The notes beneath the pieces were generated by a model. It was not told the DNA's origin. It searched no databases and saw only the letters and a list, made by a program, of their open reading frames with translations. Source: Robertkochia aurantiaca (lineage in GTDB: Bacteria > Bacteroidota > Bacteroidia > Flavobacteriales > Flavobacteriaceae). Taken from it: a stretch of DNA of 64,000 bases. Location of the stretch: the NCBI RefSeq assembly GCF_020166495.1, contig NZ_JAINZS010000001.1, positions 434,001-498,000 on the forward strand. Direction: 5' to 3'. The stretch's first letter is position 1. Every line of letters starts with the position of its first letter. Below are positions 1-64,000 of this stretch, one piece after another. The translations under genes and the position numbers were made by a program.

Positions 1-573
1 TTGCTTTGTGCCGGAATAACCGTCTTTAACGGAATGCGCCACTCGGGAATAAAAGCAGGTGACCTCGTGGCGGTGCAGGGTATCGGAGGACTTGGTCACC
101 TGGCCATACAATATGCCCATAAAATGGGAATGCGTACCGTCGCCATCTCCACTTCAGATTCGAAAAAAGAGCTGGCCAAAGAACTGGGTGCCCACCACTT
201 TATAAATACGGAGAACTCAGACGCGGCAGAAGAGCTGAAAAAACTGGGTGGGGCACGATTGATCGTAGCCACAGCCCCTTATCCCGACGCGATAAGCAGT
301 GTGATAGATGGTTTGGGCATCAACGGCGACCTGCTGACCCTTGCTGCTTCCCCTGACCCTATCAAGGTTTCGAGTTTCCAGCTTATCATGGGCAGAAAGT
401 CCATCAGCGGATGGCCCAGCGGAACAGCCATTGATTCAGAAGACACCCTTCGTTTCAGCGCCATGACCAATTCCCTTCCCATGATCGAAGAATTCACACT
501 TGATAAAGCCGGAGAGGCTTACGACCGGATGATCAACAACGAAGCGCGTTTCAGAGTGGTTATTGTGCCATGA
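1..573 (+). CDS. Zinc-dependent alcohol dehydrogenase, C-terminal part (5' end outside window)
   Basis: The reading frame is already open at base 1 and ends at TGA 571-573, so only the C-terminal ~190 residues are present. The visible part is the NAD(P)-binding half of a medium-chain dehydrogenase. It begins with the LLCAGITVFNG stretch that precedes the cofactor domain, followed by the Rossmann glycine motif GIGGLGHLAIQYA (about residues 27-39) and an acidic/polar patch after the second strand. It ends with the usual ARFRVV-type C-terminus. The catalytic zinc ligands would lie upstream of the window. Family membership is clear; the alcohol or aldehyde substrate cannot be told from this fragment. 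A tandem 7-bp array starts four bases after the stop codon. Confidence 0.85.
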   Translation: MLCAGITVFNGMRHSGIKAGDLVAVQGIGGLGHLAIQYAHKMGMRTVAISTSDSKKELAKELGAHHFINTENSDAAEELKKLGGARLIVATAPYPDAISSVIDGLGINGDLLTLAASPDPIKVSSFQLIMGRKSISGWPSGTAIDSEDTLRFSAMTNSLPMIEEFTLDKAGEAYDRMINNEARFRVVIVP

Positions 574-577
574 TGGG

Positions 578-619
578 GAGTGGTGAGTGGTGAGTGGTGA
601 GTGGTGAGTGGTGAGTGGT
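578..619. repeat. Heptamer array gagtggt x6 (G-rich arm)
   Basis: Six exact copies of the 7-bp word gagtggt begin four bases after the stop of the alcohol dehydrogenase. The same word recurs at the argF' stop codon (57661). It is the G-rich first arm of a two-arm spacer element; the C-rich arm follows at 672-711. Confidence 0.95.
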
Positions 620-671
620 GAACTGTAAGCATAGGTTTATTCACGTAACTCCCCACTTCCCTATTTCCCCC

Positions 672-711
672 CATACCCCCATACCCTCATACCCTCATAC
701 CCCCCTACCCA
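672..711. repeat. Octamer array ataccctc-type (C-rich arm)
   Basis: About five 8-bp units of the form ataccccc/ataccctc lie just before the sdaA promoter. This is the C-rich partner of the heptamer array at 578-619. The edges are fuzzy because the outer units are degenerate. Confidence 0.85.
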
Positions 712-730
712 ATAATTTATCCCTCACCGG

Positions 731-760
731 TTTGCATCGTATTTAGAAATACTATATTTG
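731..760 (+). promoter_or_regulatory. Bacteroidota-type promoter for sdaA
   Basis: TTTG at 731-734 and TATATTTG at 753-760 are separated by 18 bp. They fit the Bacteroidota sigma-ABfA consensus TTTG-N17-20-TAnnTTTG exactly. The expected start of transcription is near 767, which places the ATG at 785 and rules out the in-frame TTG that overlaps the -7 box. Confidence 0.8.
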
Positions 761-784
761 CGGCCATCTATAACGATTTCGAAA

Positions 785-2209
785 ATGGAGTGCATCAGTG
801 TATTTGATATGCTTAAGATCGGGATCGGCCCCAGCAGCTCCCATACTCTCGGACCCTGGCGTGCCGCCGAACGATGGCTTAAGGAAATAAAGGAAGAAGG
901 ATTGTTCGAACAGGTTCAGTCTGTCAGGGCTCACGTCTATGGTTCCCTTTCATTAACGGGAAAAGGTCACGCCACAGACCTGGCTATTCTTCTCGGACTG
1001 TCGGGTTGTGACCCTGAATATTACCCGGTTGAAGATATCAACGACCTGGTTACAACCATAAAGAACGATCAAACCCTGTCACTTTCAGGAGAAAAACTCA
1101 TTCCTTTCAGTTTTAAGGAAGATATCGTTTTTCACCGTGATTTTTTACCCTTCCATGCCAACGGAATGAAGTTTGAAGCCCTGTTGAAAGATGGCTCGGT
1201 ACAGACCGAGACCTATTATTCCATCGGAGGAGGCTTCGTTGTAAAGGAAGAGCGTGAAAATGCCAAAGAAAATATCGCGGTCTTTAAGACATTCCCCTAT
1301 CCCATTCAAAACGGAACGGAATTGCTGGAGGTCTGCAGGGAAGAGCAAAAACCCATATCTGAGATCGTACTCACCAACGAGAGATCACTAAGAAGCGACG
1401 AAGCGATCGATCGTGAGCTGAAGCGAATCTGGAATACCATGCTGGAGTCAATGTATCTGGGATGTCATACCGAAGGAACCTTACCCGGCGGACTCAATGT
1501 AAGACGTCGTGCTTTTGACATGCATCATAAGCTCAAAGGCGACCTTCCCTACGACGGTCCGGAAGAATGGCTTCAAACCATAAGAAAAACAGAGGTGAAA
1601 TTCCGGCAAATCCTCAAATGGGTAAGCTGTTTTTCTCTCAGCGTTAATGAGGTAAATGCTTCTCTCGGAAGGGTTGTAACCGCTCCTACCAACGGGAGCG
1701 CGGGTGTTATTCCGGCTGTGTTGATGTACTACATGGTAATAGAAAATCACGAAGCAGACTTTTCTCATATAAAGCAATTTCTGATGGTGGCCAGTGAAAT
1801 AGGAAGTATTTTCAAAAAAGGTGCTACCATCTCAGCCGCCATGGGCGGGTGCCAGGCAGAAATAGGCGTTTCCTCGGCCATGGCTGCCGGAGCGCTTACA
1901 GAACTTCTGGGAGGAACTCCCGAACAGGTACTGATGGCCGCCGAGATAGCTATGGAACACCACCTGGGACTTACTTGTGACCCTATCGGCGGACTGGTAC
2001 AGGTGCCTTGCATCGAAAGAAATTCGATGGGTGCCATAAAGGCTATAAACGCAGCAGAGCTGGCGATGGAATCCGATCCTTCACATGCTAAGGTTCCCCT
2101 CGATAAAGTTGTGAATACCATGTGGGAGACCGCAAAAGACATGAACTCAAAATACAAAGAAACCTCTGAGGGTGGTCTCGCAGTTGGGGTTCACCTGAGT
2201 GATTGTTAA
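785..2209 (+). CDS. sdaA: L-serine dehydratase (L-serine ammonia-lyase), single-chain iron-sulfur type
   Basis: The 474-residue protein converts L-serine to pyruvate and ammonia in the cytoplasm. The N-terminal beta domain contains the GPSSSHT motif (residues ~16-22) typical of iron-sulfur serine dehydratases. The alpha domain contains [14 protein letters not shown] and [14 protein letters not shown], which supply the cysteines expected to hold the oxygen-labile [4Fe-4S] cluster. Alpha and beta parts are fused in one chain, as in many Gram-negative bacteria. I start at ATG 785 rather than at the in-frame TTG at 758, because that TTG lies within a strong -7 promoter box. The gene appears monocistronic, with repeats upstream and a convergent gene downstream. 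Confidence 0.93.
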
Positions 2210-2367
2210 TACGGGGATGCAGGGATTCGGTGTTGCGGTGATAAGAGATCCTTTCTACCTCTTACCATTGAAAAGTTACAAGCACAGAACTTTGGGGCGT
2301 TTCTTTAAAATGTATTAGTAGTCAGATATTCCCGGTACGGGGAAGACAGGATTGATAAACCCAGCTT

Positions 2368-2414
2368 CCCGTTTTCCTTTTGATCCTAAATACTCCCGTA
2401 TAAGGAAAACCGGG
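2368..2414 (-). terminator. Hairpin directly after the NTF2-like gene
   Basis: CCCGTTTTCCTT (2368-2379) pairs with AAGGAAAACCGGG (2402-2414) with one bulged C and a 22-nt loop. The right arm abuts the stop codon of the minus-strand gene at 2415. No clear U-tract follows on either strand, so it may be a processing or Rho-related structure rather than a simple intrinsic terminator. Confidence 0.4.
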
Positions 2415-2888
2415 CTATTTGTTATCGTGCCCTTCACACCCTTCCTTCCGGCGGGTATCGATCAGGTAAATGATCTTCCACTTTCCGTTCAATTTGACCA
2501 TCTGAAAAGAATTCACTCCACAGTGGCTGAACTGACCATCGAACCAGAACTCATAAGGGGTCCATACCTGGGCCATGGGTCCGTCGATGAGCACCTTATA
2601 GTCGAGCAGTTTCTCTTCATAGGCATTCACTTCGGGAATGGCTGCCAGGCGGGTCAGAAATTCAGACAGGGAACTGCTTCTGAGCTGCACCTCCCCTTCC
2701 TCATTTTCCCCTGTGGTTTGTAATAACATATCAGGTTGAACATATTCCTTAATGGCGCTGGTATCCTGCTTGTGGAAGGCGATAAAAAAGTCATCGACCA
2801 CCTTGATCAGCTGCTCTTTTTCTGAACCCTGAGCCTGTGACAGGTAAAATCCACCAAAACAAACAATAAGAGAAAGAATTTTCTTCAT
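2415..2888 (-). CDS. Secreted NTF2-like (SnoaL/DUF4440-type) protein
   Basis: This 157-residue protein has a Sec signal peptide (MKKILSLIVCFGGFYLSQAQ, cleavage expected after AQA/Q near residue 20). One NTF2-like cone domain follows, recognisable from the opening helix (KVVDDFFIAFHKQDTSAI) and the closing strands (NSFQMVKLNGKWKIIYLID). Such proteins are exported and often enzyme-like or ligand-binding. No catalytic assignment is possible here. It is a lone gene, convergent with sdaA and divergent from panB across a 93-bp spacer. Confidence 0.8.
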   Translation of the reverse strand: MKKILSLIVCFGGFYLSQAQGSEKEQLIKVVDDFFIAFHKQDTSAIKEYVQPDMLLQTTGENEEGEVQLRSSSLSEFLTRLAAIPEVNAYEEKLLDYKVLIDGPMAQVWTPYEFWFDGQFSHCGVNSFQMVKLNGKWKIIYLIDTRRKEGCEGHDNK

Positions 2889-2981
2889 AGTAACGCGTGA
2901 AATCTATTAATGTAGGGCTAAGTAAAGAAAAGTTTATCAAATCTCCCTATTTTTACAGACAGTAAAACTAAAGTCATCTCA

Positions 2982-3800
2982 ATGTCAGTTGCAAAAAAGG
3001 AATACAAGAGGGTAACGGTTCATTCTCTGATGGAAATGAAACAGGATGGAGAGAAAATCTCCATGCTCACAGCCTATGATTACACCATGGCGAAGATTGT
3101 TGACGGCGCCGGTATCGATGTGATCCTGGTAGGTGATTCTGCCAGTAATGTCATGGCAGGTCATGAAACCACTCTTCCCATCACCCTTGATCAAATGATT
3201 TATCATGCTTCCTCGGTAATTCGGGCAATTGACCGGGCACTGGTAGTGGTCGACCTTCCTTTCGGAAGTTATCAGTCTGATCCGAAAGAGGCGTTGCGCT
3301 CTGCGATCAGGATCATGAAGGAAAGCGGTGGTCACGCGGTGAAACTGGAAGGCGGCAAGGAGATCAAGGAATCGATCAAACGTATCCTGAACGCAGGGAT
3401 CCCTGTAATGGGGCATCTCGGATTGACTCCCCAGTCCATCTATAAGTTTGGAACCTATACCGTAAGAGCAAGGGAAGAAGCCGAAGCTGAAAAACTGATG
3501 AGCGATGCGAAATTTCTTGAAAAAGCCGGTTGTTTCGCCATAGTTCTGGAAAAGATACCGGCCGAACTGGCCAAAAAAGTAGCTGCCTCAGTAGCCATCC
3601 CGGTGATCGGTATCGGTGCAGGCAGTGGCGTAGACGGACAGGTCCTGGTCTTACACGACCTGTTGGGGATGACCCACGAATTCAATCCGCGTTTCCTGCG
3701 CAGGTATATGAACCTGTATGATGATATGACCAAAGCGATCACCAATTATGTTGATGACGTGAAGTCGGCCGATTTTCCTAACAGCGAGGAACAGTACTAA
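2982..3800 (+). CDS. panB: 3-methyl-2-oxobutanoate hydroxymethyltransferase
   Basis: PanB transfers a hydroxymethyl group from 5,10-methylene-tetrahydrofolate to 2-oxoisovalerate, the first committed step to pantothenate. The 272-residue length and the motifs [37 protein letters not shown] and [17 protein letters not shown] match the family throughout. The metal-binding Asp of GDSAS and the active-site Glu region (AIVLEKIP) are present. The stop codon overlaps the ATG of the next gene (TAATG), so the two are translationally coupled. Its 2-oxoisovalerate substrate comes from the ilv genes at 15-21 kb. Confidence 0.96.
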
Positions 3801-4510
3801 TGTCGTCATCTCAGCATTCTGACAAGAATAATCTCGACGTGCTTTACGAAGACAATCACATCATTGTGGTTAACAAAAGACCGGGAGATATTGTTCAGGG
3901 AGATAAAACAGGAGACAAGCCTCTCTCTGAGGTGATCAAATCGTTTCTGAAAGAGAAATATAATAAGCCCGGTAATGTATACCTCGGAGTGGTTCACCGG
4001 CTCGACAGACCTACATCGGGGGTCGTTCTTTTTTCCAAGACTTCGAAAGCCCTGCCGCGGCTCAATAAACTTTTCAGCGAAAAAAGAACCCGTAAAACCT
4101 ACCTGGCAATTGTTGAAAACAGTCCGGAGAAACCCCATGCCACTTTGACCCACTGGCTGAAGAGAAATCACAAACAGAACAAATCGTATGCTCATATCAA
4201 GGAGGTCCCTGACAGTAAAAAGGCTGTACTGCACTACAAGACTCTGGCACAGCTTAAGAACTACACCCTTCTTGAAATAGATCTCGAAACCGGAAGACAT
4301 CACCAGATACGGGCGCAGCTGGCTGCCATCGGGTGTGTGATCAAAGGTGATCTGAAATACGGAGCAGCTCGCAGTAACAAAGACGGAGGAATACATCTGC
4401 ATGCCCGTAAACTGGAACTCACACATCCCGTCAAAAAAGAATTACTTACGATAACAGCTCCTCTGCCCGATCAGGACAATCTATGGAACGCCGCCTCGGC
4501 ATTTCTGTGA
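3800..4510 (+). CDS. RluA-family pseudouridine synthase
   Basis: The 236-residue protein has the catalytic motif HRLDRPTSG (residues ~66-74; the Asp is the nucleophile) and the family-specific GRHHQIRAQLA stretch (~172-182). It should isomerise uridines in rRNA or tRNA. It has no S4 domain at the N-terminus, unlike RluC/RluD, so it resembles the shorter RluA/TruC-like members. The target nucleotide cannot be deduced. It overlaps the panB stop by one base, a pairing that recurs in flavobacteria and suggests joint expression rather than a shared function. Confidence 0.9.
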   Translation: MSSSQHSDKNNLDVLYEDNHIIVVNKRPGDIVQGDKTGDKPLSEVIKSFLKEKYNKPGNVYLGVVHRLDRPTSGVVLFSKTSKALPRLNKLFSEKRTRKTYLAIVENSPEKPHATLTHWLKRNHKQNKSYAHIKEVPDSKKAVLHYKTLAQLKNYTLLEIDLETGRHHQIRAQLAAIGCVIKGDLKYGAARSNKDGGIHLHARKLELTHPVKKELLTITAPLPDQDNLWNAASAFL

Positions 4511-4529
4511 AAAACGATAACACCCCGAA

Positions 4530-5405
4530 CTAACGTCTTTCTGCTCTTACATTTCGAAAACTCTCGATGACTACGGCAAGAAGAATGAGAATACCCCCGA
4601 TCACTGTGGTCAGTGCAGGTATTTCATCTAAAAAGATCATCCCGATAATAATCCCATAGACCGGCTGCACACTGCTCATAATACTGGCTGTGGTGACCGA
4701 AAAATGTCTGAAAGACAGTAAAAGCAAGGTGTGTCCCACACAGGTGGTAAGCAGAGCCAGTGTCGCAATGGGTACAACCTGATCCCATACCTCTGTGAAA
4801 TCGGCTGTAAAAAGAAACGGACTCAGCATGGCGCTGATAGTCGCAATCTGGTATAGCATCAACACTGACCCGTTATGCCTGGCAACCTGAGGCTTCATCA
4901 GAATATTCCGCAGGGCATAGAATAAAGCGGAGGTAATACCGAAGAGAACGGCGATAAAATAGGTGTTCTCAAAGCTGAAGTCGGGAACCAAAAACCAGAT
5001 ACCGGCCAGCACGAGCATTCCAAGAATCAGATGTGATTTCTTAAAGGGGACCTTCAGAATCAGGGGTTCCAAAAAAGAGGTAATGACCGGGTAGGTATAA
5101 ATCGAAAGCATACCAACAGCCACACTTGAGAGCCTCAGGGCATAGAAATAAGTAACCCAGTGAATTCCGAAGAAAACACCGCAAAGAAGTATCTTTCTCA
5201 GATCTGACTTATCTGAAATAGTCAGCCGGAATCCCCGTAATTTACAGTACACCAGCATAAGCAAGGTGGCCAGCAATGATCTGAACAGGATGGTGACCTC
5301 AGGTGGTAGCTCAATATAACGGCCGAGTGCACCTGACGTACTGATAAACAGAACAGCCAGGTTAATCTCGAGATAAGGAAGTATGGAAGGTTTGGTACGG
5401 GTCAA
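4530..5405 (-). CDS. EamA/DMT-family transporter
   Basis: A 291-residue integral membrane protein with about ten predicted transmembrane helices arranged as two EamA repeats. The second begins near residue 146 (FIAVLFGITSALFYALRNIL) and contains the conserved SSVQPVYGIIIG segment. These carriers export metabolites such as amino acids; the substrate is unknown. The only possible start is TTG at 5405, because a stop lies two codons upstream. It is 12 bp downstream of the preceding gene, so the two probably form an operon. Confidence 0.85.
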   Translation of the reverse strand: MTRTKPSILPYLEINLAVLFISTSGALGRYIELPPEVTILFRSLLATLLMLVYCKLRGFRLTISDKSDLRKILLCGVFFGIHWVTYFYALRLSSVAVGMLSIYTYPVITSFLEPLILKVPFKKSHLILGMLVLAGIWFLVPDFSFENTYFIAVLFGITSALFYALRNILMKPQVARHNGSVLMLYQIATISAMLSPFLFTADFTEVWDQVVPIATLALLTTCVGHTLLLLSFRHFSVTTASIMSSVQPVYGIIIGMIFLDEIPALTTVIGGILILLAVVIESFRNVRAERR

Positions 5406-5417
5406 AAATCAGGGTGT

Positions 5418-6962
5418 TTAACGAATGAGTTCTGCTGCCTTTTCCCTGATGATCTCGCCAACGGGTTTATTCTCAATTTTACTTTCAAGCCATGAGAGTA
5501 TGTCAAGGTATAGAAAAGCTCTTTTCTCATACGGATGATTCTCATACCTTTTCAGGGTTTTGTGTAGTTTTTTAAACTCTTTCCTGATCTCGTGCGGATA
5601 GATCTCTCCCAACCCTCTCAGAAATTTGATAATCTCTTTCTGTACTTCATGGAGATCATTCATCTTTAAAAGGAATTTATAGGTACTCTTCAGCTGTAAT
5701 TCGAGATGATAGTCCATTCCTGCTTCATAATGTGCCACCAGGCTCAGTATGCGGGCAAAGCACATCAGGTCTTCCCGCATGCTCAGGTTCTTGTTTTCGA
5801 TGATCATCTTCAGATACCTGATACATGACCTGTTATCTCCTGTCCCGAAATAAAGACATGCCAGTTTATAGTAGAACAACATGACATGATGTTCATCAAG
5901 CCGGTTGTCATGAAGTTTTATCCCCTTTAAGATTTCGGGCTCAAGCTTCAGGCCTTCCTGAAATGTACCCTCCATAAAATGAAGGTTGATCTTATTGCTG
6001 TTGATATACAGGAACGAAAGGGTTTCCAGGTTGTCATTTACAGGAAACTTCTTTCCGGCGATAGTAGCTTCCAGTCTTTCAAGTGACTCCTTGAACCCGC
6101 CGCGGTTACGCACAAAGAATAAAGATTCCAGCAAATAATTATTTCCCTTCAGGAAGAAAACCGGGTTCAGGTAGATCATGGGTTCATTATCGTAGAACAG
6201 CTGCACCCATTTAGCCGAATATTTATAACAGGAAAGAAAATCCTGGGTAAGGAAACTATACCAAAGCTGGGCCTTATAAAGCCAAAGTCTTTCGCGAAAG
6301 CCCAGGTCAGACATTTTAAAATCAGGCATATGAGCCAGATAGTAGTCGGTGATCCAGCGGTACTCCTGATCAGACTTAACATAACCGAACTTTAGCATGA
6401 TCCCGTAAAGTTGCAGGGAAAGGTTTGACAACTTGCTGGTAAGCACGTTCTGCCTGCTGAGGTCTTTCGCCTGTACAGCCAGCTCATCGGCCCTCCCGCT
6501 TATACTTCTGGTTATATATTGCGTTTCGATCACCTTTTCAAGTTCAACAATCTCATAAGCGATCACCTTTTCCTGGTTTTCTATAGCCTGGGCCTTTGCC
6601 TTATCCAATATTTTCAGGCTTTGCTTGTATAATCCCTTATGGTAAAGTATGGTTGCAAAATCCAGTTGTTCCCTGATTTGTATCCTGATATTCTGGTTGA
6701 CAGGATTCAGCCTCAAGCTCACCAATATCTGCTTATACAAGTGAGCCTTCAGGTTCGAAAGCTGCTGCTTCTTTACGATACCACTTTTAAGAATCTCAGG
6801 CTCATTATAAGTCGACATCTTATCCAGCAGGTTAAAGAGTGCCAAAAACTTTGCATCAGCATTTACACCCAAACGATTGACATAGAGTTTGAATTGCCTT
6901 TTTTCCGATTTGGATAAAGACTTTACCAGGATGAATAAGCTATCATTTGAACTACTTGTCAT
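5418..6962 (-). CDS. Conserved hypothetical protein, all-helical (TPR-like)
   Basis: I do not recognise a named family for this 514-residue cytoplasmic protein. It has no signal peptide or membrane segment. It is built of successive amphipathic helices, with repeat-like stretches around residues 105-130 (ATILYHKGLYKQSLKILDKA) and 355-395 (YYKLACLYFGTGDNRSCIRYL) that look like tetratricopeptide helices. It is rich in Leu, Lys and Tyr. It lies upstream of the EamA transporter with 12 bp between them and divergently from leuA. A CAAAAATA block at 7004-7011 could serve as a minus-strand -7 element, but no good -33 box accompanies it. Confidence 0.7.
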   Translation of the reverse strand: MTSSSNDSLFILVKSLSKSEKRQFKLYVNRLGVNADAKFLALFNLLDKMSTYNEPEILKSGIVKKQQLSNLKAHLYKQILVSLRLNPVNQNIRIQIREQLDFATILYHKGLYKQSLKILDKAKAQAIENQEKVIAYEIVELEKVIETQYITRSISGRADELAVQAKDLSRQNVLTSKLSNLSLQLYGIMLKFGYVKSDQEYRWITDYYLAHMPDFKMSDLGFRERLWLYKAQLWYSFLTQDFLSCYKYSAKWVQLFYDNEPMIYLNPVFFLKGNNYLLESLFFVRNRGGFKESLERLEATIAGKKFPVNDNLETLSFLYINSNKINLHFMEGTFQEGLKLEPEILKGIKLHDNRLDEHHVMLFYYKLACLYFGTGDNRSCIRYLKMIIENKNLSMREDLMCFARILSLVAHYEAGMDYHLELQLKSTYKFLLKMNDLHEVQKEIIKFLRGLGEIYPHEIRKEFKKLHKTLKRYENHPYEKRAFLYLDILSWLESKIENKPVGEIIREKAAELIR

Positions 6963-7052
6963 TGTAAAATTATAAACGTAAATAACTGATTATCAGGTTT
7001 TTACAAAAATAAAGCTTGCCTTTAACATTGTAAACCGACCCCGAGAACACCG

Positions 7053-7081
7053 GTTGTTGGTTCACGCAAAATATAAATTCG
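7053..7081 (+). promoter_or_regulatory. Candidate promoter for the leu operon
   Basis: GTTG at 7053-7056 and TAAATTCG at 7074-7081 have a 17-bp spacer. One base differs from the TAnnTTTG consensus. The predicted start lies ~28 nt before the leuA ATG. No Leu-rich leader reading frame is present in this spacer. Confidence 0.4.
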
Positions 7082-7115
7082 TAATGTCTTATTGAAATTA
7101 TATTAAAAAATCAAT

Positions 7116-8288
7116 ATGAGTACAGAAAAAGTCCAAATCTTTGACACCACATTAAGAGACGGAGAACAGGTACCCGGATGTAAATTAAACACCCAACAGA
7201 AGCTCATAATAGCCGAGCGACTGGATCAGCTGGGGGTCGATGTTATTGAAGCCGGTTTTCCGATCTCCAGTCCGGGTGATTTCACCTCTGTGGCGGAAAT
7301 CTCAAGAATTGTAAAGAATGCGACCGTTTGCGGGCTGACCCGTTCGGTTAAAAAAGATATAGATGTTGCAGCCGAAGCACTGAAAGGTGCAAAATACCCA
7401 CGTATTCATACGGGTATCGGAACTTCTGATTCACATATCAAGTATAAATTCCGGTCGACCAGGGAACAGATCATCGAAAGAGCGGTTGAGGCAGTGAAGT
7501 ATGCCAAAACCTATGTGGAAGATGTTGAGTTCTATGCTGAAGATGCCGGAAGAACCGACAATGAATTTCTTGCACGGGTATGTGAGGCAGTAGTAGCAGC
7601 AGGAGCCACTGTATTGAATATTCCTGACACTACCGGTTATTGCCTTCCGGAGGAATATGGCGCAAAGATCAAGTATCTCAAAGAGAATGTCAAGGGAATT
7701 GAAAAGGCCATACTCTCCTGTCATTGTCACAATGACCTGGGGTTGGCTACAGCGAATTCCATAGCGGGAGTCATAAACGGTGCCAGACAGATCGAATGTA
7801 CCATTAACGGGCTTGGGGAAAGAGCCGGTAACACCTCCCTCGAAGAGGTGGTCATGATCATGCGACAGCACCCGACCCTGAATCTTGATACAGGAATTAA
7901 CTCGAAGTTGCTTTACAGTACCAGTCGTCTCGTTTCTGAAAGCATGGCGATGCCTGTGCAACCCAATAAAGCCATCGTAGGGGCTAACGCTTTTGCACAC
8001 AGTTCAGGTATTCACCAGGACGGCGTGATCAAGAATCGTGAGACCTATGAGATCATAGACCCTGCCGACGTGGGCGTAACCGAATCGGCGATTGTTCTTA
8101 CAGCAAGAAGCGGTCGTGCTGCGCTTGCCTACCGCGCCAAAAACGTAGGTTACGAACTGACCAAATTACAACTGGATAAAGTATACCAGCAGTTCCTGGT
8201 TTATGCAGATAACAAGAAAGAAGTTCATGACGATGATATCCACCTGATCATACAGGAATCTAATATTGGAATTAAAGCTACGGCCTGA
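7116..8288 (+). CDS. leuA: 2-isopropylmalate synthase, short form
   Basis: LeuA condenses acetyl-CoA with 2-oxoisovalerate, the first step of leucine synthesis. The DRE-TIM catalytic barrel is complete, with [13 protein letters not shown] near residue 9, the metal-binding HCHNDLGLA, and the [11 protein letters not shown] subdomain motif. The protein stops at 390 residues. Well-studied LeuA enzymes are ~500-550 residues and carry a C-terminal leucine-binding regulatory domain, which is absent here. Citramalate synthase is a less likely alternative, given the adjacency to leuC, leuD and leuB. LeuC starts two bases after the stop. Confidence 0.92.
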
Positions 8289-8290
8289 AA

Positions 8291-9691
8291 ATGAAAAAAA
8301 CATTGTTTGATAAGGTCTGGGACAGTCATGTGGTTGATACCGTACCTGATGGCCCCCAGATACTCTACATAGATAAACACCTCATACATGAGGTAACCAG
8401 TCCGCAAGCCTTTGCCGAACTGGAAGAGAGAAATATCCCGCTGTTCAGAAAAGAACAGGTGGTCGCTACTGCCGACCACAATGTTCCGACCAAAGATCAG
8501 CACTTACCCATACAAGACCTGTTGTCTAAAAAACAGGTGGAAATGCTGAGCGAGAACTGCGAGAAGCATGGCGTCACCCTATACGGGCTCGGACACCCTT
8601 ACCAGGGGATCGTTCATGTCATGGCTCCTGAACTGGGCATTACACAACCGGGTATGACCATGGTTTGTGGCGACAGTCACACCTCAACCCATGGAGCCTT
8701 CGGCACCATTGCCTTTGGAATCGGAACCAGTCAGGTTGCACAGGTATTTGCCAGTCAGTGTTTGCTGCTGAGCAAGCCCAAAAGCATGCGTATTACGGTT
8801 AATGGAAAATTAAAGAAGAACGTACTCCCAAAAGACGTGATACTGTATATCATAGCAAAACTCGGCACCAATTCCGGAACCGGATATTTCGTGGAATATG
8901 CAGGTGATGTTTTTGAAAATATGAGTATGGAAGGTCGTATGACCGTTTGTAATATGAGTATTGAGATGGGTGCACGTGGCGGTATGATCGCACCCGACCA
9001 GACTACCTTCGATTACGTTAAAGGAAGAGAATTTGCTCCAAAGGGTGAAGAGTTCGATAAAAAGGTGGCCTACTGGAAAACCCTGCCCACCGACGAGGGA
9101 GCAGAATTTGATCTGGAATACGAATTTGACGCAGCCGATATCGATCCGATTATCACCTACGGAACCAATCCGGGTATGGGAATGGGTATCACTGAGTCGA
9201 TTCCTGAACAGGATGATCCCACCTTCAGAAAATCCCTGGAGTATATGGGACTCAAACAGGGCGAACAATTACTTGGTAAGAAGATCAACTACGTATTCAT
9301 CGGGAGCTGTACCAATTCGAGGATCGAAGATTTCAAAATAGCCGCCTCCTATATCAGGGGAAAACAAAAAGCCCCGAACGTCAATGCGCTCATCGTACCG
9401 GGGTCACAACAGGTAGCACGGCAGATCAAGGAAGAAGGTCTGCAGGAAATATTCGAGGCTGCCGGTTTCGAAATACGTCAAAGCGGTTGTTCGGCCTGCC
9501 TGGGAATGAATGAAGATAAAATCCCCGCCGGAGAGTATTGTGTGTCCACCTCGAACAGAAATTTCGAAGGAAGACAAGGTCAGGGAGCCAGAACCATACT
9601 TGCCAGCCCGCTGGTTGCCGCAGCGACAGCGGTGAACGGAAGCATAGTCGATATATCGGCAGAAGTGGAAACAACAGAATTCGCAAGCTAG
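8291..9691 (+). CDS. leuC: 3-isopropylmalate dehydratase large subunit
   Basis: LeuC pairs with LeuD to interconvert 2- and 3-isopropylmalate. The 466-residue aconitase-fold protein contains the substrate and cluster motifs [15 protein letters not shown] and FIGSCTNSR, and the cysteine pair in [10 protein letters not shown]. Together these supply the three ligands for the [4Fe-4S] cluster. Length matches the family. It begins two bases after leuA and ends 10 bases before leuD, in a tightly packed operon. Confidence 0.96.
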
Positions 9692-9701
9692 AAGAGATCA
9701 A

Positions 9702-10295
9702 ATGAAAAAACTGAATACATTACATTCGACCGCCATTCCATTGCCAATTGAAAACATCGATACCGATCAGATCATTCCGGCAAGGTTTCTCAAGGCCACC
9801 AATAAAAGCGGTTTTGGTGAAAACCTGTTTAGAGACTGGAGATATAATAAAGACGGTAGTGAGAATGAAGATTTCATACTTAATAACGAAGACTACTCCG
9901 GGGAAATACTCGTGGCAGGCAATAACTTTGGTTGCGGGAGTTCCCGGGAACATGCTGCCTGGGCATTGGAAGACTATGGCTTCCGCGTAATTATATCGAG
10001 CTACTTCGCAGATATCTTTAAGGGAAATGCTCTTAACAACGGTATTTTACCCATACAGGTCAGCAAGGAGGTTTTAAACCAGATTCTTCACGAAGTAGAC
10101 AACGATCCTAAAACGCTGCTGACCGTCGATCTCGAAAACCAGGAATTAAAGGTTGAAAGTACCGGAATCAGTACTGCGTTTGAGATCGACAGCTACAAAA
10201 AAATGTGTTTGCTGAACGGATACGATGACATCGATTTTCTGTTGAGTAAAAAGGAAAAAATCGAAGCTTTTGAAGCTTCCAGAACTTTAGGTTAA
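9702..10295 (+). CDS. leuD: 3-isopropylmalate dehydratase small subunit
   Basis: The 197-residue swivel-domain subunit has the diagnostic [14 protein letters not shown] (~residues 17-30) and the substrate-recognition stretch [15 protein letters not shown] (~71-85). It forms the LeuCD isomerase with the preceding gene product. A 76-bp spacer with an AT-rich sequence separates it from leuB. That gap may hold an internal promoter, but no clear TAnnTTTG box was seen. Confidence 0.96.
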
Positions 10296-10371
10296 AGAAG
10301 TATTAAATACTATAAAAAAAGCATACAACACACTAACTTTACGTGTTTAAAATATTAGTAATCAACAATTT

Positions 10372-11490
10372 ATGAAATTAAATATCGCTGTTTTACCCGG
10401 AGATGGAATAGGACCTGAAGTAACGCTTCAGGCTATCAAGGCGCTGAATGCCGTGGGTGAGGCTTTTAATCATCAGTTTACTTTTGAAGAGGCACCGGTA
10501 GGGGCTACAGCAATCGACAGCACGGGAGACCCACTACCGGAAAAAACCCTTGAATTATGCATGAACAGTGATGCTGTTCTTTTCGGGGCTATTGGTGATC
10601 CCAAATACGATAATGACCCTTCGGCCAAGGTACGGCCGGAACAAGGCTTATTGAAGCTAAGAAAATCATTGGGTCTTTTTACCAACATAAGGCCCATAAA
10701 GGCCTACCCTACTCTGCTCGATCAGTCTCCCTTGAAGAAAGACCGCATCGAAGGGACCGATATGACTATATACAGAGAGCTTACCGGAGGAATTTATTTC
10801 GGAGAGAAGAAATTAAATGATAAAGGAACCACAGCCTCCGACCTCTGTGAATACAGCGAATTTGAAATAGAACGCATCGCACACATGGCCTTCAAAGCGG
10901 CCAAAGCCCGTAAAGGGAAGCTGACACTTGTCGATAAAGCGAATGTACTGGAAACCTCTCGTTTATGGCGTAAGGTGGTTACAGAAATCGGAAAGAGCTA
11001 CCCTGAGGTAAGTCTTGATTTTCTTTTTGTGGATAACGCCGCCATGCAAATGATACTTAACCCTTCTCAATTCGATGTAATATTGACCGAGAATATGTTT
11101 GGTGACATCATTTCAGATGAAGGAAGCGTCATAGGTGGTTCCATTGGGCTGCTTGCCTCTGCTTCGGTGGGAGATGACAATGCATTGTTCGAACCCATAC
11201 ACGGATCATTCCCGCAGGGAAAGGGACTCGGAATAGCAAACCCTATTGCCTCCATCTTATCGGCAGCAATGCTGCTGGAGCATTTCCGGCTGTTCGAAGA
11301 AGCCGCTATCATACATAAAGCTGTTGAAAAAGCCCTTGAAATGCAGGTGGTGACTCCTGACCTGAAACCAGACAGTAAAATCAGCACCGACAAGGTTGGA
11401 GATTTTATAGCCGATTTTATCGGTCATGCTGAAGAGGTCATCAATTACAATCACGAAAACATAGAATACGGTCAATCAACTATCATATAA
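10372..11490 (+). CDS. leuB: 3-isopropylmalate dehydrogenase
   Basis: LeuB oxidises and decarboxylates 3-isopropylmalate with NAD+. The 372-residue protein starts with the typical AVLPGDGIGPEV motif. It carries RPEQGLLKLRKSLGLFTNIRP for substrate binding, the DKANVLE segment, and the metal-binding TENMFGDIISDE loop, followed by EPIHGSFP for cofactor binding. It is the last gene of leuACDB, and a strong terminator follows after ~37 bp. Confidence 0.96.
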   Translation: MKLNIAVLPGDGIGPEVTLQAIKALNAVGEAFNHQFTFEEAPVGATAIDSTGDPLPEKTLELCMNSDAVLFGAIGDPKYDNDPSAKVRPEQGLLKLRKSLGLFTNIRPIKAYPTLLDQSPLKKDRIEGTDMTIYRELTGGIYFGEKKLNDKGTTASDLCEYSEFEIERIAHMAFKAAKARKGKLTLVDKANVLETSRLWRKVVTEIGKSYPEVSLDFLFVDNAAMQMILNPSQFDVILTENMFGDIISDEGSVIGGSIGLLASASVGDDNALFEPIHGSFPQGKGLGIANPIASILSAAMLLEHFRLFEEAAIIHKAVEKALEMQVVTPDLKPDSKISTDKVGDFIADFIGHAEEVINYNHENIEYGQSTII

Positions 11491-11527
11491 TAATTAATTT
11501 GATTCGTTTTTAGTGTTTGTTGACCTG

Positions 11528-11558
11528 AAACCCTGGCTCCGGCCGGGGTTTTCTTTTT
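11528..11558 (+). terminator. Intrinsic terminator after leuB
   Basis: AAACCCTGGC (11528-11537) pairs with GCCGGGGTTT (11542-11551) through ten pairs including one G-U, with a TCCG loop and a following T-rich run. The T-run overlaps the last codon of the convergent minus-strand gene, so it may work in both directions. Confidence 0.85.
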
Positions 11559-11922
11559 AAGGTAAGGCTGCTCCCACCGGCAGGTCACATCGGTGTCCCG
11601 GCTGGCCGTGCGGTGGATTCACACGTGTGGTGGCATTTAAAATCGAACCGTCAAGTTGCGGATTCACGGGTTGGTCAAGCGAAGCTCCCACCGGCAGGTC
11701 ACATCGGTGTCCGGGTTGTCCGTGTGGCGGATTCACTCCTGAAACCGGCGCAGCCTGAATAGGATCATCGGGCTTATTAGCCTCATATTCTGCCTGCTCC
11801 TGTTCAGGATCATAACCTTCCAGCTTTTCACTTTGAGACCAGCTGTCTCCGAAATTAAGGTATACCAGTATGGCTGCCGCAAGCAGCAAAACAAGGGAAA
11901 GTATTGTAGCAGGTTTTTTCAT
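11557..11922 (-). CDS. Small membrane-anchored protein with a duplicated NPPHGQPGHRCDLPVG motif
   Basis: The 121-residue protein has one N-terminal hydrophobic segment (residues ~8-24) that should anchor it in the inner membrane or act as a signal sequence. An acidic linker (EGYDPEQEQAEYEANKPDD) follows. Then come two near-identical copies of VNPPHGQPGHRCDLPVGA (about residues 62-79 and 101-118), each with one Cys and two His in fixed spacing. I have seen this short motif in other Bacteroidota proteins but know of no assigned function. Metal or cofactor binding through the His/Cys set is only an inference. It is convergent with leuB. Confidence 0.75.
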   Translation of the reverse strand: MKKPATILSLVLLLAAAILVYLNFGDSWSQSEKLEGYDPEQEQAEYEANKPDDPIQAAPVSGVNPPHGQPGHRCDLPVGASLDQPVNPQLDGSILNATTRVNPPHGQPGHRCDLPVGAALP

Positions 11923-12012
11923 GGCACATCGTTTTGTTCTTCAAATATAGGGTTTTTTGGTTATGCGGTTACACGGTTATACAGTTATGCGGGGATGCAG
12001 GGATGCAGTTAC

Positions 12013-12044
12013 GGGTTATGGGGTTATGGGGTTATGGGGTTATG
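12013..12044. repeat. Octamer array gggttatg x4 (G-rich arm)
   Basis: Four exact copies of gggttatg, preceded by degenerate relatives (ggttatgc, ggttacac, ggttatac, agttatgc) from about 11959. This is the G-rich arm of the spacer element whose C-rich arm is at 12475-12562. Confidence 0.92.
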
Positions 12045-12045
12045 A

Positions 12046-12214
12046 AATTTACACGGTTGCGCCATTTACAATTGAACATTCATGATCGCTTACTTCGGTT
12101 CACGCTACTTCCGGGAAATGAGATTATTACTTACTTAACCCTTAATAATTTATCATTCTCCACTCACGACTCACGACTCACAATTAAAAAATTTTCAGGG
12201 ATACGGTTATACGG
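12046..12214 (+). repeat. Direct repeat copy 1
   Basis: This segment recurs at 12238-12420 in the same orientation. Shared blocks include acaattgaacattcatgat, acgctacttccgggaaatg and attacttacttaaccctta. Copy 1 lacks an insert of about 16 bp found near the start of copy 2. There is no coding potential and no terminal inverted repeat. Confidence 0.85.
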
Positions 12215-12237
12215 TTTACGGTTATGCGGTTATGGGG

Positions 12238-12420
12238 AATTTAAACGGTTGAGCCTTTTATAAGGCTATAATTTACAATTGAACATTCATGATGGCTTAC
12301 TTCGACCAACGCTACTTCCGGGAAATGGGACTATTACTTACTTAACCCTTAAATAATTTATCATTCTCTACTCCCGACTCACGACTCACAATTTAAAACT
12401 TTCCGTGGATACGGTTATAC
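12238..12420 (+). repeat. Direct repeat copy 2
   Basis: Second copy of the repeat at 12046-12214. It is slightly longer because of an insertion around 12255-12270 that forms a small palindrome (agccttttataaggct). Both copies end in the same ggatacggttatac word. Confidence 0.85.
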
Positions 12421-12474
12421 AGTTATACGGTTAAGCGGTTATACAGTTATGCGGGGATGCAGGGAAAACAATTT

Positions 12475-12562
12475 ATACCTTCATACCCTCATACCTTCAT
12501 ACCCTCATACCTTCATACCTTCATACCTCCATACCCTCATACCCTCATACCCTCATCCCCTC
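12475..12562. repeat. Octamer array ataccctc/ataccttc, ~11 units (C-rich arm)
   Basis: Eleven consecutive 8-bp units (ataccttc, ataccctc and close variants) span 88 bp without a break in phase. The array ends where the A-run of the gapN terminator begins. Confidence 0.93.
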
Positions 12563-12597
12563 AAAAAAAAAAGCCGACCTCATTTAAGAAGCCGGCT
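12563..12597 (-). terminator. Intrinsic terminator for gapN
   Basis: Read on the minus strand, AGCCGGC pairs with GTCGGCT (12597-12591 with 12578-12572, one G-U), followed by ten U residues. It lies 29 bp after the gapN stop codon. Confidence 0.8.
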
Positions 12598-12625
12598 CCA
12601 ACCATTAATTAAAGGTTTCGGGGGA

Positions 12626-14251
12626 TTAAAGAATATAATCGGTGCTCACGAAATTAGAGGCTTTACTGCCCAAAAGATCATTGAGAATACGGTTGTTATA
12701 ATCATTGTCTTTAGAAGCCACAAAGGTCCTGATCGAGAATGACCTGAGCGCGTCGTGTACGCTAAGGGTGCCCACTGCAGAGTCTTTCCTTCCGGTAAAA
12801 GGATATACATCGGGGCCTCTCTGGCATTGTGAGTTCAGGTTTACCCGGCAGACCAGGTTTACCAGGGTATCGATCAGCGGTGCCAGGGTTCTGATATCCT
12901 TCCCGAAAAGACTTACCTGTTGTCCGTAATTCGAATCGGCTATATCATCCAGAGGCTTGTCGATCTCATCAAATGGCACAACGGGAATAACAGGACCAAA
13001 CTGTTCTTCATGAAAGACCCTCATCTTTCTATTAACGGGATATAGTACAGCAGGATAGATATAGTTCTCAGATATCTTCCCTCCCTTTTTGTTGAGTATG
13101 TCTGCTCCGTGTTCACGTGCATCGGCGATCAGTTCCTGGATATAACCGGGCTTATCGGGTTCAGGAAGGGGAGTGAGTTTCACATCCGGCTCCCATGGGT
13201 TGCCGAACTTGAGTTCATCGACCCTTTTAGCAAACCGGCGATTGAATTCATCTACGATCTCCTCATGCACATATAACAGCTTAAGAGCCGTACATCGCTG
13301 ACCGTTGAAAGAAAGGGTTCCCGTGATGCATTCCTCTATCGCCAGATCCAGGTCTGCGTCAGGCATTACTATGGCCGGATTCTTTGCTTCCAGTCCGAGA
13401 ACCAGTCGTAACCTGTTCTTGTAAGGGTGTTGATCCTGAAGTGCAACGGCTGAACGACTGTTTCCGATAAGTGCCAATACGTCGATGCGGCCTGATTGCA
13501 TGATAGGAGCTGCCACCTCTCTCCCGCGTCCGAACACTATATTGATAACCCCTTTTGGAAAACTGCTTTTAAATGCCTCCAGTAAGGGGGTAATCAGTAA
13601 AACGCCGTGCTTGGCCGGTTTGAAAATGGCTGTATTTCCCATCATCAGCGCGGGAATCAGTAAGGCAAAAGCCTCATTCAGCGGATAGTTGTATGGGCCC
13701 AGGCACAGTACGATGCCGAGCGGACCTCTTCGAATGTGCGCATAGATACCATCTCTTTTCTTGAAATTTGCCGAGTCACGGTCCAGCTGTTTGTACTCTT
13801 CGATAGTATCATAAATATATTCAACGGTACGGTCAAATTCCTTTTGTGAATCGGGCAGGTTCTTTCCGATCTCCCACATCAGTAATTTAACCACTTCATC
13901 GCGTTTCTTTTCCATCTGCCTGACGAACTTTTCCATACAGGCCACCCGGTCAGCGACCTTCATGGTAGGCCACAGGCCCTTTCCCTTATCAAATGCATGG
14001 GCTGCAGCTTCCAGAGCCTGGTCAGCCTCGGGTTTACTCATATAAGGAATACTGCCCAAAAGCGTGGGCTCATAATCGGCGGTTTTAGAAATGGTTGAAT
14101 ATACTTCGGTGGTTTTTCCCTCCCACGACTTCAAAACACCATTGACCAACCATTGCCTTTGGTGTATGGGTTCGTTGATTTCAAATCGTTCCGGTATGAC
14201 CGGTTTGTTTTTGGTTTTCATAAGGTTTTTAAACTTTTTGCTGATTTCCAT
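12626..14251 (-). CDS. gapN: NADP-dependent glyceraldehyde-3-phosphate dehydrogenase (non-phosphorylating), ALDH superfamily
   Basis: This ~541-residue ALDH-fold enzyme is expected to oxidise glyceraldehyde-3-phosphate directly to 3-phosphoglycerate with NADP+, giving NADPH without ATP. The family signature is visible in [22 protein letters not shown] (here with '[10 protein letters not shown]' as the core), the active-site Glu in LGLEAKNP and the catalytic Cys in [13 protein letters not shown] choose ATG 14251. An upstream in-frame TTG at 14296 is part of a promoter box. The gene follows ilvA but has its own candidate promoter and terminator. Assignment to GapN rather than another ALDH rests on overall resemblance. 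Confidence 0.82.
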
Positions 14252-14293
14252 ACTGGAAATCCCACTAAATTTCGGCAATAGCCTGATAGAAAT

Positions 14294-14323
14294 CAAATAT
14301 TTAGAGGAGCTTTTCTACGCAAA
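14294..14323 (-). promoter_or_regulatory. Candidate promoter for gapN
   Basis: On the minus strand, TTTG (14323-14320) and AATATTTG (14301-14294) are 18 bp apart. One base differs from TAnnTTTG. It implies a ~35-nt leader before ATG 14251. Confidence 0.45.
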
Positions 14324-14332
14324 CGTTTGATA

Positions 14333-15613
14333 TCAAACCAGGAACTGAAACAAGTCGGGTTTATCATTCAGATAGTCTCCGTAGAAATTGTGATCCTTCA
14401 TCCTTTTGATCAGGGGTTGCAGGTCATCAGGCGACTTCAATTCAATGCCGACCACCGCCGGGCCATTCTCCCTGGCGTGTTTTTTAGAGTATTCGAAATG
14501 CGTGATGTCATCGGTTGGCCCCAGTATTTCTGCCACAAATTCTTTCAGAGCCCCTGCTCTTTGCGGGAAGCGCACGATAAAATAATGCTTCAGACGAGCA
14601 TGAAGTAAGGCTCTTTCTTTTATCTCGGCCGTTCGTGTGATGTCGTTGTTGCTTCCGCTTACGATACAAACCACATTTTTTCCTGCGATCTCATCCTTAA
14701 ACTGGTCCAGAGCCGAAAGTGTCAGGGCTCCTGCCGGTTCAACCACTATGGCGTCTTTATTATAAAGGTCGAGAATCTCCTGGCAGATCTTTCCTTCGGG
14801 CACCGTTACCATTTCATGAAGATGATCCCTGCAGATGGCGAATGTTTTGTCTCCGACCTTTTGAACGGCAGCACCGTCAACGAATTTATCGATCGAGCTC
14901 AATTCGGTGTTCCTGCCCATTTTCATCGAGGTCTTCATCGAGGGGGCTCCTTCGGGCTCCACCCCGATTATCTTCGTATCGGGAGATAGAACGCTGAAGA
15001 CCGAAAGCAGACCGGAAGCGAGACCGCCTCCCCCGACGGCGACAAATACGTAATCGACAGGGTTCTTGGTTTGTTCCAGTATTTCCAGTCCTACCGTTGC
15101 CTGCCCTTCGATTACTTTGGTGTCATCAAAAGGGTGCACAAAGGTTTTCCCTTGTTTTTCACAAGCCCGCATAGCAGCTTTATAGGCATCGTCGAACGTG
15201 TCTCCTTCCAGTACGATATCGATATACCCTTCTCCGAACATTTCGACCTGCTCGATCTTTTGTTTCGGTGTGGGTGAAGGCATATAGATCGTGCCATGAA
15301 TTTTCAGGGTACGGCATGAAAAGGCTACTCCCTGGGAATGATTCCCGGCTGAGGCACAGACAATACCCCTTTCCCGTTGTTCACTGCTAAGAGAACTTAT
15401 CTTATTATAGGCACCTCTTATCTTATAGGATCGAACCTGCTGCAGGTCTTCCCTTTTGAGCATTATGTTAGCCCGGTATTTCCCGGAATAACGAATGTTC
15501 TGTAATAAAGGGGTTACCGCCGATACGCCTTTAAGGTTTTGCGCTGCCTTTCTGACGTCTGCTATTTCAGGGAACCAGGTTTTGTCTGATTCTTTCGTTT
15601 TCGTTGTTTCCAT
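14333..15613 (-). CDS. ilvA: Threonine deaminase (threonine ammonia-lyase)
   Basis: IlvA converts threonine to 2-oxobutanoate, the entry to isoleucine synthesis. It is a PLP enzyme with the lysine in SYKIRGAYNKI and the phosphate-binding glycine loop VGGGGLASG. The catalytic domain is followed by a single ACT-like regulatory region (residues ~335-426, beginning HYFIVRFPQRAGALKEF). The E. coli enzyme has two and is ~514 residues. I start at ATG 15613, preceded by a clear AGGAG ribosome-binding sequence. A GTG at 15664 would add 17 residues of low quality. It is the last gene of the ilv cluster. Confidence 0.93.
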   Translation of the reverse strand: METTKTKESDKTWFPEIADVRKAAQNLKGVSAVTPLLQNIRYSGKYRANIMLKREDLQQVRSYKIRGAYNKISSLSSEQRERGIVCASAGNHSQGVAFSCRTLKIHGTIYMPSPTPKQKIEQVEMFGEGYIDIVLEGDTFDDAYKAAMRACEKQGKTFVHPFDDTKVIEGQATVGLEILEQTKNPVDYVFVAVGGGGLASGLLSVFSVLSPDTKIIGVEPEGAPSMKTSMKMGRNTELSSIDKFVDGAAVQKVGDKTFAICRDHLHEMVTVPEGKICQEILDLYNKDAIVVEPAGALTLSALDQFKDEIAGKNVVCIVSGSNNDITRTAEIKERALLHARLKHYFIVRFPQRAGALKEFVAEILGPTDDITHFEYSKKHARENGPAVVGIELKSPDDLQPLIKRMKDHNFYGDYLNDKPDLFQFLV

Positions 15614-15691
15614 CTCGTCTCCTTCTCTTTTAAACAGGGAAAGGGTACTGCAAAACTGAAGCACCCTTAAACCCCTGTTCCATTACAGGAA

Positions 15692-17164
15692 TTATTCTCT
15701 TATTGCCTTCATGGCGGTCATCGAAGCCCGCAGCCACTCTCCCACAGCCTCGACCGGGTGATTTCTGATAGCAGCGTTCACCTCAATGAGGGTCTTGTTA
15801 TCAACGGCTGTTTCATGAGTGAATGGCTTTCCGATCACTTTGGTATCGATCGATTTCATAAAATCAGCCAACAATGGCTTACAGGCATGATCGAACAAAT
15901 AACAACCATACTCTGCCGTATCAGAAATGATCCTGTTCATTTCAAACAGCTTCTTTCGCGCAATGGTATTAGCGATAAGCGGCGTTTCGTGTAACGACTC
16001 ATAGTAGGCTGATTCTTCGATGATACCTGCCTCTGTCATGGTTTCAAAGGCCAGTTCCACCCCGGCTTTCACCATGGCAACCATCAGGGTGCCGTGATCG
16101 AAATATTCCTGTTCAGCAATGGGCATATCTCCTGACTCGGTCTTTTCAAAGGCCGTCTCTCCGGTTGCCTTACGCCATTTTAACAAATTCGCATCATCAT
16201 TGGCCCAATCTTCCATCATGGTCTTTGAAAAATGTCCGCTCATGATATCATCCATATGCTTCTGAAACAAGGGTCTCATGATCTCCTTCAGGTCTTCAGA
16301 TAATCTGAAGGCTTCGATCTTTGCCGGATTTGAAAGACGATCCATCATATTGGTGATTCCTCCGTGTTTAAGAGCCTCAGTAATGGTCTCCCATCCATAT
16401 TGTACCAATTTGGCCGCATATGCCGGTTCCACCCCCTGCTGGGTCAGTTTATCAAAACAAAGTATCGATCCGGTTTGCAGAAGACCGCAGAGAATGGTCT
16501 GCTCTCCCATAAGATCAGATTTCACTTCAGCTACGAAAGAAGACCTGAGCACCCCTGCCCTGTGACCTCCGGTCGCTACAGCATAGGCTTTGGCTTGTTC
16601 CAGTCCTTTTCCTTCGGGGTCATTTTCCGGATGCACCGCGATGAGGGTAGGCACGCCGAAGCCACGTTTATACTCTTCCCGAACTTCAGATCCGGGACAT
16701 TTGGGCGCCACCATGATAACAGTGATATCTTCCCTGATCTGCATGCCTTCTTCCACTATATTGAAACCGTGAGAATACGACAATGTCGCTCCTTTTTTCA
16801 TCAGTGGCATAATGGTGCTGACTACCTGGCTATGTTGTTTATCAGGGGTCAGGTTACAGACCAGATCAGCATCGGGAATCAGCTCTTCGTAGGTTCCGGT
16901 TTTAAATCCGTTTTCAGTGGCATTCTTATAAGACTGCCGCTTTTCATCAATCGCACTTTTTCTCAGTGCGTAAGAGATATCAAGGCCTGAATCGCGCATG
17001 TTAAGCCCCTGGTTCAGCCCCTGGGCTCCGCAACCTACGATCACGATCTTGTGATCTTTCAGGGCATCGATACCGTTTTCGAATTCACTTTGATCCATGA
17101 ATTCGCAAACACCTAATTGTTGTAATTGTTCACGTAATGATAGGGTATTGAAATAATTTGCCAT
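15692..17164 (-). CDS. ilvC: Ketol-acid reductoisomerase (class II)
   Basis: IlvC isomerises and reduces acetolactate or acetohydroxybutyrate with NADPH and Mg2+. The Rossmann motif [17 protein letters not shown] lies near residue 45. At 490 residues this is the long class II enzyme with a duplicated knotted domain, as in E. coli, rather than the ~330-residue class I form. The duplicated C-terminal domain includes the acidic metal-binding helices ([12 protein letters not shown]). It lies between ilvN and ilvA with spacers of 34 and 78 bp. Confidence 0.96.
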
Positions 17165-17198
17165 TACTCGTTTTTTCAGTTTTATATTAATTAGTTGA

Positions 17199-17726
17199 TC
17201 AGTGTTGAAATTCTTTTAAAATTGTGGTCACCGGCATTTGTCCTTTGGTCACCGATATTCTTCCCGAACGAACGAATTGCATGATGCCATAAGGTTTGAA
17301 ACGGTCATAAAGCGCTTCGATCTCATCTCTTCTGCCTGATTTTGAAAGCACGAAGAACTCCGGCGAAACCGTTACGATCTCAGCATGACTTTCCTTTATG
17401 ATATTCTGTATCTGTCGCTCTTCGAACAGCAGGCTTGATGCGATCTTAAAGAGAGCCGTTTCCTGGAAAATGGTCTCTTCATCGGTGTGGTAATACGCCC
17501 TGATGACCTCTATCTGTTTTTCGATCTGGCCTACGATGCGTTTCACCCATGTTTCGGTGGTATGCACCACGATCACGAACCGCATCACGCCTTCGATCTC
17601 TGAGCCCGAAACGTTTAGACTGCTGATACTTATATGACGTTTTAGAAATATCCCCGAGATACGATTCAGGAGGCCGAGCTTATTTTCTGTATATACCGAA
17701 ATGGTAAAGTTTTGTTTTTCTTCCAT
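17199..17726 (-). CDS. ilvN: Acetolactate synthase small (regulatory) subunit
   Basis: The 175-residue protein starts with an ACT domain ([21 protein letters not shown], written here as two conserved segments [13 protein letters not shown] and ISISSLNV). A C-terminal half of the kind that activates the catalytic subunit follows. It should confer valine feedback control on IlvB. It starts 18 bp after ilvB, in the usual subunit order. Confidence 0.95.
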
Positions 17727-17744
17727 GACTGCTTAATTATAATA

Positions 17745-19478
17745 TCAACTCAATCTGATATCAGATACCGACGCTCCGGAAGGCACCATAGGGAACACAT
17801 TATCTTCTTTTTCTACGCATACTTCCAGGAAAAACGCTTCTTTTGAAGCCATCATATCTTCAACGGCTGCCTTCAGGTCTCCTCTTTCAGACACCCTTCG
17901 CGCTTCGATATGATATCCCTTTGCAATGGTAACAAAGTCAGGATTGGTGAGTTCGGTTGAGGCATATCGCTTATCAAAAAAGAGTTGCTGCCATTGTCTC
18001 ACCATCCCCAGGAAGTTATTATTTAGTACCACGATCTTCACCGGTACACCTGTTTGGAAGATGGTTCCCAATTCCTGGATGGTCATTTGATATCCTCCGT
18101 CTCCGATCACGGCCACCACGTCTCTATCAGGAGCTCCCATTTTGGCTCCGATAGCTGCCGGAAGGGCAAACCCCATCGTTCCCAGGCCGCCTGAAGTGAT
18201 ATTACTTTTACTGGCTTTAAACTTGGCATATCGGCAGGCGATCATCTGGTGCTGACCTACATCGGAAACGATAACCGCTTCCTGACCGGAAGCCTTATTG
18301 ATTTCCTCTATTACCTCACCCATGGTCAGGCCGGTCTTTTCAGGATGCAAATCGTTCTTGATCACCTGTTTAAATTCCTCTTCATATTTTTCATGAAAGG
18401 CTCCCAGCCATTCTTTGTGCTCGTTCTTATCGATCATGGGGAGCAGTCGCTCCAAAGATTCCTTCACATCTCCCAGCACGGCAACATCGGCCTTCACATT
18501 CTTATCGATCTCGGCGGGATCAATCTCGAAGTGTAATACTTTAGCCTGTTTGGCATAGGTGTCAAGATTACCCGTCACCCGGTCGTCGAACCGCATTCCA
18601 AGGGCGATCAAAACATCGCATTCGTTCGTTAGCACGTTTGGTCCGTAATTACCATGCATTCCCACCATTCCCACGTTCAGGGGATGTTCGCTCGGAAGGG
18701 CTGAGGCTCCGAGGATGGTCCATGCAGCAGGAATCCCTGCTTTTTCAACCAGTGCTTTCAGTTCATTTTCAGCATGGCCGAGAATGATCCCCTGTCCCCA
18801 GACGATCAGGGGCTTTTTAGCCTGGTTAATGGCTTTTGCCGCCTCCCCAAGACAGAAATCATCTGCCTTTGGAACCGGTTTATAACTTCTTATACCCGTA
18901 CATTTATCATAACTGAAATCCATTTCCTCGAACTGAGCATTCTTGGTAATATCGATAAGTACCGGTCCGGGCCGCCCGCTGCGGGCGATAAAAAAGGCCT
19001 TGGCTATGATCTCCGGAATTTCTTCAGCATGTGTGATCTGATAATTCCATTTGGTTACTGGCGTAGAAATACCCACGATATCGGTTTCCTGAAAGGCATC
19101 TGATCCCAACAGATGGCGTGGCACCTGTCCGGTTATACACACCATGGGTGTTGAATCGATCTGGGCATCTGCAAGACCGGTGACCAGGTTAGTGGCTCCC
19201 GGACCTGAAGTGGCCATGGCTACCCCTACCCTGCCAGACACCCGGGCATAGCCCTGTGCTGCATGGGTAGCGCCCTGTTCATGACGCGTAAGCACGTGAT
19301 GGAGCTTATCCCTGAACTTATAGAGTTCATCATATATCGGCATGATGGCTCCACCGGGATAACCGTATATCGTATCTACACCTTCGGCCAGTAAGCAATG
19401 CATTACCGCCTCAGCCCCCGTGATCTTTAAACGGGTGGGAGTAGCTTTACCTTCTTTTTTCAATGTTTTTAATTCCAT
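17745..19478 (-). CDS. ilvB: Acetolactate synthase large (catalytic) subunit
   Basis: This thiamine-diphosphate enzyme of 577 residues joins two pyruvates, or pyruvate and 2-oxobutanoate. The sequence shows the catalytic Glu segment (YGYPGGAIMPIYDEL, then RHEQGATHAAQGYAR), the FAD-region LIALGMRFDDRVTG, and the ThDP motif GDGGYQMTIQELGT...NNNFLGMVRQW. It is flanked by ilvD (upstream by 29 bp) and ilvN. Confidence 0.96.
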   Translation of the reverse strand: MELKTLKKEGKATPTRLKITGAEAVMHCLLAEGVDTIYGYPGGAIMPIYDELYKFRDKLHHVLTRHEQGATHAAQGYARVSGRVGVAMATSGPGATNLVTGLADAQIDSTPMVCITGQVPRHLLGSDAFQETDIVGISTPVTKWNYQITHAEEIPEIIAKAFFIARSGRPGPVLIDITKNAQFEEMDFSYDKCTGIRSYKPVPKADDFCLGEAAKAINQAKKPLIVWGQGIILGHAENELKALVEKAGIPAAWTILGASALPSEHPLNVGMVGMHGNYGPNVLTNECDVLIALGMRFDDRVTGNLDTYAKQAKVLHFEIDPAEIDKNVKADVAVLGDVKESLERLLPMIDKNEHKEWLGAFHEKYEEEFKQVIKNDLHPEKTGLTMGEVIEEINKASGQEAVIVSDVGQHQMIACRYAKFKASKSNITSGGLGTMGFALPAAIGAKMGAPDRDVVAVIGDGGYQMTIQELGTIFQTGVPVKIVVLNNNFLGMVRQWQQLFFDKRYASTELTNPDFVTIAKGYHIEARRVSERGDLKAAVEDMMASKEAFFLEVCVEKEDNVFPMVPSGASVSDIRLS

Positions 19479-19507
19479 GGTGATTCAATAAAAATGGATT
19501 GTAACTG

Positions 19508-21184
19508 CTAACATTCATCGGTCACGCAGCCCTGGGAAGCCGATGAAACAGTCTGGGCATATTTGTATAAAACCCCTCTTTTCTTTTTAAGTTCGGGGGC
19601 CTTCCAGTTCTTTCTCCTTTTTTCCAGCTCTTCCTCTGAGATATCAAGAGTGATGGTGTTGGCCTCTGCATCGATAGTGATGGTATCACCGTTCTCTACA
19701 AGGGCAATGGCGCCCCCTGTCTGTGCTTCTGGCGAAACGTGGCCTACCACGAAACCGTGAGACCCCCCGGAGAAACGGCCATCGGTAATCAGGGCCACCT
19801 CTTTTCCGAGACCGGCACCCATTATTGCAGCTGTTGGCTTGAGCATTTCAGGCATTCCGGGACCTCCTTTGGGGCCTTCATACCGAATAACGACAACATC
19901 TCCTTTCTTAACCAGTCCGTCGCGAATTCCATCATTGGCCTCGAACTCTCCGTCAAAGACCCTGGCCTTTCCTGTAAACCGCAATCCTTCCTTGCCGGTG
20001 ATCTTTGCAACGGCTCCTTCAGAAGCAAGATTGCCGTAGAGAATACGTAAATGACCGGTGCTTTTGATCGGGTTCTCAACATCCCTGATGATCTCTTGCC
20101 CCTCTTCGAGGTCTGGTACCTCAAGGAGGTTTTCTGCCAGAGTTTTCCCGGTAACCGTTAAACAGTCACCGTGCAGCATACCCTTTTTCAGCATGTATTT
20201 CAGAACGGCCGGGATTCCGCCTACTTTATGGAGGTCTTCCATGACATATTTTCCACTGGGCTTCAGGTCTGCCAGAAGCGGAGTGGTATCGCTGATACGC
20301 TGGAAATCATCAAGGGTGAAGGTGACTCCCGCAGCCTTGGCGATTGCCAGAAAATGCAATACTGCGTTGGTTGAACCACCCAGCACTGTGATAAGTCTTA
20401 CTGCATTCTCCAGGGCTTTCCTGGTGACGATATCCCTTGGTTTTATATCTCTTTCAAGTAAAAGTCTTAATGTTTTGCCCGCTTTCCTGCATTCTTCCTT
20501 TTTTTCCTTGCTAACGGCAGGATTCGAAGAGTTATAGGGCAGCGCCATTCCCAGTGCCTCTATGGCAGAAGCCATGGTATTGGCAGTATACATTCCGCCA
20601 CAGGCTCCCGCACCAGGACATGCCTTATGAATAACCGCTTTGTATTCCTGTTCGCTGATAGTCCCTGAAACCTTTTGTCCCCAGGCTTCGAAAGCTGAAA
20701 CGACATCTAGTTTCTTTCCTTCATGACATCCTGCAGCTATGGTTCCGCCATAGACGAGTACCGAAGGACGGTTGAGTCTGAGCATTCCCATCAGGGCCCC
20801 AGGCATATTCTTATCGCATCCGACCACTGTCACCAGGCCATCATAACACATGGCTTCAATAACCGTCTCTACAGAATCGGCGATCACATCTCTTGAGGGA
20901 AGCGAAAAGCGCATTCCTGAGGTTCCCATGGATATCCCGTCACTGACTCCAATGGTATTAAAGATCAGACCGACCAGGTCTTCTTCTTCAGTACCCTTTT
21001 TAACATGGGTCGCCAGCTCGTTCAAATGCATGTTACAGGGATTTCCCTCGTAACCGGTACTGGCAATTCCTATAAACGGTTTTTCAAGGTCTCGATCATC
21101 AAGACCCAGGGCATGTAACATTGCCTGAGCAGCAGGCTGGGTAGGGTCCTGGGTAACTTTTTTACTGTGCTTATTTAATTCCAC
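19508..21184 (-). CDS. ilvD: Dihydroxy-acid dehydratase
   Basis: IlvD dehydrates dihydroxy acids to 2-oxo acids in valine and isoleucine synthesis; its valine branch product feeds LeuA and PanB. The 558-residue protein contains the iron-sulfur cysteines in [17 protein letters not shown] and [14 protein letters not shown] and the C-terminal [15 protein letters not shown] motif. It is the first gene of ilvD-B-N-C-A. The 220-bp upstream spacer contains TAATTTTG (minus strand, 21230-21223) as a possible -7 box without a good -33 partner, and no branched-chain-rich leader peptide. Confidence 0.96.
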
Positions 21185-21403
21185 TATGAGTATTCGTTGT
21201 TTTTGGTTTAAAACTTCTTACTCAAAATTATCGGAATGAAAACAGGCGAAAATTATTTTTTTACAGATTGTTTTAAACTCAATCACTACATTAAAAACAT
21301 AACTTACTGATTTACAGTTAATTACATCTAATCATATTGGATGTTCAATTTTGAAGAAATTATGGTAAACACTGATAGTTATGTGTTTAAGAAAGAAACC
21401 ACC

Positions 21404-22720
21404 CTAATTCATCATCGATTCAAGCCCACGGAACAATCTTCTTCGTACTTCCTGATCTCCCGGTCGGTTCAGGAAGAGATAAACTTCATTTCCTGAGGGC
21501 AGATAAATACTGAAAAGTTCAAATCCCCGAACAGATCCATCGAGGTTGACAGAGGGACCTTTAAAATACTTTTGGTGCTCATCGTTCAGCACCCTGCCTT
21601 CCCTGATGAATTCGTAGAATTTTAATAAATCGTCAAGCGTTGAATACATACCTCCGCTACCCTTGATCAGCCAGGAAGTGGGCCCCCAGTTAGGAGGAAT
21701 ATTGGGCAGACCGATCAGTTGAGGTCCTCCTCCAACGGCAAAGTCCCTGATCGCAAAATTCTTTCTGTCTCCGTATTCCCCGGTTCGCGTCATTCCTGCC
21801 GGCTGAAAGAAATTTTCTTCCAGAAACTGCATATACGATTTACCGCTGTTCAACTCCACTATCGCAGCCAGTAATCCAAAAGCAGCATGTGAATGGGCGT
21901 GATCACTTCCCGGTTCGAATATCAGACTGATATTCATTAGTCGTTCAATAGCTTCCTCTCTGCTTATCCATTGCAAATCGGGATCGCTGTCTTCATCTGT
22001 ATGAAAGAAATCAGGAAGACCTGATTCACCGGTCATCAGCTGTTTCAGGGTGATGTTCTGTTTGTCTGCGGGTACATTTTTTAAATGTTCCTCCAGCCGA
22101 TCGTCCAGCGACAGGGTCCCTTGCTGATCTAACAGAAGAATCGCCGCTACCGTAAAATCTATAGGTCTGGAGCCGATGGCAAAAATGGTTTGCTCCTGGT
22201 TCTTCAAATCCAATGCTTCGTTGGCCATTCCAAAGGGTTTTCTAAGCAAGATATTTCCCTGATACTTCAAGTAAATATGTCCGGACATCTCATTTGCGTT
22301 CAAATAATCCAGTATGGCCCCGGGATCATCAGCACTCAAATGAAGGGTTTCCATTTCCGGTAGTAAGACGAGTGCTCTTACCCGACCGGCTTCAACATCA
22401 TATACGATACGCAGCCTTTTTTCAACATCTGAATTACTAAAGGAAAGGATCGCTCCTGTTTCATCAGCCTCGATGCCGATACCCTCGCGAATACCTGCCA
22501 GTTCTTCCCTGATCCCTTCAATGCTTTTTATAACAGAATCGCGGTCTTTATTCAATACCATATACCCGTCAATAAATTTTTCCACACTGGGCTGCCCCTT
22601 TTCGTCCATTAGCTTTTCAACAGCACGGGCAGAAGACTCAAGGGAGTTTTTTTCCTGTGCCAGAACAGGCATAATAACCAAGTAACAGAGGGCCAAAAAA
22701 ACAGCGGCTGATTTTTCCAT
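21404..22720 (-). CDS. Secreted serine-hydrolase-like (class C beta-lactamase fold) protein, catalytic residues lost
   Basis: The 438-residue protein has a Sec signal peptide (residues 1-22), an ~120-residue N-terminal domain, and a beta-lactamase/DD-peptidase fold from ~160. Family landmarks are clear (LSLDDRLEEHL, GESGLPDF, FFQPAGMTRTGEYG). The catalytic SxxK motif reads S184-R-P-I187 and the YxN motif reads H276-S-H278, so the general-base Lys, the Tyr and the Asn are all missing. It is therefore likely a non-hydrolytic binding protein. The reading frame is intact and shows no sign of decay, which argues against a simple pseudogene. Confidence 0.8.
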   Translation of the reverse strand: MEKSAAVFLALCYLVIMPVLAQEKNSLESSARAVEKLMDEKGQPSVEKFIDGYMVLNKDRDSVIKSIEGIREELAGIREGIGIEADETGAILSFSNSDVEKRLRIVYDVEAGRVRALVLLPEMETLHLSADDPGAILDYLNANEMSGHIYLKYQGNILLRKPFGMANEALDLKNQEQTIFAIGSRPIDFTVAAILLLDQQGTLSLDDRLEEHLKNVPADKQNITLKQLMTGESGLPDFFHTDEDSDPDLQWISREEAIERLMNISLIFEPGSDHAHSHAAFGLLAAIVELNSGKSYMQFLEENFFQPAGMTRTGEYGDRKNFAIRDFAVGGGPQLIGLPNIPPNWGPTSWLIKGSGGMYSTLDDLLKFYEFIREGRVLNDEHQKYFKGPSVNLDGSVRGFELFSIYLPSGNEVYLFLNRPGDQEVRRRLFRGLESMMN

Positions 22721-22903
22721 AGGAATGAATTTACGAATTAATGGACCATTCTTGTTTTTCTTCAGGTTAAAATCCAGTATTGTGATCGAAAGACGGAATT
22801 AAAATTTGACCAATTATTTTATTAAGTTATACTGCTTAAATCTAATTTTAATTTCTAATTTGAAACTTTGATTAGACGATACATAATTTAAAAACACCAA
22901 AAC

Positions 22904-24295
22904 GTGGAAACCCTGGTTAAGGAAGACCTGCAAAAGATCAGAACTGCTCAGCAGGAATATTTTAAAGGTGGTCATACCCTTCCCTATCATATTCGGAAGG
23001 AAAGCCTGAAAAAGCTCAGAGATGAGATTGTAAAGCGGGAAGACGAAATATGCAAGGCTGTGTATGATGATTTCAGGAAATCAACATTTGAGTCATTGCT
23101 AAGTGAAACGCAGTTCACACTAGCGGAAATCGAACATGCTATCAGCAATTTATCGAGCTGGATGAAACCCGAAAAAGTGCGTTCATCCCTCGCTAACTTC
23201 CCTTCAAAAGACCGTATTTATAGCGAGCCTTATGGAAAGACACTGATCATAGCTCCCTGGAATTACCCTTTCAATCTCGCTATCGCTCCCCTGATAGGAG
23301 CCGTGGCAGCCGGCAACACCGTGGTGCTGAAACCTTCTGAATTAACTCCGAACACCTCGGCTATAATCAGGGAGGTGGTCAGCGCTTGTTTTAAAAAGGA
23401 ACATGTAGCCGTTGTGGAAGGCGATGCAGATACGGCCCAGGAATTACTGGATCTTCAATGGGACTATATTTTCTTTACGGGTAGTGTTGCGGTTGGTAAG
23501 ATCGTATATAAGGCTGCAGCTGAACATCTGACTCCTGTTACCCTGGAACTGGGCGGGAAGAACCCTTGTATTATCGATGAGACTGCAAAAACAGACCTGG
23601 CGGCAAAACGAATTGTTTGGGGAAAGTTTCTTAACGGCGGGCAAACCTGTATCGCTCCCGATTACATCCTGATAAAGCCTGAAATCAAATACGATTTTAT
23701 CAAAGCCGTTGAGAAGGAGATCACCAACGCATACGGCGATGATCCCCAAATTTCCCCAGACTACCCCCGTATAGTAAATCAAAAACATTTCAACCGACTC
23801 AACGCTCTTCTGGAAGATCAGGTGATTGCGGTGGGCGGACAAACAGATGCTTCTGACTGCTATATCGCTCCGACGGTGTTAGACGAACCGGAATTGAGCA
23901 GTAAGGTCATGGAAGATGAAATATTTGGTCCTATTTTGCCGGTACTGTCTTATAATGACGAGAAAGACCTGGACACTATCATAGGTTCGTACGACAGGCC
24001 TTTATCGCTTTATGTCTTTTCTTCAGATGGTAACCGGTCAAAACATTTAATGCGCAAATACAGCTTTGGAGGAGGAGCGATCAATGACACGGTTGTACAC
24101 ATAATAAACAAGCGCCTGCCCTTCGGAGGTGTCGGAAACAGTGGTATAGGGGCCTATCACGGAAAGAAAAGCTTTGACATCTTCAGCCATAAAAAATCGG
24201 TGGTAAAAAGAGGTACATGGATCGATATACCCATCAGGTATGCTCCTTACAATTCAAAGCTTGGTCTCGCCCGCTACATAAAAAAACTACTCTAG
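22904..24295 (+). CDS. Aldehyde dehydrogenase (class 3-like, NAD(P)+-dependent)
   Basis: This 463-residue ALDH oxidises aldehydes to acids. Motifs: APWNYPFNLAIAPLIGA (oxyanion Asn), FTGSVAVGK (cofactor), the general-base Glu in LELGGKNPC and the nucleophile Cys in NGGQTCIAPDY. The short N-terminus and the C-terminal extension (KKSVVKRGTWIDIPIRYAPY) match the membrane-associated fatty-aldehyde group. The start is GTG 22904. The nitroreductase gene begins three bases after the stop, so the two form an operon. Confidence 0.9.
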   Translation: METLVKEDLQKIRTAQQEYFKGGHTLPYHIRKESLKKLRDEIVKREDEICKAVYDDFRKSTFESLLSETQFTLAEIEHAISNLSSWMKPEKVRSSLANFPSKDRIYSEPYGKTLIIAPWNYPFNLAIAPLIGAVAAGNTVVLKPSELTPNTSAIIREVVSACFKKEHVAVVEGDADTAQELLDLQWDYIFFTGSVAVGKIVYKAAAEHLTPVTLELGGKNPCIIDETAKTDLAAKRIVWGKFLNGGQTCIAPDYILIKPEIKYDFIKAVEKEITNAYGDDPQISPDYPRIVNQKHFNRLNALLEDQVIAVGGQTDASDCYIAPTVLDEPELSSKVMEDEIFGPILPVLSYNDEKDLDTIIGSYDRPLSLYVFSSDGNRSKHLMRKYSFGGGAINDTVVHIINKRLPFGGVGNSGIGAYHGKKSFDIFSHKKSVVKRGTWIDIPIRYAPYNSKLGLARYIKKLL

Positions 24296-24298
24296 TAT

Positions 24299-25027
24299 AT
24301 GGAAAAAACCGTTTCTGAAGCAATCGCCTACCGGCGATCGGTACGCGTATTTGACGATAATCAACCCATCGATGCCGAAAAGGTCAGGTCATGTATCGAA
24401 AACGCAATACTCGCTCCTACGAGCAGCAATCTGCAGCTCTGGGAATTTTACCATATCACGGATGAAGAAACCCTGGAAGAATTGACACATGCTTGTCTTG
24501 GCCAGAATGCGGCCAAAACTGCCCGGCAACTGGTTGTGGTAGTGGCACGAAAGGATCTTTATCGTAAAAGGGCCAAGCAAAACATAGCTTTCCTCAAGTC
24601 GGTCTATGGAGACAAAAAAGAAGAGGATTACTCGCGCAGGGAAAAATTCGCATTAAACTATTACCGGAAACTGATTCCAACCATCTATACCGACTTTTTA
24701 GGTATCCTGGGATGGATTAAATATCTGGTGTTTTGGTTCATCGGTCTTTTCAGGCCGGTATACAGACAGGTAAGAAAGAGTGATCTGCGTATTGTGGCTC
24801 ATAAAAGTGCCGGACTGGCCGCCCAGAATTTTATGATCAGTATGGCTGCAATCGGTTATGATACCTGCCCCATGGAAGGCAGTGATACCCTGCGGGTAAA
24901 ACGAATACTTCGATTGCCCCGAGGAGCAGAGATCAACATGATAATCGGTTGCGGCATCAGAGCCGAGAATGGAATTTATGGTCCGCAGTTCAGGGTTCCT
25001 TTTTCAGAAACCTATACCCGAATCTAA
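24299..25027 (+). CDS. Nitroreductase-family FMN oxidoreductase
   Basis: The 242-residue protein opens with the FMN-binding ARRSVR-type motif (YRRSVRVFDD) and PTSSNLQLWEF. It also has the LAAQNFMISMAAIGYDTCPMEG segment, split here as LAAQNFMIS and YDTCPMEG, that closes the flavin site. A hydrophobic insertion (GWIKYLVFWFIGLF, ~residues 140-153) is unusual and could associate with membranes. The substrate is unknown. It shares its last four bases with the convergent response-regulator gene. Confidence 0.85.
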   Translation: MEKTVSEAIAYRRSVRVFDDNQPIDAEKVRSCIENAILAPTSSNLQLWEFYHITDEETLEELTHACLGQNAAKTARQLVVVVARKDLYRKRAKQNIAFLKSVYGDKKEEDYSRREKFALNYYRKLIPTIYTDFLGILGWIKYLVFWFIGLFRPVYRQVRKSDLRIVAHKSAGLAAQNFMISMAAIGYDTCPMEGSDTLRVKRILRLPRGAEINMIIGCGIRAENGIYGPQFRVPFSETYTRI

Positions 25028-25662
25028 ACTTCGATGATGTGATGCTTCATAGCGTATAGTACCAAGCCGATCCTGCTTCTGACGTCCAGTTTATGAAATA
25101 GAGTCTCCCGGTAACCGTCGATGGTTTTGGGGGAAAGAAACATCTTTTCGGCTATTTCTTTGTAGGTATGTTCTGTGCAGGCCCACTTGAGAAACTCCAG
25201 CTCCCTTTCCTTCAGCTCAATCTCATTCTGTGGCTTCTTATCCAGACTGTCTAAAAGGGAATCAGTGATCATATCAGAATAATAAAAACCCTTTTCAAGT
25301 ACATCTGAGATGGCTTTTTCGAATTCATCGGGATGAATGTCTTTCAACAAATATCCCCGGGCTCCCTGCCGCAACATCTTGATAATGGTTTCTTCACTGT
25401 CGTCAACAGAAAGGGCCAATACTTTCTGTTCAGGAAAGTTTTTCTTTAAATGCCCCATGGTATCGATCCCGTCCATCACGGGCATATTGATATCCATTAG
25501 CACTACGTCAGGTGGCTGATTAAGTGTCTCGTATTTATCAAGAAAAATTCTGCCGTTAGTAGCATGAAAGATCACGTCCCACTTGTCGAATGAAAGAATC
25601 AGTTTCTCAAGAGATTGCGCAAAAAGACGATGATCATCGACTATCGCTATAGACTTTTTCAT
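25024..25662 (-). CDS. NarL/FixJ-type response regulator
   Basis: A 212-residue DNA-binding response regulator. The receiver domain has the acidic pair D9-D10, the phospho-acceptor Asp57 (VVLMDINMPVMDG) and Lys107 (GYLLKD). The C-terminal LuxR-type helix-turn-helix contains YKEIAEKMFLSPKTIDGYRE. Its start overlaps the kinase gene by 29 bp, so this pair is certainly cognate. Target genes are unknown; the adjacent membrane/soluble modules are candidates. Confidence 0.93.
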   Translation of the reverse strand: MKKSIAIVDDHRLFAQSLEKLILSFDKWDVIFHATNGRIFLDKYETLNQPPDVVLMDINMPVMDGIDTMGHLKKNFPEQKVLALSVDDSEETIIKMLRQGARGYLLKDIHPDEFEKAISDVLEKGFYYSDMITDSLLDSLDKKPQNEIELKERELEFLKWACTEHTYKEIAEKMFLSPKTIDGYRETLFHKLDVRSRIGLVLYAMKHHIIEV

Positions 25663-26506
25663 TGTCGGCTGGTTTGAATAGATACTTTAAAGATAGGGAA
25701 ACACCTTTATTTTTCGAAGCCTTCATCGATAAATCTGCCCCGATCAGGGCTGCTCTCTTTTTCATATTCATAAGGCCCAGCCCTTTACCTTCCTCGTCCA
25801 TATCGAAACCGTGGCCATCATCTGCTACAAGAATATCCAAAGCCTCATCGGTATAGTTCAGCACCAGCCTCAGGGTATCTGCATCGGCATATTTCACTGT
25901 ATTTGAGAAAAATTCCTGGAGAATGCGAAAGATTACCAGCTCGTCTTTGTCTTCCAGCTTACGGGGATCACCCTTTACCTGATAATCAATATTGAGCAAC
26001 TGAAGTCTTTTAAAACGTGCCAATTCCCTTTCAACCGATTCCTGTAAACCCATTTTCGAGACAAAGTCTGTGTTGAGCATATGAGATAACTGACGAACCT
26101 CCTGCAAGCTTTGTCCGAGTGTTTCGGAAGCATCTTTAAAGACATGCATATTGTCTTCAGGAATATTTCGCTGAAGCATGTTGAGCTGCATACGTGCCAC
26201 AGACAGTAGTTGCCCGATATTATCGTGAAGTTCCCATGAAACGTTCTTCATGGTCTGTTCCTGTATTTCGGTTTGGGTTTTGGAAATCTCCTCCTCGTAG
26301 AACCGTTGTTGCTCTGCCTTTTCAATAAGGAGTTGGGTCTTTCTCTTGTGATAGGCTAAAAAGAAGGTGATCAGAAAAACAATGATGATGATAATCAGCA
26401 AACTCACATAAATGATCAGACTCACGATCTCCTCCTGTCCGTCTGAAACGGCATCAGGTTCACTCTCCTGTAAAAGAAATAGGATATTCAATAACGATAG
26501 GTTCAT
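25634..26506 (-). CDS. HisKA_3-type sensor histidine kinase with one transmembrane helix
   Basis: The 290-residue kinase has one membrane helix (residues ~28-51) and a coiled-coil linker (~55-90). The HisKA_3 phospho-acceptor His94 lies in WELHDNIGQ, and the ATPase domain carries the DDGHGFD and GKGLGL G-boxes. There is no extracellular or PAS sensor domain; only about 27 residues precede the helix. Input therefore probably comes from partner proteins, and the three seven-helix membrane proteins encoded immediately upstream are the obvious candidates (inference). Confidence 0.92.
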   Translation of the reverse strand: MNLSLLNILFLLQESEPDAVSDGQEEIVSLIIYVSLLIIIIIVFLITFFLAYHKRKTQLLIEKAEQQRFYEEEISKTQTEIQEQTMKNVSWELHDNIGQLLSVARMQLNMLQRNIPEDNMHVFKDASETLGQSLQEVRQLSHMLNTDFVSKMGLQESVERELARFKRLQLLNIDYQVKGDPRKLEDKDELVIFRILQEFFSNTVKYADADTLRLVLNYTDEALDILVADDGHGFDMDEEGKGLGLMNMKKRAALIGADLSMKASKNKGVSLSLKYLFKPADNEKVYSDSR

Positions 26507-26545
26507 AGCTTAAGGCAATGGCTGCTCTAAGTTAAATAAACATTT

Positions 26546-27310
26546 TCACATTTTCTGTCGTATCGCTTTAGCCCTACTGACTGTTCTCAATCTGCTTCTT
26601 TCACGTTCAACTTTTTCACCGTATTTAGCATTAATGATAAAGCCTAATATGAAGCATCCGTAATAAAGAATATTAGAGAATTGCAAAATGAATTGGAAGA
26701 CAGGATGTTCTAAGCCTAATATAGTTTGAAAAATAATGATCGGGGTATATAACAAATGAAAAGTCAACGTGCCTATAATTATCCACAGATCCAGTGAGTA
26801 CTTGAAAAAGTAGAATTTATCTGTATTGATCACTTCATAAAAATAAAGACAACAGCAAATAAAGATCAATAAGGAACCCAAAATAGGATAAAACACCATC
26901 AGCTCGTCCATCAGCGCGGCATCTAATTTTATCAAATTGTATATACACGCTCCCCATAGGATTGGAAAAAAAGCTAATACAAGGTATTTATTAAATTTTA
27001 CTTCGAATAAGCGATAGAAATAGAGCATGTAAACATTATATATAATGATATCATAGGAATGATACAGCCATACATTCCCCGCCAACATGCTTTTCGGTAT
27101 AAATTTTTGTAACCATATGATAAAATCGTGATTGGGATTTAAGTGGTGCAAGGATCTGATTTCCCCAAAAAGTTCAAGAAACACTACAAACCAAAGGAGA
27201 AATAGAAAGTATTTACCTGGTAAGTGTTTATAGTATTTCCAGGTGACAGTCGCGGTAAGAGCTGCAACGATCTCACTAAATAAACGTATATCTGAAATGG
27301 TTTCAATCAC
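26546..27310 (-). CDS. Seven-helix membrane protein, module C
   Basis: The 254-residue polytopic protein has about seven hydrophobic helices and a basic cytoplasmic tail (YGEKVERERSRLRTVSRAKA, last ~25 residues). It resembles the proteins at 28562 and 29435 in length, helix spacing and landmarks. These are an early YxxxxxLxxLxxFxxFxE segment in helix 2, a VWLYHSYDIIIYN-type NxWxxN motif before helix 3, and FSNILYYGCFILGFI in the last helix. The start is GTG 27310, 24 bp after the lipoprotein gene. I know of no named family. It is directly upstream of the histidine kinase. Confidence 0.75.
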   Translation of the reverse strand: MIETISDIRLFSEIVAALTATVTWKYYKHLPGKYFLFLLWFVVFLELFGEIRSLHHLNPNHDFIIWLQKFIPKSMLAGNVWLYHSYDIIIYNVYMLYFYRLFEVKFNKYLVLAFFPILWGACIYNLIKLDAALMDELMVFYPILGSLLIFICCCLYFYEVINTDKFYFFKYSLDLWIIIGTLTFHLLYTPIIIFQTILGLEHPVFQFILQFSNILYYGCFILGFIINAKYGEKVERERSRLRTVSRAKAIRQKM

Positions 27311-27334
27311 AACCTAATAGCATAGAGTATTATT

Positions 27335-27946
27335 TTATCTGGTATTTCCGGTTCCCACTCCGCCCCTGTTTAATACCCCGGCTGAGCTGTAAAATGGTTT
27401 TATGGTAAGGTTGAATATGCTACCCTCCTGCATACCTCCTGCAGCTTCTGCTTTTTTAAAGAATTCATCTTCCTTCGGAAAGATAAAAACAGTCAGGGTT
27501 TCCTGTTTATATTCTCCCTGTGGAGGGTTGATACCAAAGAAAATGGCCATCTCTGAGTTATCGTCAAATCTGAACCCTTCTTTAGCAAATTCCTGTTCCA
27601 CGTAGGCTAAATATTTTTTAAATTGACCAACAGGTATGGTCACATGGGTTTGATCAGAAAACATTCCATTCTTCTCTAAAATCGGTTGAAACTTTTCTGC
27701 AAATGCTATTTGCTTCTCAACCATTTCGTCGTAGTCTATGACATTTCCCGGCCGGGAAACCATACCCGTATCTGTGGTATCTACCTTTAAAAAAGCGTTA
27801 TCTTGTTGATATTTGTCCGGAAATACTGCCTGTGGCTCCTCTGCCTCGGTTTTGGCCTCTTTTGGCTGTTGATTGCATGAATTACATGAGGTGAGACACA
27901 GCACTAAAAATGCACTAAACAGGATTCTTATTGGTAAAGTTTTCAT
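27335..27946 (-). CDS. Lipoprotein, module C soluble partner
   Basis: The 203-residue protein has a lipobox (FLVLCLTSC, modified Cys at ~residue 21) and is thus periplasm- or surface-exposed. Its second half has a layout like the two small proteins at 28053 and 30157: a helix (TIPVGQFKKYLAYVEQEF), a strand with aromatic residues (SEMAIFFGIN), then a strand (LTVFIFPKE). The resemblance to those proteins is weak at the residue level, and I infer rather than prove homology. The C-terminus is Gly-rich. It belongs to the same minus-strand gene string as the kinase. Confidence 0.7.
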   Translation of the reverse strand: MKTLPIRILFSAFLVLCLTSCNSCNQQPKEAKTEAEEPQAVFPDKYQQDNAFLKVDTTDTGMVSRPGNVIDYDEMVEKQIAFAEKFQPILEKNGMFSDQTHVTIPVGQFKKYLAYVEQEFAKEGFRFDDNSEMAIFFGINPPQGEYKQETLTVFIFPKEDEFFKKAEAAGGMQEGSIFNLTIKPFYSSAGVLNRGGVGTGNTR

Positions 27947-28052
27947 AACTGGTTGGTTTTATACATGTTAAAATTATGACAAAATAACACCTGAGATTAG
28001 GGGAAAAAGCCCTGTTTTTACCCCAATCTTTTGAAAACCAACCCTTAAATAA

Positions 28053-28472
28053 TTATCTGAACGATTTTGGAGGCCAGCCTGAACTGGATTCATTCAGCGC
28101 CTGATACTGGGTAATGGTCTGAAGTAAAATGACCGGTTTCTGTTTGATCGGGCGCCCCCCTTCTTCCTGCTCTTCCTCCTCTTCCTCTTCAATCGAAGGA
28201 TCGTCATGAACGATCACCCCTACCAGGCAATTATCAGGCTTTCCGGCTACAGCTGCAGCCTGATCCGGCAAACCAGATGGAGAATTCTTTCCAAGAAAGA
28301 ATCGAATGCCTTTGACATTGGGATTAGGATCATCATCGATCTGCTTTAAAAACTTTCTTACGTCTTCTATGGAAAACCAGAATTCATCACAATGTTTTTT
28401 ATTGATCGAATTTTTTTGCCCCCGGTAATTTTTTACTTGCTCTTCTGCTTCCTCTAATGAAATTAGTGCCAT
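28053..28472 (-). CDS. Small soluble protein, module B (FWxSxEx / GIRFxLGK family)
   Basis: A 139-residue cytoplasmic protein without a signal peptide. It is clearly paralogous to the protein at 30157. Both have an N-terminal IS..AEEQ helix, EFWFSIEDVRKFL (EFWWSLEEIEEYI in the other), GIRFFLGKNS (GLRFYLGKSS), and a C-terminal PPK motif. An acidic run of seven Glu and flanking acids (~residues 98-111) is peculiar to this copy. I do not know a function. The regular pairing with a seven-helix membrane gene suggests that the two products interact. Confidence 0.75.
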   Translation of the reverse strand: MALISLEEAEEQVKNYRGQKNSINKKHCDEFWFSIEDVRKFLKQIDDDPNPNVKGIRFFLGKNSPSGLPDQAAAVAGKPDNCLVGVIVHDDPSIEEEEEEEQEEGGRPIKQKPVILLQTITQYQALNESSSGWPPKSFR

Positions 28473-28561
28473 TTTATTTGATTTTTGGTTATACTCTGAT
28501 CTTCAGGCTACAAACTACCTGGTAAATGGGGAATAACTGCTAAATCTTCATGGCCCGGGGC

Positions 28562-29296
28562 TCAGGCGCTTTCAGCTGCGTGCATATTTTTTTGGGGACT
28601 CTTTTTAGCCACGATAAAAGCCAAGGTCAGGCTTCCGTATAAAAACAGGTTCCACAGAAACAATCCTATTACATACACATCCATCAGCTTGTCATAGGTT
28701 CCCAAGAGGATCTGTAAAACTGAAAACAGGCTCTTGTTTAGTAATAAACCGACAGCCACAATCATAGGCATCCGATTGATCGACGCATTCATTGAATCGT
28801 TCAGGATCAGGGAATACAAGTACAATAACACCGCGATCAAAATACCAATGGTCTGGGTAATTAAATTCAGATTGATCGGAAATTGGTAGTTAAAAAAATC
28901 TTCAACCCGCGTGAATCCATACAGGCTAATGACAATTACGGAATAAAACAAGAGGTGCTGGACCTTTCTGAATCCGGAATGCAGGGTAAACTTTTTGAAA
29001 TACCATATAAAGAAACAAGAGAATACCAGACCATAGATATTGTAAAGCCACTGATTTTCCAGGTAAACCCACCCAGGTACGTCTTCAGGAATAGAATTTA
29101 TAAGTATGTTTTCAGGGTAGAAATAATTCAAAACCGGCAGGAGCGCAAAGGCCTCAACGAAAATGATGAATACCAGCAAATGAAGCAAGTAGCGGTTTGG
29201 GGTATCTTTAAAGTAGCCATAGTTCTTTATGGCAAAGAACAGACAAATGACCTCCATCCCCTTAATAGAATCCCGAAGTAATTGATCCCAGTTCAT
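28562..29296 (-). CDS. Seven-helix membrane protein, module B
   Basis: A 244-residue polytopic protein with roughly seven helices. It shares with its two neighbours the RYLLHLLVFIIFVEAF pattern in helix 2 and the NQWLYNIYGLVF motif before helix 3. It also shares a terminal FLWNLFLYGSLTLAFIVA helix followed by a short charged tail. No enzyme motif is visible. It lies 89 bp upstream of the soluble gene at 28053. Confidence 0.75.
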   Translation of the reverse strand: MNWDQLLRDSIKGMEVICLFFAIKNYGYFKDTPNRYLLHLLVFIIFVEAFALLPVLNYFYPENILINSIPEDVPGWVYLENQWLYNIYGLVFSCFFIWYFKKFTLHSGFRKVQHLLFYSVIVISLYGFTRVEDFFNYQFPINLNLITQTIGILIAVLLYLYSLILNDSMNASINRMPMIVAVGLLLNKSLFSVLQILLGTYDKLMDVYVIGLFLWNLFLYGSLTLAFIVAKKSPQKNMHAAESA

Positions 29297-29434
29297 ATTG
29301 GTTTATCCCGGTTATTAGAAACTATCGCGCATAATTTGCGTACTTGAAATTACAAAATTTGTCGGTAAACGATATCAACAAATCTTCCATTCCTGTAATC
29401 TGCTAATCATATCTCACTGATCATCAATGAATAT

Positions 29435-30160
29435 CTAAGAAACACTTAGTTTTTTATCCGTTCGAAATGCCAGTAGGTAAAAACATACCAGTAGACTGGA
29501 GTACCAAAGAATGTTGAAAACAAATAAAAAAAATGAATAGGTAAAATCCATACTCCCCAACACGTTGATCAATAACAGATTAGGCGTATTCCCAACAAAG
29601 AAGAATAAAGCGCCGATAGCCACCCAGAACACCGGTAACTTAACCAGCCCCCCCTGTTGTTCAAAGAGAAAGTAATCGAATAAAAAACTGATTACGGTAA
29701 AGAGTATGAGCAGGTTTCCGGCGATCAGGCTCAAGGCCTGATGCTCATCATTAAAGGTGTCGGTAGTCATATAATTATATATGAATATACAGACCAGTAT
29801 AGCTCCAATAGCCTTAAAAACCTTTTTTATCACGATCGAGTTTAAATAACGGTAGAAATAGTACAGGAAGAAAAGAGCAAGGAAGTTGAAATATAAATTG
29901 GTGATCCAGAAATTATTCACATAGAACCATTCGGGCATAACCATTCGCATTCCCTGGAAAAAATAATGGTCCGCATAATAGTAGTTGAACACCGCGTTAT
30001 AATTGATCAACTCGACGAGCACCGGCACCCATACTAATATAAGCAATGGCCTGTCTTTGGTATTAGCATAATACCTGTAGGTAATGGTACCTGCAAGAGC
30101 TGTAATCAATATAAGGGTGACCACGATTATACGTGACCATATTTTAAACTCCACGATCAA
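29435..30160 (-). CDS. Seven-helix membrane protein, module A
   Basis: A 241-residue membrane protein of the same type as the two above (LLILVWVPVLVELINY in helix 2; NFWITNLYFNFLALF before helix 3; FVFNILWYSSLLVCFYLL near the end). The only suitable start is TTG at 30160, which overlaps the TGA of the soluble gene at 30157 by four bases (TTGA). That makes translation of the soluble and membrane partners directly coupled. Function unknown. Confidence 0.75.
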   Translation of the reverse strand: MIVEFKIWSRIIVVTLILITALAGTITYRYYANTKDRPLLILVWVPVLVELINYNAVFNYYYADHYFFQGMRMVMPEWFYVNNFWITNLYFNFLALFFLYYFYRYLNSIVIKKVFKAIGAILVCIFIYNYMTTDTFNDEHQALSLIAGNLLILFTVISFLFDYFLFEQQGGLVKLPVFWVAIGALFFFVGNTPNLLLINVLGSMDFTYSFFLFVFNILWYSSLLVCFYLLAFRTDKKLSVS

Positions 30161-30531
30161 TAATCTTTGGGCGGTACACCGGTTCCGGTCACATTATAAG
30201 CATCGATACTGGTCAGGTTATCATCTTCACGGCTGGGCTGACCCTGTAATTCAGTGTTCGGCTGACCTGTTCCCGTGATAAACAACGTGACATCATCTTT
30301 TCCGGTATCTGCTGAAGATTTACCCAAATAGAACCGGAGACCGAGATTATCATAGCCCTGTGTACCTGCTTCTTTCCTGAGGTAGGCAATATATTCTTCG
30401 ATCTCTTCCAGCGACCACCAGAACTCTCTTACCTTATTCTTGAATAGCGCTCTGAACCGGTTGTCGTTAACGAAATTGTTTTGTTCTTCAGCGGCCCGGG
30501 CCTTTGAAATACATTTTGCGGGTTTTGACAT
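30157..30531 (-). CDS. Small soluble protein, module A (FWxSxEx / GLRFxLGK family)
   Basis: A 124-residue protein paralogous to the one at 28053 (EFWWSLEEIEEYIAYL, LGLRFYLGKSS, GTGVPPKDY end). I choose ATG 30531, because alignment with the module B protein starts there. An upstream in-frame ATG at 30606 would add a hydrophobic, unrelated stretch. It is the first gene of the eight-gene minus-strand string that ends in the two-component system. Function unknown. Confidence 0.75.
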   Translation of the reverse strand: MSKPAKCISKARAAEEQNNFVNDNRFRALFKNKVREFWWSLEEIEEYIAYLRKEAGTQGYDNLGLRFYLGKSSADTGKDDVTLFITGTGQPNTELQGQPSREDDNLTSIDAYNVTGTGVPPKDY

Positions 30532-30885
30532 GATTATAATTTTTTTGGTTGGTAGCGCCGAATATACTAAAAATATTACCAGAAAAACCTGGAAAAGCTG
30601 AATCAATAGTGTCGTTTTATCTTACACCAAAGCATTAAATCAAAGCTCTGCTTCCCACATGAATGCACCAATACAACTATCTGACTATCAACAAATAACA
30701 ACTTAACATTATCTTTACAGGAAATTTTAACCGATTCGTATTATAAACTTTAAATAACTGATTAATAATCAACTAAATCCAATTCCTCTGGTCGTTAATT
30801 TTTACCTGTAAACGTTTTATTTTCTATGCATTCCTGAATTTATCTTTATTTGAGAGAAAGCAATCAATGATAACTCAAAAAGCAT
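30532..30885. other. Divergent AT-rich spacer (354 bp)
   Basis: This region lies between the divergently transcribed module A gene and the unknown gene at 30886. It is A+T-rich with no credible reading frame. TATATTCG on the minus strand (one mismatch to TAnnTTTG) about 30 bases before ATG 30531 is a possible -7 box. No -33 match is obvious. Confidence 0.5.
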
Positions 30886-31476
30886 ATGAACCGAACGACT
30901 TCCTACCTGCACATCTACAAACTGCTCAGCAATCAGAAACAGGGGGCAGTTAGCAAGATTCAGGCCCTGATCGAAAACGACGACCTGTCGGCCAGCGATG
31001 AAATGTATGCCTGGCTTCAAAAGCTGGAAGATGTATTGAGAAGAAACAGATTTGTTCAATTCAACGACATCGCTAAATACAGAGCGAACCTGTTATCTTC
31101 CCGTATCGCCATTGACCGACGAATACCGAGAAAAAAACAACAGCTGGAAGCTGCGCTGGCTTTGATTACGCCGGTTACCAAAACACTTGAAGACGTTATG
31201 AAACCAATTGAAAAAAGCCTTGAAGAAATTCATCAGACCATTAGAGAATTACTAATTGAAGCGAATGAAAGAGGTGATGCCAAATGGAATAACGGACTCG
31301 ACTTTTCTGAATTTATACATGCCTTATGGAGACACTTCATTTATAAAGATCCTTACAAGCAACGCGCGCTGCCTATTTTACAGGTGATTTCTGAAAACGA
31401 TGCCCTGGAGATACTGGCCAGCGAATTTCATAAAACAAGAACCAGAAGCGAAAAAAATCATACACAGGAAATCTAG
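30886..31476 (+). CDS. Hypothetical helical cytoplasmic protein
   Basis: The 196-residue protein is not recognised. It is predicted to be almost entirely helical. A basic central region (YRANLLSSRIAIDRRIPRKKQQ written as SRIAIDRRIPRKKQQ) precedes a long likely coiled coil (ALALITPVTKTLEDVMKPIEK and EEIHQTIRELLIEANERGD). There is no signal peptide or membrane helix. It is transcribed away from the signalling cluster and ends at a strong bidirectional terminator. A link to the cluster is possible only by position. Confidence 0.7.
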   Translation: MNRTTSYLHIYKLLSNQKQGAVSKIQALIENDDLSASDEMYAWLQKLEDVLRRNRFVQFNDIAKYRANLLSSRIAIDRRIPRKKQQLEAALALITPVTKTLEDVMKPIEKSLEEIHQTIRELLIEANERGDAKWNNGLDFSEFIHALWRHFIYKDPYKQRALPILQVISENDALEILASEFHKTRTRSEKNHTQEI

Positions 31477-31499
31477 TTTTATTAATTTGATGCAGGATA

Positions 31500-31530
31500 A
31501 AAACCCGAACCTTTTGCAGGTCGGGTTTTT
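31500..31530 (+). terminator. Bidirectional intrinsic terminator
   Basis: AAAACCCGAACCT (31500-31512) pairs with AGGTCGGGTTTT (31518-31529) with one bulged A, followed by a T-run. An A-run precedes the hairpin. It serves the plus-strand gene ending at 31476 and probably also pxpC ending at 31535. Confidence 0.85.
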
Positions 31531-31534
31531 TATT

Positions 31535-32371
31535 TTAGAATGAGAACATGATCTCTTCTCCTGTATGTTTTTGTGCCAGCAGACAAATAGCTTCTTCCTC
31601 AAGCTGTAAAATTCGCGGATAACCCCCTGTAGTCTGAGCATCCCGCATAAGTATGATCATTTTACCGGCCGGAGTGAGTTGAACCGTTCCAGGTAATGTG
31701 GCTGATGTGAGAATACTCATCTCATGGGGAAGCAGATTTTCGTTAAGCTGACAGGCCATCCGGTTATTTTCTTTTGCTACCGTGAAAATTCCCGTCTTCA
31801 ACTGCCGTTGCTGCTGAGTCGACAACAATGTAAATTCGGGTCCCTTACAGGCCTTCAGGCGTTTTTTTGAAAAATCCACCGGCTTGGGAACCCTGCGAGA
31901 TTTTGGTAATTCGCCTGAGTATACTTCAACAGGCAAGATATCGCCTTTCTTAAGATGAGACGATGGAGTAAGAGGAACATACCATGATCTGCTTCCTAAA
32001 ACCTCCACGGTCCTGAACCCCTTTCTAACGGCAAGATAAGCTCTTAAGCCGTTATTCGACCTTCCCATATCCAGGATGTCTCCTCTTTTCGCTTTATAGG
32101 CACGCACGGGCTGTATCTCCTCCCCATTTAGCATGAGACTACCGCTTCCCCCGGTAATAGCGAAAACCGTTTCGCCGTCGAACTGCAACTTCGGGCCGGT
32201 CATGGTGGTCTCCATTACTGCTGCCCCCTCCGGATTTCCCACTAAGGTATTAGCCAGGGCGGCAGAATGACTGTCCATGGCACCACTAAGAGGCACACCT
32301 TTGTCTCTGTATCCCTTTCTTCCAAGATCCTGAATGGTGGAAAACAGTCCGGGTTCCAATACTTTAATCAT
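31535..32371 (-). CDS. pxpC: 5-oxoprolinase subunit C (biotin-dependent carboxyltransferase-like)
   Basis: PxpC works with PxpA and PxpB in ATP-dependent opening of 5-oxoproline (pyroglutamate) to glutamate. The 278-residue protein matches the allophanate-hydrolase C-terminal-like family (VLEPGLFSTIQDLGRKGYR, GVPLSGAMDSHSAALAN, and a terminal QTTGGYPRI). It overlaps pxpB by 8 bp and is the last gene of the operon. Confidence 0.93.
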   Translation of the reverse strand: MIKVLEPGLFSTIQDLGRKGYRDKGVPLSGAMDSHSAALANTLVGNPEGAAVMETTMTGPKLQFDGETVFAITGGSGSLMLNGEEIQPVRAYKAKRGDILDMGRSNNGLRAYLAVRKGFRTVEVLGSRSWYVPLTPSSHLKKGDILPVEVYSGELPKSRRVPKPVDFSKKRLKACKGPEFTLLSTQQQRQLKTGIFTVAKENNRMACQLNENLLPHEMSILTSATLPGTVQLTPAGKMIILMRDAQTTGGYPRILQLEEEAICLLAQKHTGEEIMFSF

Positions 32372-33089
32372 TTAATTCCAGGGTTTTCAGTTGAAAAATT
32401 CCGCTTTCCACTTGTATAGTGAATAACTCGTGTGTAGGCTTATCGATCGAATAGAACTGCACCTGATCTCCGACATTCACTCCGCATGGAGGCTGATTCT
32501 CAGGATTAAATATTCTGATGGGCGAGTTCCCGATGATGTTCCATCCTCCGGGAGATTCCTGAGGGTATACCCCTGTTTGTTCTCCGCCAATCCCCACCGA
32601 ACCTCTCGGGATCTTAAGACGTGGTTCTTTCCTGCGCGGATGATGTAAAGTCTTGTTAAGCCCGCCCAGATACATGAAGCCGGGAAGAAAGCCGATGGCG
32701 TAAATGGTATATACCGGTTCTGTATGGAGTTTTATGACATCTTCTACCGAAAGTTTCTTTTGAAAGGCAAAGTCTTCCAGGTCGATACCGAACTCTGTAT
32801 CATAACAAACAGGGATCTGCCAACGCTTGCGTTCGACAGGATCGCTTTTATAATGCCCCTTATAAAGATTGTTGACTTCCTTAATCATTTTGGCAAGTAC
32901 CGTTTCTGTATCAAAAATCAACAACAAAGAATTGTAAGCCGGAACGGTTTCCTGAACATCAAGCTGCTGCTTTATCAACTCATTAAAGCTGATGATATCG
33001 GTAAGTATGGATTCATCAACAAGCCTCGGCCATTGTATTAATAATGCATGGTCTCCAAAACTCTTATATTCAAGTTTAAATTTATCCAA
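32364..33089 (-). CDS. pxpB: 5-oxoprolinase subunit B (KipI-like)
   Basis: The 241-residue KipI-family subunit shows IPVCYDTEFGIDLEDFA, GFLPGFMYLGGL, and the RGSVGIGGEQTGVYPQESPGGW core (shown as IPRGSVGIGGEQTG and YPQESPGGWNIIG). The start is TTG 33089, within an 8-bp overlap with the pxpA end. Some KipI relatives regulate sporulation kinases. Here the pxpABC context points to oxoproline hydrolysis. Confidence 0.93.
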   Translation of the reverse strand: MDKFKLEYKSFGDHALLIQWPRLVDESILTDIISFNELIKQQLDVQETVPAYNSLLLIFDTETVLAKMIKEVNNLYKGHYKSDPVERKRWQIPVCYDTEFGIDLEDFAFQKKLSVEDVIKLHTEPVYTIYAIGFLPGFMYLGGLNKTLHHPRRKEPRLKIPRGSVGIGGEQTGVYPQESPGGWNIIGNSPIRIFNPENQPPCGVNVGDQVQFYSIDKPTHELFTIQVESGIFQLKTLELND

Positions 33090-33816
33090 GCCTGGTGTTT
33101 TTAAGTTTATTTCTGATATAACCCACTATGGTAACAGCATTTTCTGTATCTGAATGTATGCACCAGGTTTCGGCCTGAAGAGGAACGAGTTCTCCTTCTA
33201 CCGTTTTCACCCTTCGTTCGGTTGCCATTCGTAAAATGTGCTGATAAACTTCTTCCTCATCATGAATAAGAGCATTTGGCGAACTTCGATTCACCAATGT
33301 AAGGTCAGCATTGTAGTTGCGGTCACCAAAGGCCTCATAAATACATGGATGCCGGTTCTCACGGGCTATTTTGCCAAGTTCTGACCTGAAGGGCAGCATC
33401 AGGGGAATATTTTTGTAGTTCAACTCCAGGGCCTTCCAGACTGTATCGGCGATTCGCCTCGACACTACAGCATCGTTGTATAAAGCCCCGTGCAGTTTAA
33501 TGTGTGTTAAAGGTTTGTCGCTTTGACCCAGAGCCCGGTCAAATGTTTCCAGTTGATTCCTGATACTTTCGATCAAAGCTTCAGAGGATATGGTCATCGT
33601 TTTTCGTCCGAAATTCTCTTTATCAGGATACGAAGGGTGAGCCCCTACCTTCACCTCACTTTCTTCAGCAATCGTCAATACCCGCTGCATGGTTTCTATG
33701 TCGCCGGCATGCCCTCCGCAGGCAATACTGCAGTAATCGATCAACGGTAAGAGCGAAGCTTCATTATCGACTCCTTCCCCTACATCACAATTAATCTTAA
33801 CATCAGTGTTTACCAT
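33082..33816 (-). CDS. pxpA: 5-oxoprolinase subunit A (LamB/YcsF family)
   Basis: The 244-residue protein opens with KINCDVGEGVDNEA and carries SIACGGHAGD and KVGAHPSYPDKENFGR, the signature of LamB/YcsF proteins. It supplies the catalytic deacetylase-like domain of the PxpABC complex. It overlaps the transporter gene upstream by 7 bp and pxpB downstream by 8 bp. Confidence 0.94.
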   Translation of the reverse strand: MVNTDVKINCDVGEGVDNEASLLPLIDYCSIACGGHAGDIETMQRVLTIAEESEVKVGAHPSYPDKENFGRKTMTISSEALIESIRNQLETFDRALGQSDKPLTHIKLHGALYNDAVVSRRIADTVWKALELNYKNIPLMLPFRSELGKIARENRHPCIYEAFGDRNYNADLTLVNRSSPNALIHDEEEVYQHILRMATERRVKTVEGELVPLQAETWCIHSDTENAVTIVGYIRNKLKNTRLG

Positions 33817-35015
33817 ATATTAAAAGCTCTCAATATCCCTCTAATACCTAAGAAAAGCGTCAGGCATATAATTATAAAGGTAAGTATATTTTGTAAGCTG
33901 GTATTGCTGTAGGTTCCCAAAACAGACTTTTTATTCACCAGCCAAAGCAGGAGAACTGCTATGACAGGTAACAACAGTCCATTGGCTACCTGGGCAAACT
34001 GTATTAACGCGATCGGATTGAGATTTAAACTCTGTACACCTACTCCGAAAACGAGTACTGAGATCCAGGTTATCCTGAAAGGCAGAGAGGTCATATCACC
34101 GGAAAAGTTAAAACAATTGCGCGCCACATAGGCCGCCGCAAGCGGGGCAGTCACAGCAGAGGTTATTCCTGCCGCGAACAACCCGATTCCCATAAAATAC
34201 CGCGCCATGTCTCCGTAAAGAGGTTCCAGGCCCGATATCAATTCCATGACCGATTCTACCCTGTCTGCTTTAATGGCGGCGGCTGCTATGACAATACTCA
34301 GAGACACCAACCCGCCCAGTACCACTGAGACCAGGGTATCTGTACGACTGATCTTGAGAAAAGACGAATCTTTCCATCGCTGGTTTACCAGGGAGGCATG
34401 TAAAAAAAGGTTATAGGGTACCACCGTGGTTCCAACCAGGGCGATGATAGTAAATAAATTCTCATCATTCACTTCCGGAACGAAAAGGCCTTTAAGCAGG
34501 GGCATAATGGCTGGTTGCGTAATAACCGCAGTGAGCAGAAAGGAAACACTCATGACCAGTACCAGAAATACCAGGCTTCTTTCCATTGTTTTATAACTAC
34601 CCGAGAAGAGCAAAATAAAAGCCATTGCTCCCAGTATCAACGGATAATATTCACTGTATACGGAGCCGAAAACAGCCTGCATTCCAAGAGATGCTCCACT
34701 GATATTACCCGCTTCGTAAGCTGTATTTCCGATGACGATAGCAGAAAAGATCAGTATTAATATGATCCTCTTCCAAATAACACCGGGAAGATTATCCCGG
34801 ATGACTCCGGCCAGACCCTTCTGAGTAACCAGGCCTATACGACTGGCCATCTCCTGCAATATATAGGTCATAAAAACAGATAGTACCAGAGCCCACAGAA
34901 GGCTGTAACCAAAGGAAACCCCTGCTATGGTACAAACCGTTACCGTTCCCGGACCGATAAAAGCAGCTGCAACCAGGGTTCCGGGTCCGATTTTTTCTAA
35001 CCAGCGATTTATCAT
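33810..35015 (-). CDS. NRAMP-fold transporter with altered metal site, oxoproline operon
   Basis: The 401-residue membrane protein has the NRAMP/LeuT-type arrangement with about eleven helices. The helix-1 metal motif, DPGN in classical NRAMP carriers, reads G21-P-G-T24 here. The helix-6 motif reads V199-P-Y-N in place of the usual MPH. All of the usual transition-metal ligands are thus replaced, although the surrounding sequence (GPGTLVAAAFI, NLFLHASLV) is typical. The gene is locked into the pxp operon by overlaps at both ends. Transport of oxoproline or another organic or light-ion substrate is an inference; Mn2+/Fe2+ uptake looks unlikely. Confidence 0.85.
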   Translation of the reverse strand: MINRWLEKIGPGTLVAAAFIGPGTVTVCTIAGVSFGYSLLWALVLSVFMTYILQEMASRIGLVTQKGLAGVIRDNLPGVIWKRIILILIFSAIVIGNTAYEAGNISGASLGMQAVFGSVYSEYYPLILGAMAFILLFSGSYKTMERSLVFLVLVMSVSFLLTAVITQPAIMPLLKGLFVPEVNDENLFTIIALVGTTVVPYNLFLHASLVNQRWKDSSFLKISRTDTLVSVVLGGLVSLSIVIAAAAIKADRVESVMELISGLEPLYGDMARYFMGIGLFAAGITSAVTAPLAAAYVARNCFNFSGDMTSLPFRITWISVLVFGVGVQSLNLNPIALIQFAQVANGLLLPVIAVLLLWLVNKKSVLGTYSNTSLQNILTFIIICLTLFLGIRGILRAFNIW

Positions 35016-36103
35016 TCTGTACTTTTTAATGCCAGCAGGGCAAAACTGCCCAGCCAGTGTGTGCCTTCATAATTCCCGTCTGTGATCCCGTTCAGGGAAT
35101 AGGTGATATGTTCGTTCGCTGCACTTTCCAGGTGCTCAAAACCAGCCAGGGTATTGGCTATGCCATTCAGGCACCAGGCCCTGCTGAAGTTGAGTCCGTC
35201 AAGATGTACAAGCTTCCCGTCACTGCGATCGCTGACACGTGCAGGCGTCAATTCGAAGTCAGGATCTGAAAGCTGGGGAAGAAATCGGTTCAGCCACTTT
35301 TCAAATGCCCTGGCATCAAGAACCCTCCTCATGATATCTGCCTCCTGAAGGCAGGGAGATAAAAAATCGAAGCCTCCCGGTTCCCAGCTTATCGGGCAAT
35401 TCTGATCATTTTCATAAAAGGAAACAGCCTTATCGCGAATCATTGTCATCAATTCTTCATCACCGCTAACGACTGCATAATCGTAGGCAAAAGACATTCC
35501 GAAGGCCGTATTGCTGTGTTCCCCGACACGAACCGGATATACGAGTTTTGGTAAGAAGGTTTTATACCCTTCAACTACACGGTCTGCAAGTGGTTGAAGG
35601 TTAGAAGCCAGTTCTTTTGCTAATGGATCATCCCATGTTCTTAGTTCCTCCTGCAGTTTTAACAGCCAGGCCCAACCATATGTTCGCTCATAAGATCGGT
35701 TTTCTTCTCTGTTGAAATAGGCGACTTCGGCAGCGATATTACCGGCTGTAAGATGCGATCTTAAGCTTTCCATGATCTGTTCTTTATCTCTCAGCTCAGG
35801 AAATGACTTCAGGAGTTTTACCAGAGACCAATGTCCGTGTACCGAGGAATGCCAGTCAAAACAACCGTAGAAGGCAGGATGAAGCATATCGGGCGGCAGT
35901 AACTGAGTCGAATCGCTAAGGGTCTGGCCCAGTTTATTCGGATATACCACGTCGATGCAGGCTAACGGCAGGGAAGCCAAACGATCGGCTTGTTCCAGGT
36001 CTAATTCCGGACTTTCAGTGGGTACCGAAACCGACTTGTTATTTGACCTTTCACAACCATGGGAAATTACCATAAAACAGAAGAGCAGTAAGATCTTTTT
36101 CAA
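35012..36103 (-). CDS. DUF2891-family lipoprotein
   Basis: The 363-residue protein has a lipobox (CFMVISHGC, lipidated Cys17). The DUF2891 features follow, including HPAFYGCFDWHSSVHGHW, split here as HPAFYGCFDWHSSV and HGHWSLVKLL. Also present are ERTYGWAWLLKL, GEHSNTAFGMSFAYDYA and EGTHWLGSFALLAL, a pattern resembling alpha-toroid glycosidase-like folds. Its biochemical role is not established. It is the first gene of the oxoproline operon and overlaps the transporter gene by 4 bp, so it may bind or process the substrate outside the cytoplasm. Confidence 0.85.
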   Translation of the reverse strand: MKKILLLFCFMVISHGCERSNNKSVSVPTESPELDLEQADRLASLPLACIDVVYPNKLGQTLSDSTQLLPPDMLHPAFYGCFDWHSSVHGHWSLVKLLKSFPELRDKEQIMESLRSHLTAGNIAAEVAYFNREENRSYERTYGWAWLLKLQEELRTWDDPLAKELASNLQPLADRVVEGYKTFLPKLVYPVRVGEHSNTAFGMSFAYDYAVVSGDEELMTMIRDKAVSFYENDQNCPISWEPGGFDFLSPCLQEADIMRRVLDARAFEKWLNRFLPQLSDPDFELTPARVSDRSDGKLVHLDGLNFSRAWCLNGIANTLAGFEHLESAANEHITYSLNGITDGNYEGTHWLGSFALLALKSTE

Positions 36104-36170
36104 AATTCAAGGATTACGTTGGTGCTTTTGGGATGAAACTACTAAAATATTTTGAGCTATGATACATGAA

Positions 36171-36261
36171 TAGTGGTTAGTGGTTAGTGGTTAGTGGTTA
36201 GTGGTTAGTGGTTATTAGTTATTAGTTATTAGTTATTAGTTGTTGGTTGTTGGTTGTTGGT
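36171..36261. repeat. Mosaic heptamer array (13 units, three words)
   Basis: Six tagtggt, four tattagt and three tgttggt units follow one another with no change of 7-bp phase. The G-rich arm begins 67 bp upstream of the DUF2891 start codon. Confidence 0.95.
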
Positions 36262-36304
36262 TCTCCGTTCACCTTTCCCGGTTTACGGTTTTCGGTTTTC
36301 GGTT

Positions 36305-36353
36305 CCCAGTTCCCAGTTCTCGGTTCTCGGTTCTCGGTTCTCGGTTCTCGGTT
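36305..36353. repeat. Heptamer array cccagtt x2, ctcggtt x5
   Basis: Seven contiguous 7-bp units, preceded by related cggtttt words from ~36283. Confidence 0.93.
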
Positions 36354-36425
36354 TATTAAAAATCCGATAATATTTATCTCCCCACTGCATTACAGCTTTA
36401 AAGCTTCAGCTATTATACTTATGAA

Positions 36426-36551
36426 ACCCGTAACTCTTAACCCTTAACTCTTAACCCTTAACCCTTAACCCGTAACCCGTAACCCGTAACCCTTAACCCG
36501 TAACCCTTAACCCGTAACCCTTAACCCGTAACCCTTAACCCGTAACCCGTA
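36426..36551. repeat. Heptamer array acccgta/accctta, 18 units (C-rich arm)
   Basis: Eighteen contiguous 7-bp units, mostly acccgta and accctta in alternation, with two actctta variants. They resemble eukaryotic telomere words only by chance. Confidence 0.95.
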
Positions 36552-36555
36552 ACCC

Positions 36556-36643
36556 AATACCCCCATACCCCCTTACCTCCTTACCCACTTACCTACTTAC
36601 CTACTTACCCACTTACCTACTTACCTACTTACCTACTTACCTA
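36556..36643. repeat. Octamer array cttaccta-type, ~11 units (C-rich arm)
   Basis: About eleven 8-bp units (cttaccta, cttaccca, cttacctc, with two catacccc-like units at the left). The array ends about 58 bp before the MFS gene start. Confidence 0.9.
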
Positions 36644-36701
36644 TCCACCTCTCATACCTGAAATTTCCCTTACTTTAGTACAAGTTTTTAAATAAGACCC
36701 C

Positions 36702-37883
36702 ATGAACCCGACCAAAAATGTGCTGCCCCTTATTGTTCTGTCGCAATTTCTTTGTACATCTCTCTGGTTTGCCGGCAATGCGATTATCAACGAACTGGTC
36801 ATTAATTTTGATCTTGGTGATCATACGCTTGCCTATCTGACCAGTGCGGTACAGTTGGGTTTTATTACCGGTACGCTCCTTTTTGCAATACTCACGATCG
36901 CAGATCGCTTTTCACCTTCAAAAGTATTTTTCTTTTGTGCCTTGTCTGGCGCCCTTTTTAACCTGCTCACACTATTACCATCCAATACCTTATTCAGCCT
37001 TTTAAGCTGGCGAATTATGGTAGGCTTCACGCTGGCAGGGGTGTATCCTGTAGGAATGAAGATCGCGGCAGATCATTTTGATACCGGATTAGGCCGCTCT
37101 TTGGGATATCTGGTTGGGGCTCTTGTCCTGGGAACGGCTTTTCCTCACCTGATCAGGTGGGTCACGGGCGGAAATCAGCTACCCTGGCAATGGGTGGTGT
37201 ATACTACTTCCTTCCTGGCTCTCTGTGGTGGGTTCCTGATCCTGATCTTTGTGGCTGACGGTCCGTACATGCGTAAGAGGTTGCGGTTCGAGTGGAGTGC
37301 ATTTACCCGGGTATTTTCGAAAAAACCTTTCAGGGCTGCGGCCTTTGGCTATTTCGGACATATGTGGGAACTGTATGCATTTTGGGCTTTTGTACCTGTC
37401 ATGCTTGAGGTAAGAAACAATATGTTCGAGACCGAATTACCTGTCTCTGCCTGGTCTTTTGCTATAATCGCCATCGGTTCGCTCGGATGTGTGGCAGGAG
37501 GATACCTTTCTGAGCGCTTTGGATTACAACGCATTGCCGGCGCCGCATTATTGGTCTCAGGGCTTTGCTGCCTGGCTTCCCCTTTATTCGTGCAAACGGC
37601 TTCGCCGTATTTTTTTCTGGGTTTTATGCTGATATGGGGAATGGCGGTGATCACCGACTCTCCGTTATTTTCAACATTGGTAGCTAAAAATGCTGAACCG
37701 GATATCAAGGGTACAGCACTCACTCTGGTGAATTGTATCGGATTCAGCCTGACCATTATCAGCATTCAGTTACTGGGTTATCTCACTCCCCTGGTCGACC
37801 GGTCTTATCTGATGTGTTTTCTGCTTCCGGGCCCCGTTTTCGGGTTATGGCGGCTGTTTAAAGTAACGGAGAGAAAGAGCTAA
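36702..37883 (+). CDS. MFS transporter
   Basis: A 393-residue, twelve-helix major facilitator protein. The N-terminal half has FLCTSLWFAGNAIINELV and a loop consistent with the MFS motif (ADRFSPSKVF). The central cytoplasmic loop is short and basic (MRKRLRFEWSAF), and the second half contains AGGYLSERFGLQR. The closest type is the YbfB/CynX-like general substrate group; the substrate is unknown. The ATG at 36702 follows the repeat block by about 58 bp. Confidence 0.87.
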   Translation: MNPTKNVLPLIVLSQFLCTSLWFAGNAIINELVINFDLGDHTLAYLTSAVQLGFITGTLLFAILTIADRFSPSKVFFFCALSGALFNLLTLLPSNTLFSLLSWRIMVGFTLAGVYPVGMKIAADHFDTGLGRSLGYLVGALVLGTAFPHLIRWVTGGNQLPWQWVVYTTSFLALCGGFLILIFVADGPYMRKRLRFEWSAFTRVFSKKPFRAAAFGYFGHMWELYAFWAFVPVMLEVRNNMFETELPVSAWSFAIIAIGSLGCVAGGYLSERFGLQRIAGAALLVSGLCCLASPLFVQTASPYFFLGFMLIWGMAVITDSPLFSTLVAKNAEPDIKGTALTLVNCIGFSLTIISIQLLGYLTPLVDRSYLMCFLLPGPVFGLWRLFKVTERKS

Positions 37884-38213
37884 ATGAAATTCAGAAAACA
37901 CCTACCACCGACAATACTTTTCTTACTTACGCTTATCAACAAATGTTCATAACTCCCTTCTTAATAACCTAAACAACATGCTATCAAATAATTAAGCTGT
38001 TGATAACTCAAAAATCCTGAATTCAATTTTAAGTCCATTTCCGGTCATTTAACCATAAAATCAACTTTTAATCTATCGTTTTTCCATAATACATCGATTT
38101 ATTATCAGAATTTTCTGATTCGATAACATTGTTTATAACTATTTGCTTTTCAGGTAATTAACAGGTTAAATCATTGTTATTTTTATATCAACAAAACTAA
38201 CTGCTAAAACACG
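37884..38213. other. AT-rich 330-bp spacer
   Basis: There is no reading frame. It contains TTATCAACA (37933-37941) and its inverse TGTTGATAA (37998-38006), plus a one-off relative near 38182. These resemble relaxed DnaA boxes, but nothing else suggests an origin. It presumably carries the promoter of the gene at 38214. Confidence 0.5.
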
Positions 38214-38597
38214 ATGAATCAGGTATTGAATAATGCACAGACCAGAGAACTGTATGCCCAACTTATCATGGTGAAATTATTTGCAGAAACAAAAGGATGC
38301 GCTACTCCCACCGCATTTTGCAATCCGTTTAACATGTACAATCAGATCAAGCTGTTAATGGGAGATGAATTTCAGACCGAAACCTACTACGATGCCATCC
38401 AGTATTTGGAACAAAACAATTATGCAACCTATGGCGGTATGTATATCACTGAGAAAGGAATCAATTTTATCAGAAGCTTCATTTCTGTTTCCAGGCAACT
38501 CTCAGTACTTGAAAAACATGAAAACACACCCCTTTTGCTAACCGATGATGAACCGGCAGAAGCATTAAAGGTGGCAAACAATATAACGACTTCCTAA
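38214..38597 (+). CDS. Hypothetical protein, 127 aa
   Basis: Not recognised. The composition suggests a small helical cytoplasmic protein. The stretch TETYYDAIQYLEQNNYATYGGMYITEKG (given here as YYDAIQYLEQNNYATYGG and YITEKG) resembles the recognition helix and wing of a winged-helix domain. It could be a small regulator, but this is weak. The gene is monocistronic with an AT-rich upstream region. Confidence 0.6.
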   Translation: MNQVLNNAQTRELYAQLIMVKLFAETKGCATPTAFCNPFNMYNQIKLLMGDEFQTETYYDAIQYLEQNNYATYGGMYITEKGINFIRSFISVSRQLSVLEKHENTPLLLTDDEPAEALKVANNITTS

Positions 38598-38681
38598 ACC
38601 GGAATTTACTTGTGATGCGTTTTAGAGCCCATTAATTGATTTGGCAAAAACAAGGCTTTAAAACTGGTTTCGGCAGCAACA

Positions 38682-38741
38682 GGGGAGAAAGTCCGACCTG
38701 GTTTTCAGTAAGAAGGACTCCCGAGCCTATACGGACTCCCC
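38682..38741 (+). ncRNA. Possible structured RNA
   Basis: GGGGAG (38682-38687) and TCCG (38692-38695) pair with CGGACTCCCC (38732-38741) to give a 10-bp stem with a 4-nt bulge. A competing hairpin, CCCGAGCC with GGCTGTCGGG, lies just downstream. There is no T-run. It is between two unknown genes. No known RNA family is recognised. Confidence 0.3.
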
Positions 38742-38760
38742 GGCTGTCGGGCCCATTTGA

Positions 38761-38848
38761 GTGAGGTAGTGAGGTAGTGAGGTAGTGAGGTAGTGTGGTA
38801 GTGTGGTAGTGTGGTAGTGTGGTAGTGTGGTAGTGTGGTAGTGTGGTA
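38761..38848. repeat. Octamer array gtgaggta x4, gtgtggta x7 (G-rich arm)
   Basis: Eleven exact 8-bp units in constant phase, with a single word change after the fourth unit. The array is 88 bp long. Confidence 0.96.
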
Positions 38849-39039
38849 GAAAATATAAATTATTCCCGCGTTCACTGAATTTTGAATAAAAAGTAATTTT
38901 AAATCTCACCCTTTATTTTCAACAATTCAATGCCCATTTCCTATGCTGCATTATCCTATCCGGTTCCGCTTCTTTATTGTTTAAACATTCTTGAATAGAT
39001 TTTTTCCTATATCTTGAGATCTAAATAAATCAAAAAGAT

Positions 39040-39441
39040 ATGTCAAAATTCATGAAATGGTTCCTATTAATACTGTTGGCCCTGCTACTGATCCAATTGA
39101 TTCTGTTTATTCCGGATATTTTTTTAAATAATGACCTTAGCCAGCTAAATAATATTTTGATGACCCTGGTGATTTTTGGTATCATCTGGCATTTTTACAG
39201 CAAATCACATAACGAAAAGGGTCAGAGGGAAGACAGGCTTTCCCAACTGATAGGAAATAAGACGGTTGTCTTTGTCATGTTGATTTTATCTGTCTTCATG
39301 TTCGGAATTTTGATTTATAATAGACTGCCAATGGAATTGATTAAAGAAAATCTTTTTGTAAATGCATTTTTTTCTGTGCTTCCCGGTTTGCTTGCAATAT
39401 CACTTTATGGCTATATTCTTTATAACCGAAAGATTCAATAG
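39040..39441 (+). CDS. Small integral membrane protein
   Basis: A 133-residue protein with about four hydrophobic helices (residues ~7-25, 39-55, 74-93 and 106-127). The helices are joined by short polar loops, including SKSHNEKGQREDRLSQLIGN. No family is recognised. The start at ATG 39040 is preceded by an AT-rich leader with TATATCTTG as a possible -7 element. Confidence 0.65.
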   Translation: MSKFMKWFLLILLALLLIQLILFIPDIFLNNDLSQLNNILMTLVIFGIIWHFYSKSHNEKGQREDRLSQLIGNKTVVFVMLILSVFMFGILIYNRLPMELIKENLFVNAFFSVLPGLLAISLYGYILYNRKIQ

Positions 39442-39693
39442 ATTCTGATCTATTTCCTATCCACCCTTTCACTTCTTATAAAATCCTCACCCTTTAAAAA
39501 ATCCATCCACAATTAATGACATTTAAATAAGAAACCATTGGCTATCTAATTCTACCTGAAATCGAATTTCAGGAGTGTCCGATCATCCATAATGTGATGG
39601 GATGTATTACATAAAAAAGGCTTACAAACTGACTTTGTTTTCATCAACACTTTAATAATCATTCATCATTTACCATTTACCATTTACCATTTA
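39442..39693. other. Non-coding spacer with degenerate heptamers
   Basis: A+T-rich sequence without a gene. The last ~35 bp (39659-39700) consist of catttac-type 7-bp words, and the same kind of words precede the intact comM tail at 42361. Confidence 0.55.
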
Positions 39694-39839
39694 TCATTAT
39701 TCACCCCAGCCACCCTTCTCTATCCAGGCTACAATACTGAATGGCTTCAGCGATATGGTTCCCGTTAATGGCTGCCACTCCTTCAAGATCAGCGATCGTT
39801 CTCGATACTTTTAAGATCCGATCATAGGCCCTGAACGAC
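39694..39839 (+). repeat. comM-tail direct repeat, copy 1
   Basis: These 146 bp match 42361-42506 with about six substitutions and no gaps. The copies are 2667 bp apart, in the same orientation, and flank the thioesterase-redoxin-mdaB-HxlR cassette. Confidence 0.95.
39701..39839 (-). pseudogene. Detached 3' fragment of comM
   Basis: This is the last ~46 codons of comM including the stop codon, in frame and with few changes (for example Arg to Cys in QYRSLDREGW). It lacks any start and is cut off abruptly at 39839, 11 bp before the thioesterase stop. Confidence 0.92.
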
Positions 39840-39849
39840 TACCTTCTAT

Positions 39850-40284
39850 TTATTGAGATGAGCGGGAGCTTTTGATAAAATTGTACACTCCCTTGCCCTC
39901 AGCCACCAGTTCCCCTTCTTGTAAAGCTCTCATCCTAATAACCATAATTCGATTACCCAACCTGACCAGGTCTCCTTCAACGATCAGGGAAGAAGCATCT
40001 GCTCCCTTTAGATAATCAACTCTGAGATCTATGGTAGACAAACTGTCTTTCATTGAAGTAAAGAATGTAGTTCCGATCATTCCTCCAACTGAATCCATAA
40101 CCGTTGCTATTATACCACCATGCCATCTGTTGCGACGTATATCCCCGACTAGCTCTGTTCTGAAAGGAACCGAAACACGTACATAGCCCTTTTCAACGCT
40201 TAGTACCTTTAGTCCGAGAAATTTGTGAACAGGTATCTTTTCTTCAGCTATCCTGATAAATGAAGATTTTTCCTTTGCTTCCAT
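39850..40284 (-). CDS. PaaI-like hotdog-fold thioesterase
   Basis: The 144-residue hotdog protein has the acyl-CoA thioesterase motif RWHGGIIATVMDSVGG (residues ~51-66; the HGG and acidic residue are catalytic in PaaI relatives), followed by the TIDLRVDYLKGA strand. It should hydrolyse an acyl- or aryl-CoA thioester; the substrate is unknown. It is the last gene of a three-gene minus-strand operon, with a 13-bp gap to the redoxin gene. Confidence 0.87.
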   Translation of the reverse strand: MEAKEKSSFIRIAEEKIPVHKFLGLKVLSVEKGYVRVSVPFRTELVGDIRRNRWHGGIIATVMDSVGGMIGTTFFTSMKDSLSTIDLRVDYLKGADASSLIVEGDLVRLGNRIMVIRMRALQEGELVAEGKGVYNFIKSSRSSQ

Positions 40285-40297
40285 ACTGCCTTTCCGA

Positions 40298-40816
40298 TCA
40301 GTTATGTTCTCCCCTGGCCGGATATCCCGAAGAATTAATATAATCTACCGCTTTCAAAAATGAAGGAAGATGTGGTCTGCCCCATGGGTTACTGTTAATA
40401 GCAACATAATACACCTTGTTAGAATCATCAATCAGGAACAATCCCGGTTCACTGAACAGATCCGGTTCTTCATCTTTTATCGCCTCACTAAGATATAACC
40501 CCCATGATTTTGCTGCTTCCTGATCCAGACCATACCCCAGTTTTAACTTCTTAAGATCCCATTTTTGACGAGATAAGCGGGCTCTCTTTTCACTGTCCAT
40601 GCTAACAGCCACTGCATCCACTCCTTTTTCCCTGAAATCAGGTATAAGTTCTTCCAGCTGCTGGAGGTAGCTTTTACATATCGGACAATGAAGGCCTCTG
40701 TAAAAAACTACCAGGGTAAAGTTTTGCGGAGCCTGATCTTTCAGACTCCACAACTCACCTTCCAAAGTATTAAAGCTCAGTTCAGGGGCCTTTTGTTTTG
40801 GAATGGGTCTGCTCAT
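40298..40816 (-). CDS. AhpC/TSA-type peroxiredoxin-like protein
   Basis: This 172-residue thioredoxin-fold protein has the peroxidatic-type site GLHCPICKSYL (Cys-Pro-Ile-Cys, ~residues 44-47) after FTLVVFYR. It probably reduces peroxides or acts as a thiol oxidoreductase in the cytoplasm. It has no signal peptide. Two bases separate it from mdaB, so the two are co-transcribed under the divergent HxlR regulator. Confidence 0.87.
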   Translation of the reverse strand: MSRPIPKQKAPELSFNTLEGELWSLKDQAPQNFTLVVFYRGLHCPICKSYLQQLEELIPDFREKGVDAVAVSMDSEKRARLSRQKWDLKKLKLGYGLDQEAAKSWGLYLSEAIKDEEPDLFSEPGLFLIDDSNKVYYVAINSNPWGRPHLPSFLKAVDYINSSGYPARGEHN

Positions 40817-40818
40817 CG

Positions 40819-41409
40819 TTATACGTTTTTAAAATTTTCATATAAGTGATCATGGAATCGCTTAAAATCCATCTCCACCTCGGGATTCTTCATAACATCG
40901 TAGGCCATAAAAGTCGGTAGGGGTTCAAATCCAAACCACTTAAAATTCAAATGCATGGGCCGTAAAAGCTCATCTTCACTCAATCCGTTAAAAAAACTCT
41001 CATTCTTATCGTTAAATGCTTCTTTAGGGGCATTTGCCGTAACAGACATCATATAATTACCTTTCAGTTTTCCGCCTAGACCGTAATTCTTTTTGGGGTC
41101 TTTTTCAGATCTGCCATCTCCGTCTGACATTTGACCCATCATACCTAATGAAAAGACTTCATCGATGTATTTTTTAAACGACCAGCTCACTCCCATCCAG
41201 TTAATAGGGGTCTGAAAGAAGATCAGATCAGCCCATTTGAATTTATCAACTTCCTCCTGAACATCGTAATCATCCTCCATGGTGGTCAACTTTACCTTAA
41301 AGTCGTTAGATTCAAAGAATTCTTTTGCTTTGGCGGTAAAAGTTCCATTGAGTCTTCCCTCAGAAAAGGGATATTTCTGATGACCGTTTATTATAAATAC
41401 GTTTTTCAT
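40819..41409 (-). CDS. mdaB: NAD(P)H quinone oxidoreductase (modulator of drug activity B)
   Basis: The 196-residue flavodoxin-fold enzyme aligns well with E. coli MdaB from memory. It shares FIINGHQKYPFSEGRLN, DDYDVQEEVDKFKWADL, NWMGVSWSFKKYIDEVF and EPLPTFMAYDV. It should reduce quinones by two electrons with FAD and NADPH, protecting against quinone stress. It is the first gene of the minus-strand operon, divergent from the HxlR gene. Confidence 0.92.
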   Translation of the reverse strand: MKNVFIINGHQKYPFSEGRLNGTFTAKAKEFFESNDFKVKLTTMEDDYDVQEEVDKFKWADLIFFQTPINWMGVSWSFKKYIDEVFSLGMMGQMSDGDGRSEKDPKKNYGLGGKLKGNYMMSVTANAPKEAFNDKNESFFNGLSEDELLRPMHLNFKWFGFEPLPTFMAYDVMKNPEVEMDFKRFHDHLYENFKNV

Positions 41410-41424
41410 TTACTTTTAATTATT

Positions 41425-41432
41425 TACATTTG
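41425..41432 (+). promoter_or_regulatory. Possible -7 box (TACATTTG) for the HxlR gene
   Basis: An exact TAnnTTTG match 84 bp before the HxlR start codon. No clear -33 box is seen. The palindromes at 41439-41471 lie just downstream. Confidence 0.35.
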
Positions 41433-41438
41433 TATCGC

Positions 41439-41471
41439 AAAGAAACAAATAATAGTTTCTTTTTGAAACTA
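41439..41471. promoter_or_regulatory. Candidate HxlR operator, three GAAAC half-sites
   Basis: AAAGAAAC (41439-41446) pairs with GTTTCTTT (41455-41462), and TAGTTTC (41453-41459) pairs with GAAACTA (41465-41471). The two palindromes share the middle half-site. They lie in the mdaB-HxlR divergent spacer, the usual place for autoregulation. Confidence 0.55.
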
Positions 41472-41515
41472 ATTGGCTTTTCATCTTATATAAAGTGGTA
41501 ACCCTGAAGTAACCT

Positions 41516-41875
41516 ATGTCAAGAAAGTATATTGATAATCCGAATGCCTGTACCCTTGTTCATACCATGAACATTATAGGAAATAAATGGAAACCCATAA
41601 TTATTTACCTCTTATCAAACGGTCCTATGCGATTCGGAAAACTGAATGCTTTGGTCCCCACCATTTCCAAAAAAGTACTTACCACGCAGTTAAAGGAACT
41701 TGAAAACGATGAACTTATCATCCGAAAATCTTATGCTGAAATACCCCCCAGGGTAGAGTATTCACTTTCTGAGAAAGCGAAGGGCTTGCTACCGGTATTA
41801 AAAGAATTGAGTCAATGGGCAGAAAACAACTTTCCGGAAATTGAATTTGAAGAATGCCGTATAGTCGATCTCTAG
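41516..41875 (+). CDS. HxlR-family transcriptional regulator
   Basis: The 119-residue winged-helix regulator has the HxlR pattern CTLVHTMNIIGNKWKPIIIYLL, shown here as MNIIGNKWKPIIIYLL, and GPMRFGKLNALVPTISKKVL. A single Cys at residue 12 sits where YodB/HypR-like quinone and aldehyde sensors carry their redox-active Cys. It probably represses mdaB and itself until quinones or disulfide stress modify that Cys (inference from family). Confidence 0.9.
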   Translation: MSRKYIDNPNACTLVHTMNIIGNKWKPIIIYLLSNGPMRFGKLNALVPTISKKVLTTQLKELENDELIIRKSYAEIPPRVEYSLSEKAKGLLPVLKELSQWAENNFPEIEFEECRIVDL

Positions 41876-42360
41876 GCCAAGGGATCTCGGAAGTAACCAA
41901 ATTCAAGAAAATAAAGTTGATTGAGCTTGCTCCCCCACAAACACTTTCACTACCATCTAAAGAATACCTGGGAGAAAGGCCAGACCGACGAAAACTCTAT
42001 GATCAAAAAAGATTCAAGGCAGAACCCATCTTTCTTGAAGCTATCTGGAGAATTCGATGAACGACGGTACAGCCATAGTAATCGTTTTGAAATTGAGAGA
42101 AACATTTTTTCTGAACATTACAGTGCGATCCAAGGCGAGTTGGAGACCAAGGAACATTAATAACGAATGTAGGTTCTGGTAAAAATCCAAATCTATCTGG
42201 TTGATAAATTTATAGTGTTGTTGCATTATATCAATTACTCAAGTTCTCAGACCTTCATAATCTACAATCCACCATTCATCATTTATGGTCACCCTATACC
42301 TGATTTATTTACAAACCCCCATTTATCATTCATCATTTACCATTTAACATTTAACATTTA
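41876..42360. other. Spacer (485 bp), no convincing gene
   Basis: Short overlapping reading frames exist (for example 41921-42160, ending IQGELETKEH), but none has a good start or recognisable domain. They may be remnants of a decayed gene. The right end (from ~42315) consists of catttac-like heptamers. Confidence 0.5.
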
Positions 42361-42506
42361 TCATTATTCACCCCAGCCACCCCTCTCTATCCAGGCTACG
42401 ATACTGAATGGCTTCCGCGATATGGTTCCCGTTAATGGCTGCCACTCCTTCAAGATCAGCGATCGTTCGCGATACTTTTAAGATCCGATCATAGGCCCTG
42501 GCCGAC
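42361..42506 (+). repeat. comM-tail direct repeat, copy 2
   Basis: The intact copy of the 146-bp repeat described at 39694. It includes the last 139 bp of functional comM and 7 bp beyond its stop codon. Confidence 0.95.
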
Positions 42507-43903
42507 AGATTCAGTCGGTCCATGGCGGTTTTCAGGAGGGTCATGGCAGCCGGATCGAGCGGACAAAACTCCCTGATCTGCCGGGTTCCCATCTGGGCAT
42601 TATAATGTATGTTCTCAAAGCTGCTGAAACGCTGTGCCTGTAATTCCCTGGCTTTGGTCACTCTTTTACGTATCTCCCTGCTGGGCTCTCCTTTCCGGTC
42701 ATCAGACAGTTTTTCGAAAGGTACGGGTGTCACTTCGATATGGATGTCGATACGATCGAGTAACGGACCCGAGATCTTTCCCATATAGCGATGCATCTCT
42801 GCCTGGCTGCTCTTAACCGGCGCATTGTCATCATTGAAAAACCCGTTCGGACTCGGATTCATACTGGCAACCAGCATAAAACTCGAAGGATAGGTGATGG
42901 TGAACCTCGCCCTGGAAATGGTCACCTCCCGGTCTTCCAGAGGCTGACGCATGACTTCAAGTACACTCCTCTTGAATTCGGGTAATTCATCCAGAAACAA
43001 AACCCCATTATGCGCCATGGAGATCTCCCCGGGTTGCGGATAACTGCCCCCGCCAACGAGAGCGACATCTGAAATTGTATGGTGCGGATTTCTGAACGGG
43101 CGCTGGGTCATCAATCCCTTCTCCCCTGTTCTTCCCGCCACGGAATGTATTTTGGTGGTCTCAAAGGCTTCGTACAGGCTCATAGGCGGAAGTATGGATG
43201 GCAAACGTTTGGCCAGCATGGTCTTACCCGAACCCGGCGGACCGATAAGAATAATGTTATGACCGCCGGCGGCTGCGATCTCCAGGCAACGTTTGATCCC
43301 TTCCTGTCCGCGAACATCTGAAAAATCATACTCCGGGAATTCCAGGCTGCGGTAAAACTCAGCGCGGGTATCAACCTTCACCGGGGCTACCGGTTCTCCT
43401 GCATTGAAGAATTCTATCACCTCGGTGATGTTCCTAATGCCGTATACCTCCAGGCGGTCAACAACCGCAGCTTCCTCTGCATTTTGCATCGGTAGCATTA
43501 ATCCCTTAAAACCCTCTTCCCGGGCCTTAATAGCGATCGGCAGGGCGCCCTTAATAGGCTGAAGTTCGCCGTCAAGCGAAAGTTCTCCCATGATTACATA
43601 ATCAGAAAGCTTCTCTGCTTTGATCTGTCCCGTAGCCACCAAAATTCCAATGGCTATTGGCAAGTCATAGGCTGAACCCTCCTTCCGCAGATCAGCAGGA
43701 GCCATATTGATAGTGATCTTTTTTACGGGCACCCTGAAACCGTTGTTCTGCAAAGCAGCTGCTATGCGATAATTGCTTTCCTTGATGGTATTGTCAGGTA
43801 AACCTACCAGGTGATACCCCACCCCCTGGTCTACATTCACCTCTATGGTGATAGTGGTGGCCTCGATGCCGAAAATGGCACTTCCGTATACTTTTGACAG
43901 CAT
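42368..43903 (-). CDS. comM: Mg-chelatase-like AAA+ ATPase ComM/YifB
   Basis: The 511-residue protein has the N-terminal ChlI-like domain (VNVDQGVGYHLVGLPD), then an AAA+ core with Walker A GPPGSGKTMLAKRLPS and Walker B-type GVLFLDELPEF. The C-terminal domain carries [20 protein letters not shown]. ComM is a hexameric helicase that promotes branch migration during natural transformation. The 3' end is duplicated 2.7 kb downstream. It is a known integration target in other phyla, though in those cases insertion is within the gene. Confidence 0.95.
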   Translation of the reverse strand: MLSKVYGSAIFGIEATTITIEVNVDQGVGYHLVGLPDNTIKESNYRIAAALQNNGFRVPVKKITINMAPADLRKEGSAYDLPIAIGILVATGQIKAEKLSDYVIMGELSLDGELQPIKGALPIAIKAREEGFKGLMLPMQNAEEAAVVDRLEVYGIRNITEVIEFFNAGEPVAPVKVDTRAEFYRSLEFPEYDFSDVRGQEGIKRCLEIAAAGGHNIILIGPPGSGKTMLAKRLPSILPPMSLYEAFETTKIHSVAGRTGEKGLMTQRPFRNPHHTISDVALVGGGSYPQPGEISMAHNGVLFLDELPEFKRSVLEVMRQPLEDREVTISRARFTITYPSSFMLVASMNPSPNGFFNDDNAPVKSSQAEMHRYMGKISGPLLDRIDIHIEVTPVPFEKLSDDRKGEPSREIRKRVTKARELQAQRFSSFENIHYNAQMGTRQIREFCPLDPAAMTLLKTAMDRLNLSARAYDRILKVSRTIADLEGVAAINGNHIAEAIQYRSLDREGWLG

Positions 43904-43963
43904 GATTACTTTATAAACACTAAATTTATAGAAAATAATCTATATTTAAGCTGTCTTATTCAT

Positions 43964-43990
43964 AAAAAAAGCCTTCCGAAGGGAAGGCTT
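43964..43990 (-). terminator. Intrinsic terminator after the SSS symporter
   Basis: A perfect 8-bp stem (AGCCTTCC with GGAAGGCT, 4-nt loop) followed on the minus strand by seven U residues. It lies 26 bp past the symporter stop. Confidence 0.9.
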
Positions 43991-44015
43991 ATGATGTATC
44001 TGATTGCGAGCTGTG

Positions 44016-45665
44016 TTAAGCGAAATAGGCATAAATAAATATTACCAATGCCACGATACCAATACCCACAGGGGCAAGATAACGGTACGGAGTAATCTCT
44101 ACCTTTCTGGTATATTCCAGCTCGAAGTCTGTTTGACGCGGATAGAATTTTCCGATCACCAGCATGATCAGGATATTGGCCACAAAAAGAATTGCCATCA
44201 CGTGCAGGTAATGGGGATACGATAATGTTGCCACCTCAGCAAGCTTATCGGGATCAGTGATCCCGGCTGCCTGAGCCTTTTCGACCGCCCTGTCGGCAAG
44301 TATGGGCTTCAGAATGAACTGACTGATAATATACAGCACACTTCCTGAGATGATCCCGATCTTCGCGGCAATGGCGGGTACTCTTTTGGTAAGGTATCCC
44401 ACTACGATGATCGTGAGGATCGGAATGGAATAACAACCATTCACCTCCTGCAGGTATCCGAATAATCCCTGTGGTGCTTTCGCGATCAGGGGAGCGATCA
44501 ACATGGAAGCGATAGCAAGTATGATCCCAAAATATTTTCCGTTTTTAATAACGGTCATTTCTGAAGCATCTTTATTGATGTATTCCTTATAGAAATCAAT
44601 ACTGAAAAGCGTCACCGAACTGTTCAGAGCCGAGTTAAACGAGCTCAGAATGGCTCCGAAAAGCACCGCAGCAAAGAAACCGAGCAAGGCAGTAGGCAAT
44701 ACTTTATTGATCAAAAGCGGGTATGCCTGATCGGGTGTTTCCAAATTCGGACCGAACATATAGAAAGCGATGATACCGGGAAGTACCACGATAAGCGGAC
44801 CTAATATTTTGATAAATGCTGCCAGTAATAATCCTTTCTGACCTTCCTTCAGGTTTTTGGCCGCCAGGGCTCTTTGAATAATCGCCTGGTTGGTTCCCCA
44901 GTAGAACAGCTGTACCAGCATCATCCCGGTAAAGATGGTACTGAAAGGCACTGAAGCGGTTCGGTCACCAATAGAATCGAATTTTTCAGGAGCCTCATTT
45001 ATAAGGGTGGTGATCCCCTCCCCTAACGAGCCATCTCCGATCATGATGAGTCCGAATATCGGAATCATAATACCACCTATAAGAAGTCCGACTGCATTCA
45101 CTGTATCTGAAACTGCTACGGCCTTCAACCCACCGAAGATAGCATAGATAGAACCGATGATTCCGATTCCCCATACACAGATCCAGATTGAGGTCTCCAG
45201 ATTTACACCAAGCAGCCCGGGTACATCAAACATGGTAGAGATCGCCAGGGAGCCTGAGTAGAGTACGATAGGTAAAAAGATCACGACGTACCCCAATAAG
45301 AACAGCCCTGAAGCTATGGTTTTGGTTCCTTTGTCATAACGGGTTTCAAGAAACTGAGGTACAGTGGTGAGTCCGCCCTTGAGATATCTCGGAAGCAGGA
45401 ATACCGCTGTTACCACCATGGCGATCGCTGCCAGGGTCTCCCAAGCCATCACCAGGATCCCTTCGGTGTATGCCTGTCCGTTCAGTCCGACGATCTGTTC
45501 TGTGGAAAGGTTGGTCAGCAGCAAAGAACCGGCCACCACTCCTGCGGTAAGCGATCTGCCACCCAGGAAATAACCATCGGAAGTACCTTCATCTGTCTTT
45601 CTGGTAGCGAAATAAGAAATAATACCTACGAGCAGGGTAAACCCTACAAAGGAAAGAATTGCCAT
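44016..45665 (-). CDS. Sodium:solute symporter (SSS family, YidK-like)
   Basis: This 549-residue carrier has about fourteen helices of the LeuT fold. It is close to E. coli YidK from memory (ILSFVGFTLLVGIISY, LTNLSTEQIVGLNGQAY, FLPRYLKGGL-type LLPRYLKGGLTTVPQFLETRYD, shown here in parts). The substrate is probably a sugar or related compound co-transported with Na+. No neighbouring catabolic gene reveals which. It is monocistronic, with a strong terminator. Confidence 0.9.
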   Translation of the reverse strand: MAILSFVGFTLLVGIISYFATRKTDEGTSDGYFLGGRSLTAGVVAGSLLLTNLSTEQIVGLNGQAYTEGILVMAWETLAAIAMVVTAVFLLPRYLKGGLTTVPQFLETRYDKGTKTIASGLFLLGYVVIFLPIVLYSGSLAISTMFDVPGLLGVNLETSIWICVWGIGIIGSIYAIFGGLKAVAVSDTVNAVGLLIGGIMIPIFGLIMIGDGSLGEGITTLINEAPEKFDSIGDRTASVPFSTIFTGMMLVQLFYWGTNQAIIQRALAAKNLKEGQKGLLLAAFIKILGPLIVVLPGIIAFYMFGPNLETPDQAYPLLINKVLPTALLGFFAAVLFGAILSSFNSALNSSVTLFSIDFYKEYINKDASEMTVIKNGKYFGIILAIASMLIAPLIAKAPQGLFGYLQEVNGCYSIPILTIIVVGYLTKRVPAIAAKIGIISGSVLYIISQFILKPILADRAVEKAQAAGITDPDKLAEVATLSYPHYLHVMAILFVANILIMLVIGKFYPRQTDFELEYTRKVEITPYRYLAPVGIGIVALVIFIYAYFA

Positions 45666-45742
45666 ATTCAGAATAGTATTAGTTAGTTCTTGCGAATATA
45701 ACAGAATGTTTTTAAAAAGACCGGAACATTTTGAATTTGGTC

Positions 45743-45790
45743 AAAAGGTCAGAAAGTCAGGAAGTGAGAAAGTGAGAAAGTCAATAGGTG
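45743..45790. repeat. Octamer array agaaagtc-type, 6 units (G-rich arm)
   Basis: Six 8-bp units (aaaaggtc, agaaagtc, aggaagtg, agaaagtg, agaaagtc, aataggtg). GGTCAAAAGGTCAG (45739-45752) is exactly complementary to CTGACCTTTTGACC (46412-46425) in the C-rich array beyond the next gene. Confidence 0.85.
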
Positions 45791-45901
45791 AATTATAAAT
45801 TGTACACGGATGATTGAAGTAAGAAATCAGAAAAGGTGCTTCCAGTTACACTCATCTCATATCTCTTATTTTGGAAAGGAGGTCAGGCAATCAATGTAAC
45901 C

Positions 45902-46249
45902 CTATTTATTTTTCAGAGAAATTTTGAGTTTATAAAGCATTTTACAAATGATATCCACTTCCGCCAAAATCATTTCTATATCATTTAGAAATTTAAGGTC
46001 TCTGGATATCAGCAATTGGGTTTCAAATTCTTTCATAGATCCGATCGCAATGTTTAAAAAACGTATCATTTCCTTAACTGACCCTCGGGCTGCCCCCTCT
46101 GCAATATTCGAAGGGACAGAAATTAAAGATCGTTTCATTTGAGATTTTAATTGAAACTCCTCACTTTTTGGCAAACTATCAATTAAAGGATAAGCCGAAA
46201 CAATCAATTGTCTGCTGCGTTTGTAAACTTCCAGTTTCGTATGGTTCAT
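45902..46249 (-). CDS. Four-helix-bundle protein (23S rRNA IVS / S23 family)
   Basis: The 115-residue protein matches the small S23-like four-helix-bundle family. Landmarks are LEVYKRSRQLIVSAYPL, FQLKSQMKRSLISVPSNIAEGAAR (core SVPSNIAEGAARGS) and IAIGSMKEFETQLLIS. These proteins were first seen inside 23S rRNA intervening sequences but are now known as stand-alone genes, often within repeats. Molecular function is unknown. It stands alone between the two arms of an inverted repeat array. Confidence 0.88.
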   Translation of the reverse strand: MNHTKLEVYKRSRQLIVSAYPLIDSLPKSEEFQLKSQMKRSLISVPSNIAEGAARGSVKEMIRFLNIAIGSMKEFETQLLISRDLKFLNDIEMILAEVDIICKMLYKLKISLKNK

Positions 46250-46374
46250 TGCTCTGCAAAAAAATAAAGATATAGATTTTATTCTACATCTTTATTTTTA
46301 ACAGTAATTACTTACCGATTAGCAAGTCAAATATAAGTCTTACTTCTCAATACATTTGACCACCTAACCTATTA

Positions 46375-46462
46375 ACCTCTTGACCTCTTGACCTCCTGAC
46401 CTCTTGACCTCCTGACCTTTTGACCTCTTGACCTCTTGACCTCTTGACCTTCTGACCGTTTG
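46375..46462. repeat. Octamer array acctcttg-type, ~11 units (C-rich arm)
   Basis: Eleven 8-bp units (acctcttg, acctcctg, accttttg and variants). The last ends one base before the stop codon of the CocE/NonD hydrolase. A further degenerate unit precedes it at 46367. Confidence 0.93.
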
Positions 46463-46463
46463 A

Positions 46464-48308
46464 CTATTCCTCCAAAACCGTAAACTCAATCTTCGAATTG
46501 TTATACACTCTATGAGTCTGCTTCTGAAAATCGCTTTCTTTTGCTTCAAAGATATTGTCTACCCAGGTCTGCGGGTTGATATCGATATACGGGAACCAGG
46601 TACTTTGTATCTGTACCTGTATCTTATGCCCCTTCTTGAAGGTATGATATACGTCTTGCAGCTTGATGTCTACCGCGGTTTCCTTATTAGGCTCGAAAGG
46701 CTCCGGGTTCTCAAAACTGTTTCTGAACCTGCCTCTCATGGCTTCGCTTCTGACCATCATATGGTAGTTGCTCATCTTCAGGTGATCCTGGGTCTCCGGG
46801 AAATCTTCAGCATCGGCAGGCCATACATCGATCACCTTCACCACCCAGTCGGCAGCGGTTCCCGTGGTCGACACCCTTAACCTGGCCATGATATCTCCCG
46901 CCAGGGTCAGGTCTTCCTCCAGTACTTCGGTTTCATACACCAGCACATCCGGCCTTCTGGCAGCAAAGCGCTGATCGTCAGTCATATATTTTCTGGGCGT
47001 AAAAACCACTTTTATATCTTCAGAATAAGGCACCGGTTTTTTCGGATCGCTCACAAATTCCCTGAAGCTGTATTCTGTGGTCATGATCTCTCCCATATAT
47101 CCGCTGGTGCCCAAACCAAAAGTCTTTTTCTTTACATTTTCGGGGGGCCACTGGCTGAATTCACTCCAGTTATTCGCTCCGGTATCATAGACATAAGCTT
47201 CCGGCAATCCGGTCTCTCCGCTGGCCGGGCCTTTCAGAAAATGATTGAAGAAAACGGTTTCTATGTTCTCCTGGAAAAATTGAGATATATTATCTCCGAA
47301 GTATACATTACCCACTGCCTGGCGCTCCTTTAAACGTGCCCAGTCGCCATGACTCCACGGACCCATGACCAGGGTGTTGTACCCCTTACCGTGTTCTTCC
47401 AATGTCTCGTAGGTTTCCAACGGTCCATAAAGGTCTTCTGCATCGAACCAACCTCCCACCACCATGGTGGCGGCATCAAAATCCTGCTCGAGATGCTGTA
47501 TGATACCCCGCTTTTGCCAGAACTCATCATAGTTCGGGTGTTCTTTCAGTTGCTGCCAGAAAACATTGTCTTCTCCGTAATACTGATCGAGGTTCGACAG
47601 CGGACCCGCATCCAGAAAGAACTGATACTGATCCTGGGTGCCCATATCGGGAAATTCATACCACGATTCGGTCATCGGCTTATCTTTCATGTAGCCGAAC
47701 AAAGCCGTCGCACGCCAGTAACTTAATAAATACGCGCCGTTGTGATGAAAATCATCAAAAAAGAAATCCCCTATCGGAGCCTGGGGAGATACTGCCTTAA
47801 GCGCAGGGTGTTTGCTTAATAATGAATAGGTCGAATAATAACCGGGATACGATATACCCCAGATCCCAACCCTTCCGTTGTTATGCTGTACATTTTTCAC
47901 AAGCCAGTCGATGGTATCGTAAGTATCTGATGCCTCATCAACCTCTTTCCTTTTCTTCTCCGGGATATATGGACGCATATTGTCGTAAACCCCCTCACTG
48001 TTCCAACGCCCTCTTACATCCTGGTAAACGATGATATTCCCCTCCTTCATCATGGTCTCATTCGGACCGATCTTTGAACGATACTGGTCTGCACCGTAAG
48101 GCCTGGCGCTGTATGGAGTACGCTGCAGCAAGATGGGATATTCCCTGGAAGTGTCTTTCGGACTGTAAATAGTGGTATGAAGTGAGATGCCATCGCGCAT
48201 TTCGATCATCACTTCAGTCTTATCGTAGTGGTCTTTTACGTTGTAATCCTCCTGGGCACTTAGGGTAAGAAACGAGATAAGCGCCAGCAGCGTAAGAAAT
48301 CTTTTCAT
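46464..48308 (-). CDS. Secreted CocE/NonD-family (X-Pro dipeptidyl-peptidase/acyl hydrolase) protein
   Basis: The 614-residue alpha/beta hydrolase has a signal peptide (residues ~1-18). The nucleophile Ser is in WGISYPGYYS (~residues 172-181), and the family segment QDVRGRWNSEGVYDNMRP precedes it. The acid/base region includes GGWFDAEDLYG and MGPWSHGDWA. A C-terminal jelly-roll domain follows. The closest characterised groups are alpha-amino-acid ester hydrolases and glutaryl-cephalosporin acylases; natural substrates are probably peptides or esters in the periplasm or outside the cell. Confidence 0.9.
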   Translation of the reverse strand: MKRFLTLLALISFLTLSAQEDYNVKDHYDKTEVMIEMRDGISLHTTIYSPKDTSREYPILLQRTPYSARPYGADQYRSKIGPNETMMKEGNIIVYQDVRGRWNSEGVYDNMRPYIPEKKRKEVDEASDTYDTIDWLVKNVQHNNGRVGIWGISYPGYYSTYSLLSKHPALKAVSPQAPIGDFFFDDFHHNGAYLLSYWRATALFGYMKDKPMTESWYEFPDMGTQDQYQFFLDAGPLSNLDQYYGEDNVFWQQLKEHPNYDEFWQKRGIIQHLEQDFDAATMVVGGWFDAEDLYGPLETYETLEEHGKGYNTLVMGPWSHGDWARLKERQAVGNVYFGDNISQFFQENIETVFFNHFLKGPASGETGLPEAYVYDTGANNWSEFSQWPPENVKKKTFGLGTSGYMGEIMTTEYSFREFVSDPKKPVPYSEDIKVVFTPRKYMTDDQRFAARRPDVLVYETEVLEEDLTLAGDIMARLRVSTTGTAADWVVKVIDVWPADAEDFPETQDHLKMSNYHMMVRSEAMRGRFRNSFENPEPFEPNKETAVDIKLQDVYHTFKKGHKIQVQIQSTWFPYIDINPQTWVDNIFEAKESDFQKQTHRVYNNSKIEFTVLEE

Positions 48309-48366
48309 AGTTAATCAGATAATTTTGGCTTTAAAAGCCTAAATCTAATGAACCTCTCCAGGATTT

Positions 48367-49689
48367 CTATACATAGTGCGAAATTTTAAGAATCTTTTTG
48401 GTTTTATCGGTGACCCTGAAACGGTCATCAGCCCGTTTTCCGATAACCCAGATAATACTATCGTCACCATTGCACAACAGCCATTGCCTTTCTTTCTGAT
48501 CAAGGCTGTACTTTTCATCTTTATAGAACTTGCTCAACTTCTTTGACCCCTTCAATCCGAAAGGCTGAAACCTGTCGCCCTCTGTCCATTTCCTGATGAT
48601 CAGGGGGTACTTAAGCTTTTCCCGGTCAACATAAATGGTATGTTCGTCTGTCTTCCCCAGCGCTGTCACCTCTTGCATTTGCAAGGTCAGGGGGTCAAAA
48701 ATATTGGTAAGCTCCTTCTGAAGCTTGTAGACTTTCGGAACCCTGGTAGGTCCTTCCTCCAAAGGCTGCAACAAAAGATAGTCCCGGTCTCTGATCAGCC
48801 TGTGGGTGGGTGACAACAGGAATTTACCGCTTTGTGCCTCCAGAAGGTTCTTCACATCGTCCCAGGCTGTAAACCCATATTCCCGGAAGAACGCATACAG
48901 GTAAGATTCGAGAGGCTCCAGCTTTTGCAGCTGGCCTAAAGGAATTCTGAACCCATAATTTCCATCCTTTATAAAATACAGTGACCGCAATTCCCTGATA
49001 TGACGATCGAGTATCTCGTTATATCCTTTCAGGTAACCGATCGTTTTGGTAACGTTGGAAAGCAACCGGTCATTGACCTCTTTAAACCTGGGTATCACCT
49101 TATTTCGCAACTGGTTCCTGAGGTACTTATTCTCCCGGTTACTACTGTCTTCCCGCCATTCAAGTTTCTCATTCAAAGCATAAGTTTTGATTTCCTCTCT
49201 TGAAAAAGGGAGAAGAGGCCTCAGAATCTTCCCATGCCTTTCAGGTATGCCGGTAAGCCCATCAAGTCCGGTTCCGCGCGAAAGATTGATGAGGAAGGTT
49301 TCCAGGTTGTCGTCGGCGTGATGAGCCGTCATCAGGTAATCATAGCCGTGGTCGCTCATGAGTTGATCAAACCAGTTGTAGCGCAGCTCCCTGGCTGCCA
49401 TTTGAGTCGATAATTTTTCTGATGTTGCATACTTTTCGGTATCGAATCGCTTTGTGAATACCGGAATATCGTATTGGCCTCCTAATTTCTTTACAAAAGC
49501 CTCATCGGCATCACTTTCTTCACCACGAAGTGCGAAATTGCAGTGGGCCAAAGCGATATTCTCTGAAACAGTACGCATAAGAGAGGCCAGCACCACACTG
49601 TCGATTCCCCCACTGATTGCGATAAGTATCCTGGAATTTGTATAAAAAGGAAAGTTCAGGCGAAGATGCCTGTGAAATTCTTGGGTCAT
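48367..49689 (-). CDS. tilS: tRNA(Ile)-lysidine synthase
   Basis: TilS attaches lysine to C34 of the CAU anticodon tRNA-Ile, so it reads AUA codons. The 440-residue protein has the PP-loop ISGGIDSVVLASL (residues ~28-40), TAHHADDNLETFLINLSRGTGLDG (core AHHADDNLET), and the C-terminal TilS domain with WTEGDRFQPFGLKGSKKLS (core GDRFQPFGLKG). It is 12 bp downstream of the alpha/beta hydrolase gene. Confidence 0.94.
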   Translation of the reverse strand: MTQEFHRHLRLNFPFYTNSRILIAISGGIDSVVLASLMRTVSENIALAHCNFALRGEESDADEAFVKKLGGQYDIPVFTKRFDTEKYATSEKLSTQMAARELRYNWFDQLMSDHGYDYLMTAHHADDNLETFLINLSRGTGLDGLTGIPERHGKILRPLLPFSREEIKTYALNEKLEWREDSSNRENKYLRNQLRNKVIPRFKEVNDRLLSNVTKTIGYLKGYNEILDRHIRELRSLYFIKDGNYGFRIPLGQLQKLEPLESYLYAFFREYGFTAWDDVKNLLEAQSGKFLLSPTHRLIRDRDYLLLQPLEEGPTRVPKVYKLQKELTNIFDPLTLQMQEVTALGKTDEHTIYVDREKLKYPLIIRKWTEGDRFQPFGLKGSKKLSKFYKDEKYSLDQKERQWLLCNGDDSIIWVIGKRADDRFRVTDKTKKILKISHYV

Positions 49690-49701
49690 AAAAGGGTGAC
49701 A

Positions 49702-50526
49702 TTAGGTTGTTTGGTCGATCCAGGTGGTCAGATCATTCATAAGTTCTTCCTTTACAAGATCGTTATGCAATTCATGATATCCCTGATCATACAACTTTAA
49801 ATTTACTAAATCTGATCGTTCTGCCAAAGCCTTACTGGCTTCCCACGAAGTGATACCATCTCCGGTACCATGCGCAAGAAAAACCGGGGTTCTTATTTCT
49901 TCTGCTTTTTCAAGGATCTTCTCCCCCATTTCAAGAAAGGGAAAAACGTATGAAGCACTCGCCCGTTCATGCACCAGGGGATCTTCAAGGTATTGCCTTA
50001 CCTCTTCCTTGTCACGGGAAATCATATTGGGGTCCAGACCACTCGACATGGTCATTTCGGGAAGTAGCTTCCCCAGCATTTTTCCCGCAAACATTTTGAC
50101 TCCGGAAGGCTTGTAGGCGAGTTTCAAAAACGGACTGGTAGCGATCACACCCTGCAGGTCATGTTCCCTTTCCAGCATATATCCCAATACCACGTTACCA
50201 CCCATGCTATGCCCGTAGAGCAATACCGGGATCTCCGGAAAAACAGAACGCCCCTTTTTCATGACCTTCGCGACACTGTCAAGCACCGCATTATAACCGG
50301 GATTCACGCCTCGCTTACCCTCACTGTGACCATGACCGAAATGGTCAAAACCGATCACGGCACAACCCGCAGCCACCAGTTCAGGTACCACAAAATGCGA
50401 ATAGCGGCCACTGTGCTCACCCATACCATGTACCAGTATCACCAGCACCCTGGGATCATCATCGTACCAGTATTGTCCGAATATTTTACGCTTGTGGCAT
50501 TTGAGTTCGAAGCCGTGGTATTGCAT
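49702..50526 (-). CDS. Alpha/beta hydrolase (monoacylglycerol lipase/lysophospholipase-like)
   Basis: The 274-residue cytoplasmic hydrolase has HGMGEHSGRY (oxyanion region, residues ~33-42), the nucleophile elbow LYGHSMGGNVVLGYML (Ser in GHSMG), and the catalytic acid and His in AHGTGDGITSW and YHELHND. The family (Hydrolase_4) cleaves monoacylglycerols or lysophospholipids. It is upstream of tilS in the same direction. Confidence 0.9.
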   Translation of the reverse strand: MQYHGFELKCHKRKIFGQYWYDDDPRVLVILVHGMGEHSGRYSHFVVPELVAAGCAVIGFDHFGHGHSEGKRGVNPGYNAVLDSVAKVMKKGRSVFPEIPVLLYGHSMGGNVVLGYMLEREHDLQGVIATSPFLKLAYKPSGVKMFAGKMLGKLLPEMTMSSGLDPNMISRDKEEVRQYLEDPLVHERASASYVFPFLEMGEKILEKAEEIRTPVFLAHGTGDGITSWEASKALAERSDLVNLKLYDQGYHELHNDLVKEELMNDLTTWIDQTT

Positions 50527-50592
50527 CTGAAAGTAACTTTTGAATGATTTAAAGGTAGGAAATTTTGGGATGCGGGGATGCGGGGATGCGGT

Positions 50593-50612
50593 CCTGCCTG
50601 ACGGCAGGCAGG
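50593..50612. repeat. Short perfect palindrome CCTGCCTG-N4-CAGGCAGG
   Basis: Two 8-bp arms separated by ACGG, placed between gggatgcg octamers and the ggttatt heptamer array. It may be a REP-like dispersed element, but no second copy occurs in this window. Confidence 0.8.
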
Positions 50613-50632
50613 TATGCGGTTATACAGTTATG

Positions 50633-50757
50633 GGTTATTGGTTATTGGTTATTGGTTATTGGTTATTGGTTATTGGTTATTGGTTATTGGTTATTGGTTA
50701 TTGGTTATTGGTTATTGGTTATTGGTTATTGGTTATTGGTTATTGGTTATTGGTTAT
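50633..50757. repeat. Perfect heptamer array ggttatt x17
   Basis: Seventeen exact ggttatt units plus a partial one (ggttat). This is the longest uniform array in the window. All three forward frames stay open and encode a GYWLLVI repeat, which is an artefact of the period rather than a protein. Confidence 0.98.
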
Positions 50758-51150
50758 GTAAGATATACATTCATCTTTGAACTTAAAAGATGATCGATAA
50801 TCTAATTATATGCTTCACTACACAATGTCTCGCCCATCAGATATTGCTTTTCAAAGTCATCTTCCCACAAAGGGAAAGGAGAAGGTACTTTTTGGTAGCA
50901 ATATTACCCATTCACCTTTAGACGGGCATGTCATCCTTATTGAAATCTTTGACCGATGGATCTTTCATGGTTTTATTCTTAGGAATCCGGTCTTCCGACG
51001 GCTTTCTTACCCATATAAAAGGTTAGAAATGACTTCACTTTTGATCATACCTGACTCAATTCCGAATTCATGATCTAACATCTACAATCTATCATTTACC
51101 ATTCATTACTTCCACTTCTTAACCCTTAATCATTAATAATTATACATTAA
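50758..51150. other. Spacer downstream of pabB with C-rich heptamers at its right end
   Basis: No convincing gene. A frame at 50810-51073 lacks domain character. From about 51080 to 51150 the sequence falls into 7-bp words such as catttac, aaccctt and aatcatt, the C-rich arm opposite the array at 50633. Confidence 0.5.
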
Positions 51151-52458
51151 TCATTCTCCCTCTAGTACCTCCCTCATCGCCTTCGCTTTTACCAGGCATT
51201 CTTCATATTCGTTCTCGGGAGTGGCCCTGGCGGTGATGGCGCTTCCTACAGAAAAAGACACATATCGTTTCGCCGCGTTGTATAAGATGCTTCTGATGAT
51301 CACATTAAAATCAAAATCTCCTTCCGGAGTGAAATAACCTACCGCGCCACTGTACAGACCTCTTTTGGTTTCCTCGAGCTCTTCGATGATCTTCATAGCC
51401 GAGATCTTGGGAGCCCCGGTCATACTACCCATAGGGAAGGTGGCTCGTATAATATCCAGGGGGTCTGTATCTTTCAGAACCCTTCCTTTTACCGTTGAGA
51501 TCATCTGGTGTACCTGCTCAAACGTGTAGATTCTGCAAAGCTCCTCCACTTCAACGCTTCCCTTTACAGCTACCCGCGACAGATCATTTCGTACCAGGTC
51601 AACGATCATCACGTTCTCTGAGCGCTCTTTTAGATCTCTGCCAAGCGCCTCTACCAGCATCAGGTCTTCAGCCGCATTCGAAGCTCTTCGGGCTGTTCCC
51701 TTGATCGGCTGTGAAAGTATCTGCTCACCCTTCTTCCGCAGGTATCTTTCCGGAGAAGCCGAGATCAGGTACCGATCCCTTAAACGCATATAGGTAGCAA
51801 AAGGTGGTTTAGAGATCGCATTAAGCCGCTGATAGGTTTTCAACGGATCTATCTCGGTATCCTCTGCATAAAACTCCTGGCAAAAGTTGGCTTCGTAGAT
51901 ATCGCCACGATGTATATGATGCAGTAAGCTGCGTACCTTTTCATGGTAGGCATCCTTATGAATACGCATGTGAATCTTTGGAACAGACCTTAAAGAATCA
52001 ACCTGCTCCTGACCTACCTCAGCACACCTCTGAATAGCATCAAAATCGTAAGTGATCTCATCATCGACCATGGCCAGGTACAGAAACTGAAGCTCATGGC
52101 CTTTCAGCATAATGATCTTTTTCGGCTGAAAGAAATACAGTTCAGGAAAACCCAGGCTGTCATGATTTCCTGACTGCAGGTTTTCAAGGTCGTTCTTCAG
52201 GTCATAGGTAAGGTAACCGAACAGCCAGTCGCCGGTTGTCTTTCTGTATTCTGCCAGTTCATCGAAAGCCTGATGATAATCGGTCTGCAGAGCCGTCAAT
52301 CCGTCTACGGCAAGAACCGCATCGAAGCTGCTGTGCTTTTGTGCATAATCATTGCTGTCGAGCCAGGCAACTTCCTCCTCTTCCCGCGCCCAGATAAGCA
52401 GGGCGTTCTTTATCTTTTCAGGGTTTTCTATATGGTAAATCTTAGTGCTTCGCTTCAT
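51151..52458 (-). CDS. pabB: Aminodeoxychorismate synthase component I
   Basis: PabB turns chorismate plus ammonia into 4-amino-4-deoxychorismate for folate. The 435-residue protein shows the chorismate-enzyme core (YEANFCQEF, SASPERYL, RNDLSRVAVKGSV, FPMGSMTGAPK). The PIKGTARR motif carries the Lys that distinguishes PabB from anthranilate synthase (PIAGT). I start at ATG 52458, since an upstream TTG at 52500 overlaps a -7 box (TAAATTTG). It is divergent from the arginine leader. Confidence 0.88.
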   Translation of the reverse strand: MKRSTKIYHIENPEKIKNALLIWAREEEEVAWLDSNDYAQKHSSFDAVLAVDGLTALQTDYHQAFDELAEYRKTTGDWLFGYLTYDLKNDLENLQSGNHDSLGFPELYFFQPKKIIMLKGHELQFLYLAMVDDEITYDFDAIQRCAEVGQEQVDSLRSVPKIHMRIHKDAYHEKVRSLLHHIHRGDIYEANFCQEFYAEDTEIDPLKTYQRLNAISKPPFATYMRLRDRYLISASPERYLRKKGEQILSQPIKGTARRASNAAEDLMLVEALGRDLKERSENVMIVDLVRNDLSRVAVKGSVEVEELCRIYTFEQVHQMISTVKGRVLKDTDPLDIIRATFPMGSMTGAPKISAMKIIEELEETKRGLYSGAVGYFTPEGDFDFNVIIRSILYNAAKRYVSFSVGSAITARATPENEYEECLVKAKAMREVLEGE

Positions 52459-52488
52459 CTGTTCTTGCTGCTTTTCCAAAAAAGAATT

Positions 52489-52496
52489 CAAATTTA
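52489..52496 (-). promoter_or_regulatory. Possible -7 box (TAAATTTG) for pabB
   Basis: An exact TAnnTTTG match on the minus strand, 31 bp before ATG 52458. No TTTG lies at the right distance upstream, so the promoter is incomplete as read. Confidence 0.4.
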
Positions 52497-52512
52497 ACAA
52501 ACAATAAATAGG

Positions 52513-52539
52513 TTGGTAAATAATTAATGTCTATACTTG
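52513..52539 (+). promoter_or_regulatory. Candidate promoter for the arginine operon
   Basis: TTG at 52513-52515 and TATACTTG at 52532-52539 with a 16-bp spacer; one mismatch to TAnnTTTG. The predicted start near 52546 puts the leader ATG (52569) about 23 nt into the transcript. Confidence 0.45.
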
Positions 52540-52568
52540 TCGTTCAATTCGCGTGGCGGATCAAAAAC

Positions 52569-52682
52569 ATGAAGAAAATAATCACACATATCGAAGCAAT
52601 TCTGAGAGGCCTTTTCCAGGCTACTCCCGCTTATGTGGTTATTCCTGTTCGCCGTCGTCCTATTCTGCGTCGTCGCCCGTAA
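52569..52682 (+). CDS. Arginine-rich leader peptide (37 aa), putative attenuator of the arg operon
   Basis: ATG 52569 opens 37 codons ending at TAA 52680-52682. The product starts MKKIITHIEAILRG and ends PVRRRPILRRRP. Residues 28-30 and 34-36 are all Arg, encoded by CGC and CGT codons (52650-52658 and 52668-52676). Six Arg in the last ten residues, the place directly before an arginine biosynthesis operon, and the hairpin 18 nt downstream match the layout of amino-acid leader peptides. Ribosomes stalling at the Arg codons when charged Arg-tRNA is scarce would change downstream folding. The reading frame is seen; the control is inferred. Confidence 0.78.
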   Translation: MKKIITHIEAILRGLFQATPAYVVIPVRRRPILRRRP

Positions 52683-52727
52683 GGGTGCACTATAACTTCT
52701 GGAACCCAGGTGAGTCCGGTTCCCCTT
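52683..52727 (+). promoter_or_regulatory. Putative attenuator structure after the Arg leader
   Basis: GGAACC (52701-52706) plus GG (52709-52710) pair with CCGGTTCC (52716-52723) around a TGAGT loop, with a 2-nt bulge. An alternative pairing, GGGT (52683-52686) with ACCC (52704-52707), would disrupt it. AAGGG (52681-52685) could also pair with CCCTT (52723-52727). There is no U-run, so if it attenuates it may do so through Rho or at translation. Confidence 0.45.
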
Positions 52728-52772
52728 CCAAGACCAGTTAAAATCCTATTAGTTACTTAATTATCACAGCAG

Positions 52773-53402
52773 ATGCACATTGTTGTTGCTGATGTTTCGC
52801 ATTTCCGCTTTGCTGAGGAAATTGTGGACACTATAGCCGATTCGGCAGAAAAGAGAGGTACCGGTATCGCCCGGAGAACCCCTGAATACATTCGCACCAA
52901 AATGACCAACGGCAACGCGGTTATCGCTATCGATAACGACCGCTTCGCCGGGTTTTGTTATATCGAAACCTGGAGTCATGACAGATTCGTTGCCAACTCG
53001 GGGCTTATCGTACACCCCGACTACAGAGGGCGCGGACTGGCCACTCAGATCAAACAAAAGGTTTTTGAGCACAGCAGGAAGAAATTCCCCAAAGCCAAGA
53101 TATTCGGGATCACCACCGGGCTGGCCGTCATGAAGATCAATTATGATCTGGGCTATGAACCTGTGACCTTTTCAGAACTAACCGATGACCCGACCTTCTG
53201 GCAGGGCTGTCAGACCTGCAAAAATTTTGATATCCTCACCCGAACAGAACGCAAAATGTGTCTCTGTACCGGGATGCTCTACGATCCGGATAAGAAGAAG
53301 AATGAAAAAAAGAGACATCCCTACGACTCCAAGACCTGGAAAAGACTGAAAGAGATCAAACAGCAACTGCTATTTAAAACGACAAAAAAACAAGAATCAT
53401 GA
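52773..53402 (+). CDS. GNAT acetyltransferase, probable N-acylglutamate synthase, with C-terminal Cys cluster
   Basis: The 209-residue protein has a GNAT domain with the acyl-CoA loop RGRGLATQI (residues 85-93) after GLIVHPDY. The C-terminal third contains Cys146, Cys149, Cys163 and Cys165 (CQTC and CLC), a possible metal site, followed by a Lys-rich tail. As the first gene of the arginine operon, overlapping argG by four bases (ATGA), it is the only candidate for the missing first step, acylation of glutamate. No argA or argJ is seen. A GNAT in this position has been implicated in that role in Bacteroides (from memory). Confidence 0.8.
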   Translation: MHIVVADVSHFRFAEEIVDTIADSAEKRGTGIARRTPEYIRTKMTNGNAVIAIDNDRFAGFCYIETWSHDRFVANSGLIVHPDYRGRGLATQIKQKVFEHSRKKFPKAKIFGITTGLAVMKINYDLGYEPVTFSELTDDPTFWQGCQTCKNFDILTRTERKMCLCTGMLYDPDKKKNEKKRHPYDSKTWKRLKEIKQQLLFKTTKKQES

Positions 53403-54586
53403 AAGATATCGTACTGGCCTACAGCGGCGGACTGGATACATCATATTGCGTAAAATACCTTTCTGAAGAGGGCTACACCGTTCACGCCGTGAGTGTGAAT
53501 ACCGGTGGTTTCGATGAAAAAGAGATCGAAGAGATGAAAAACAAAGCCCTGAAACTGGGCGCAAGCAGTTTTGAATGCCTCGACCGGGTTCAGGAATTCT
53601 ATGACAAGGTGATCAAATACCTCATCTTCGGAAATGTACTAAAGAATCAAACCTATCCGCTTTCGGTAAGCGCCGAGCGTATCGTTCAGGCTATGGCCCT
53701 GGCAGAACATGCCAAAAAAATCGGGGCCGGTTATATCGCCCATGGCAGTACCGGAGCAGGTAACGATCAGGTGCGTTTTGACGGGATTTTCCAGGTGGTT
53801 GCCCCTGAGATTGAAATCATCACCCCCATCAGAGACCAGCAGCTTTCAAGGGAACAGGAGATCGAATACCTCTCTCAAAAGGGGGTTGATATGTCATGGA
53901 ACAAGGCCAAATACAGTATCAATAAAGGCCTCTGGGGAACCAGTGTGGGAGGTGCAGAAACCCTGGGCTCCAAACTTCCCCTTCCGGAAGAAGCCTTCCC
54001 CAGCCAGCTGCAGAATATGGGTACAGAACAGGTGAAGCTTTCCTTCGAAAAAGGTGAACTTACCGCCATCAACGGACAACAAGACAGCCCGGTGAATCTC
54101 ATCCTGAAACTACAGGACCTGGCATCGTCATTTGCCATAGGAAGAGATATCCATGTGGGTGATACCATTATCGGGATCAAAGGGAGGGTCGGTTTCGAGG
54201 CAGCCGCACCGCTGGTAATCATCAAGGCTCACCACCTGCTTGAGAAACATGTACTCACCAAATGGCAGCAACAACATAAGGAATACCTGGCTAACTGGTA
54301 CGGGATGCTTTTGCACGAAGGACAGTATACAGACGAGGTCATGCGCAATATCGAAGCCTTTTTAACCGACGCCCAGAAACAGGTGACCGGTGATGTATGG
54401 GTAAGCCTTTACCCGTATCGCTTTACCCTCGATGGTATCGAATCACCTTTTGATATGATGCAAAGTGACTTCGGAAGTTACGGAGAGATGAATAAGCAAT
54501 GGAGTGCACAGGAAGCCAAAGGTTTTATCAAGATCCATGCAACCGGTTCAAAAATTGCTGAAGCCGTAAAAAACAAAGCATCATGA
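53399..54586 (+). CDS. argG: Argininosuccinate synthase
   Basis: ArgG joins citrulline and aspartate using ATP. The 395-residue protein begins with the PP-loop AYSGGLDTSYCVKYL (residues ~7-21) and contains HGSTGAGNDQVRFD for ATP binding. The C-terminal segments FDMMQSDFGSYGEMN and WSAQEAKGF are also present. It overlaps the genes on both sides by four bases, so translation is coupled from the GNAT gene to argC. Confidence 0.95.
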   Translation: MKDIVLAYSGGLDTSYCVKYLSEEGYTVHAVSVNTGGFDEKEIEEMKNKALKLGASSFECLDRVQEFYDKVIKYLIFGNVLKNQTYPLSVSAERIVQAMALAEHAKKIGAGYIAHGSTGAGNDQVRFDGIFQVVAPEIEIITPIRDQQLSREQEIEYLSQKGVDMSWNKAKYSINKGLWGTSVGGAETLGSKLPLPEEAFPSQLQNMGTEQVKLSFEKGELTAINGQQDSPVNLILKLQDLASSFAIGRDIHVGDTIIGIKGRVGFEAAAPLVIIKAHHLLEKHVLTKWQQQHKEYLANWYGMLLHEGQYTDEVMRNIEAFLTDAQKQVTGDVWVSLYPYRFTLDGIESPFDMMQSDFGSYGEMNKQWSAQEAKGFIKIHATGSKIAEAVKNKAS

Positions 54587-55557
54587 TAAAAGTCGGTATT
54601 ATAGGAGGATCGGGATATACCGCCGGAGAACTGTTGCGATTGCTGAGTCTTCATCCGGAGGCAGCTATAGACTTCGTTTACAGCACCACCAGGCCTGACA
54701 CCCCTGTCTCATCGGTACATCAGGATCTGAAAGCCAGCCTTGACCTGAACTATTCTGCTGATATCAATGCAGAAGTAGATGTGGTATTCCTTTGCCTGGG
54801 TCATGGAAGGTCTAAGGCCTTTCTGGAGCAGCATGAGTTTTCTGAACACACCAAAATCATAGACCTCAGCAATGATTTTCGTCTGAAAGACGATTCAAAG
54901 CACCAGGGGAAAGAATATGTATACGGACTCCCGGAACTGAACAAGCAGGAGATCATCACATCCAGCGCTGTTGCCAATCCGGGTTGTTTTGCCACCGCCA
55001 TACAGCTTGCCTTACTTCCGCTAGCTGCTGACGGGAGCATAGCCGATACCGTACATACCCATGCGATAACCGGAAGTACCGGAGCAGGTGCTTCACCCTC
55101 CGACACCACCCATTTCAGCTGGAGAGACAATAATATCAGCTGGTATAAGCCTTTTACCCATCAGCATCTTGGAGAGATCAACCAAAGCCTGTCAGATAAA
55201 AGCGGAAAGGATTCGCAGATCATGTTTCTTCCCTTCCGTGGTAATTTCAGCAGGGGCATCATGGCCAGCAGCTATTTGCAGTATGAAGGAAGCCTGGACC
55301 AAGCCGGCGCTATCTTCCGGGAATATTATGAATCAGCCCCATTTGTGCATGTTTCAGATGAGCCGCTGCATTTAAAACAGGTGGTGAACACCAACCATTG
55401 TTTTATCCACCTGCATAAACACGAAGACCAGCTGCTGGTAACCTCGGTGATCGATAACCTGGTAAAAGGGGCTTCGGGCCAGGCCATTCAAAATATGAAC
55501 CTGATGTTCGGCTTAGCTGAACAAACCGGCCTGAAACTAAAAGCCAGTTATTTCTAA
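54583..55557 (+). CDS. argC: N-acyl-gamma-glutamyl-phosphate reductase
   Basis: ArgC reduces acylglutamyl phosphate to the semialdehyde with NADPH. The 324-residue protein starts with VGIIGGSGYTAGELLRLL and has the catalytic Cys in NPGCFATAIQLAL (~residue 131). GSTGAGASPSDTTHF and the C-terminal GASGQAIQNMNLMFG match the family. It ends 13 bp before argD. Confidence 0.95.
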   Translation: MIKVGIIGGSGYTAGELLRLLSLHPEAAIDFVYSTTRPDTPVSSVHQDLKASLDLNYSADINAEVDVVFLCLGHGRSKAFLEQHEFSEHTKIIDLSNDFRLKDDSKHQGKEYVYGLPELNKQEIITSSAVANPGCFATAIQLALLPLAADGSIADTVHTHAITGSTGAGASPSDTTHFSWRDNNISWYKPFTHQHLGEINQSLSDKSGKDSQIMFLPFRGNFSRGIMASSYLQYEGSLDQAGAIFREYYESAPFVHVSDEPLHLKQVVNTNHCFIHLHKHEDQLLVTSVIDNLVKGASGQAIQNMNLMFGLAEQTGLKLKASYF

Positions 55558-55570
55558 AAAACAAGACGCT

Positions 55571-56719
55571 ATGGAACTATTCGACGTATATCCGCTCTAC
55601 CCGGTCACTCCGGTATCTGCCAAAGATATCTTTGTTTATGACGAAAACGGGAAGGCGTATCTCGACTTTTACGGCGGGCATGCCGTGATCTCGATCGGTC
55701 ACAGCCATCCGCATTATATACAACGCATCACTGAACAGCTTAACAAGCTTACCTTCTATTCCAATGCGGTTCAGAATCCGCTGCAACAGGAGTATGCCGA
55801 AAAACTGGGAATCCTTTCAGGTTGTGAAGATTACCGCCTTTTCTTATGCAATTCAGGAGCAGAAGCCAATGAAAACGCTTTAAAAATGGCCTCATTTGCA
55901 ACCGGTCGGTCAAAAGTGATCGCCTTCGAAAAGGGATTTCACGGACGAACTTCGGCTGCGGTGGCTGTTACAGATAATGAAAGCATAAAAGCGCCCCTCA
56001 ATAAATATCACCAAACCGTCATACTTCCCTGGGAAGACCTTGAAGCGCTGGAAAAAGAACTGGCTCAGGGGGATGTTTGTGCCGTGATCATCGAAAGCAT
56101 TCAGGGGGTCGGTGGTCTGCAGGTGGCTTCGAATGCATTTTTGCAAAGCATCAGCAGTTTGTGCAAGCGCTACGGAAGCATGTTCATAGCCGACGAGGTT
56201 CAGTCAGGATTCGGAAGAAGCGGTGCCTTCTTTGCCTTTCAGCACGCCGGAGTAACGCCTGATATCATACCCATCGCAAAAGGAATGGGGAATGGATTTC
56301 CCATTGGAGGCATACTTCTCCATCCCGATATAGAGGCCAGACATGGTATGCTGGGCACTACGTTCGGCGGAAACCATCTGGCTTGTGCGGCAGGCCTCGC
56401 CGTACTGGAGGTTATCGAGAGTGAAGACCTACTTTCAGAGGTGAATAAACAATCGGCATTTCTGAAAAAGCAACTTTCCTCCCTGGATCAGATCAAAGCT
56501 GTTAAAGGTCGCGGGCTCATGATAGGTATCGAACTTGAGTTTCCGGTGGCTGCTCTGAGGAAGAGCCTTCTACTCAGTCAGGGGGTATTCACGGGGGGCT
56601 CATCTGATAAACAGCTCATCAGGTTATTACCGCCCCTGACCGTTAAAGAGAAACATTCAGAGCAACTGACCCTTGCCCTGAGAAAAGAATTATCAACTGT
56701 AAATTCCACTACTCCATGA
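55571..56719 (+). CDS. argD: N-acylornithine aminotransferase
   Basis: This PLP aminotransferase (382 residues, class III) converts acylglutamate semialdehyde to acylornithine. Motifs: YLDFYGGHAVISIGH, CNSGAEANENALKMA, the PLP-proximal IADEVQSGFGRSG, the internal-aldimine Lys in PIAKGMGNGFPIGG, and TFGGNHLACAAGLA. The TGA stop overlaps the argF' ATG. Confidence 0.94.
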   Translation: MELFDVYPLYPVTPVSAKDIFVYDENGKAYLDFYGGHAVISIGHSHPHYIQRITEQLNKLTFYSNAVQNPLQQEYAEKLGILSGCEDYRLFLCNSGAEANENALKMASFATGRSKVIAFEKGFHGRTSAAVAVTDNESIKAPLNKYHQTVILPWEDLEALEKELAQGDVCAVIIESIQGVGGLQVASNAFLQSISSLCKRYGSMFIADEVQSGFGRSGAFFAFQHAGVTPDIIPIAKGMGNGFPIGGILLHPDIEARHGMLGTTFGGNHLACAAGLAVLEVIESEDLLSEVNKQSAFLKKQLSSLDQIKAVKGRGLMIGIELEFPVAALRKSLLLSQGVFTGGSSDKQLIRLLPPLTVKEKHSEQLTLALRKELSTVNSTTP

Positions 56720-57669
56720 AGCAATTTCATGACCTGAATGACATTACAGAAATCGACCTGTTGCTGGACAGAGCCCGTTCTTTCAAACGTGATCCTTTTC
56801 AAAAGGAATCGCTGGGAAAACACAAAACCCTGGGCATGCTGTTCTTTAACGCCAGTCTGCGTACACGAATGAGCACCCAGAAGGCAGCCAGGAACCTTGG
56901 AATGGATGTGATGGTATTAAACCTCGACAGTGACAGCTGGAAGATGGAATTTGAAGATGGCACCCGTATGCATACCGATAAAGCCGAGCACATCAGAGAG
57001 GCCGCTGCCGTGATCGGGCAGTATGCCGACCTGCTTGCCATCAGGGCCTTCCCCACCCTAAGCGACCGGGAAGCAGATCGGGCGGAAAAGATCTTAAAGG
57101 GGTTTGCTGCCTATGCCGGAGTGCCGGTCATCAATATGGAAAGCGCCACAGCTCACCCGTTGCAGGCCCTGGCCGATGCTTTGACCATTACCGATACCAT
57201 GGAGCAACTGAAAACGAAAAAACCGAAAATAGTACTCAGCTGGGCACCACACCCCAAGGCCCTGCCACATGCCGTACCGAATTCTTTTGTGAAGATGATG
57301 AAACAGCTGGAGATGGATCTGACCATCACCCACCCGGAAGGATATGACCTGGATCCCGGGATCACAGCCGGGGTCACCATCAACAAGAACCAGGACGAAG
57401 CGCTGGAACAGGCAGATTTTGTGTATGCAAAAAACTGGAGCAGTTACCGTGACTATGGAAAGGTGCTGAGCACAGATGCTTCCTGGATGATCACCAAAGA
57501 GAAGCTGGGGAACGCAAGGTTCATGCATTGCCTCCCTGTACGCAGGAATGTGGTGGTGGAAGATGCCGTCTTAGACAGCGACCAAAGCCTGGTCATCGAA
57601 CAGGCCGGCAACCGTACCTGGGTGGCACAGGCAGTGTTGGAAGCTATTTTGGGGAGGGGTGAGTGGTGA
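56716..57669 (+). CDS. argF': N-acylornithine carbamoyltransferase (acetyl/succinyl type)
   Basis: This 317-residue enzyme carbamoylates N-acylornithine rather than free ornithine. It contains FFNASLRTRMSTQKAARNLGMD with the carbamoyl-phosphate motif SLRTRMS (classical STRTR/SxRT position) and WAPHPKALPHAVPNSF, which occurs in the acyl-ornithine group. MHCLPVRRNVVVEDAV is also present. In Bacteroides the substrate is the succinyl form; I cannot say from sequence alone whether acetyl or succinyl is used here. The last residues Gly-Glu-Trp and the stop codon are written by a gagtggt heptamer array that begins at 57661. Confidence 0.9.
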   Translation: MKQFHDLNDITEIDLLLDRARSFKRDPFQKESLGKHKTLGMLFFNASLRTRMSTQKAARNLGMDVMVLNLDSDSWKMEFEDGTRMHTDKAEHIREAAAVIGQYADLLAIRAFPTLSDREADRAEKILKGFAAYAGVPVINMESATAHPLQALADALTITDTMEQLKTKKPKIVLSWAPHPKALPHAVPNSFVKMMKQLEMDLTITHPEGYDLDPGITAGVTINKNQDEALEQADFVYAKNWSSYRDYGKVLSTDASWMITKEKLGNARFMHCLPVRRNVVVEDAVLDSDQSLVIEQAGNRTWVAQAVLEAILGRGEW

Positions 57670-57723
57670 GTGGTGAGTGGTGAGTGGTAGATTGTAGATG
57701 TTAGATTGTAGATGATAGATTGT
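57661..57723. repeat. Heptamer array across the argF' stop codon (9 units)
   Basis: Four gagtggt and five agattgt/agatgtt/agatgat units in unbroken 7-bp phase. The TGA of argF' (57667-57669) spans the junction of the first two units. Confidence 0.95.
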
Positions 57724-58188
57724 AAAAAACCTCATAACCCTTAACTCGTAACTCGTAACCCATAACCGTATAACTGTAAAGTTGTTAATGGTGAGTCGTT
57801 AGTCGGGAGTAGAGAAAGGAGATATGAATGATTAATTGTTAATGTTTAATTATTAAAGGGAAGAATAATGGAATGGTAGATGACAAATGGTAAATGGTAA
57901 ATGGTAAATGGTAGATTATAAAAACCTCAAAACCGTATAACCGTAACCCGTAACCCGAAACCCGTAACCCGTAACCCATAACCCATATCCCAACACCCCA
58001 GAACTAACAAATGATTGGCTAATAGATAAATAGGCGAATTGGCGAATGATAAATGGTAAATGATGGATTATGGATTGTGAATTGTGGATTATAAATACCT
58101 GAACCTCATAAACTCCATTACTTCATTACCTCATTACTCCATTACCTCATTACCGAAAACTGAAAACTGAAAACCGAAAAACGAAAAC
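57724..58188. repeat. Three successive G-rich/C-rich word blocks between argF' and argB
   Basis: C-rich words (57727-57775) close the first element. A second G-rich block (57780-57925, with aaatggt repeats) is followed by C-rich words (57930-57990, acccgta type). A third G-rich block (58008-58085) is followed by C-rich cattacct words (58090-58155). Finally aaaactg/aaaaccg words run up to the argB start codon. No gene is present. Confidence 0.8.
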
Positions 58189-58189
58189 C

Positions 58190-58963
58190 GTGAAACTAAA
58201 AATCGTAAAAATTGGTGGTAAGATCCTGGAACATGAAAGCCTGCTTTCGGGTTTTCTGGATGACTTATCGCAGCTCGAAGGTCCGAAAGTGCTGGTGCAT
58301 GGCGGCGGACAAAAAGCCAGCAGCCTCGCCACCCAACTCGGCATACCCGTTCAAATGAATGACGGACGTCGGGTGACCTGTGAACAAACCCTGGAGGTGA
58401 TCACCATGGTGTATGGAGGGTTGCTCAACAAAAAGGTCGTGGTGCAACTGCAATCCAGAGGTTGCGATGCCATCGGCCTTTCCGGAGCCGATGCCAATCT
58501 GATCGGTGCGGTAAGGAGACCGGTAGCCGATATCGATTACGGGTTCGCCGGTGATATAAGCCAGGTGAACACCAAACGCCTTACCTCCCTCGTAGACACC
58601 GGGCTGACACCTGTATTCTGCGCGATCACCCATGATGGTAACGGACAACTTTTAAACACCAATGCCGATACAGTGGCCGCTTCCCTCGCTGTGTCACTGA
58701 GCCAGCAATTCGAAGTGGAGCTTTACTACTGTTTTGAACTGAATGGGGTGCTGAGGGATCCGCAACAAGCCGAAACAGTCATTCCTCACATCAATAAGCG
58801 TTACTATCAAAGCCTGATCGAGGAAGGAGTGGTACAGGGTGGCATGTTGCCAAAACTGCATAACTGCTTTGATGCTCTTGAAAAGGGCGTGAAACAGATC
58901 CATATAGGCTCTGCCGCCATGATAAAGAACGACAACCACCTGAAAACCACTTTAAGCCTATGA
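58190..58963 (+). CDS. argB: N-acylglutamate kinase
   Basis: ArgB phosphorylates N-acylglutamate with ATP. The 257-residue amino-acid-kinase-fold protein has KIVKIGGKILE at the N-terminus, VLVHGGGQKASSLA, and the C-terminal GGMLPKLHNCFDAL with IHIGSAAM. The start is GTG 58190, which sits directly against a run of aaaaccg-like words. Its last four bases overlap argE (ATGA). The N-terminal arginine-sensing helix of arginine-inhibited kinases is absent. Confidence 0.93.
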   Translation: MKLKIVKIGGKILEHESLLSGFLDDLSQLEGPKVLVHGGGQKASSLATQLGIPVQMNDGRRVTCEQTLEVITMVYGGLLNKKVVVQLQSRGCDAIGLSGADANLIGAVRRPVADIDYGFAGDISQVNTKRLTSLVDTGLTPVFCAITHDGNGQLLNTNADTVAASLAVSLSQQFEVELYYCFELNGVLRDPQQAETVIPHINKRYYQSLIEEGVVQGGMLPKLHNCFDALEKGVKQIHIGSAAMIKNDNHLKTTLSL

Positions 58964-60030
58964 TCACTCAGACACTGACATCGGAAGCAATTAACCTGCT
59001 TAAGAAAATGATAGAAACCCCTTCGTTTTCTTCGGAAGAGTCAGAAACCGCCCTCCTGCTGGAGAACTGGTTCAGGGAAAAAGAGATCCCCTTCGAGCGA
59101 AAGAAGAATAACATCTGGGCCTTCAATAAGCATTACCATGAGGGGAAACCCCTGCTGCTGCTGAACTCTCACCATGATACCGTGAAACCCAATGAGGCAT
59201 ATACCAGAGATCCCTTTAATGCTTCGGTAGACGGTGATAAGCTCTACGGACTCGGAAGCAACGATGCGGGAGGATGCCTGGTATCTCTGCTGGCAACCTT
59301 TACAGAATTATATGACCGGGAAGACCTTGGGTATAACCTGGTATTCGTTGGCTCTGCCGAGGAAGAGAGCAGCGGACCTGACGGACTGAACTCGGTATTG
59401 AAAGAACTTCCGGAGGTCGACGTGGCTATAGTGGGGGAACCTACTCAAATGCAAATGGCCATCGCAGAAAAGGGTTTGGTTGTCTTCGACGGAAAAGTGA
59501 ACGGCACTCCCGGACATGCAGCCCATGCAAACGGAGACATGGCTATATACAATACCATTGAGGTCTTGCAGTGGTTCAGGGATTACCGGTTCGAAAAAGT
59601 CTCCCCGGTACTGGGGCCGGTAAAAATGACGGTGACCCAAGTCAAGGCAGGCACACAACACAATGTGGTACCCGCCGAGGTGAACCTGGTCATCGATGTA
59701 CGGGTCAATGATTGTTACTCAAATAAAGAGATTCAGCAGATCCTGGAGAAGGAAGCCCCCTGCCGGTTGAAAGCCCGTTCCCTGCGGCTGAATTCCTCCA
59801 GTATTGCTGAATCGCACCCACTTATACAGGCCGGACTGAGCATGGGAAGAAAAACCTATGGTTCCCCTACCCTTTCCGATCAGGCAGTATTGAGTTGTCC
59901 GTCACTGAAAATGGGCCCCGGAGATTCCACCCGTTCCCATTCAGCTGATGAATTTATTTACGTGAGCGAGATCGAAGAAGCGATTCCGATGTATGTGGAA
60001 TTGATCATGAAAGCTTCACGGATGGTTTAA
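58960..60030 (+). CDS. argE: N-acyl-citrulline/ornithine deacylase (M20 family)
   Basis: The 356-residue M20 metallopeptidase-fold enzyme has the zinc motif LLLNSHHDTVKP (residues ~64-75), YGLGSNDAGGCLVSLL for the bridging Asp, and the catalytic Glu in FVGSAEEESSGPDGL. The lid domain has TPGHAAHANGDMAIYN. Because ArgF' acts on acylornithine, this enzyme should remove the acyl group from acylcitrulline in this pathway. A heptamer array starts at its TAA stop. Confidence 0.92.
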   Translation: MITQTLTSEAINLLKKMIETPSFSSEESETALLLENWFREKEIPFERKKNNIWAFNKHYHEGKPLLLLNSHHDTVKPNEAYTRDPFNASVDGDKLYGLGSNDAGGCLVSLLATFTELYDREDLGYNLVFVGSAEEESSGPDGLNSVLKELPEVDVAIVGEPTQMQMAIAEKGLVVFDGKVNGTPGHAAHANGDMAIYNTIEVLQWFRDYRFEKVSPVLGPVKMTVTQVKAGTQHNVVPAEVNLVIDVRVNDCYSNKEIQQILEKEAPCRLKARSLRLNSSSIAESHPLIQAGLSMGRKTYGSPTLSDQAVLSCPSLKMGPGDSTRSHSADEFIYVSEIEEAIPMYVELIMKASRMV

Positions 60031-60203
60031 TGATTAATTGTTAATGTTTAATGATTAAGGAAAAGTGGAGAGTAGTGAGTAGTGAGTAGTGAGTAGTGAG
60101 TGGTAAATTGTAGATGGTAGATTGTAGATGTTAGATGTTAGATGTTAGATGTTAGATGTTAGATGTTAGATGTTAGATGTTAGATGTTAGATGTTAGATT
60201 GTA
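60028..60203. repeat. Heptamer array starting at the argE stop codon (~25 units)
   Basis: From the TAA of argE the sequence falls into 7-bp words: taatgat, taattgt, taatgtt, later gagtagt x4, then gatgtta x10. There is no phase change over about 176 bp, though the words change. Confidence 0.93.
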
Positions 60204-60242
60204 AGTTAAAGAACTTCATCAACTCCATCAACTTTATAAACC

Positions 60243-60320
60243 CCATAACTCCATAACCCCATAACCCCATAACCCCATAACTCCATAACTCCATAACCCC
60301 ATAACCCATAACCCCATAAC
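60243..60320. repeat. Octamer array ccataacc/ccataact (C-rich arm)
   Basis: Ten units, eight of 8 bp and two shortened to 7 bp. The array ends 10 bp before the argH ATG. Confidence 0.92.
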
Positions 60321-60330
60321 CAAAGAAAAA

Positions 60331-61614
60331 ATGAAACTCTGGGACAAAGGATATTCAACAGACAAAAAGATCGATCTCTTTACCGTAGGCAGTGACAGGG
60401 AACTGGACCTTCATATCGCCAAATATGATGTCATGGCTTCGAAGGCGCATGCCAAAATGCTGGCCAAAACAGGACTGATCAGCAGGCAGGAAGCCGAAGA
60501 CCTGATCGGTGCACTTAATATGATCAATGAAAGCATTGAAGCCGGTACATTTACAATAGAAGACCAATTCGAAGACGTACACTCGAAGATCGAATACCTG
60601 CTTACTGAAAAGCTGGGTGATACCGGAAAGAAGATCCACACCGCAAGATCGCGAAACGACCAGGTACTGGTGGCCATGCAACTATACCTGAAAGATGAGA
60701 TCAAGACGATCCGGTCACTGTCAAAGGAGCTGTTTGAGGTATTGATGCAGCTGGCTGAAAAGTACTCAACCGTGTCGTTACCGGGATATACCCATCTGCA
60801 GGTGGCCATGCCTTCTTCTTTCGGACTCTGGTTCAGCGCCTATGCCGAAAGCCTGATCGATGACCTGCTCTTCCTGGAAGCGGCACGAAAAGTGGTAGAC
60901 CAAAATCCATTAGGCAGCGCGGCGGGCTATGGCAGCTCCTTCCCTGTCGACAGGGAGTTCACCACCAAAGAGCTTGGATTTGAAACAATGAAGGTGAATG
61001 TGGTGGCCGCCCAGATGGGAAGAGGCAAAGTCGAGAAAGGCGTGGCCCTGGCCATAAGCAGTATGGCCGGCACCCTGGGAAAACTGGCCATGGACATCTG
61101 TCTGTATATGAGCCAGAACTTCGACTTTATCTCCTTTCCCAAAGAGCTCACCACCGGGTCCAGTATCATGCCCCACAAAAAGAACCCCGATGTGTTTGAA
61201 CTCATCCGCGGTAAATGCAACCTGTTGCAAGGGGTACCCAACCAGTTGTCGCTGCTATCGACCAACCTCCCTTCGGGTTACCACCGTGAACTGCAACTCA
61301 CCAAGGAGGTCATGATCCCGGCTTTGCAACAGCTAAAGGCTTGCCTGGAAATGATGCGCTTTTCACTGGAGAAAATAGAGGTCAATGCTTCTATCACCGA
61401 AAACCCCATATACGATTATCTCTACAGTGTCGATACCCTAAACGAAAAGGTATTGCAAGGAGTTCCCTTCAGAGATGCTTACAAAGAAATGTCGGAGGCT
61501 ATTGAGAATGGAAGCTTCGTTCCTAACAGAGATGTGAAACATACCCATATCGGCAGCACCGGAAACCCCGGCTTCGACCGGATCAGGGAGAAGATGGATT
61601 TTTTTAATGGTTAA
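60331..61614 (+). CDS. argH: Argininosuccinate lyase
   Basis: ArgH splits argininosuccinate into arginine and fumarate. The 427-residue fumarase-superfamily protein contains IHTARSRNDQVLVAM, LPGYTHLQVAMPSSFG and the signature loop TTGSSIMPHKKNPDVFELIR (catalytic Ser in GSSIMPHKKNP). The last gene of the arginine set, it is separated from argE by a 300-bp repeat spacer. Another array starts at its own stop codon. Confidence 0.95.
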   Translation: MKLWDKGYSTDKKIDLFTVGSDRELDLHIAKYDVMASKAHAKMLAKTGLISRQEAEDLIGALNMINESIEAGTFTIEDQFEDVHSKIEYLLTEKLGDTGKKIHTARSRNDQVLVAMQLYLKDEIKTIRSLSKELFEVLMQLAEKYSTVSLPGYTHLQVAMPSSFGLWFSAYAESLIDDLLFLEAARKVVDQNPLGSAAGYGSSFPVDREFTTKELGFETMKVNVVAAQMGRGKVEKGVALAISSMAGTLGKLAMDICLYMSQNFDFISFPKELTTGSSIMPHKKNPDVFELIRGKCNLLQGVPNQLSLLSTNLPSGYHRELQLTKEVMIPALQQLKACLEMMRFSLEKIEVNASITENPIYDYLYSVDTLNEKVLQGVPFRDAYKEMSEAIENGSFVPNRDVKHTHIGSTGNPGFDRIREKMDFFNG

Positions 61615-61695
61615 TTATAAATGATGAATTGTGGATTGTGGATGGTAGATTGTAGATGGTAGATTGTAGATGTTAGATGTTAGATGTTAGATGTT
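61612..61695. repeat. Heptamer array starting at the argH stop codon (12 units)
   Basis: Beginning with the TAA of argH: taattat, aaatgat, gaattgt, ggattgt, ggatggt, agattgt, agatggt, agattgt, agatgtt x4, all in one 7-bp phase. Confidence 0.93.
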
Positions 61696-61730
61696 AGAAA
61701 AGTAAATGATTGAGGCTAAAACATCACCTT

Positions 61731-61826
61731 CATCACTTCCATTACTCCATTACCTCATTACCGTATAACCGCATAACTGCATAACCGTATAACCGTATAA
61801 CCGTATAACCGTATAACCGTATAACC
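61731..61826. repeat. Octamer array gtataacc-type, 12 units (C-rich arm)
   Basis: catcactt, ccattact, ccattacc, tcattacc, then gtataacc and gcataacc/gcataact units in constant 8-bp phase. Confidence 0.93.
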
Positions 61827-62184
61827 AAAAAGAAAAAATAGAAAATAATCTACAGTGCCAAATGTTAAAGTTTCACCACCAAAAACCAGGATATCAACCT
61901 CCGAAAAGGGGCAGCCCCGATTGCCGTTTTTTACGGTAAATACTGTCAGGTTATTCCTAAATCGATTGCTTTACTCAAACGTTAGAAACAGGTAGTTAGC
62001 ACACGAATTTCTTCTTAACATCCGCTATTATAAACAGCGTAATAAAAGCAGGAATTTTCTTCAAAAACCGGATAAAAGTCAGGCTAAATCAGGGTTTTAG
62101 CTATTTCTTAAAGAAATCTTAAAGCCTGTCTGAAACTTGCTTTTTCGCTTTAAAAAGTTATTATGTGCCTTGTTCTGAAATGTA
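61827..62184. other. Non-coding part of the argH-proC spacer
   Basis: Contains a short hairpin GGGGCAGCCCC followed by GATTGCCGTTTTTTA (about 61908-61933). It may terminate the arginine transcript, but the stem is only four pairs. Otherwise A+T-rich with no clear gene. Confidence 0.4.
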
Positions 62185-62331
62185 TTGGGTACTGCATCTG
62201 GCTACCGGCAAGTGGTTTTTGACTGTCCTTATGAAATAAACGACAAGATAGACCACTTTAGTTATGTCTTCAAAAGACGTGCGGTTTTCGATGAATGGTT
62301 ATCTGACATAGACGAACAACGGAACATTTAA
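62185..62331 (+). pseudogene. Short coding-like reading frame before proC (possible gene remnant)
   Basis: Forty-eight codons from TTG 62185 to TAA 62329-62331 encode a balanced peptide (SGYRQVVFDCPYEIN, then FSYVFKRRAVFDEWLSDID). It looks like part of a real protein but has no ATG, and a stop lies shortly upstream in the same frame. It ends 26 bp before proC. It could be a tiny gene or the tail of a decayed one. Confidence 0.3.
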
Positions 62332-62357
62332 AAATAAATTTTAACAAAAAACAACAC

Positions 62358-63149
62358 ATGAAAGTTACAGTTATTGGATCAGGAAATTTGGGTAAATCCA
62401 TTATCACAGGGCTCGCGTCCAGCGATCTCTTTGATCCAAAAAACATTACTGTTGCCGACAAATCTGAAGAAAACTTAAAAATTATTCAGGAACAGGCCGG
62501 AGTAACCGTTACAGAAGATAACGTAAAAGCCGTTAAAGAGTCTAAATGGGTTATACTATGTATCCAGCCAAGAATCCTGAATTTGGTCCTCAATGAGATC
62601 AAAGATCATTTACGCGAAGATCAGGTACTGATCTCTACCGTAACGGGAGTGACCATAGAGGAGATTAACGAGGTTGTACCCAATAATAAGGTGATTCGTG
62701 CCATGCCGAACACAGCAGCGGTAAAACAGGAGTCTATGTCTTTTGTTTGTGCCAATGATAATGAAGACGAAGATGTATTCTTTGTTGAAAAGATGTTCGG
62801 AACCATCGGAAAAGCGATCATCATCGAAGAGCGTCTGATGAAAGCTGCCACCGTACTGGGTGCCAGTGGTACGGCATTCTTCCTGCGTTTCCTCAGGGCG
62901 ATGACCCAGGGTGGGGTGCAGATGGGTTTCCATCCGCATGAAGCTCAGGAAATCGTGGGGCAGGTTGCTTTAGGAGCAGCTGCGCTGATCGAAGACGGAA
63001 CCCATACCGAGGTGGAGGTCGATAATGTGACCACCCCTTCCGGATGTACTATTGAAGGACTGAACGAGCTGGAGCATAACGGATTGTCATCTTCTGTTAT
63101 TAAAGGAGTGATGGCGGCCTATGCGAAGATCAGCAACATTCACGATTAA
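62358..63149 (+). CDS. proC: Pyrroline-5-carboxylate reductase
   Basis: ProC makes proline from pyrroline-5-carboxylate with NAD(P)H. The 263-residue protein has the Rossmann motif VIGSGNLGKSIITGL (residues ~4-18), VIRAMPNTAAVKQESMS and the C-terminal GASGTAFFLRFLRAM and VTTPSGCTIEGLNELE segments. It lies downstream of the arginine genes but is separated from them by 743 bp. A strong hairpin follows. Confidence 0.94.
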   Translation: MKVTVIGSGNLGKSIITGLASSDLFDPKNITVADKSEENLKIIQEQAGVTVTEDNVKAVKESKWVILCIQPRILNLVLNEIKDHLREDQVLISTVTGVTIEEINEVVPNNKVIRAMPNTAAVKQESMSFVCANDNEDEDVFFVEKMFGTIGKAIIIEERLMKAATVLGASGTAFFLRFLRAMTQGGVQMGFHPHEAQEIVGQVALGAAALIEDGTHTEVEVDNVTTPSGCTIEGLNELEHNGLSSSVIKGVMAAYAKISNIHD

Positions 63150-63157
63150 ATACTTAC

Positions 63158-63191
63158 CTGAAAGACTGTCACCGAACTGACAGACTTTCAG
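63158..63191 (+). terminator. Long hairpin after proC
   Basis: CTGAAAGACTGTCA pairs with TGACAGACTTTCAG with one A-A mismatch and a CCGAAC loop, starting 8 bp after the proC stop. No U-run follows directly, so it may stabilise or process the transcript rather than terminate it alone. Confidence 0.5.
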
Positions 63192-63581
63192 TTACGTTCT
63201 TACTGTATTGAAAGTCCCGGTTTCGGCCGGGCTCCTTTCCGAAAGGAAGTGATGGCCTGTGAAGCCGTAACCCGGCTGCTGACCTTCCGCAGAAAGGAAA
63301 TAATAATAAATAAAGACAGATCACGGTCTGTATAGGTGTTTGAGGCATCAGACGTTAAATTTTACAAAGATTTAAAAGACGAAGCCCTTCTCTGGTACAG
63401 AGCTTGCACCATATAGTACCGAGATCGTAAAAAGGACTGGTTCCCGGGATTAAAAACAAAAACAAATGTAATCGGGTGGCCCGTTGCTCCAGTTCCTCAG
63501 AAAAATAAACCACCCACCTATTGACCGAAGCACGCTTAACAGCTGTCACAGGCTAAGCGCAGGCGAAAGTCATAAAACGTA
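63192..63581 (+). other. Structured 390-bp spacer before proA
   Basis: Several stems follow one another: CCCGG/CCGGG (63216-63231), CCTTT/AAAGG (63234-63246), AGCCG/CGGCT (63263-63277) enclosed by GGAAG/CTTCC (63245-63249 with 63284-63288), and GCTTA/TAAGC near 63528-63557. It resembles a structured leader for proA, but I recognise no known riboswitch. Confidence 0.35.
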
Positions 63582-64000
63582 ATGGACAAAATACTAACAA
63601 TCACAGAACGAAATGAAGTGCTGAAACGAATGGCTGAACTTATCCGTCAGGAAAGCAACGTCATCCTTGAAGCAAACAAAAAAGATCTGGAAAGTTATGA
63701 TGGAAACGATCTGGCCATGGAAGACCGACTGAAGGTCGACGATGGGAAGATCGACGGAATGATCGCTTCTCTGGAGCATCTGGCTTCAGAAGAAGATCCT
63801 CTCGGAAAGGAACGCTTTCATTTCACCCATGATAACGGGATGGAAGTATTTAACAAAACTGCTCCTTTCGGAACCGTGATGATCATTTATGAATCACGTC
63901 CTGATGTAACTGTAGAAGCGGCAGGGATCGCTTTTAAATCAGGAAACAAAATTCTGCTTAAAGGAGGTAAGGAATCATTGAATTCCAATCTTGCCATCGT
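63582..64000 (+). CDS. proA: Glutamate-5-semialdehyde dehydrogenase, N-terminal part (3' end outside window)
   Basis: The first 139 codons are present and the frame is still open at the window edge. ALDH-fold features are clear: the N-terminal helix region (LKRMAELIRQESNVILEANKKDL as LIRQESNVILEANKKDL) and the hallmark APFGTVMIIYESRPDVTVEA (core GTVMIIYESRPDVT). GNKILLKGGKESLNSN follows. ProA reduces glutamyl-5-phosphate in proline synthesis, supplying the substrate of ProC. Confidence 0.93.
   Translation, partial: MDKILTITERNEVLKRMAELIRQESNVILEANKKDLESYDGNDLAMEDRLKVDDGKIDGMIASLEHLASEEDPLGKERFHFTHDNGMEVFNKTAPFGTVMIIYESRPDVTVEAAGIAFKSGNKILLKGGKESLNSNLAI

What the first reader, a model, noticed from the sequence alone, without database searches (positions are those of the whole stretch)
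52532..52772. Arginine-rich leader peptide and hairpin before the arginine operon: a probable attenuator
A 37-codon frame (52569-52682) starts ~23 nt after a promoter-like box and ends in RRR-PIL-RRR-P. Six of its last ten codons are CGC/CGT. A bulged 8-bp hairpin (52701-52723) begins 18 nt after the stop, with possible alternative pairings to GGGT at 52683. The next gene starts the arg cluster. The arrangement mirrors the His, Trp and Leu leaders of enterobacteria. Arginine attenuation by a leader peptide is not something I know to be described for Bacteroidota. The absence of a U-run suggests a Rho-dependent or translational variant. The ilv and leu operons here have no such leader.
Basis: partly seen in the sequence, partly recalled or inferred. 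Interest (0 to 1): 0.88.

Follow-up and report, generated by a model that had tools for sequence, protein, structure and literature searches.

The report
Arginine-sensing leader before arginine genes
In front of its arginine-making genes this bacterium carries a tiny, arginine-packed reading frame followed by two small RNA hairpins, kept in well over a hundred related species, which most likely lets the cell switch the genes on when arginine runs short.

Summary
The 37-codon frame (52569-52682), its six CGY arginine codons and the hairpin (52701-52723) are as described. Leader and RNA form a conserved element: hairpin P1, with the leader stop codon in its loop, then hairpin P2 with a UNNGU pentaloop. 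A covariance model finds it once per genome in 176 of 299 sampled genomes of the family. In 150 distinct copies examined the next gene is a GNAT gene (argG in view in 143). P2 covaries strongly. The 12 codons before P1 are 18% Arg in the leader frame, with no stop in 150 copies. Arg codons are CGY (88% against 25% in GNAT/argG); no other fourfold amino acid shows a third-base bias of that size. In 46 of 150 a second Arg-rich ORF lies upstream. No ArgR was found in 12 of 12 genomes tested. Best reading: a ribosome-mediated, Arg-tRNA-sensing attenuator that differs from the trp/his type, since no terminator was found in the window and no antiterminator in folding, although 11 of 11 hisG loci examined look like textbook his attenuators. 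The output step is unknown. New variant of a known kind; function untested.

The parts
52532..52539 (+). promoter -7-like box TATACTTG (consensus TAnnTTTG, one mismatch); predicted transcription start about 52544 (inferred)
   Evidence: sequence; box position -12 to -5 taken from PMC9723704; TAnnTTTG enriched before single leaders in relatives, 59 of 104 against 21.65 expected
52569..52682 (+). Arg-rich leader ORF, 37 codons plus TAA
52650..52658 (+). first Arg cluster CGC CGT CGT
52668..52676 (+). second Arg cluster CGT CGT CGC; its last codon is in the 5' arm of P1
52674..52687 (+). hairpin P1: CGCCC / GTAA loop (contains the leader stop) / GGGTG
52701..52723 (+). hairpin P2: 6-bp stem, short 5' bulge, GG:CC, pentaloop
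52711..52715 (+). P2 pentaloop UGAGU (UNNGU also in divergent copies)
52773..53402 (+). GNAT acetyltransferase, first structural gene
53399..54586 (+). argG
   Evidence: PF00764, PF20979
54583..55557 (+). argC
   Evidence: semialdehyde dehydrogenase domains
55571..56719 (+). argD-type aminotransferase
   Evidence: PF00202
56716..57669 (+). ornithine-type carbamoyltransferase
   Evidence: PF02729, PF00185
58190..58963 (+). argB-type amino acid kinase
   Evidence: PF00696
58960..60030 (+). argE-type M20 deacylase
   Evidence: PF01546
60331..61614 (+). argH-type lyase
   Evidence: PF00206

Best explanation
It is a cis-acting, ribosome-read arginine sensor (leader-peptide attenuator) for the arg operon. 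Transcription starts just upstream and the leader ORF is translated at once. When charged tRNA-Arg for CGY codons is short, the ribosome stalls in the CGY cluster at the end of the leader, sits on the 5' arm of P1 and keeps P1 open while covering the RNA; the operon is then expressed. When arginine is plentiful the ribosome reaches the stop codon in the P1 loop and leaves, P1 refolds next to the constant hairpin P2, and expression of the GNAT-argG and following genes falls, most likely by non-intrinsic (Rho- or factor-dependent) termination or RNA decay in the leader. Shown by comparison: ORF, codon bias, P1/P2 conservation and P2 covariation, context; searched for and not found: an intrinsic terminator in the window, ArgR in 12 genomes. 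Inferred: transcription start, stalling, direction of control, output step.
For: Leader frame: Arg 326 of 1800 codons (18.1%) against 5.1% and 3.6% in the other two frames; stop in the 12-codon stretch in 0, 63 and 70 of 150 (CGY-CGC of the motif excluded). Codon choice: CGY 287 of 326 in the leader against 398 of 1594 in GNAT+ArgG; over 20 codons Y3 within CGN is 288 of 301 against 398 of 761, while seven other fourfold families lie at 0.49-0.68 in the leader and 0.44-0.62 in background, the largest rise being Val (0.44 to 0.66). Structure: on 96 distinct aligned rows 97.1% of cells paired, 9 of 13 pairs with changes on both sides, covariation 0.295 against 0.122 shuffled, 0 of 500 shuffles as high. 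Stop codon 6 nt into P1 in 136 of 150. Context: 148 of 150 followed by the window-type GNAT, the other 2 by a different GNAT. One match per genome in 176 of 299 family genomes. Second Arg-rich ORF upstream in 46 of 150 against 0.4 in shuffles and 3 on the reverse strand. No ArgR (PF01316) in 12 of 12 genomes although 9 of 14 controls ring. Leader attenuation appears to be in use in the family for his: CATCAT runs and a GC hairpin with a T run before hisG in 11 of 11 loci.
Against: No expression data at all. In folding with simulated ribosomes P2 is about equally likely in all four states (mean 0.55-0.66) and the downstream region does not change, so the route from P1 to expression is not visible; that P1 is lost when the ribosome covers it follows from the mask and is no independent evidence. 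No terminator in the window. 17 of 150 copies have at least 5 T in 8 nt just after P2 and 12 have a T run of 5-7 within 14 nt, so P2 may act as a weak intrinsic terminator in some species. The window's own leader has an imperfect -7 box. The window RNA folds no better than shuffles. Copies share the nucleotide motif CGYCGCCCGTAAGGG, so the final Arg-Arg-Pro could partly reflect RNA conservation. P1 itself varies too little to be proved by covariation. The 18 genomes of genus g152 listed have no match, though 7 of 11 of their loci scanned show a different Arg-containing short ORF.
Confidence: 0.75

Rival explanations
1. Nascent-peptide arrest: the peptide ending RRP-stop stalls the ribosome in response to free L-arginine (TnaC-, SpeFL- or fungal AAP-like) and the stalled ribosome sets expression.
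For: RRP just before the stop in most copies; Pro-stop resembles the end of TnaC (recalled).
Against: Number and place of Arg residues vary widely; upstream ORF1 often ends in RRR or RRRF rather than RRP; some copies read past the P1 loop (14 of 150 by the script, 3 of them a parsing artefact) and L008 has a different P1 and no RRP; the Arg-specific CGY bias is a codon signal, not a peptide signal.
Confidence: 0.12
2. The RNA (P1+P2) is the regulator, for instance an arginine- or protein-binding element, and the Arg codons are incidental.
For: P2 inner pairs and pentaloop are kept through covariation, also in divergent copies; P2 formation hardly depends on the simulated ribosome.
Against: Arg enrichment and lack of stops extend well upstream of P1; Arg-specific codon bias; Arg-rich ORF1 further upstream in 46 of 150; no Rfam match.
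Confidence: 0.08
3. Translational control: the leader ribosome or hairpins open or close the GNAT start site.
For: Known for rbfL of S. aureus (PMC13009471, passages) and partly for speF (PMC6386406, abstract).
Against: Distance from P2 to the GNAT start varies from 40 to 98 nt in 148 copies, and pairing of the first 45 nt after P2 does not change with the simulated ribosome.
Confidence: 0.1

Closest known systems
orf34 (SpeFL) leader of Salmonella speF (PMC6386406; abstract and section list seen)
   Same: short upstream ORF whose consecutive arginine codons pause the ribosome at low arginine; translation interferes with Rho-dependent termination
   Different: controls ornithine decarboxylase, not arginine synthesis; involves RNase G and RBS sequestration; other phylum; P1/P2 not reported in what I saw
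Enterobacterial trp/his/leu attenuators (recalled)
   Same: leader ORF rich in codons of the end product before its operon
   Different: they have a U-run terminator and a competing antiterminator; neither was found in the window
His leader of the same family
   Same: short ORF at the start of a biosynthetic operon; codons for the product
   Different: his leaders end in a GC hairpin with a T run in 11 of 11 loci; for arg only 17 of 150 copies have a T-rich tail after P2
rbfL leader of Staphylococcus aureus (PMC13009471; passages seen)
   Same: small ORF sensing arginine limitation through Arg codons
   Different: rare AGA/AGG codons, translational block of a biofilm regulator, off at low arginine
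Leader-peptide attenuation clues before amino-acid operons in Flavobacterium psychrophilum (PMC9723704; passages seen, supplement not read)
   Same: same family; attenuation by leader peptides proposed in general
   Different: no arg element named in the passages seen; whether its supplement lists one is unknown to me

Membership tests
classical ribosome-mediated transcription attenuator (trp/his type) | short leader ORF rich in codons of the pathway product, upstream of the operon | tested here: met
classical ribosome-mediated transcription attenuator (trp/his type) | intrinsic terminator between leader and first gene | tested here: not met
   none in window 52450-53000; in 150 copies T is at most 62% at any position from P2 to 35 nt beyond, but 17 of 150 have at least 5 T in 8 nt after P2
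classical ribosome-mediated transcription attenuator (trp/his type) | mutually exclusive antiterminator set by ribosome position | tested here: not met
   P2 about equally formed in all four simulated states; thermodynamic model only
classical ribosome-mediated transcription attenuator (trp/his type) | amino-acid-dependent readthrough | not testable with these tools
   needs expression data
Rho-dependent leader-peptide attenuator (speF orf34, tnaC type) | translated leader ORF with Arg codons or a stalling sequence | tested here: met
   (coding evidence; translation itself not measured)
Rho-dependent leader-peptide attenuator (speF orf34, tnaC type) | dependence on Rho | not testable with these tools
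   a Rho_N match in a 587-residue frame in the own genome; dependence not tested
arrest peptide (TnaC, SpeFL, AAP) | conserved peptide sequence independent of codon choice | tested here: not met
   Arg positions vary, codons biased to CGY
described Rfam family | match at the gathering threshold | tested here: not met
   0 matches in the window; four weak eukaryotic-family matches in 52450-52800 at E 5-10, far below gathering scores
ArgR regulon | ArgR repressor in the genome | tested here: not met
   PF01316 in 0 of 12 genomes, own included; 9 of 14 controls ring

The most novel reading that the evidence does not exclude
A new class of attenuator output: the leader ribosome opens or closes P1, and this is read not by a terminator/antiterminator pair but by the constant hairpin P2, whose UNNGU pentaloop and inner two pairs persist through covariation, by means of a bound factor, a P1-P2 tertiary contact (the GUAA loop of P1 with the GG:CC of P2) or even the Arg-rich nascent peptide itself, with tandem leaders sharpening the response in bacteria without a detected ArgR.
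Probability: 0.25. Interest if true: 0.82.

Novelty: new variant of a known kind. Interest (0 to 1): 0.64.

Why it matters
Arginine synthesis in well-studied bacteria is known mainly as an ArgR-repressed system (recalled). Here a family in which no ArgR was detected (12 of 12 genomes) appears to use codon-level sensing of charged tRNA-Arg instead, through a conserved RNA element with no match in Rfam 15, often with tandem leaders and mostly without a terminator-like tail. It makes testable how Bacteroidota, whose translation initiation does not rely on Shine-Dalgarno (PMC9723704, passages), couple leader translation to operon output; in a group of relatives the leader start lies about 3 nt from the predicted transcript start (inferred).

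Tried and rejected
First pass read all loci as if oriented to the match; whole-genome loci are not turned, so results for the minus-strand loci were wrong and were redone with correct strands. RNAalifold on the 36-sequence MAFFT alignment gave only a CGCC:GGTG pairing without covariation because bulges misaligned P2; this alternative pairing (5' arm of P1 with GGTG of P2) cannot form in divergent copies with other P2 loops (L035, L041, L045, L046, L050) and was dropped as a general model. A covariance model on anchored sequences replaced it.

Considered and rejected: intrinsic terminator as the general output; RBS sequestration as the main mechanism; known Rfam element; chance or non-coding frame; general pyrimidine bias as the cause of CGY. 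The lead that six elements lacking GG:CC in P2 (L035, L041, L045, L046, L050, L311) also lack a GNRA loop in P1 was read by eye, several come from one family, and it was not tested.

Counts and drops: of 185 loci then held, 6 were set aside (L001 and L052, both copies of the window's own site, and L053-L056, weak own-genome matches). Of the other 179, 20 failed the pattern used to anchor P1 and P2: L041-L051 (10 outside family f1, plus L046), L035, and 8 that R1 had matched (L008, L149, L165, L166, L170, L171, L175, L183). 9 duplicates were merged, leaving 150. The P2 loop and P1 start were part of the selection, so their invariance is partly built in; Arg content, codon bias and pairing of the outer stem beyond 4 of 6 pairs were not. 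In some searches the bulge of each copy was chosen to maximise pairing, which favours the observed over the permuted values. In 3 copies (L006, L013, L022) the script anchored P1 at an earlier CGCCC, so 136 of 150 for the stop position is a lower bound. In one search, 96 of 100 chosen loci gave the element (97 matches; the second one in L086, E 0.22, is probably chance and stayed in the alignment); L041, L045, L046 and L050 were not matched. The 17 sequences that built R1 are among those counted.

Literature searches for a described Arg leader in Bacteroidota listed none that I could recognise from titles and abstract starts; the library is open-access PMC only, and the supplement of PMC9723704 was not read (no look-ups allowed).

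Full report
What was checked. The leader ORF, promoter-like box and hairpin are in the sequence at the stated coordinates. The ORF ends ...PVRRRPILRRRP-stop with CGC CGT CGT at 52650-52658 and CGT CGT CGC at 52668-52676. Two hairpins can be drawn: P1 (CGCCC 52674-52678, loop GTAA 52679-52682, GGGTG 52683-52687), so that the stop codon lies in its loop, and P2 (52701-52723). Both appear in the minimum-energy fold, but the stretch folds no better than shuffles (z -0.53; 53 of 200 as good), so the case rests on comparison.

Relatives. Searching 99 related genomes with the GNAT protein found 56 with a match; by my count from that table, 40 of the 60 family-f1 genomes have it. I examined 50 of the 56 loci. 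All 40 f1 loci were among them: 38 carry the P2 loop GGTGNG[T/C]CC, and the other two (L035, L046) carry a variant hairpin. Of the 10 non-f1 loci, 3 (L041, L045, L050, family f2) have an Arg-rich ORF and a variant hairpin, and 7 show no such hairpin. A covariance model R1 from 17 sequences hits the own genome once (E 6.5e-10; next 1.3) and 176 of 299 sampled f1 genomes at E up to 0.1, once each. None of the 20 GNAT-negative f1 genomes is among the 176. In an order sample 15 of 246 match: 14 in f1 and one weak f9 hit (E 0.0078) away from that genome's GNAT. In a phylum sample 12 of 296 match, all f1 and all already among the 15. A contig of G002, same genus as the window, has the length of Robertkochia solimangrovi L251 (258376), so the window's genus is probably Robertkochia.

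Coding evidence. In 150 distinct copies the 12 codons before the CGY-CGC of the motif hold 326 Arg of 1800 in the leader frame, 92 and 64 in the others; 0, 63 and 70 copies have a stop there. Arg codons are CGT 149, CGC 138, AGG 19, AGA 10, CGA 9, CGG 1. In the downstream GNAT and ArgG (partial) they are AGA 636, CGT 256, CGA 245, AGG 197, CGC 142, CGG 118. Over 20 codons, third-base pyrimidine among CGN is 288 of 301 against 398 of 761 in background; Ala, Gly, Val, Thr, Pro, Ser4 and Leu4 lie between 0.49 and 0.68 in the leader and between 0.44 and 0.62 in background, Val showing the largest rise (0.44 to 0.66) and Thr a fall (0.62 to 0.49). The leader is also poorer in G and A than background, so part of the CGY preference may be compositional, but the size of the Arg effect points to codon- or tRNA-level selection, presumably for the tRNA that reads CGY (that tRNA was not looked for).

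Structure. P2 stem pairs on 38 copies: 221 of 228 standard, permuted mean 180, maximum 195 in 2000 permutations; on 150 copies 876 of 900 against a mean of 715 and a maximum of 742 in 1000; the per-copy choice of bulge favours the observed values. On the 97-match alignment, 96 distinct rows, 97.1% of cells pair, 9 of 13 pairs show changes on both sides, and 0 of 500 shuffles reach any of the five observed measures (that alignment is fitted to the model). P1 varies little: one pair with a double change in one row, one varying on one side; its outermost pair fails in 25 rows. In the divergent copies L035, L041, L045, L046 and L050 the hairpin has different stems but keeps a U-N-N-G-U pentaloop (the pentaloop was the search rule; 0 to 7 of 500 shuffles have as long a stem).

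Context. 148 of 150 copies precede the window-type GNAT within 400 nt and 142 of these also show ArgG in the stretch held; the remaining two precede a different GNAT, one with ArgG. Distance from P2 to the GNAT start is 40-98 nt. In 46 of 150 a second Arg-rich ORF ends 127-168 nt upstream of P1 (shuffles 0.4, reverse strand 3). TAnnTTTG is found before 59 of 104 single leaders (21.65 expected by shuffling), and 35 of the box matches have an in-frame start codon 6-9 nt after them. With the box at -12 to -5 (PMC9723704, passages) that is a 5' end of about 3 nt, while that paper counts 5.5% leaderless mRNAs in F. psychrophilum. Before the tandem type it is 15 of 46 against 9.8 expected, a weak signal. 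The window itself has an imperfect box and an inferred 25-nt 5' end, so it is not of the near-leaderless kind.

Mechanism. With ribosome masks (150 copies) P1 is lost when the ribosome is placed at the stop or the last Arg codons, which follows from the mask, and forms when it is 8 codons upstream (mean 0.78; 0.71 without ribosome). P2 is about equally likely in all states (0.55-0.66), and the downstream 45 nt do not change. No terminator is found in the window leader; over the 150 copies no T run is common after P2, though 17 have at least 5 T in 8 nt. By contrast, hisG loci of 11 genomes (one of 12 had no hisG) all have a CATCAT run and a CCCG...CGGG hairpin with at least 4 T upstream; a four-His rule flagged 8 of 11 as His-rich ORFs. 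So the family seems to use classical attenuation for his and something else for arg. ArgR is absent in 12 of 12 genomes; Rho_N is found in 11 of 12, own included. I therefore favour ribosome stalling at CGY codons under low arginine as the sensor and a non-intrinsic output, Rho- or factor-dependent. The sensor is well supported by comparison; the output is open.

Genus g152. The 18 genomes of g152 listed have no R1 match; 17 of them have the GNAT gene. Of 11 loci scanned with an exact string, 7 share another short ORF with Arg codons about 275 nt upstream of GNAT. I suspect that g152 is Flavobacterium but did not verify it; two of the contigs that do carry the element bear that genus name.

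Known work. Passages of PMC9723704 mention strong clues for leader-peptide attenuation upstream of amino-acid operons in F. psychrophilum without naming arg in what I saw. PMC7366714 passages mention sORFs in long 5' UTRs of B. thetaiotaomicron. Term searches of PMC2965389 and PMC8632094 found no word beginning with bacteroid or flavobact. PMC6386406 (abstract and section list) and PMC13009471 (passages) give the nearest Arg-codon leaders. My searches listed no Arg leader of Bacteroidota that I could recognise; this does not cover subscription journals or supplements.

Noticed in passing
L331-L341, upstream of hisG (own genome: L337): His-codon leaders (for example MRNNNVHHHHIHYSAQAR in L337) followed by a GC-rich hairpin and T run in 11 of 11 loci: these look like textbook his attenuators.
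   Followed up: partly
L312, L313, L315, L320, L322, L323, L325, about 275 nt upstream of GNAT: Genus g152 (perhaps Flavobacterium, not verified) lacks P1/P2 but has a different conserved short ORF (..SRTNRPSTSPEVRML.. in L323) with CGG/AGA Arg codons starting a few nt after a TAnnTTTG-like box, in 7 of 11 loci scanned.
   Followed up: partly
46 of 150 loci, for example L005, L026, L009: A further Arg-rich ORF upstream of the leader, often with a small hairpin at its stop codon and a T-rich stretch before the second leader (seen by eye).
   Followed up: partly
L069 and L113: The usual GNAT is replaced by a different GNAT-like protein behind the same leader, suggesting a swap of the acyltransferase step.
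   Followed up: no
window 50540-50790, 57571-57979 and 60187-60365: ORF listings in intergenic gaps show GYWLLVI-, YHLPFTIYHL- and MGLWSYGV-like repeats, i.e. short tandem DNA repeats (no repeat finder run).
   Followed up: no
window 52773-53402: The GNAT gene at the head of the operon may supply the N-acylglutamate synthase step of arginine synthesis (inference, not tested).
   Followed up: no
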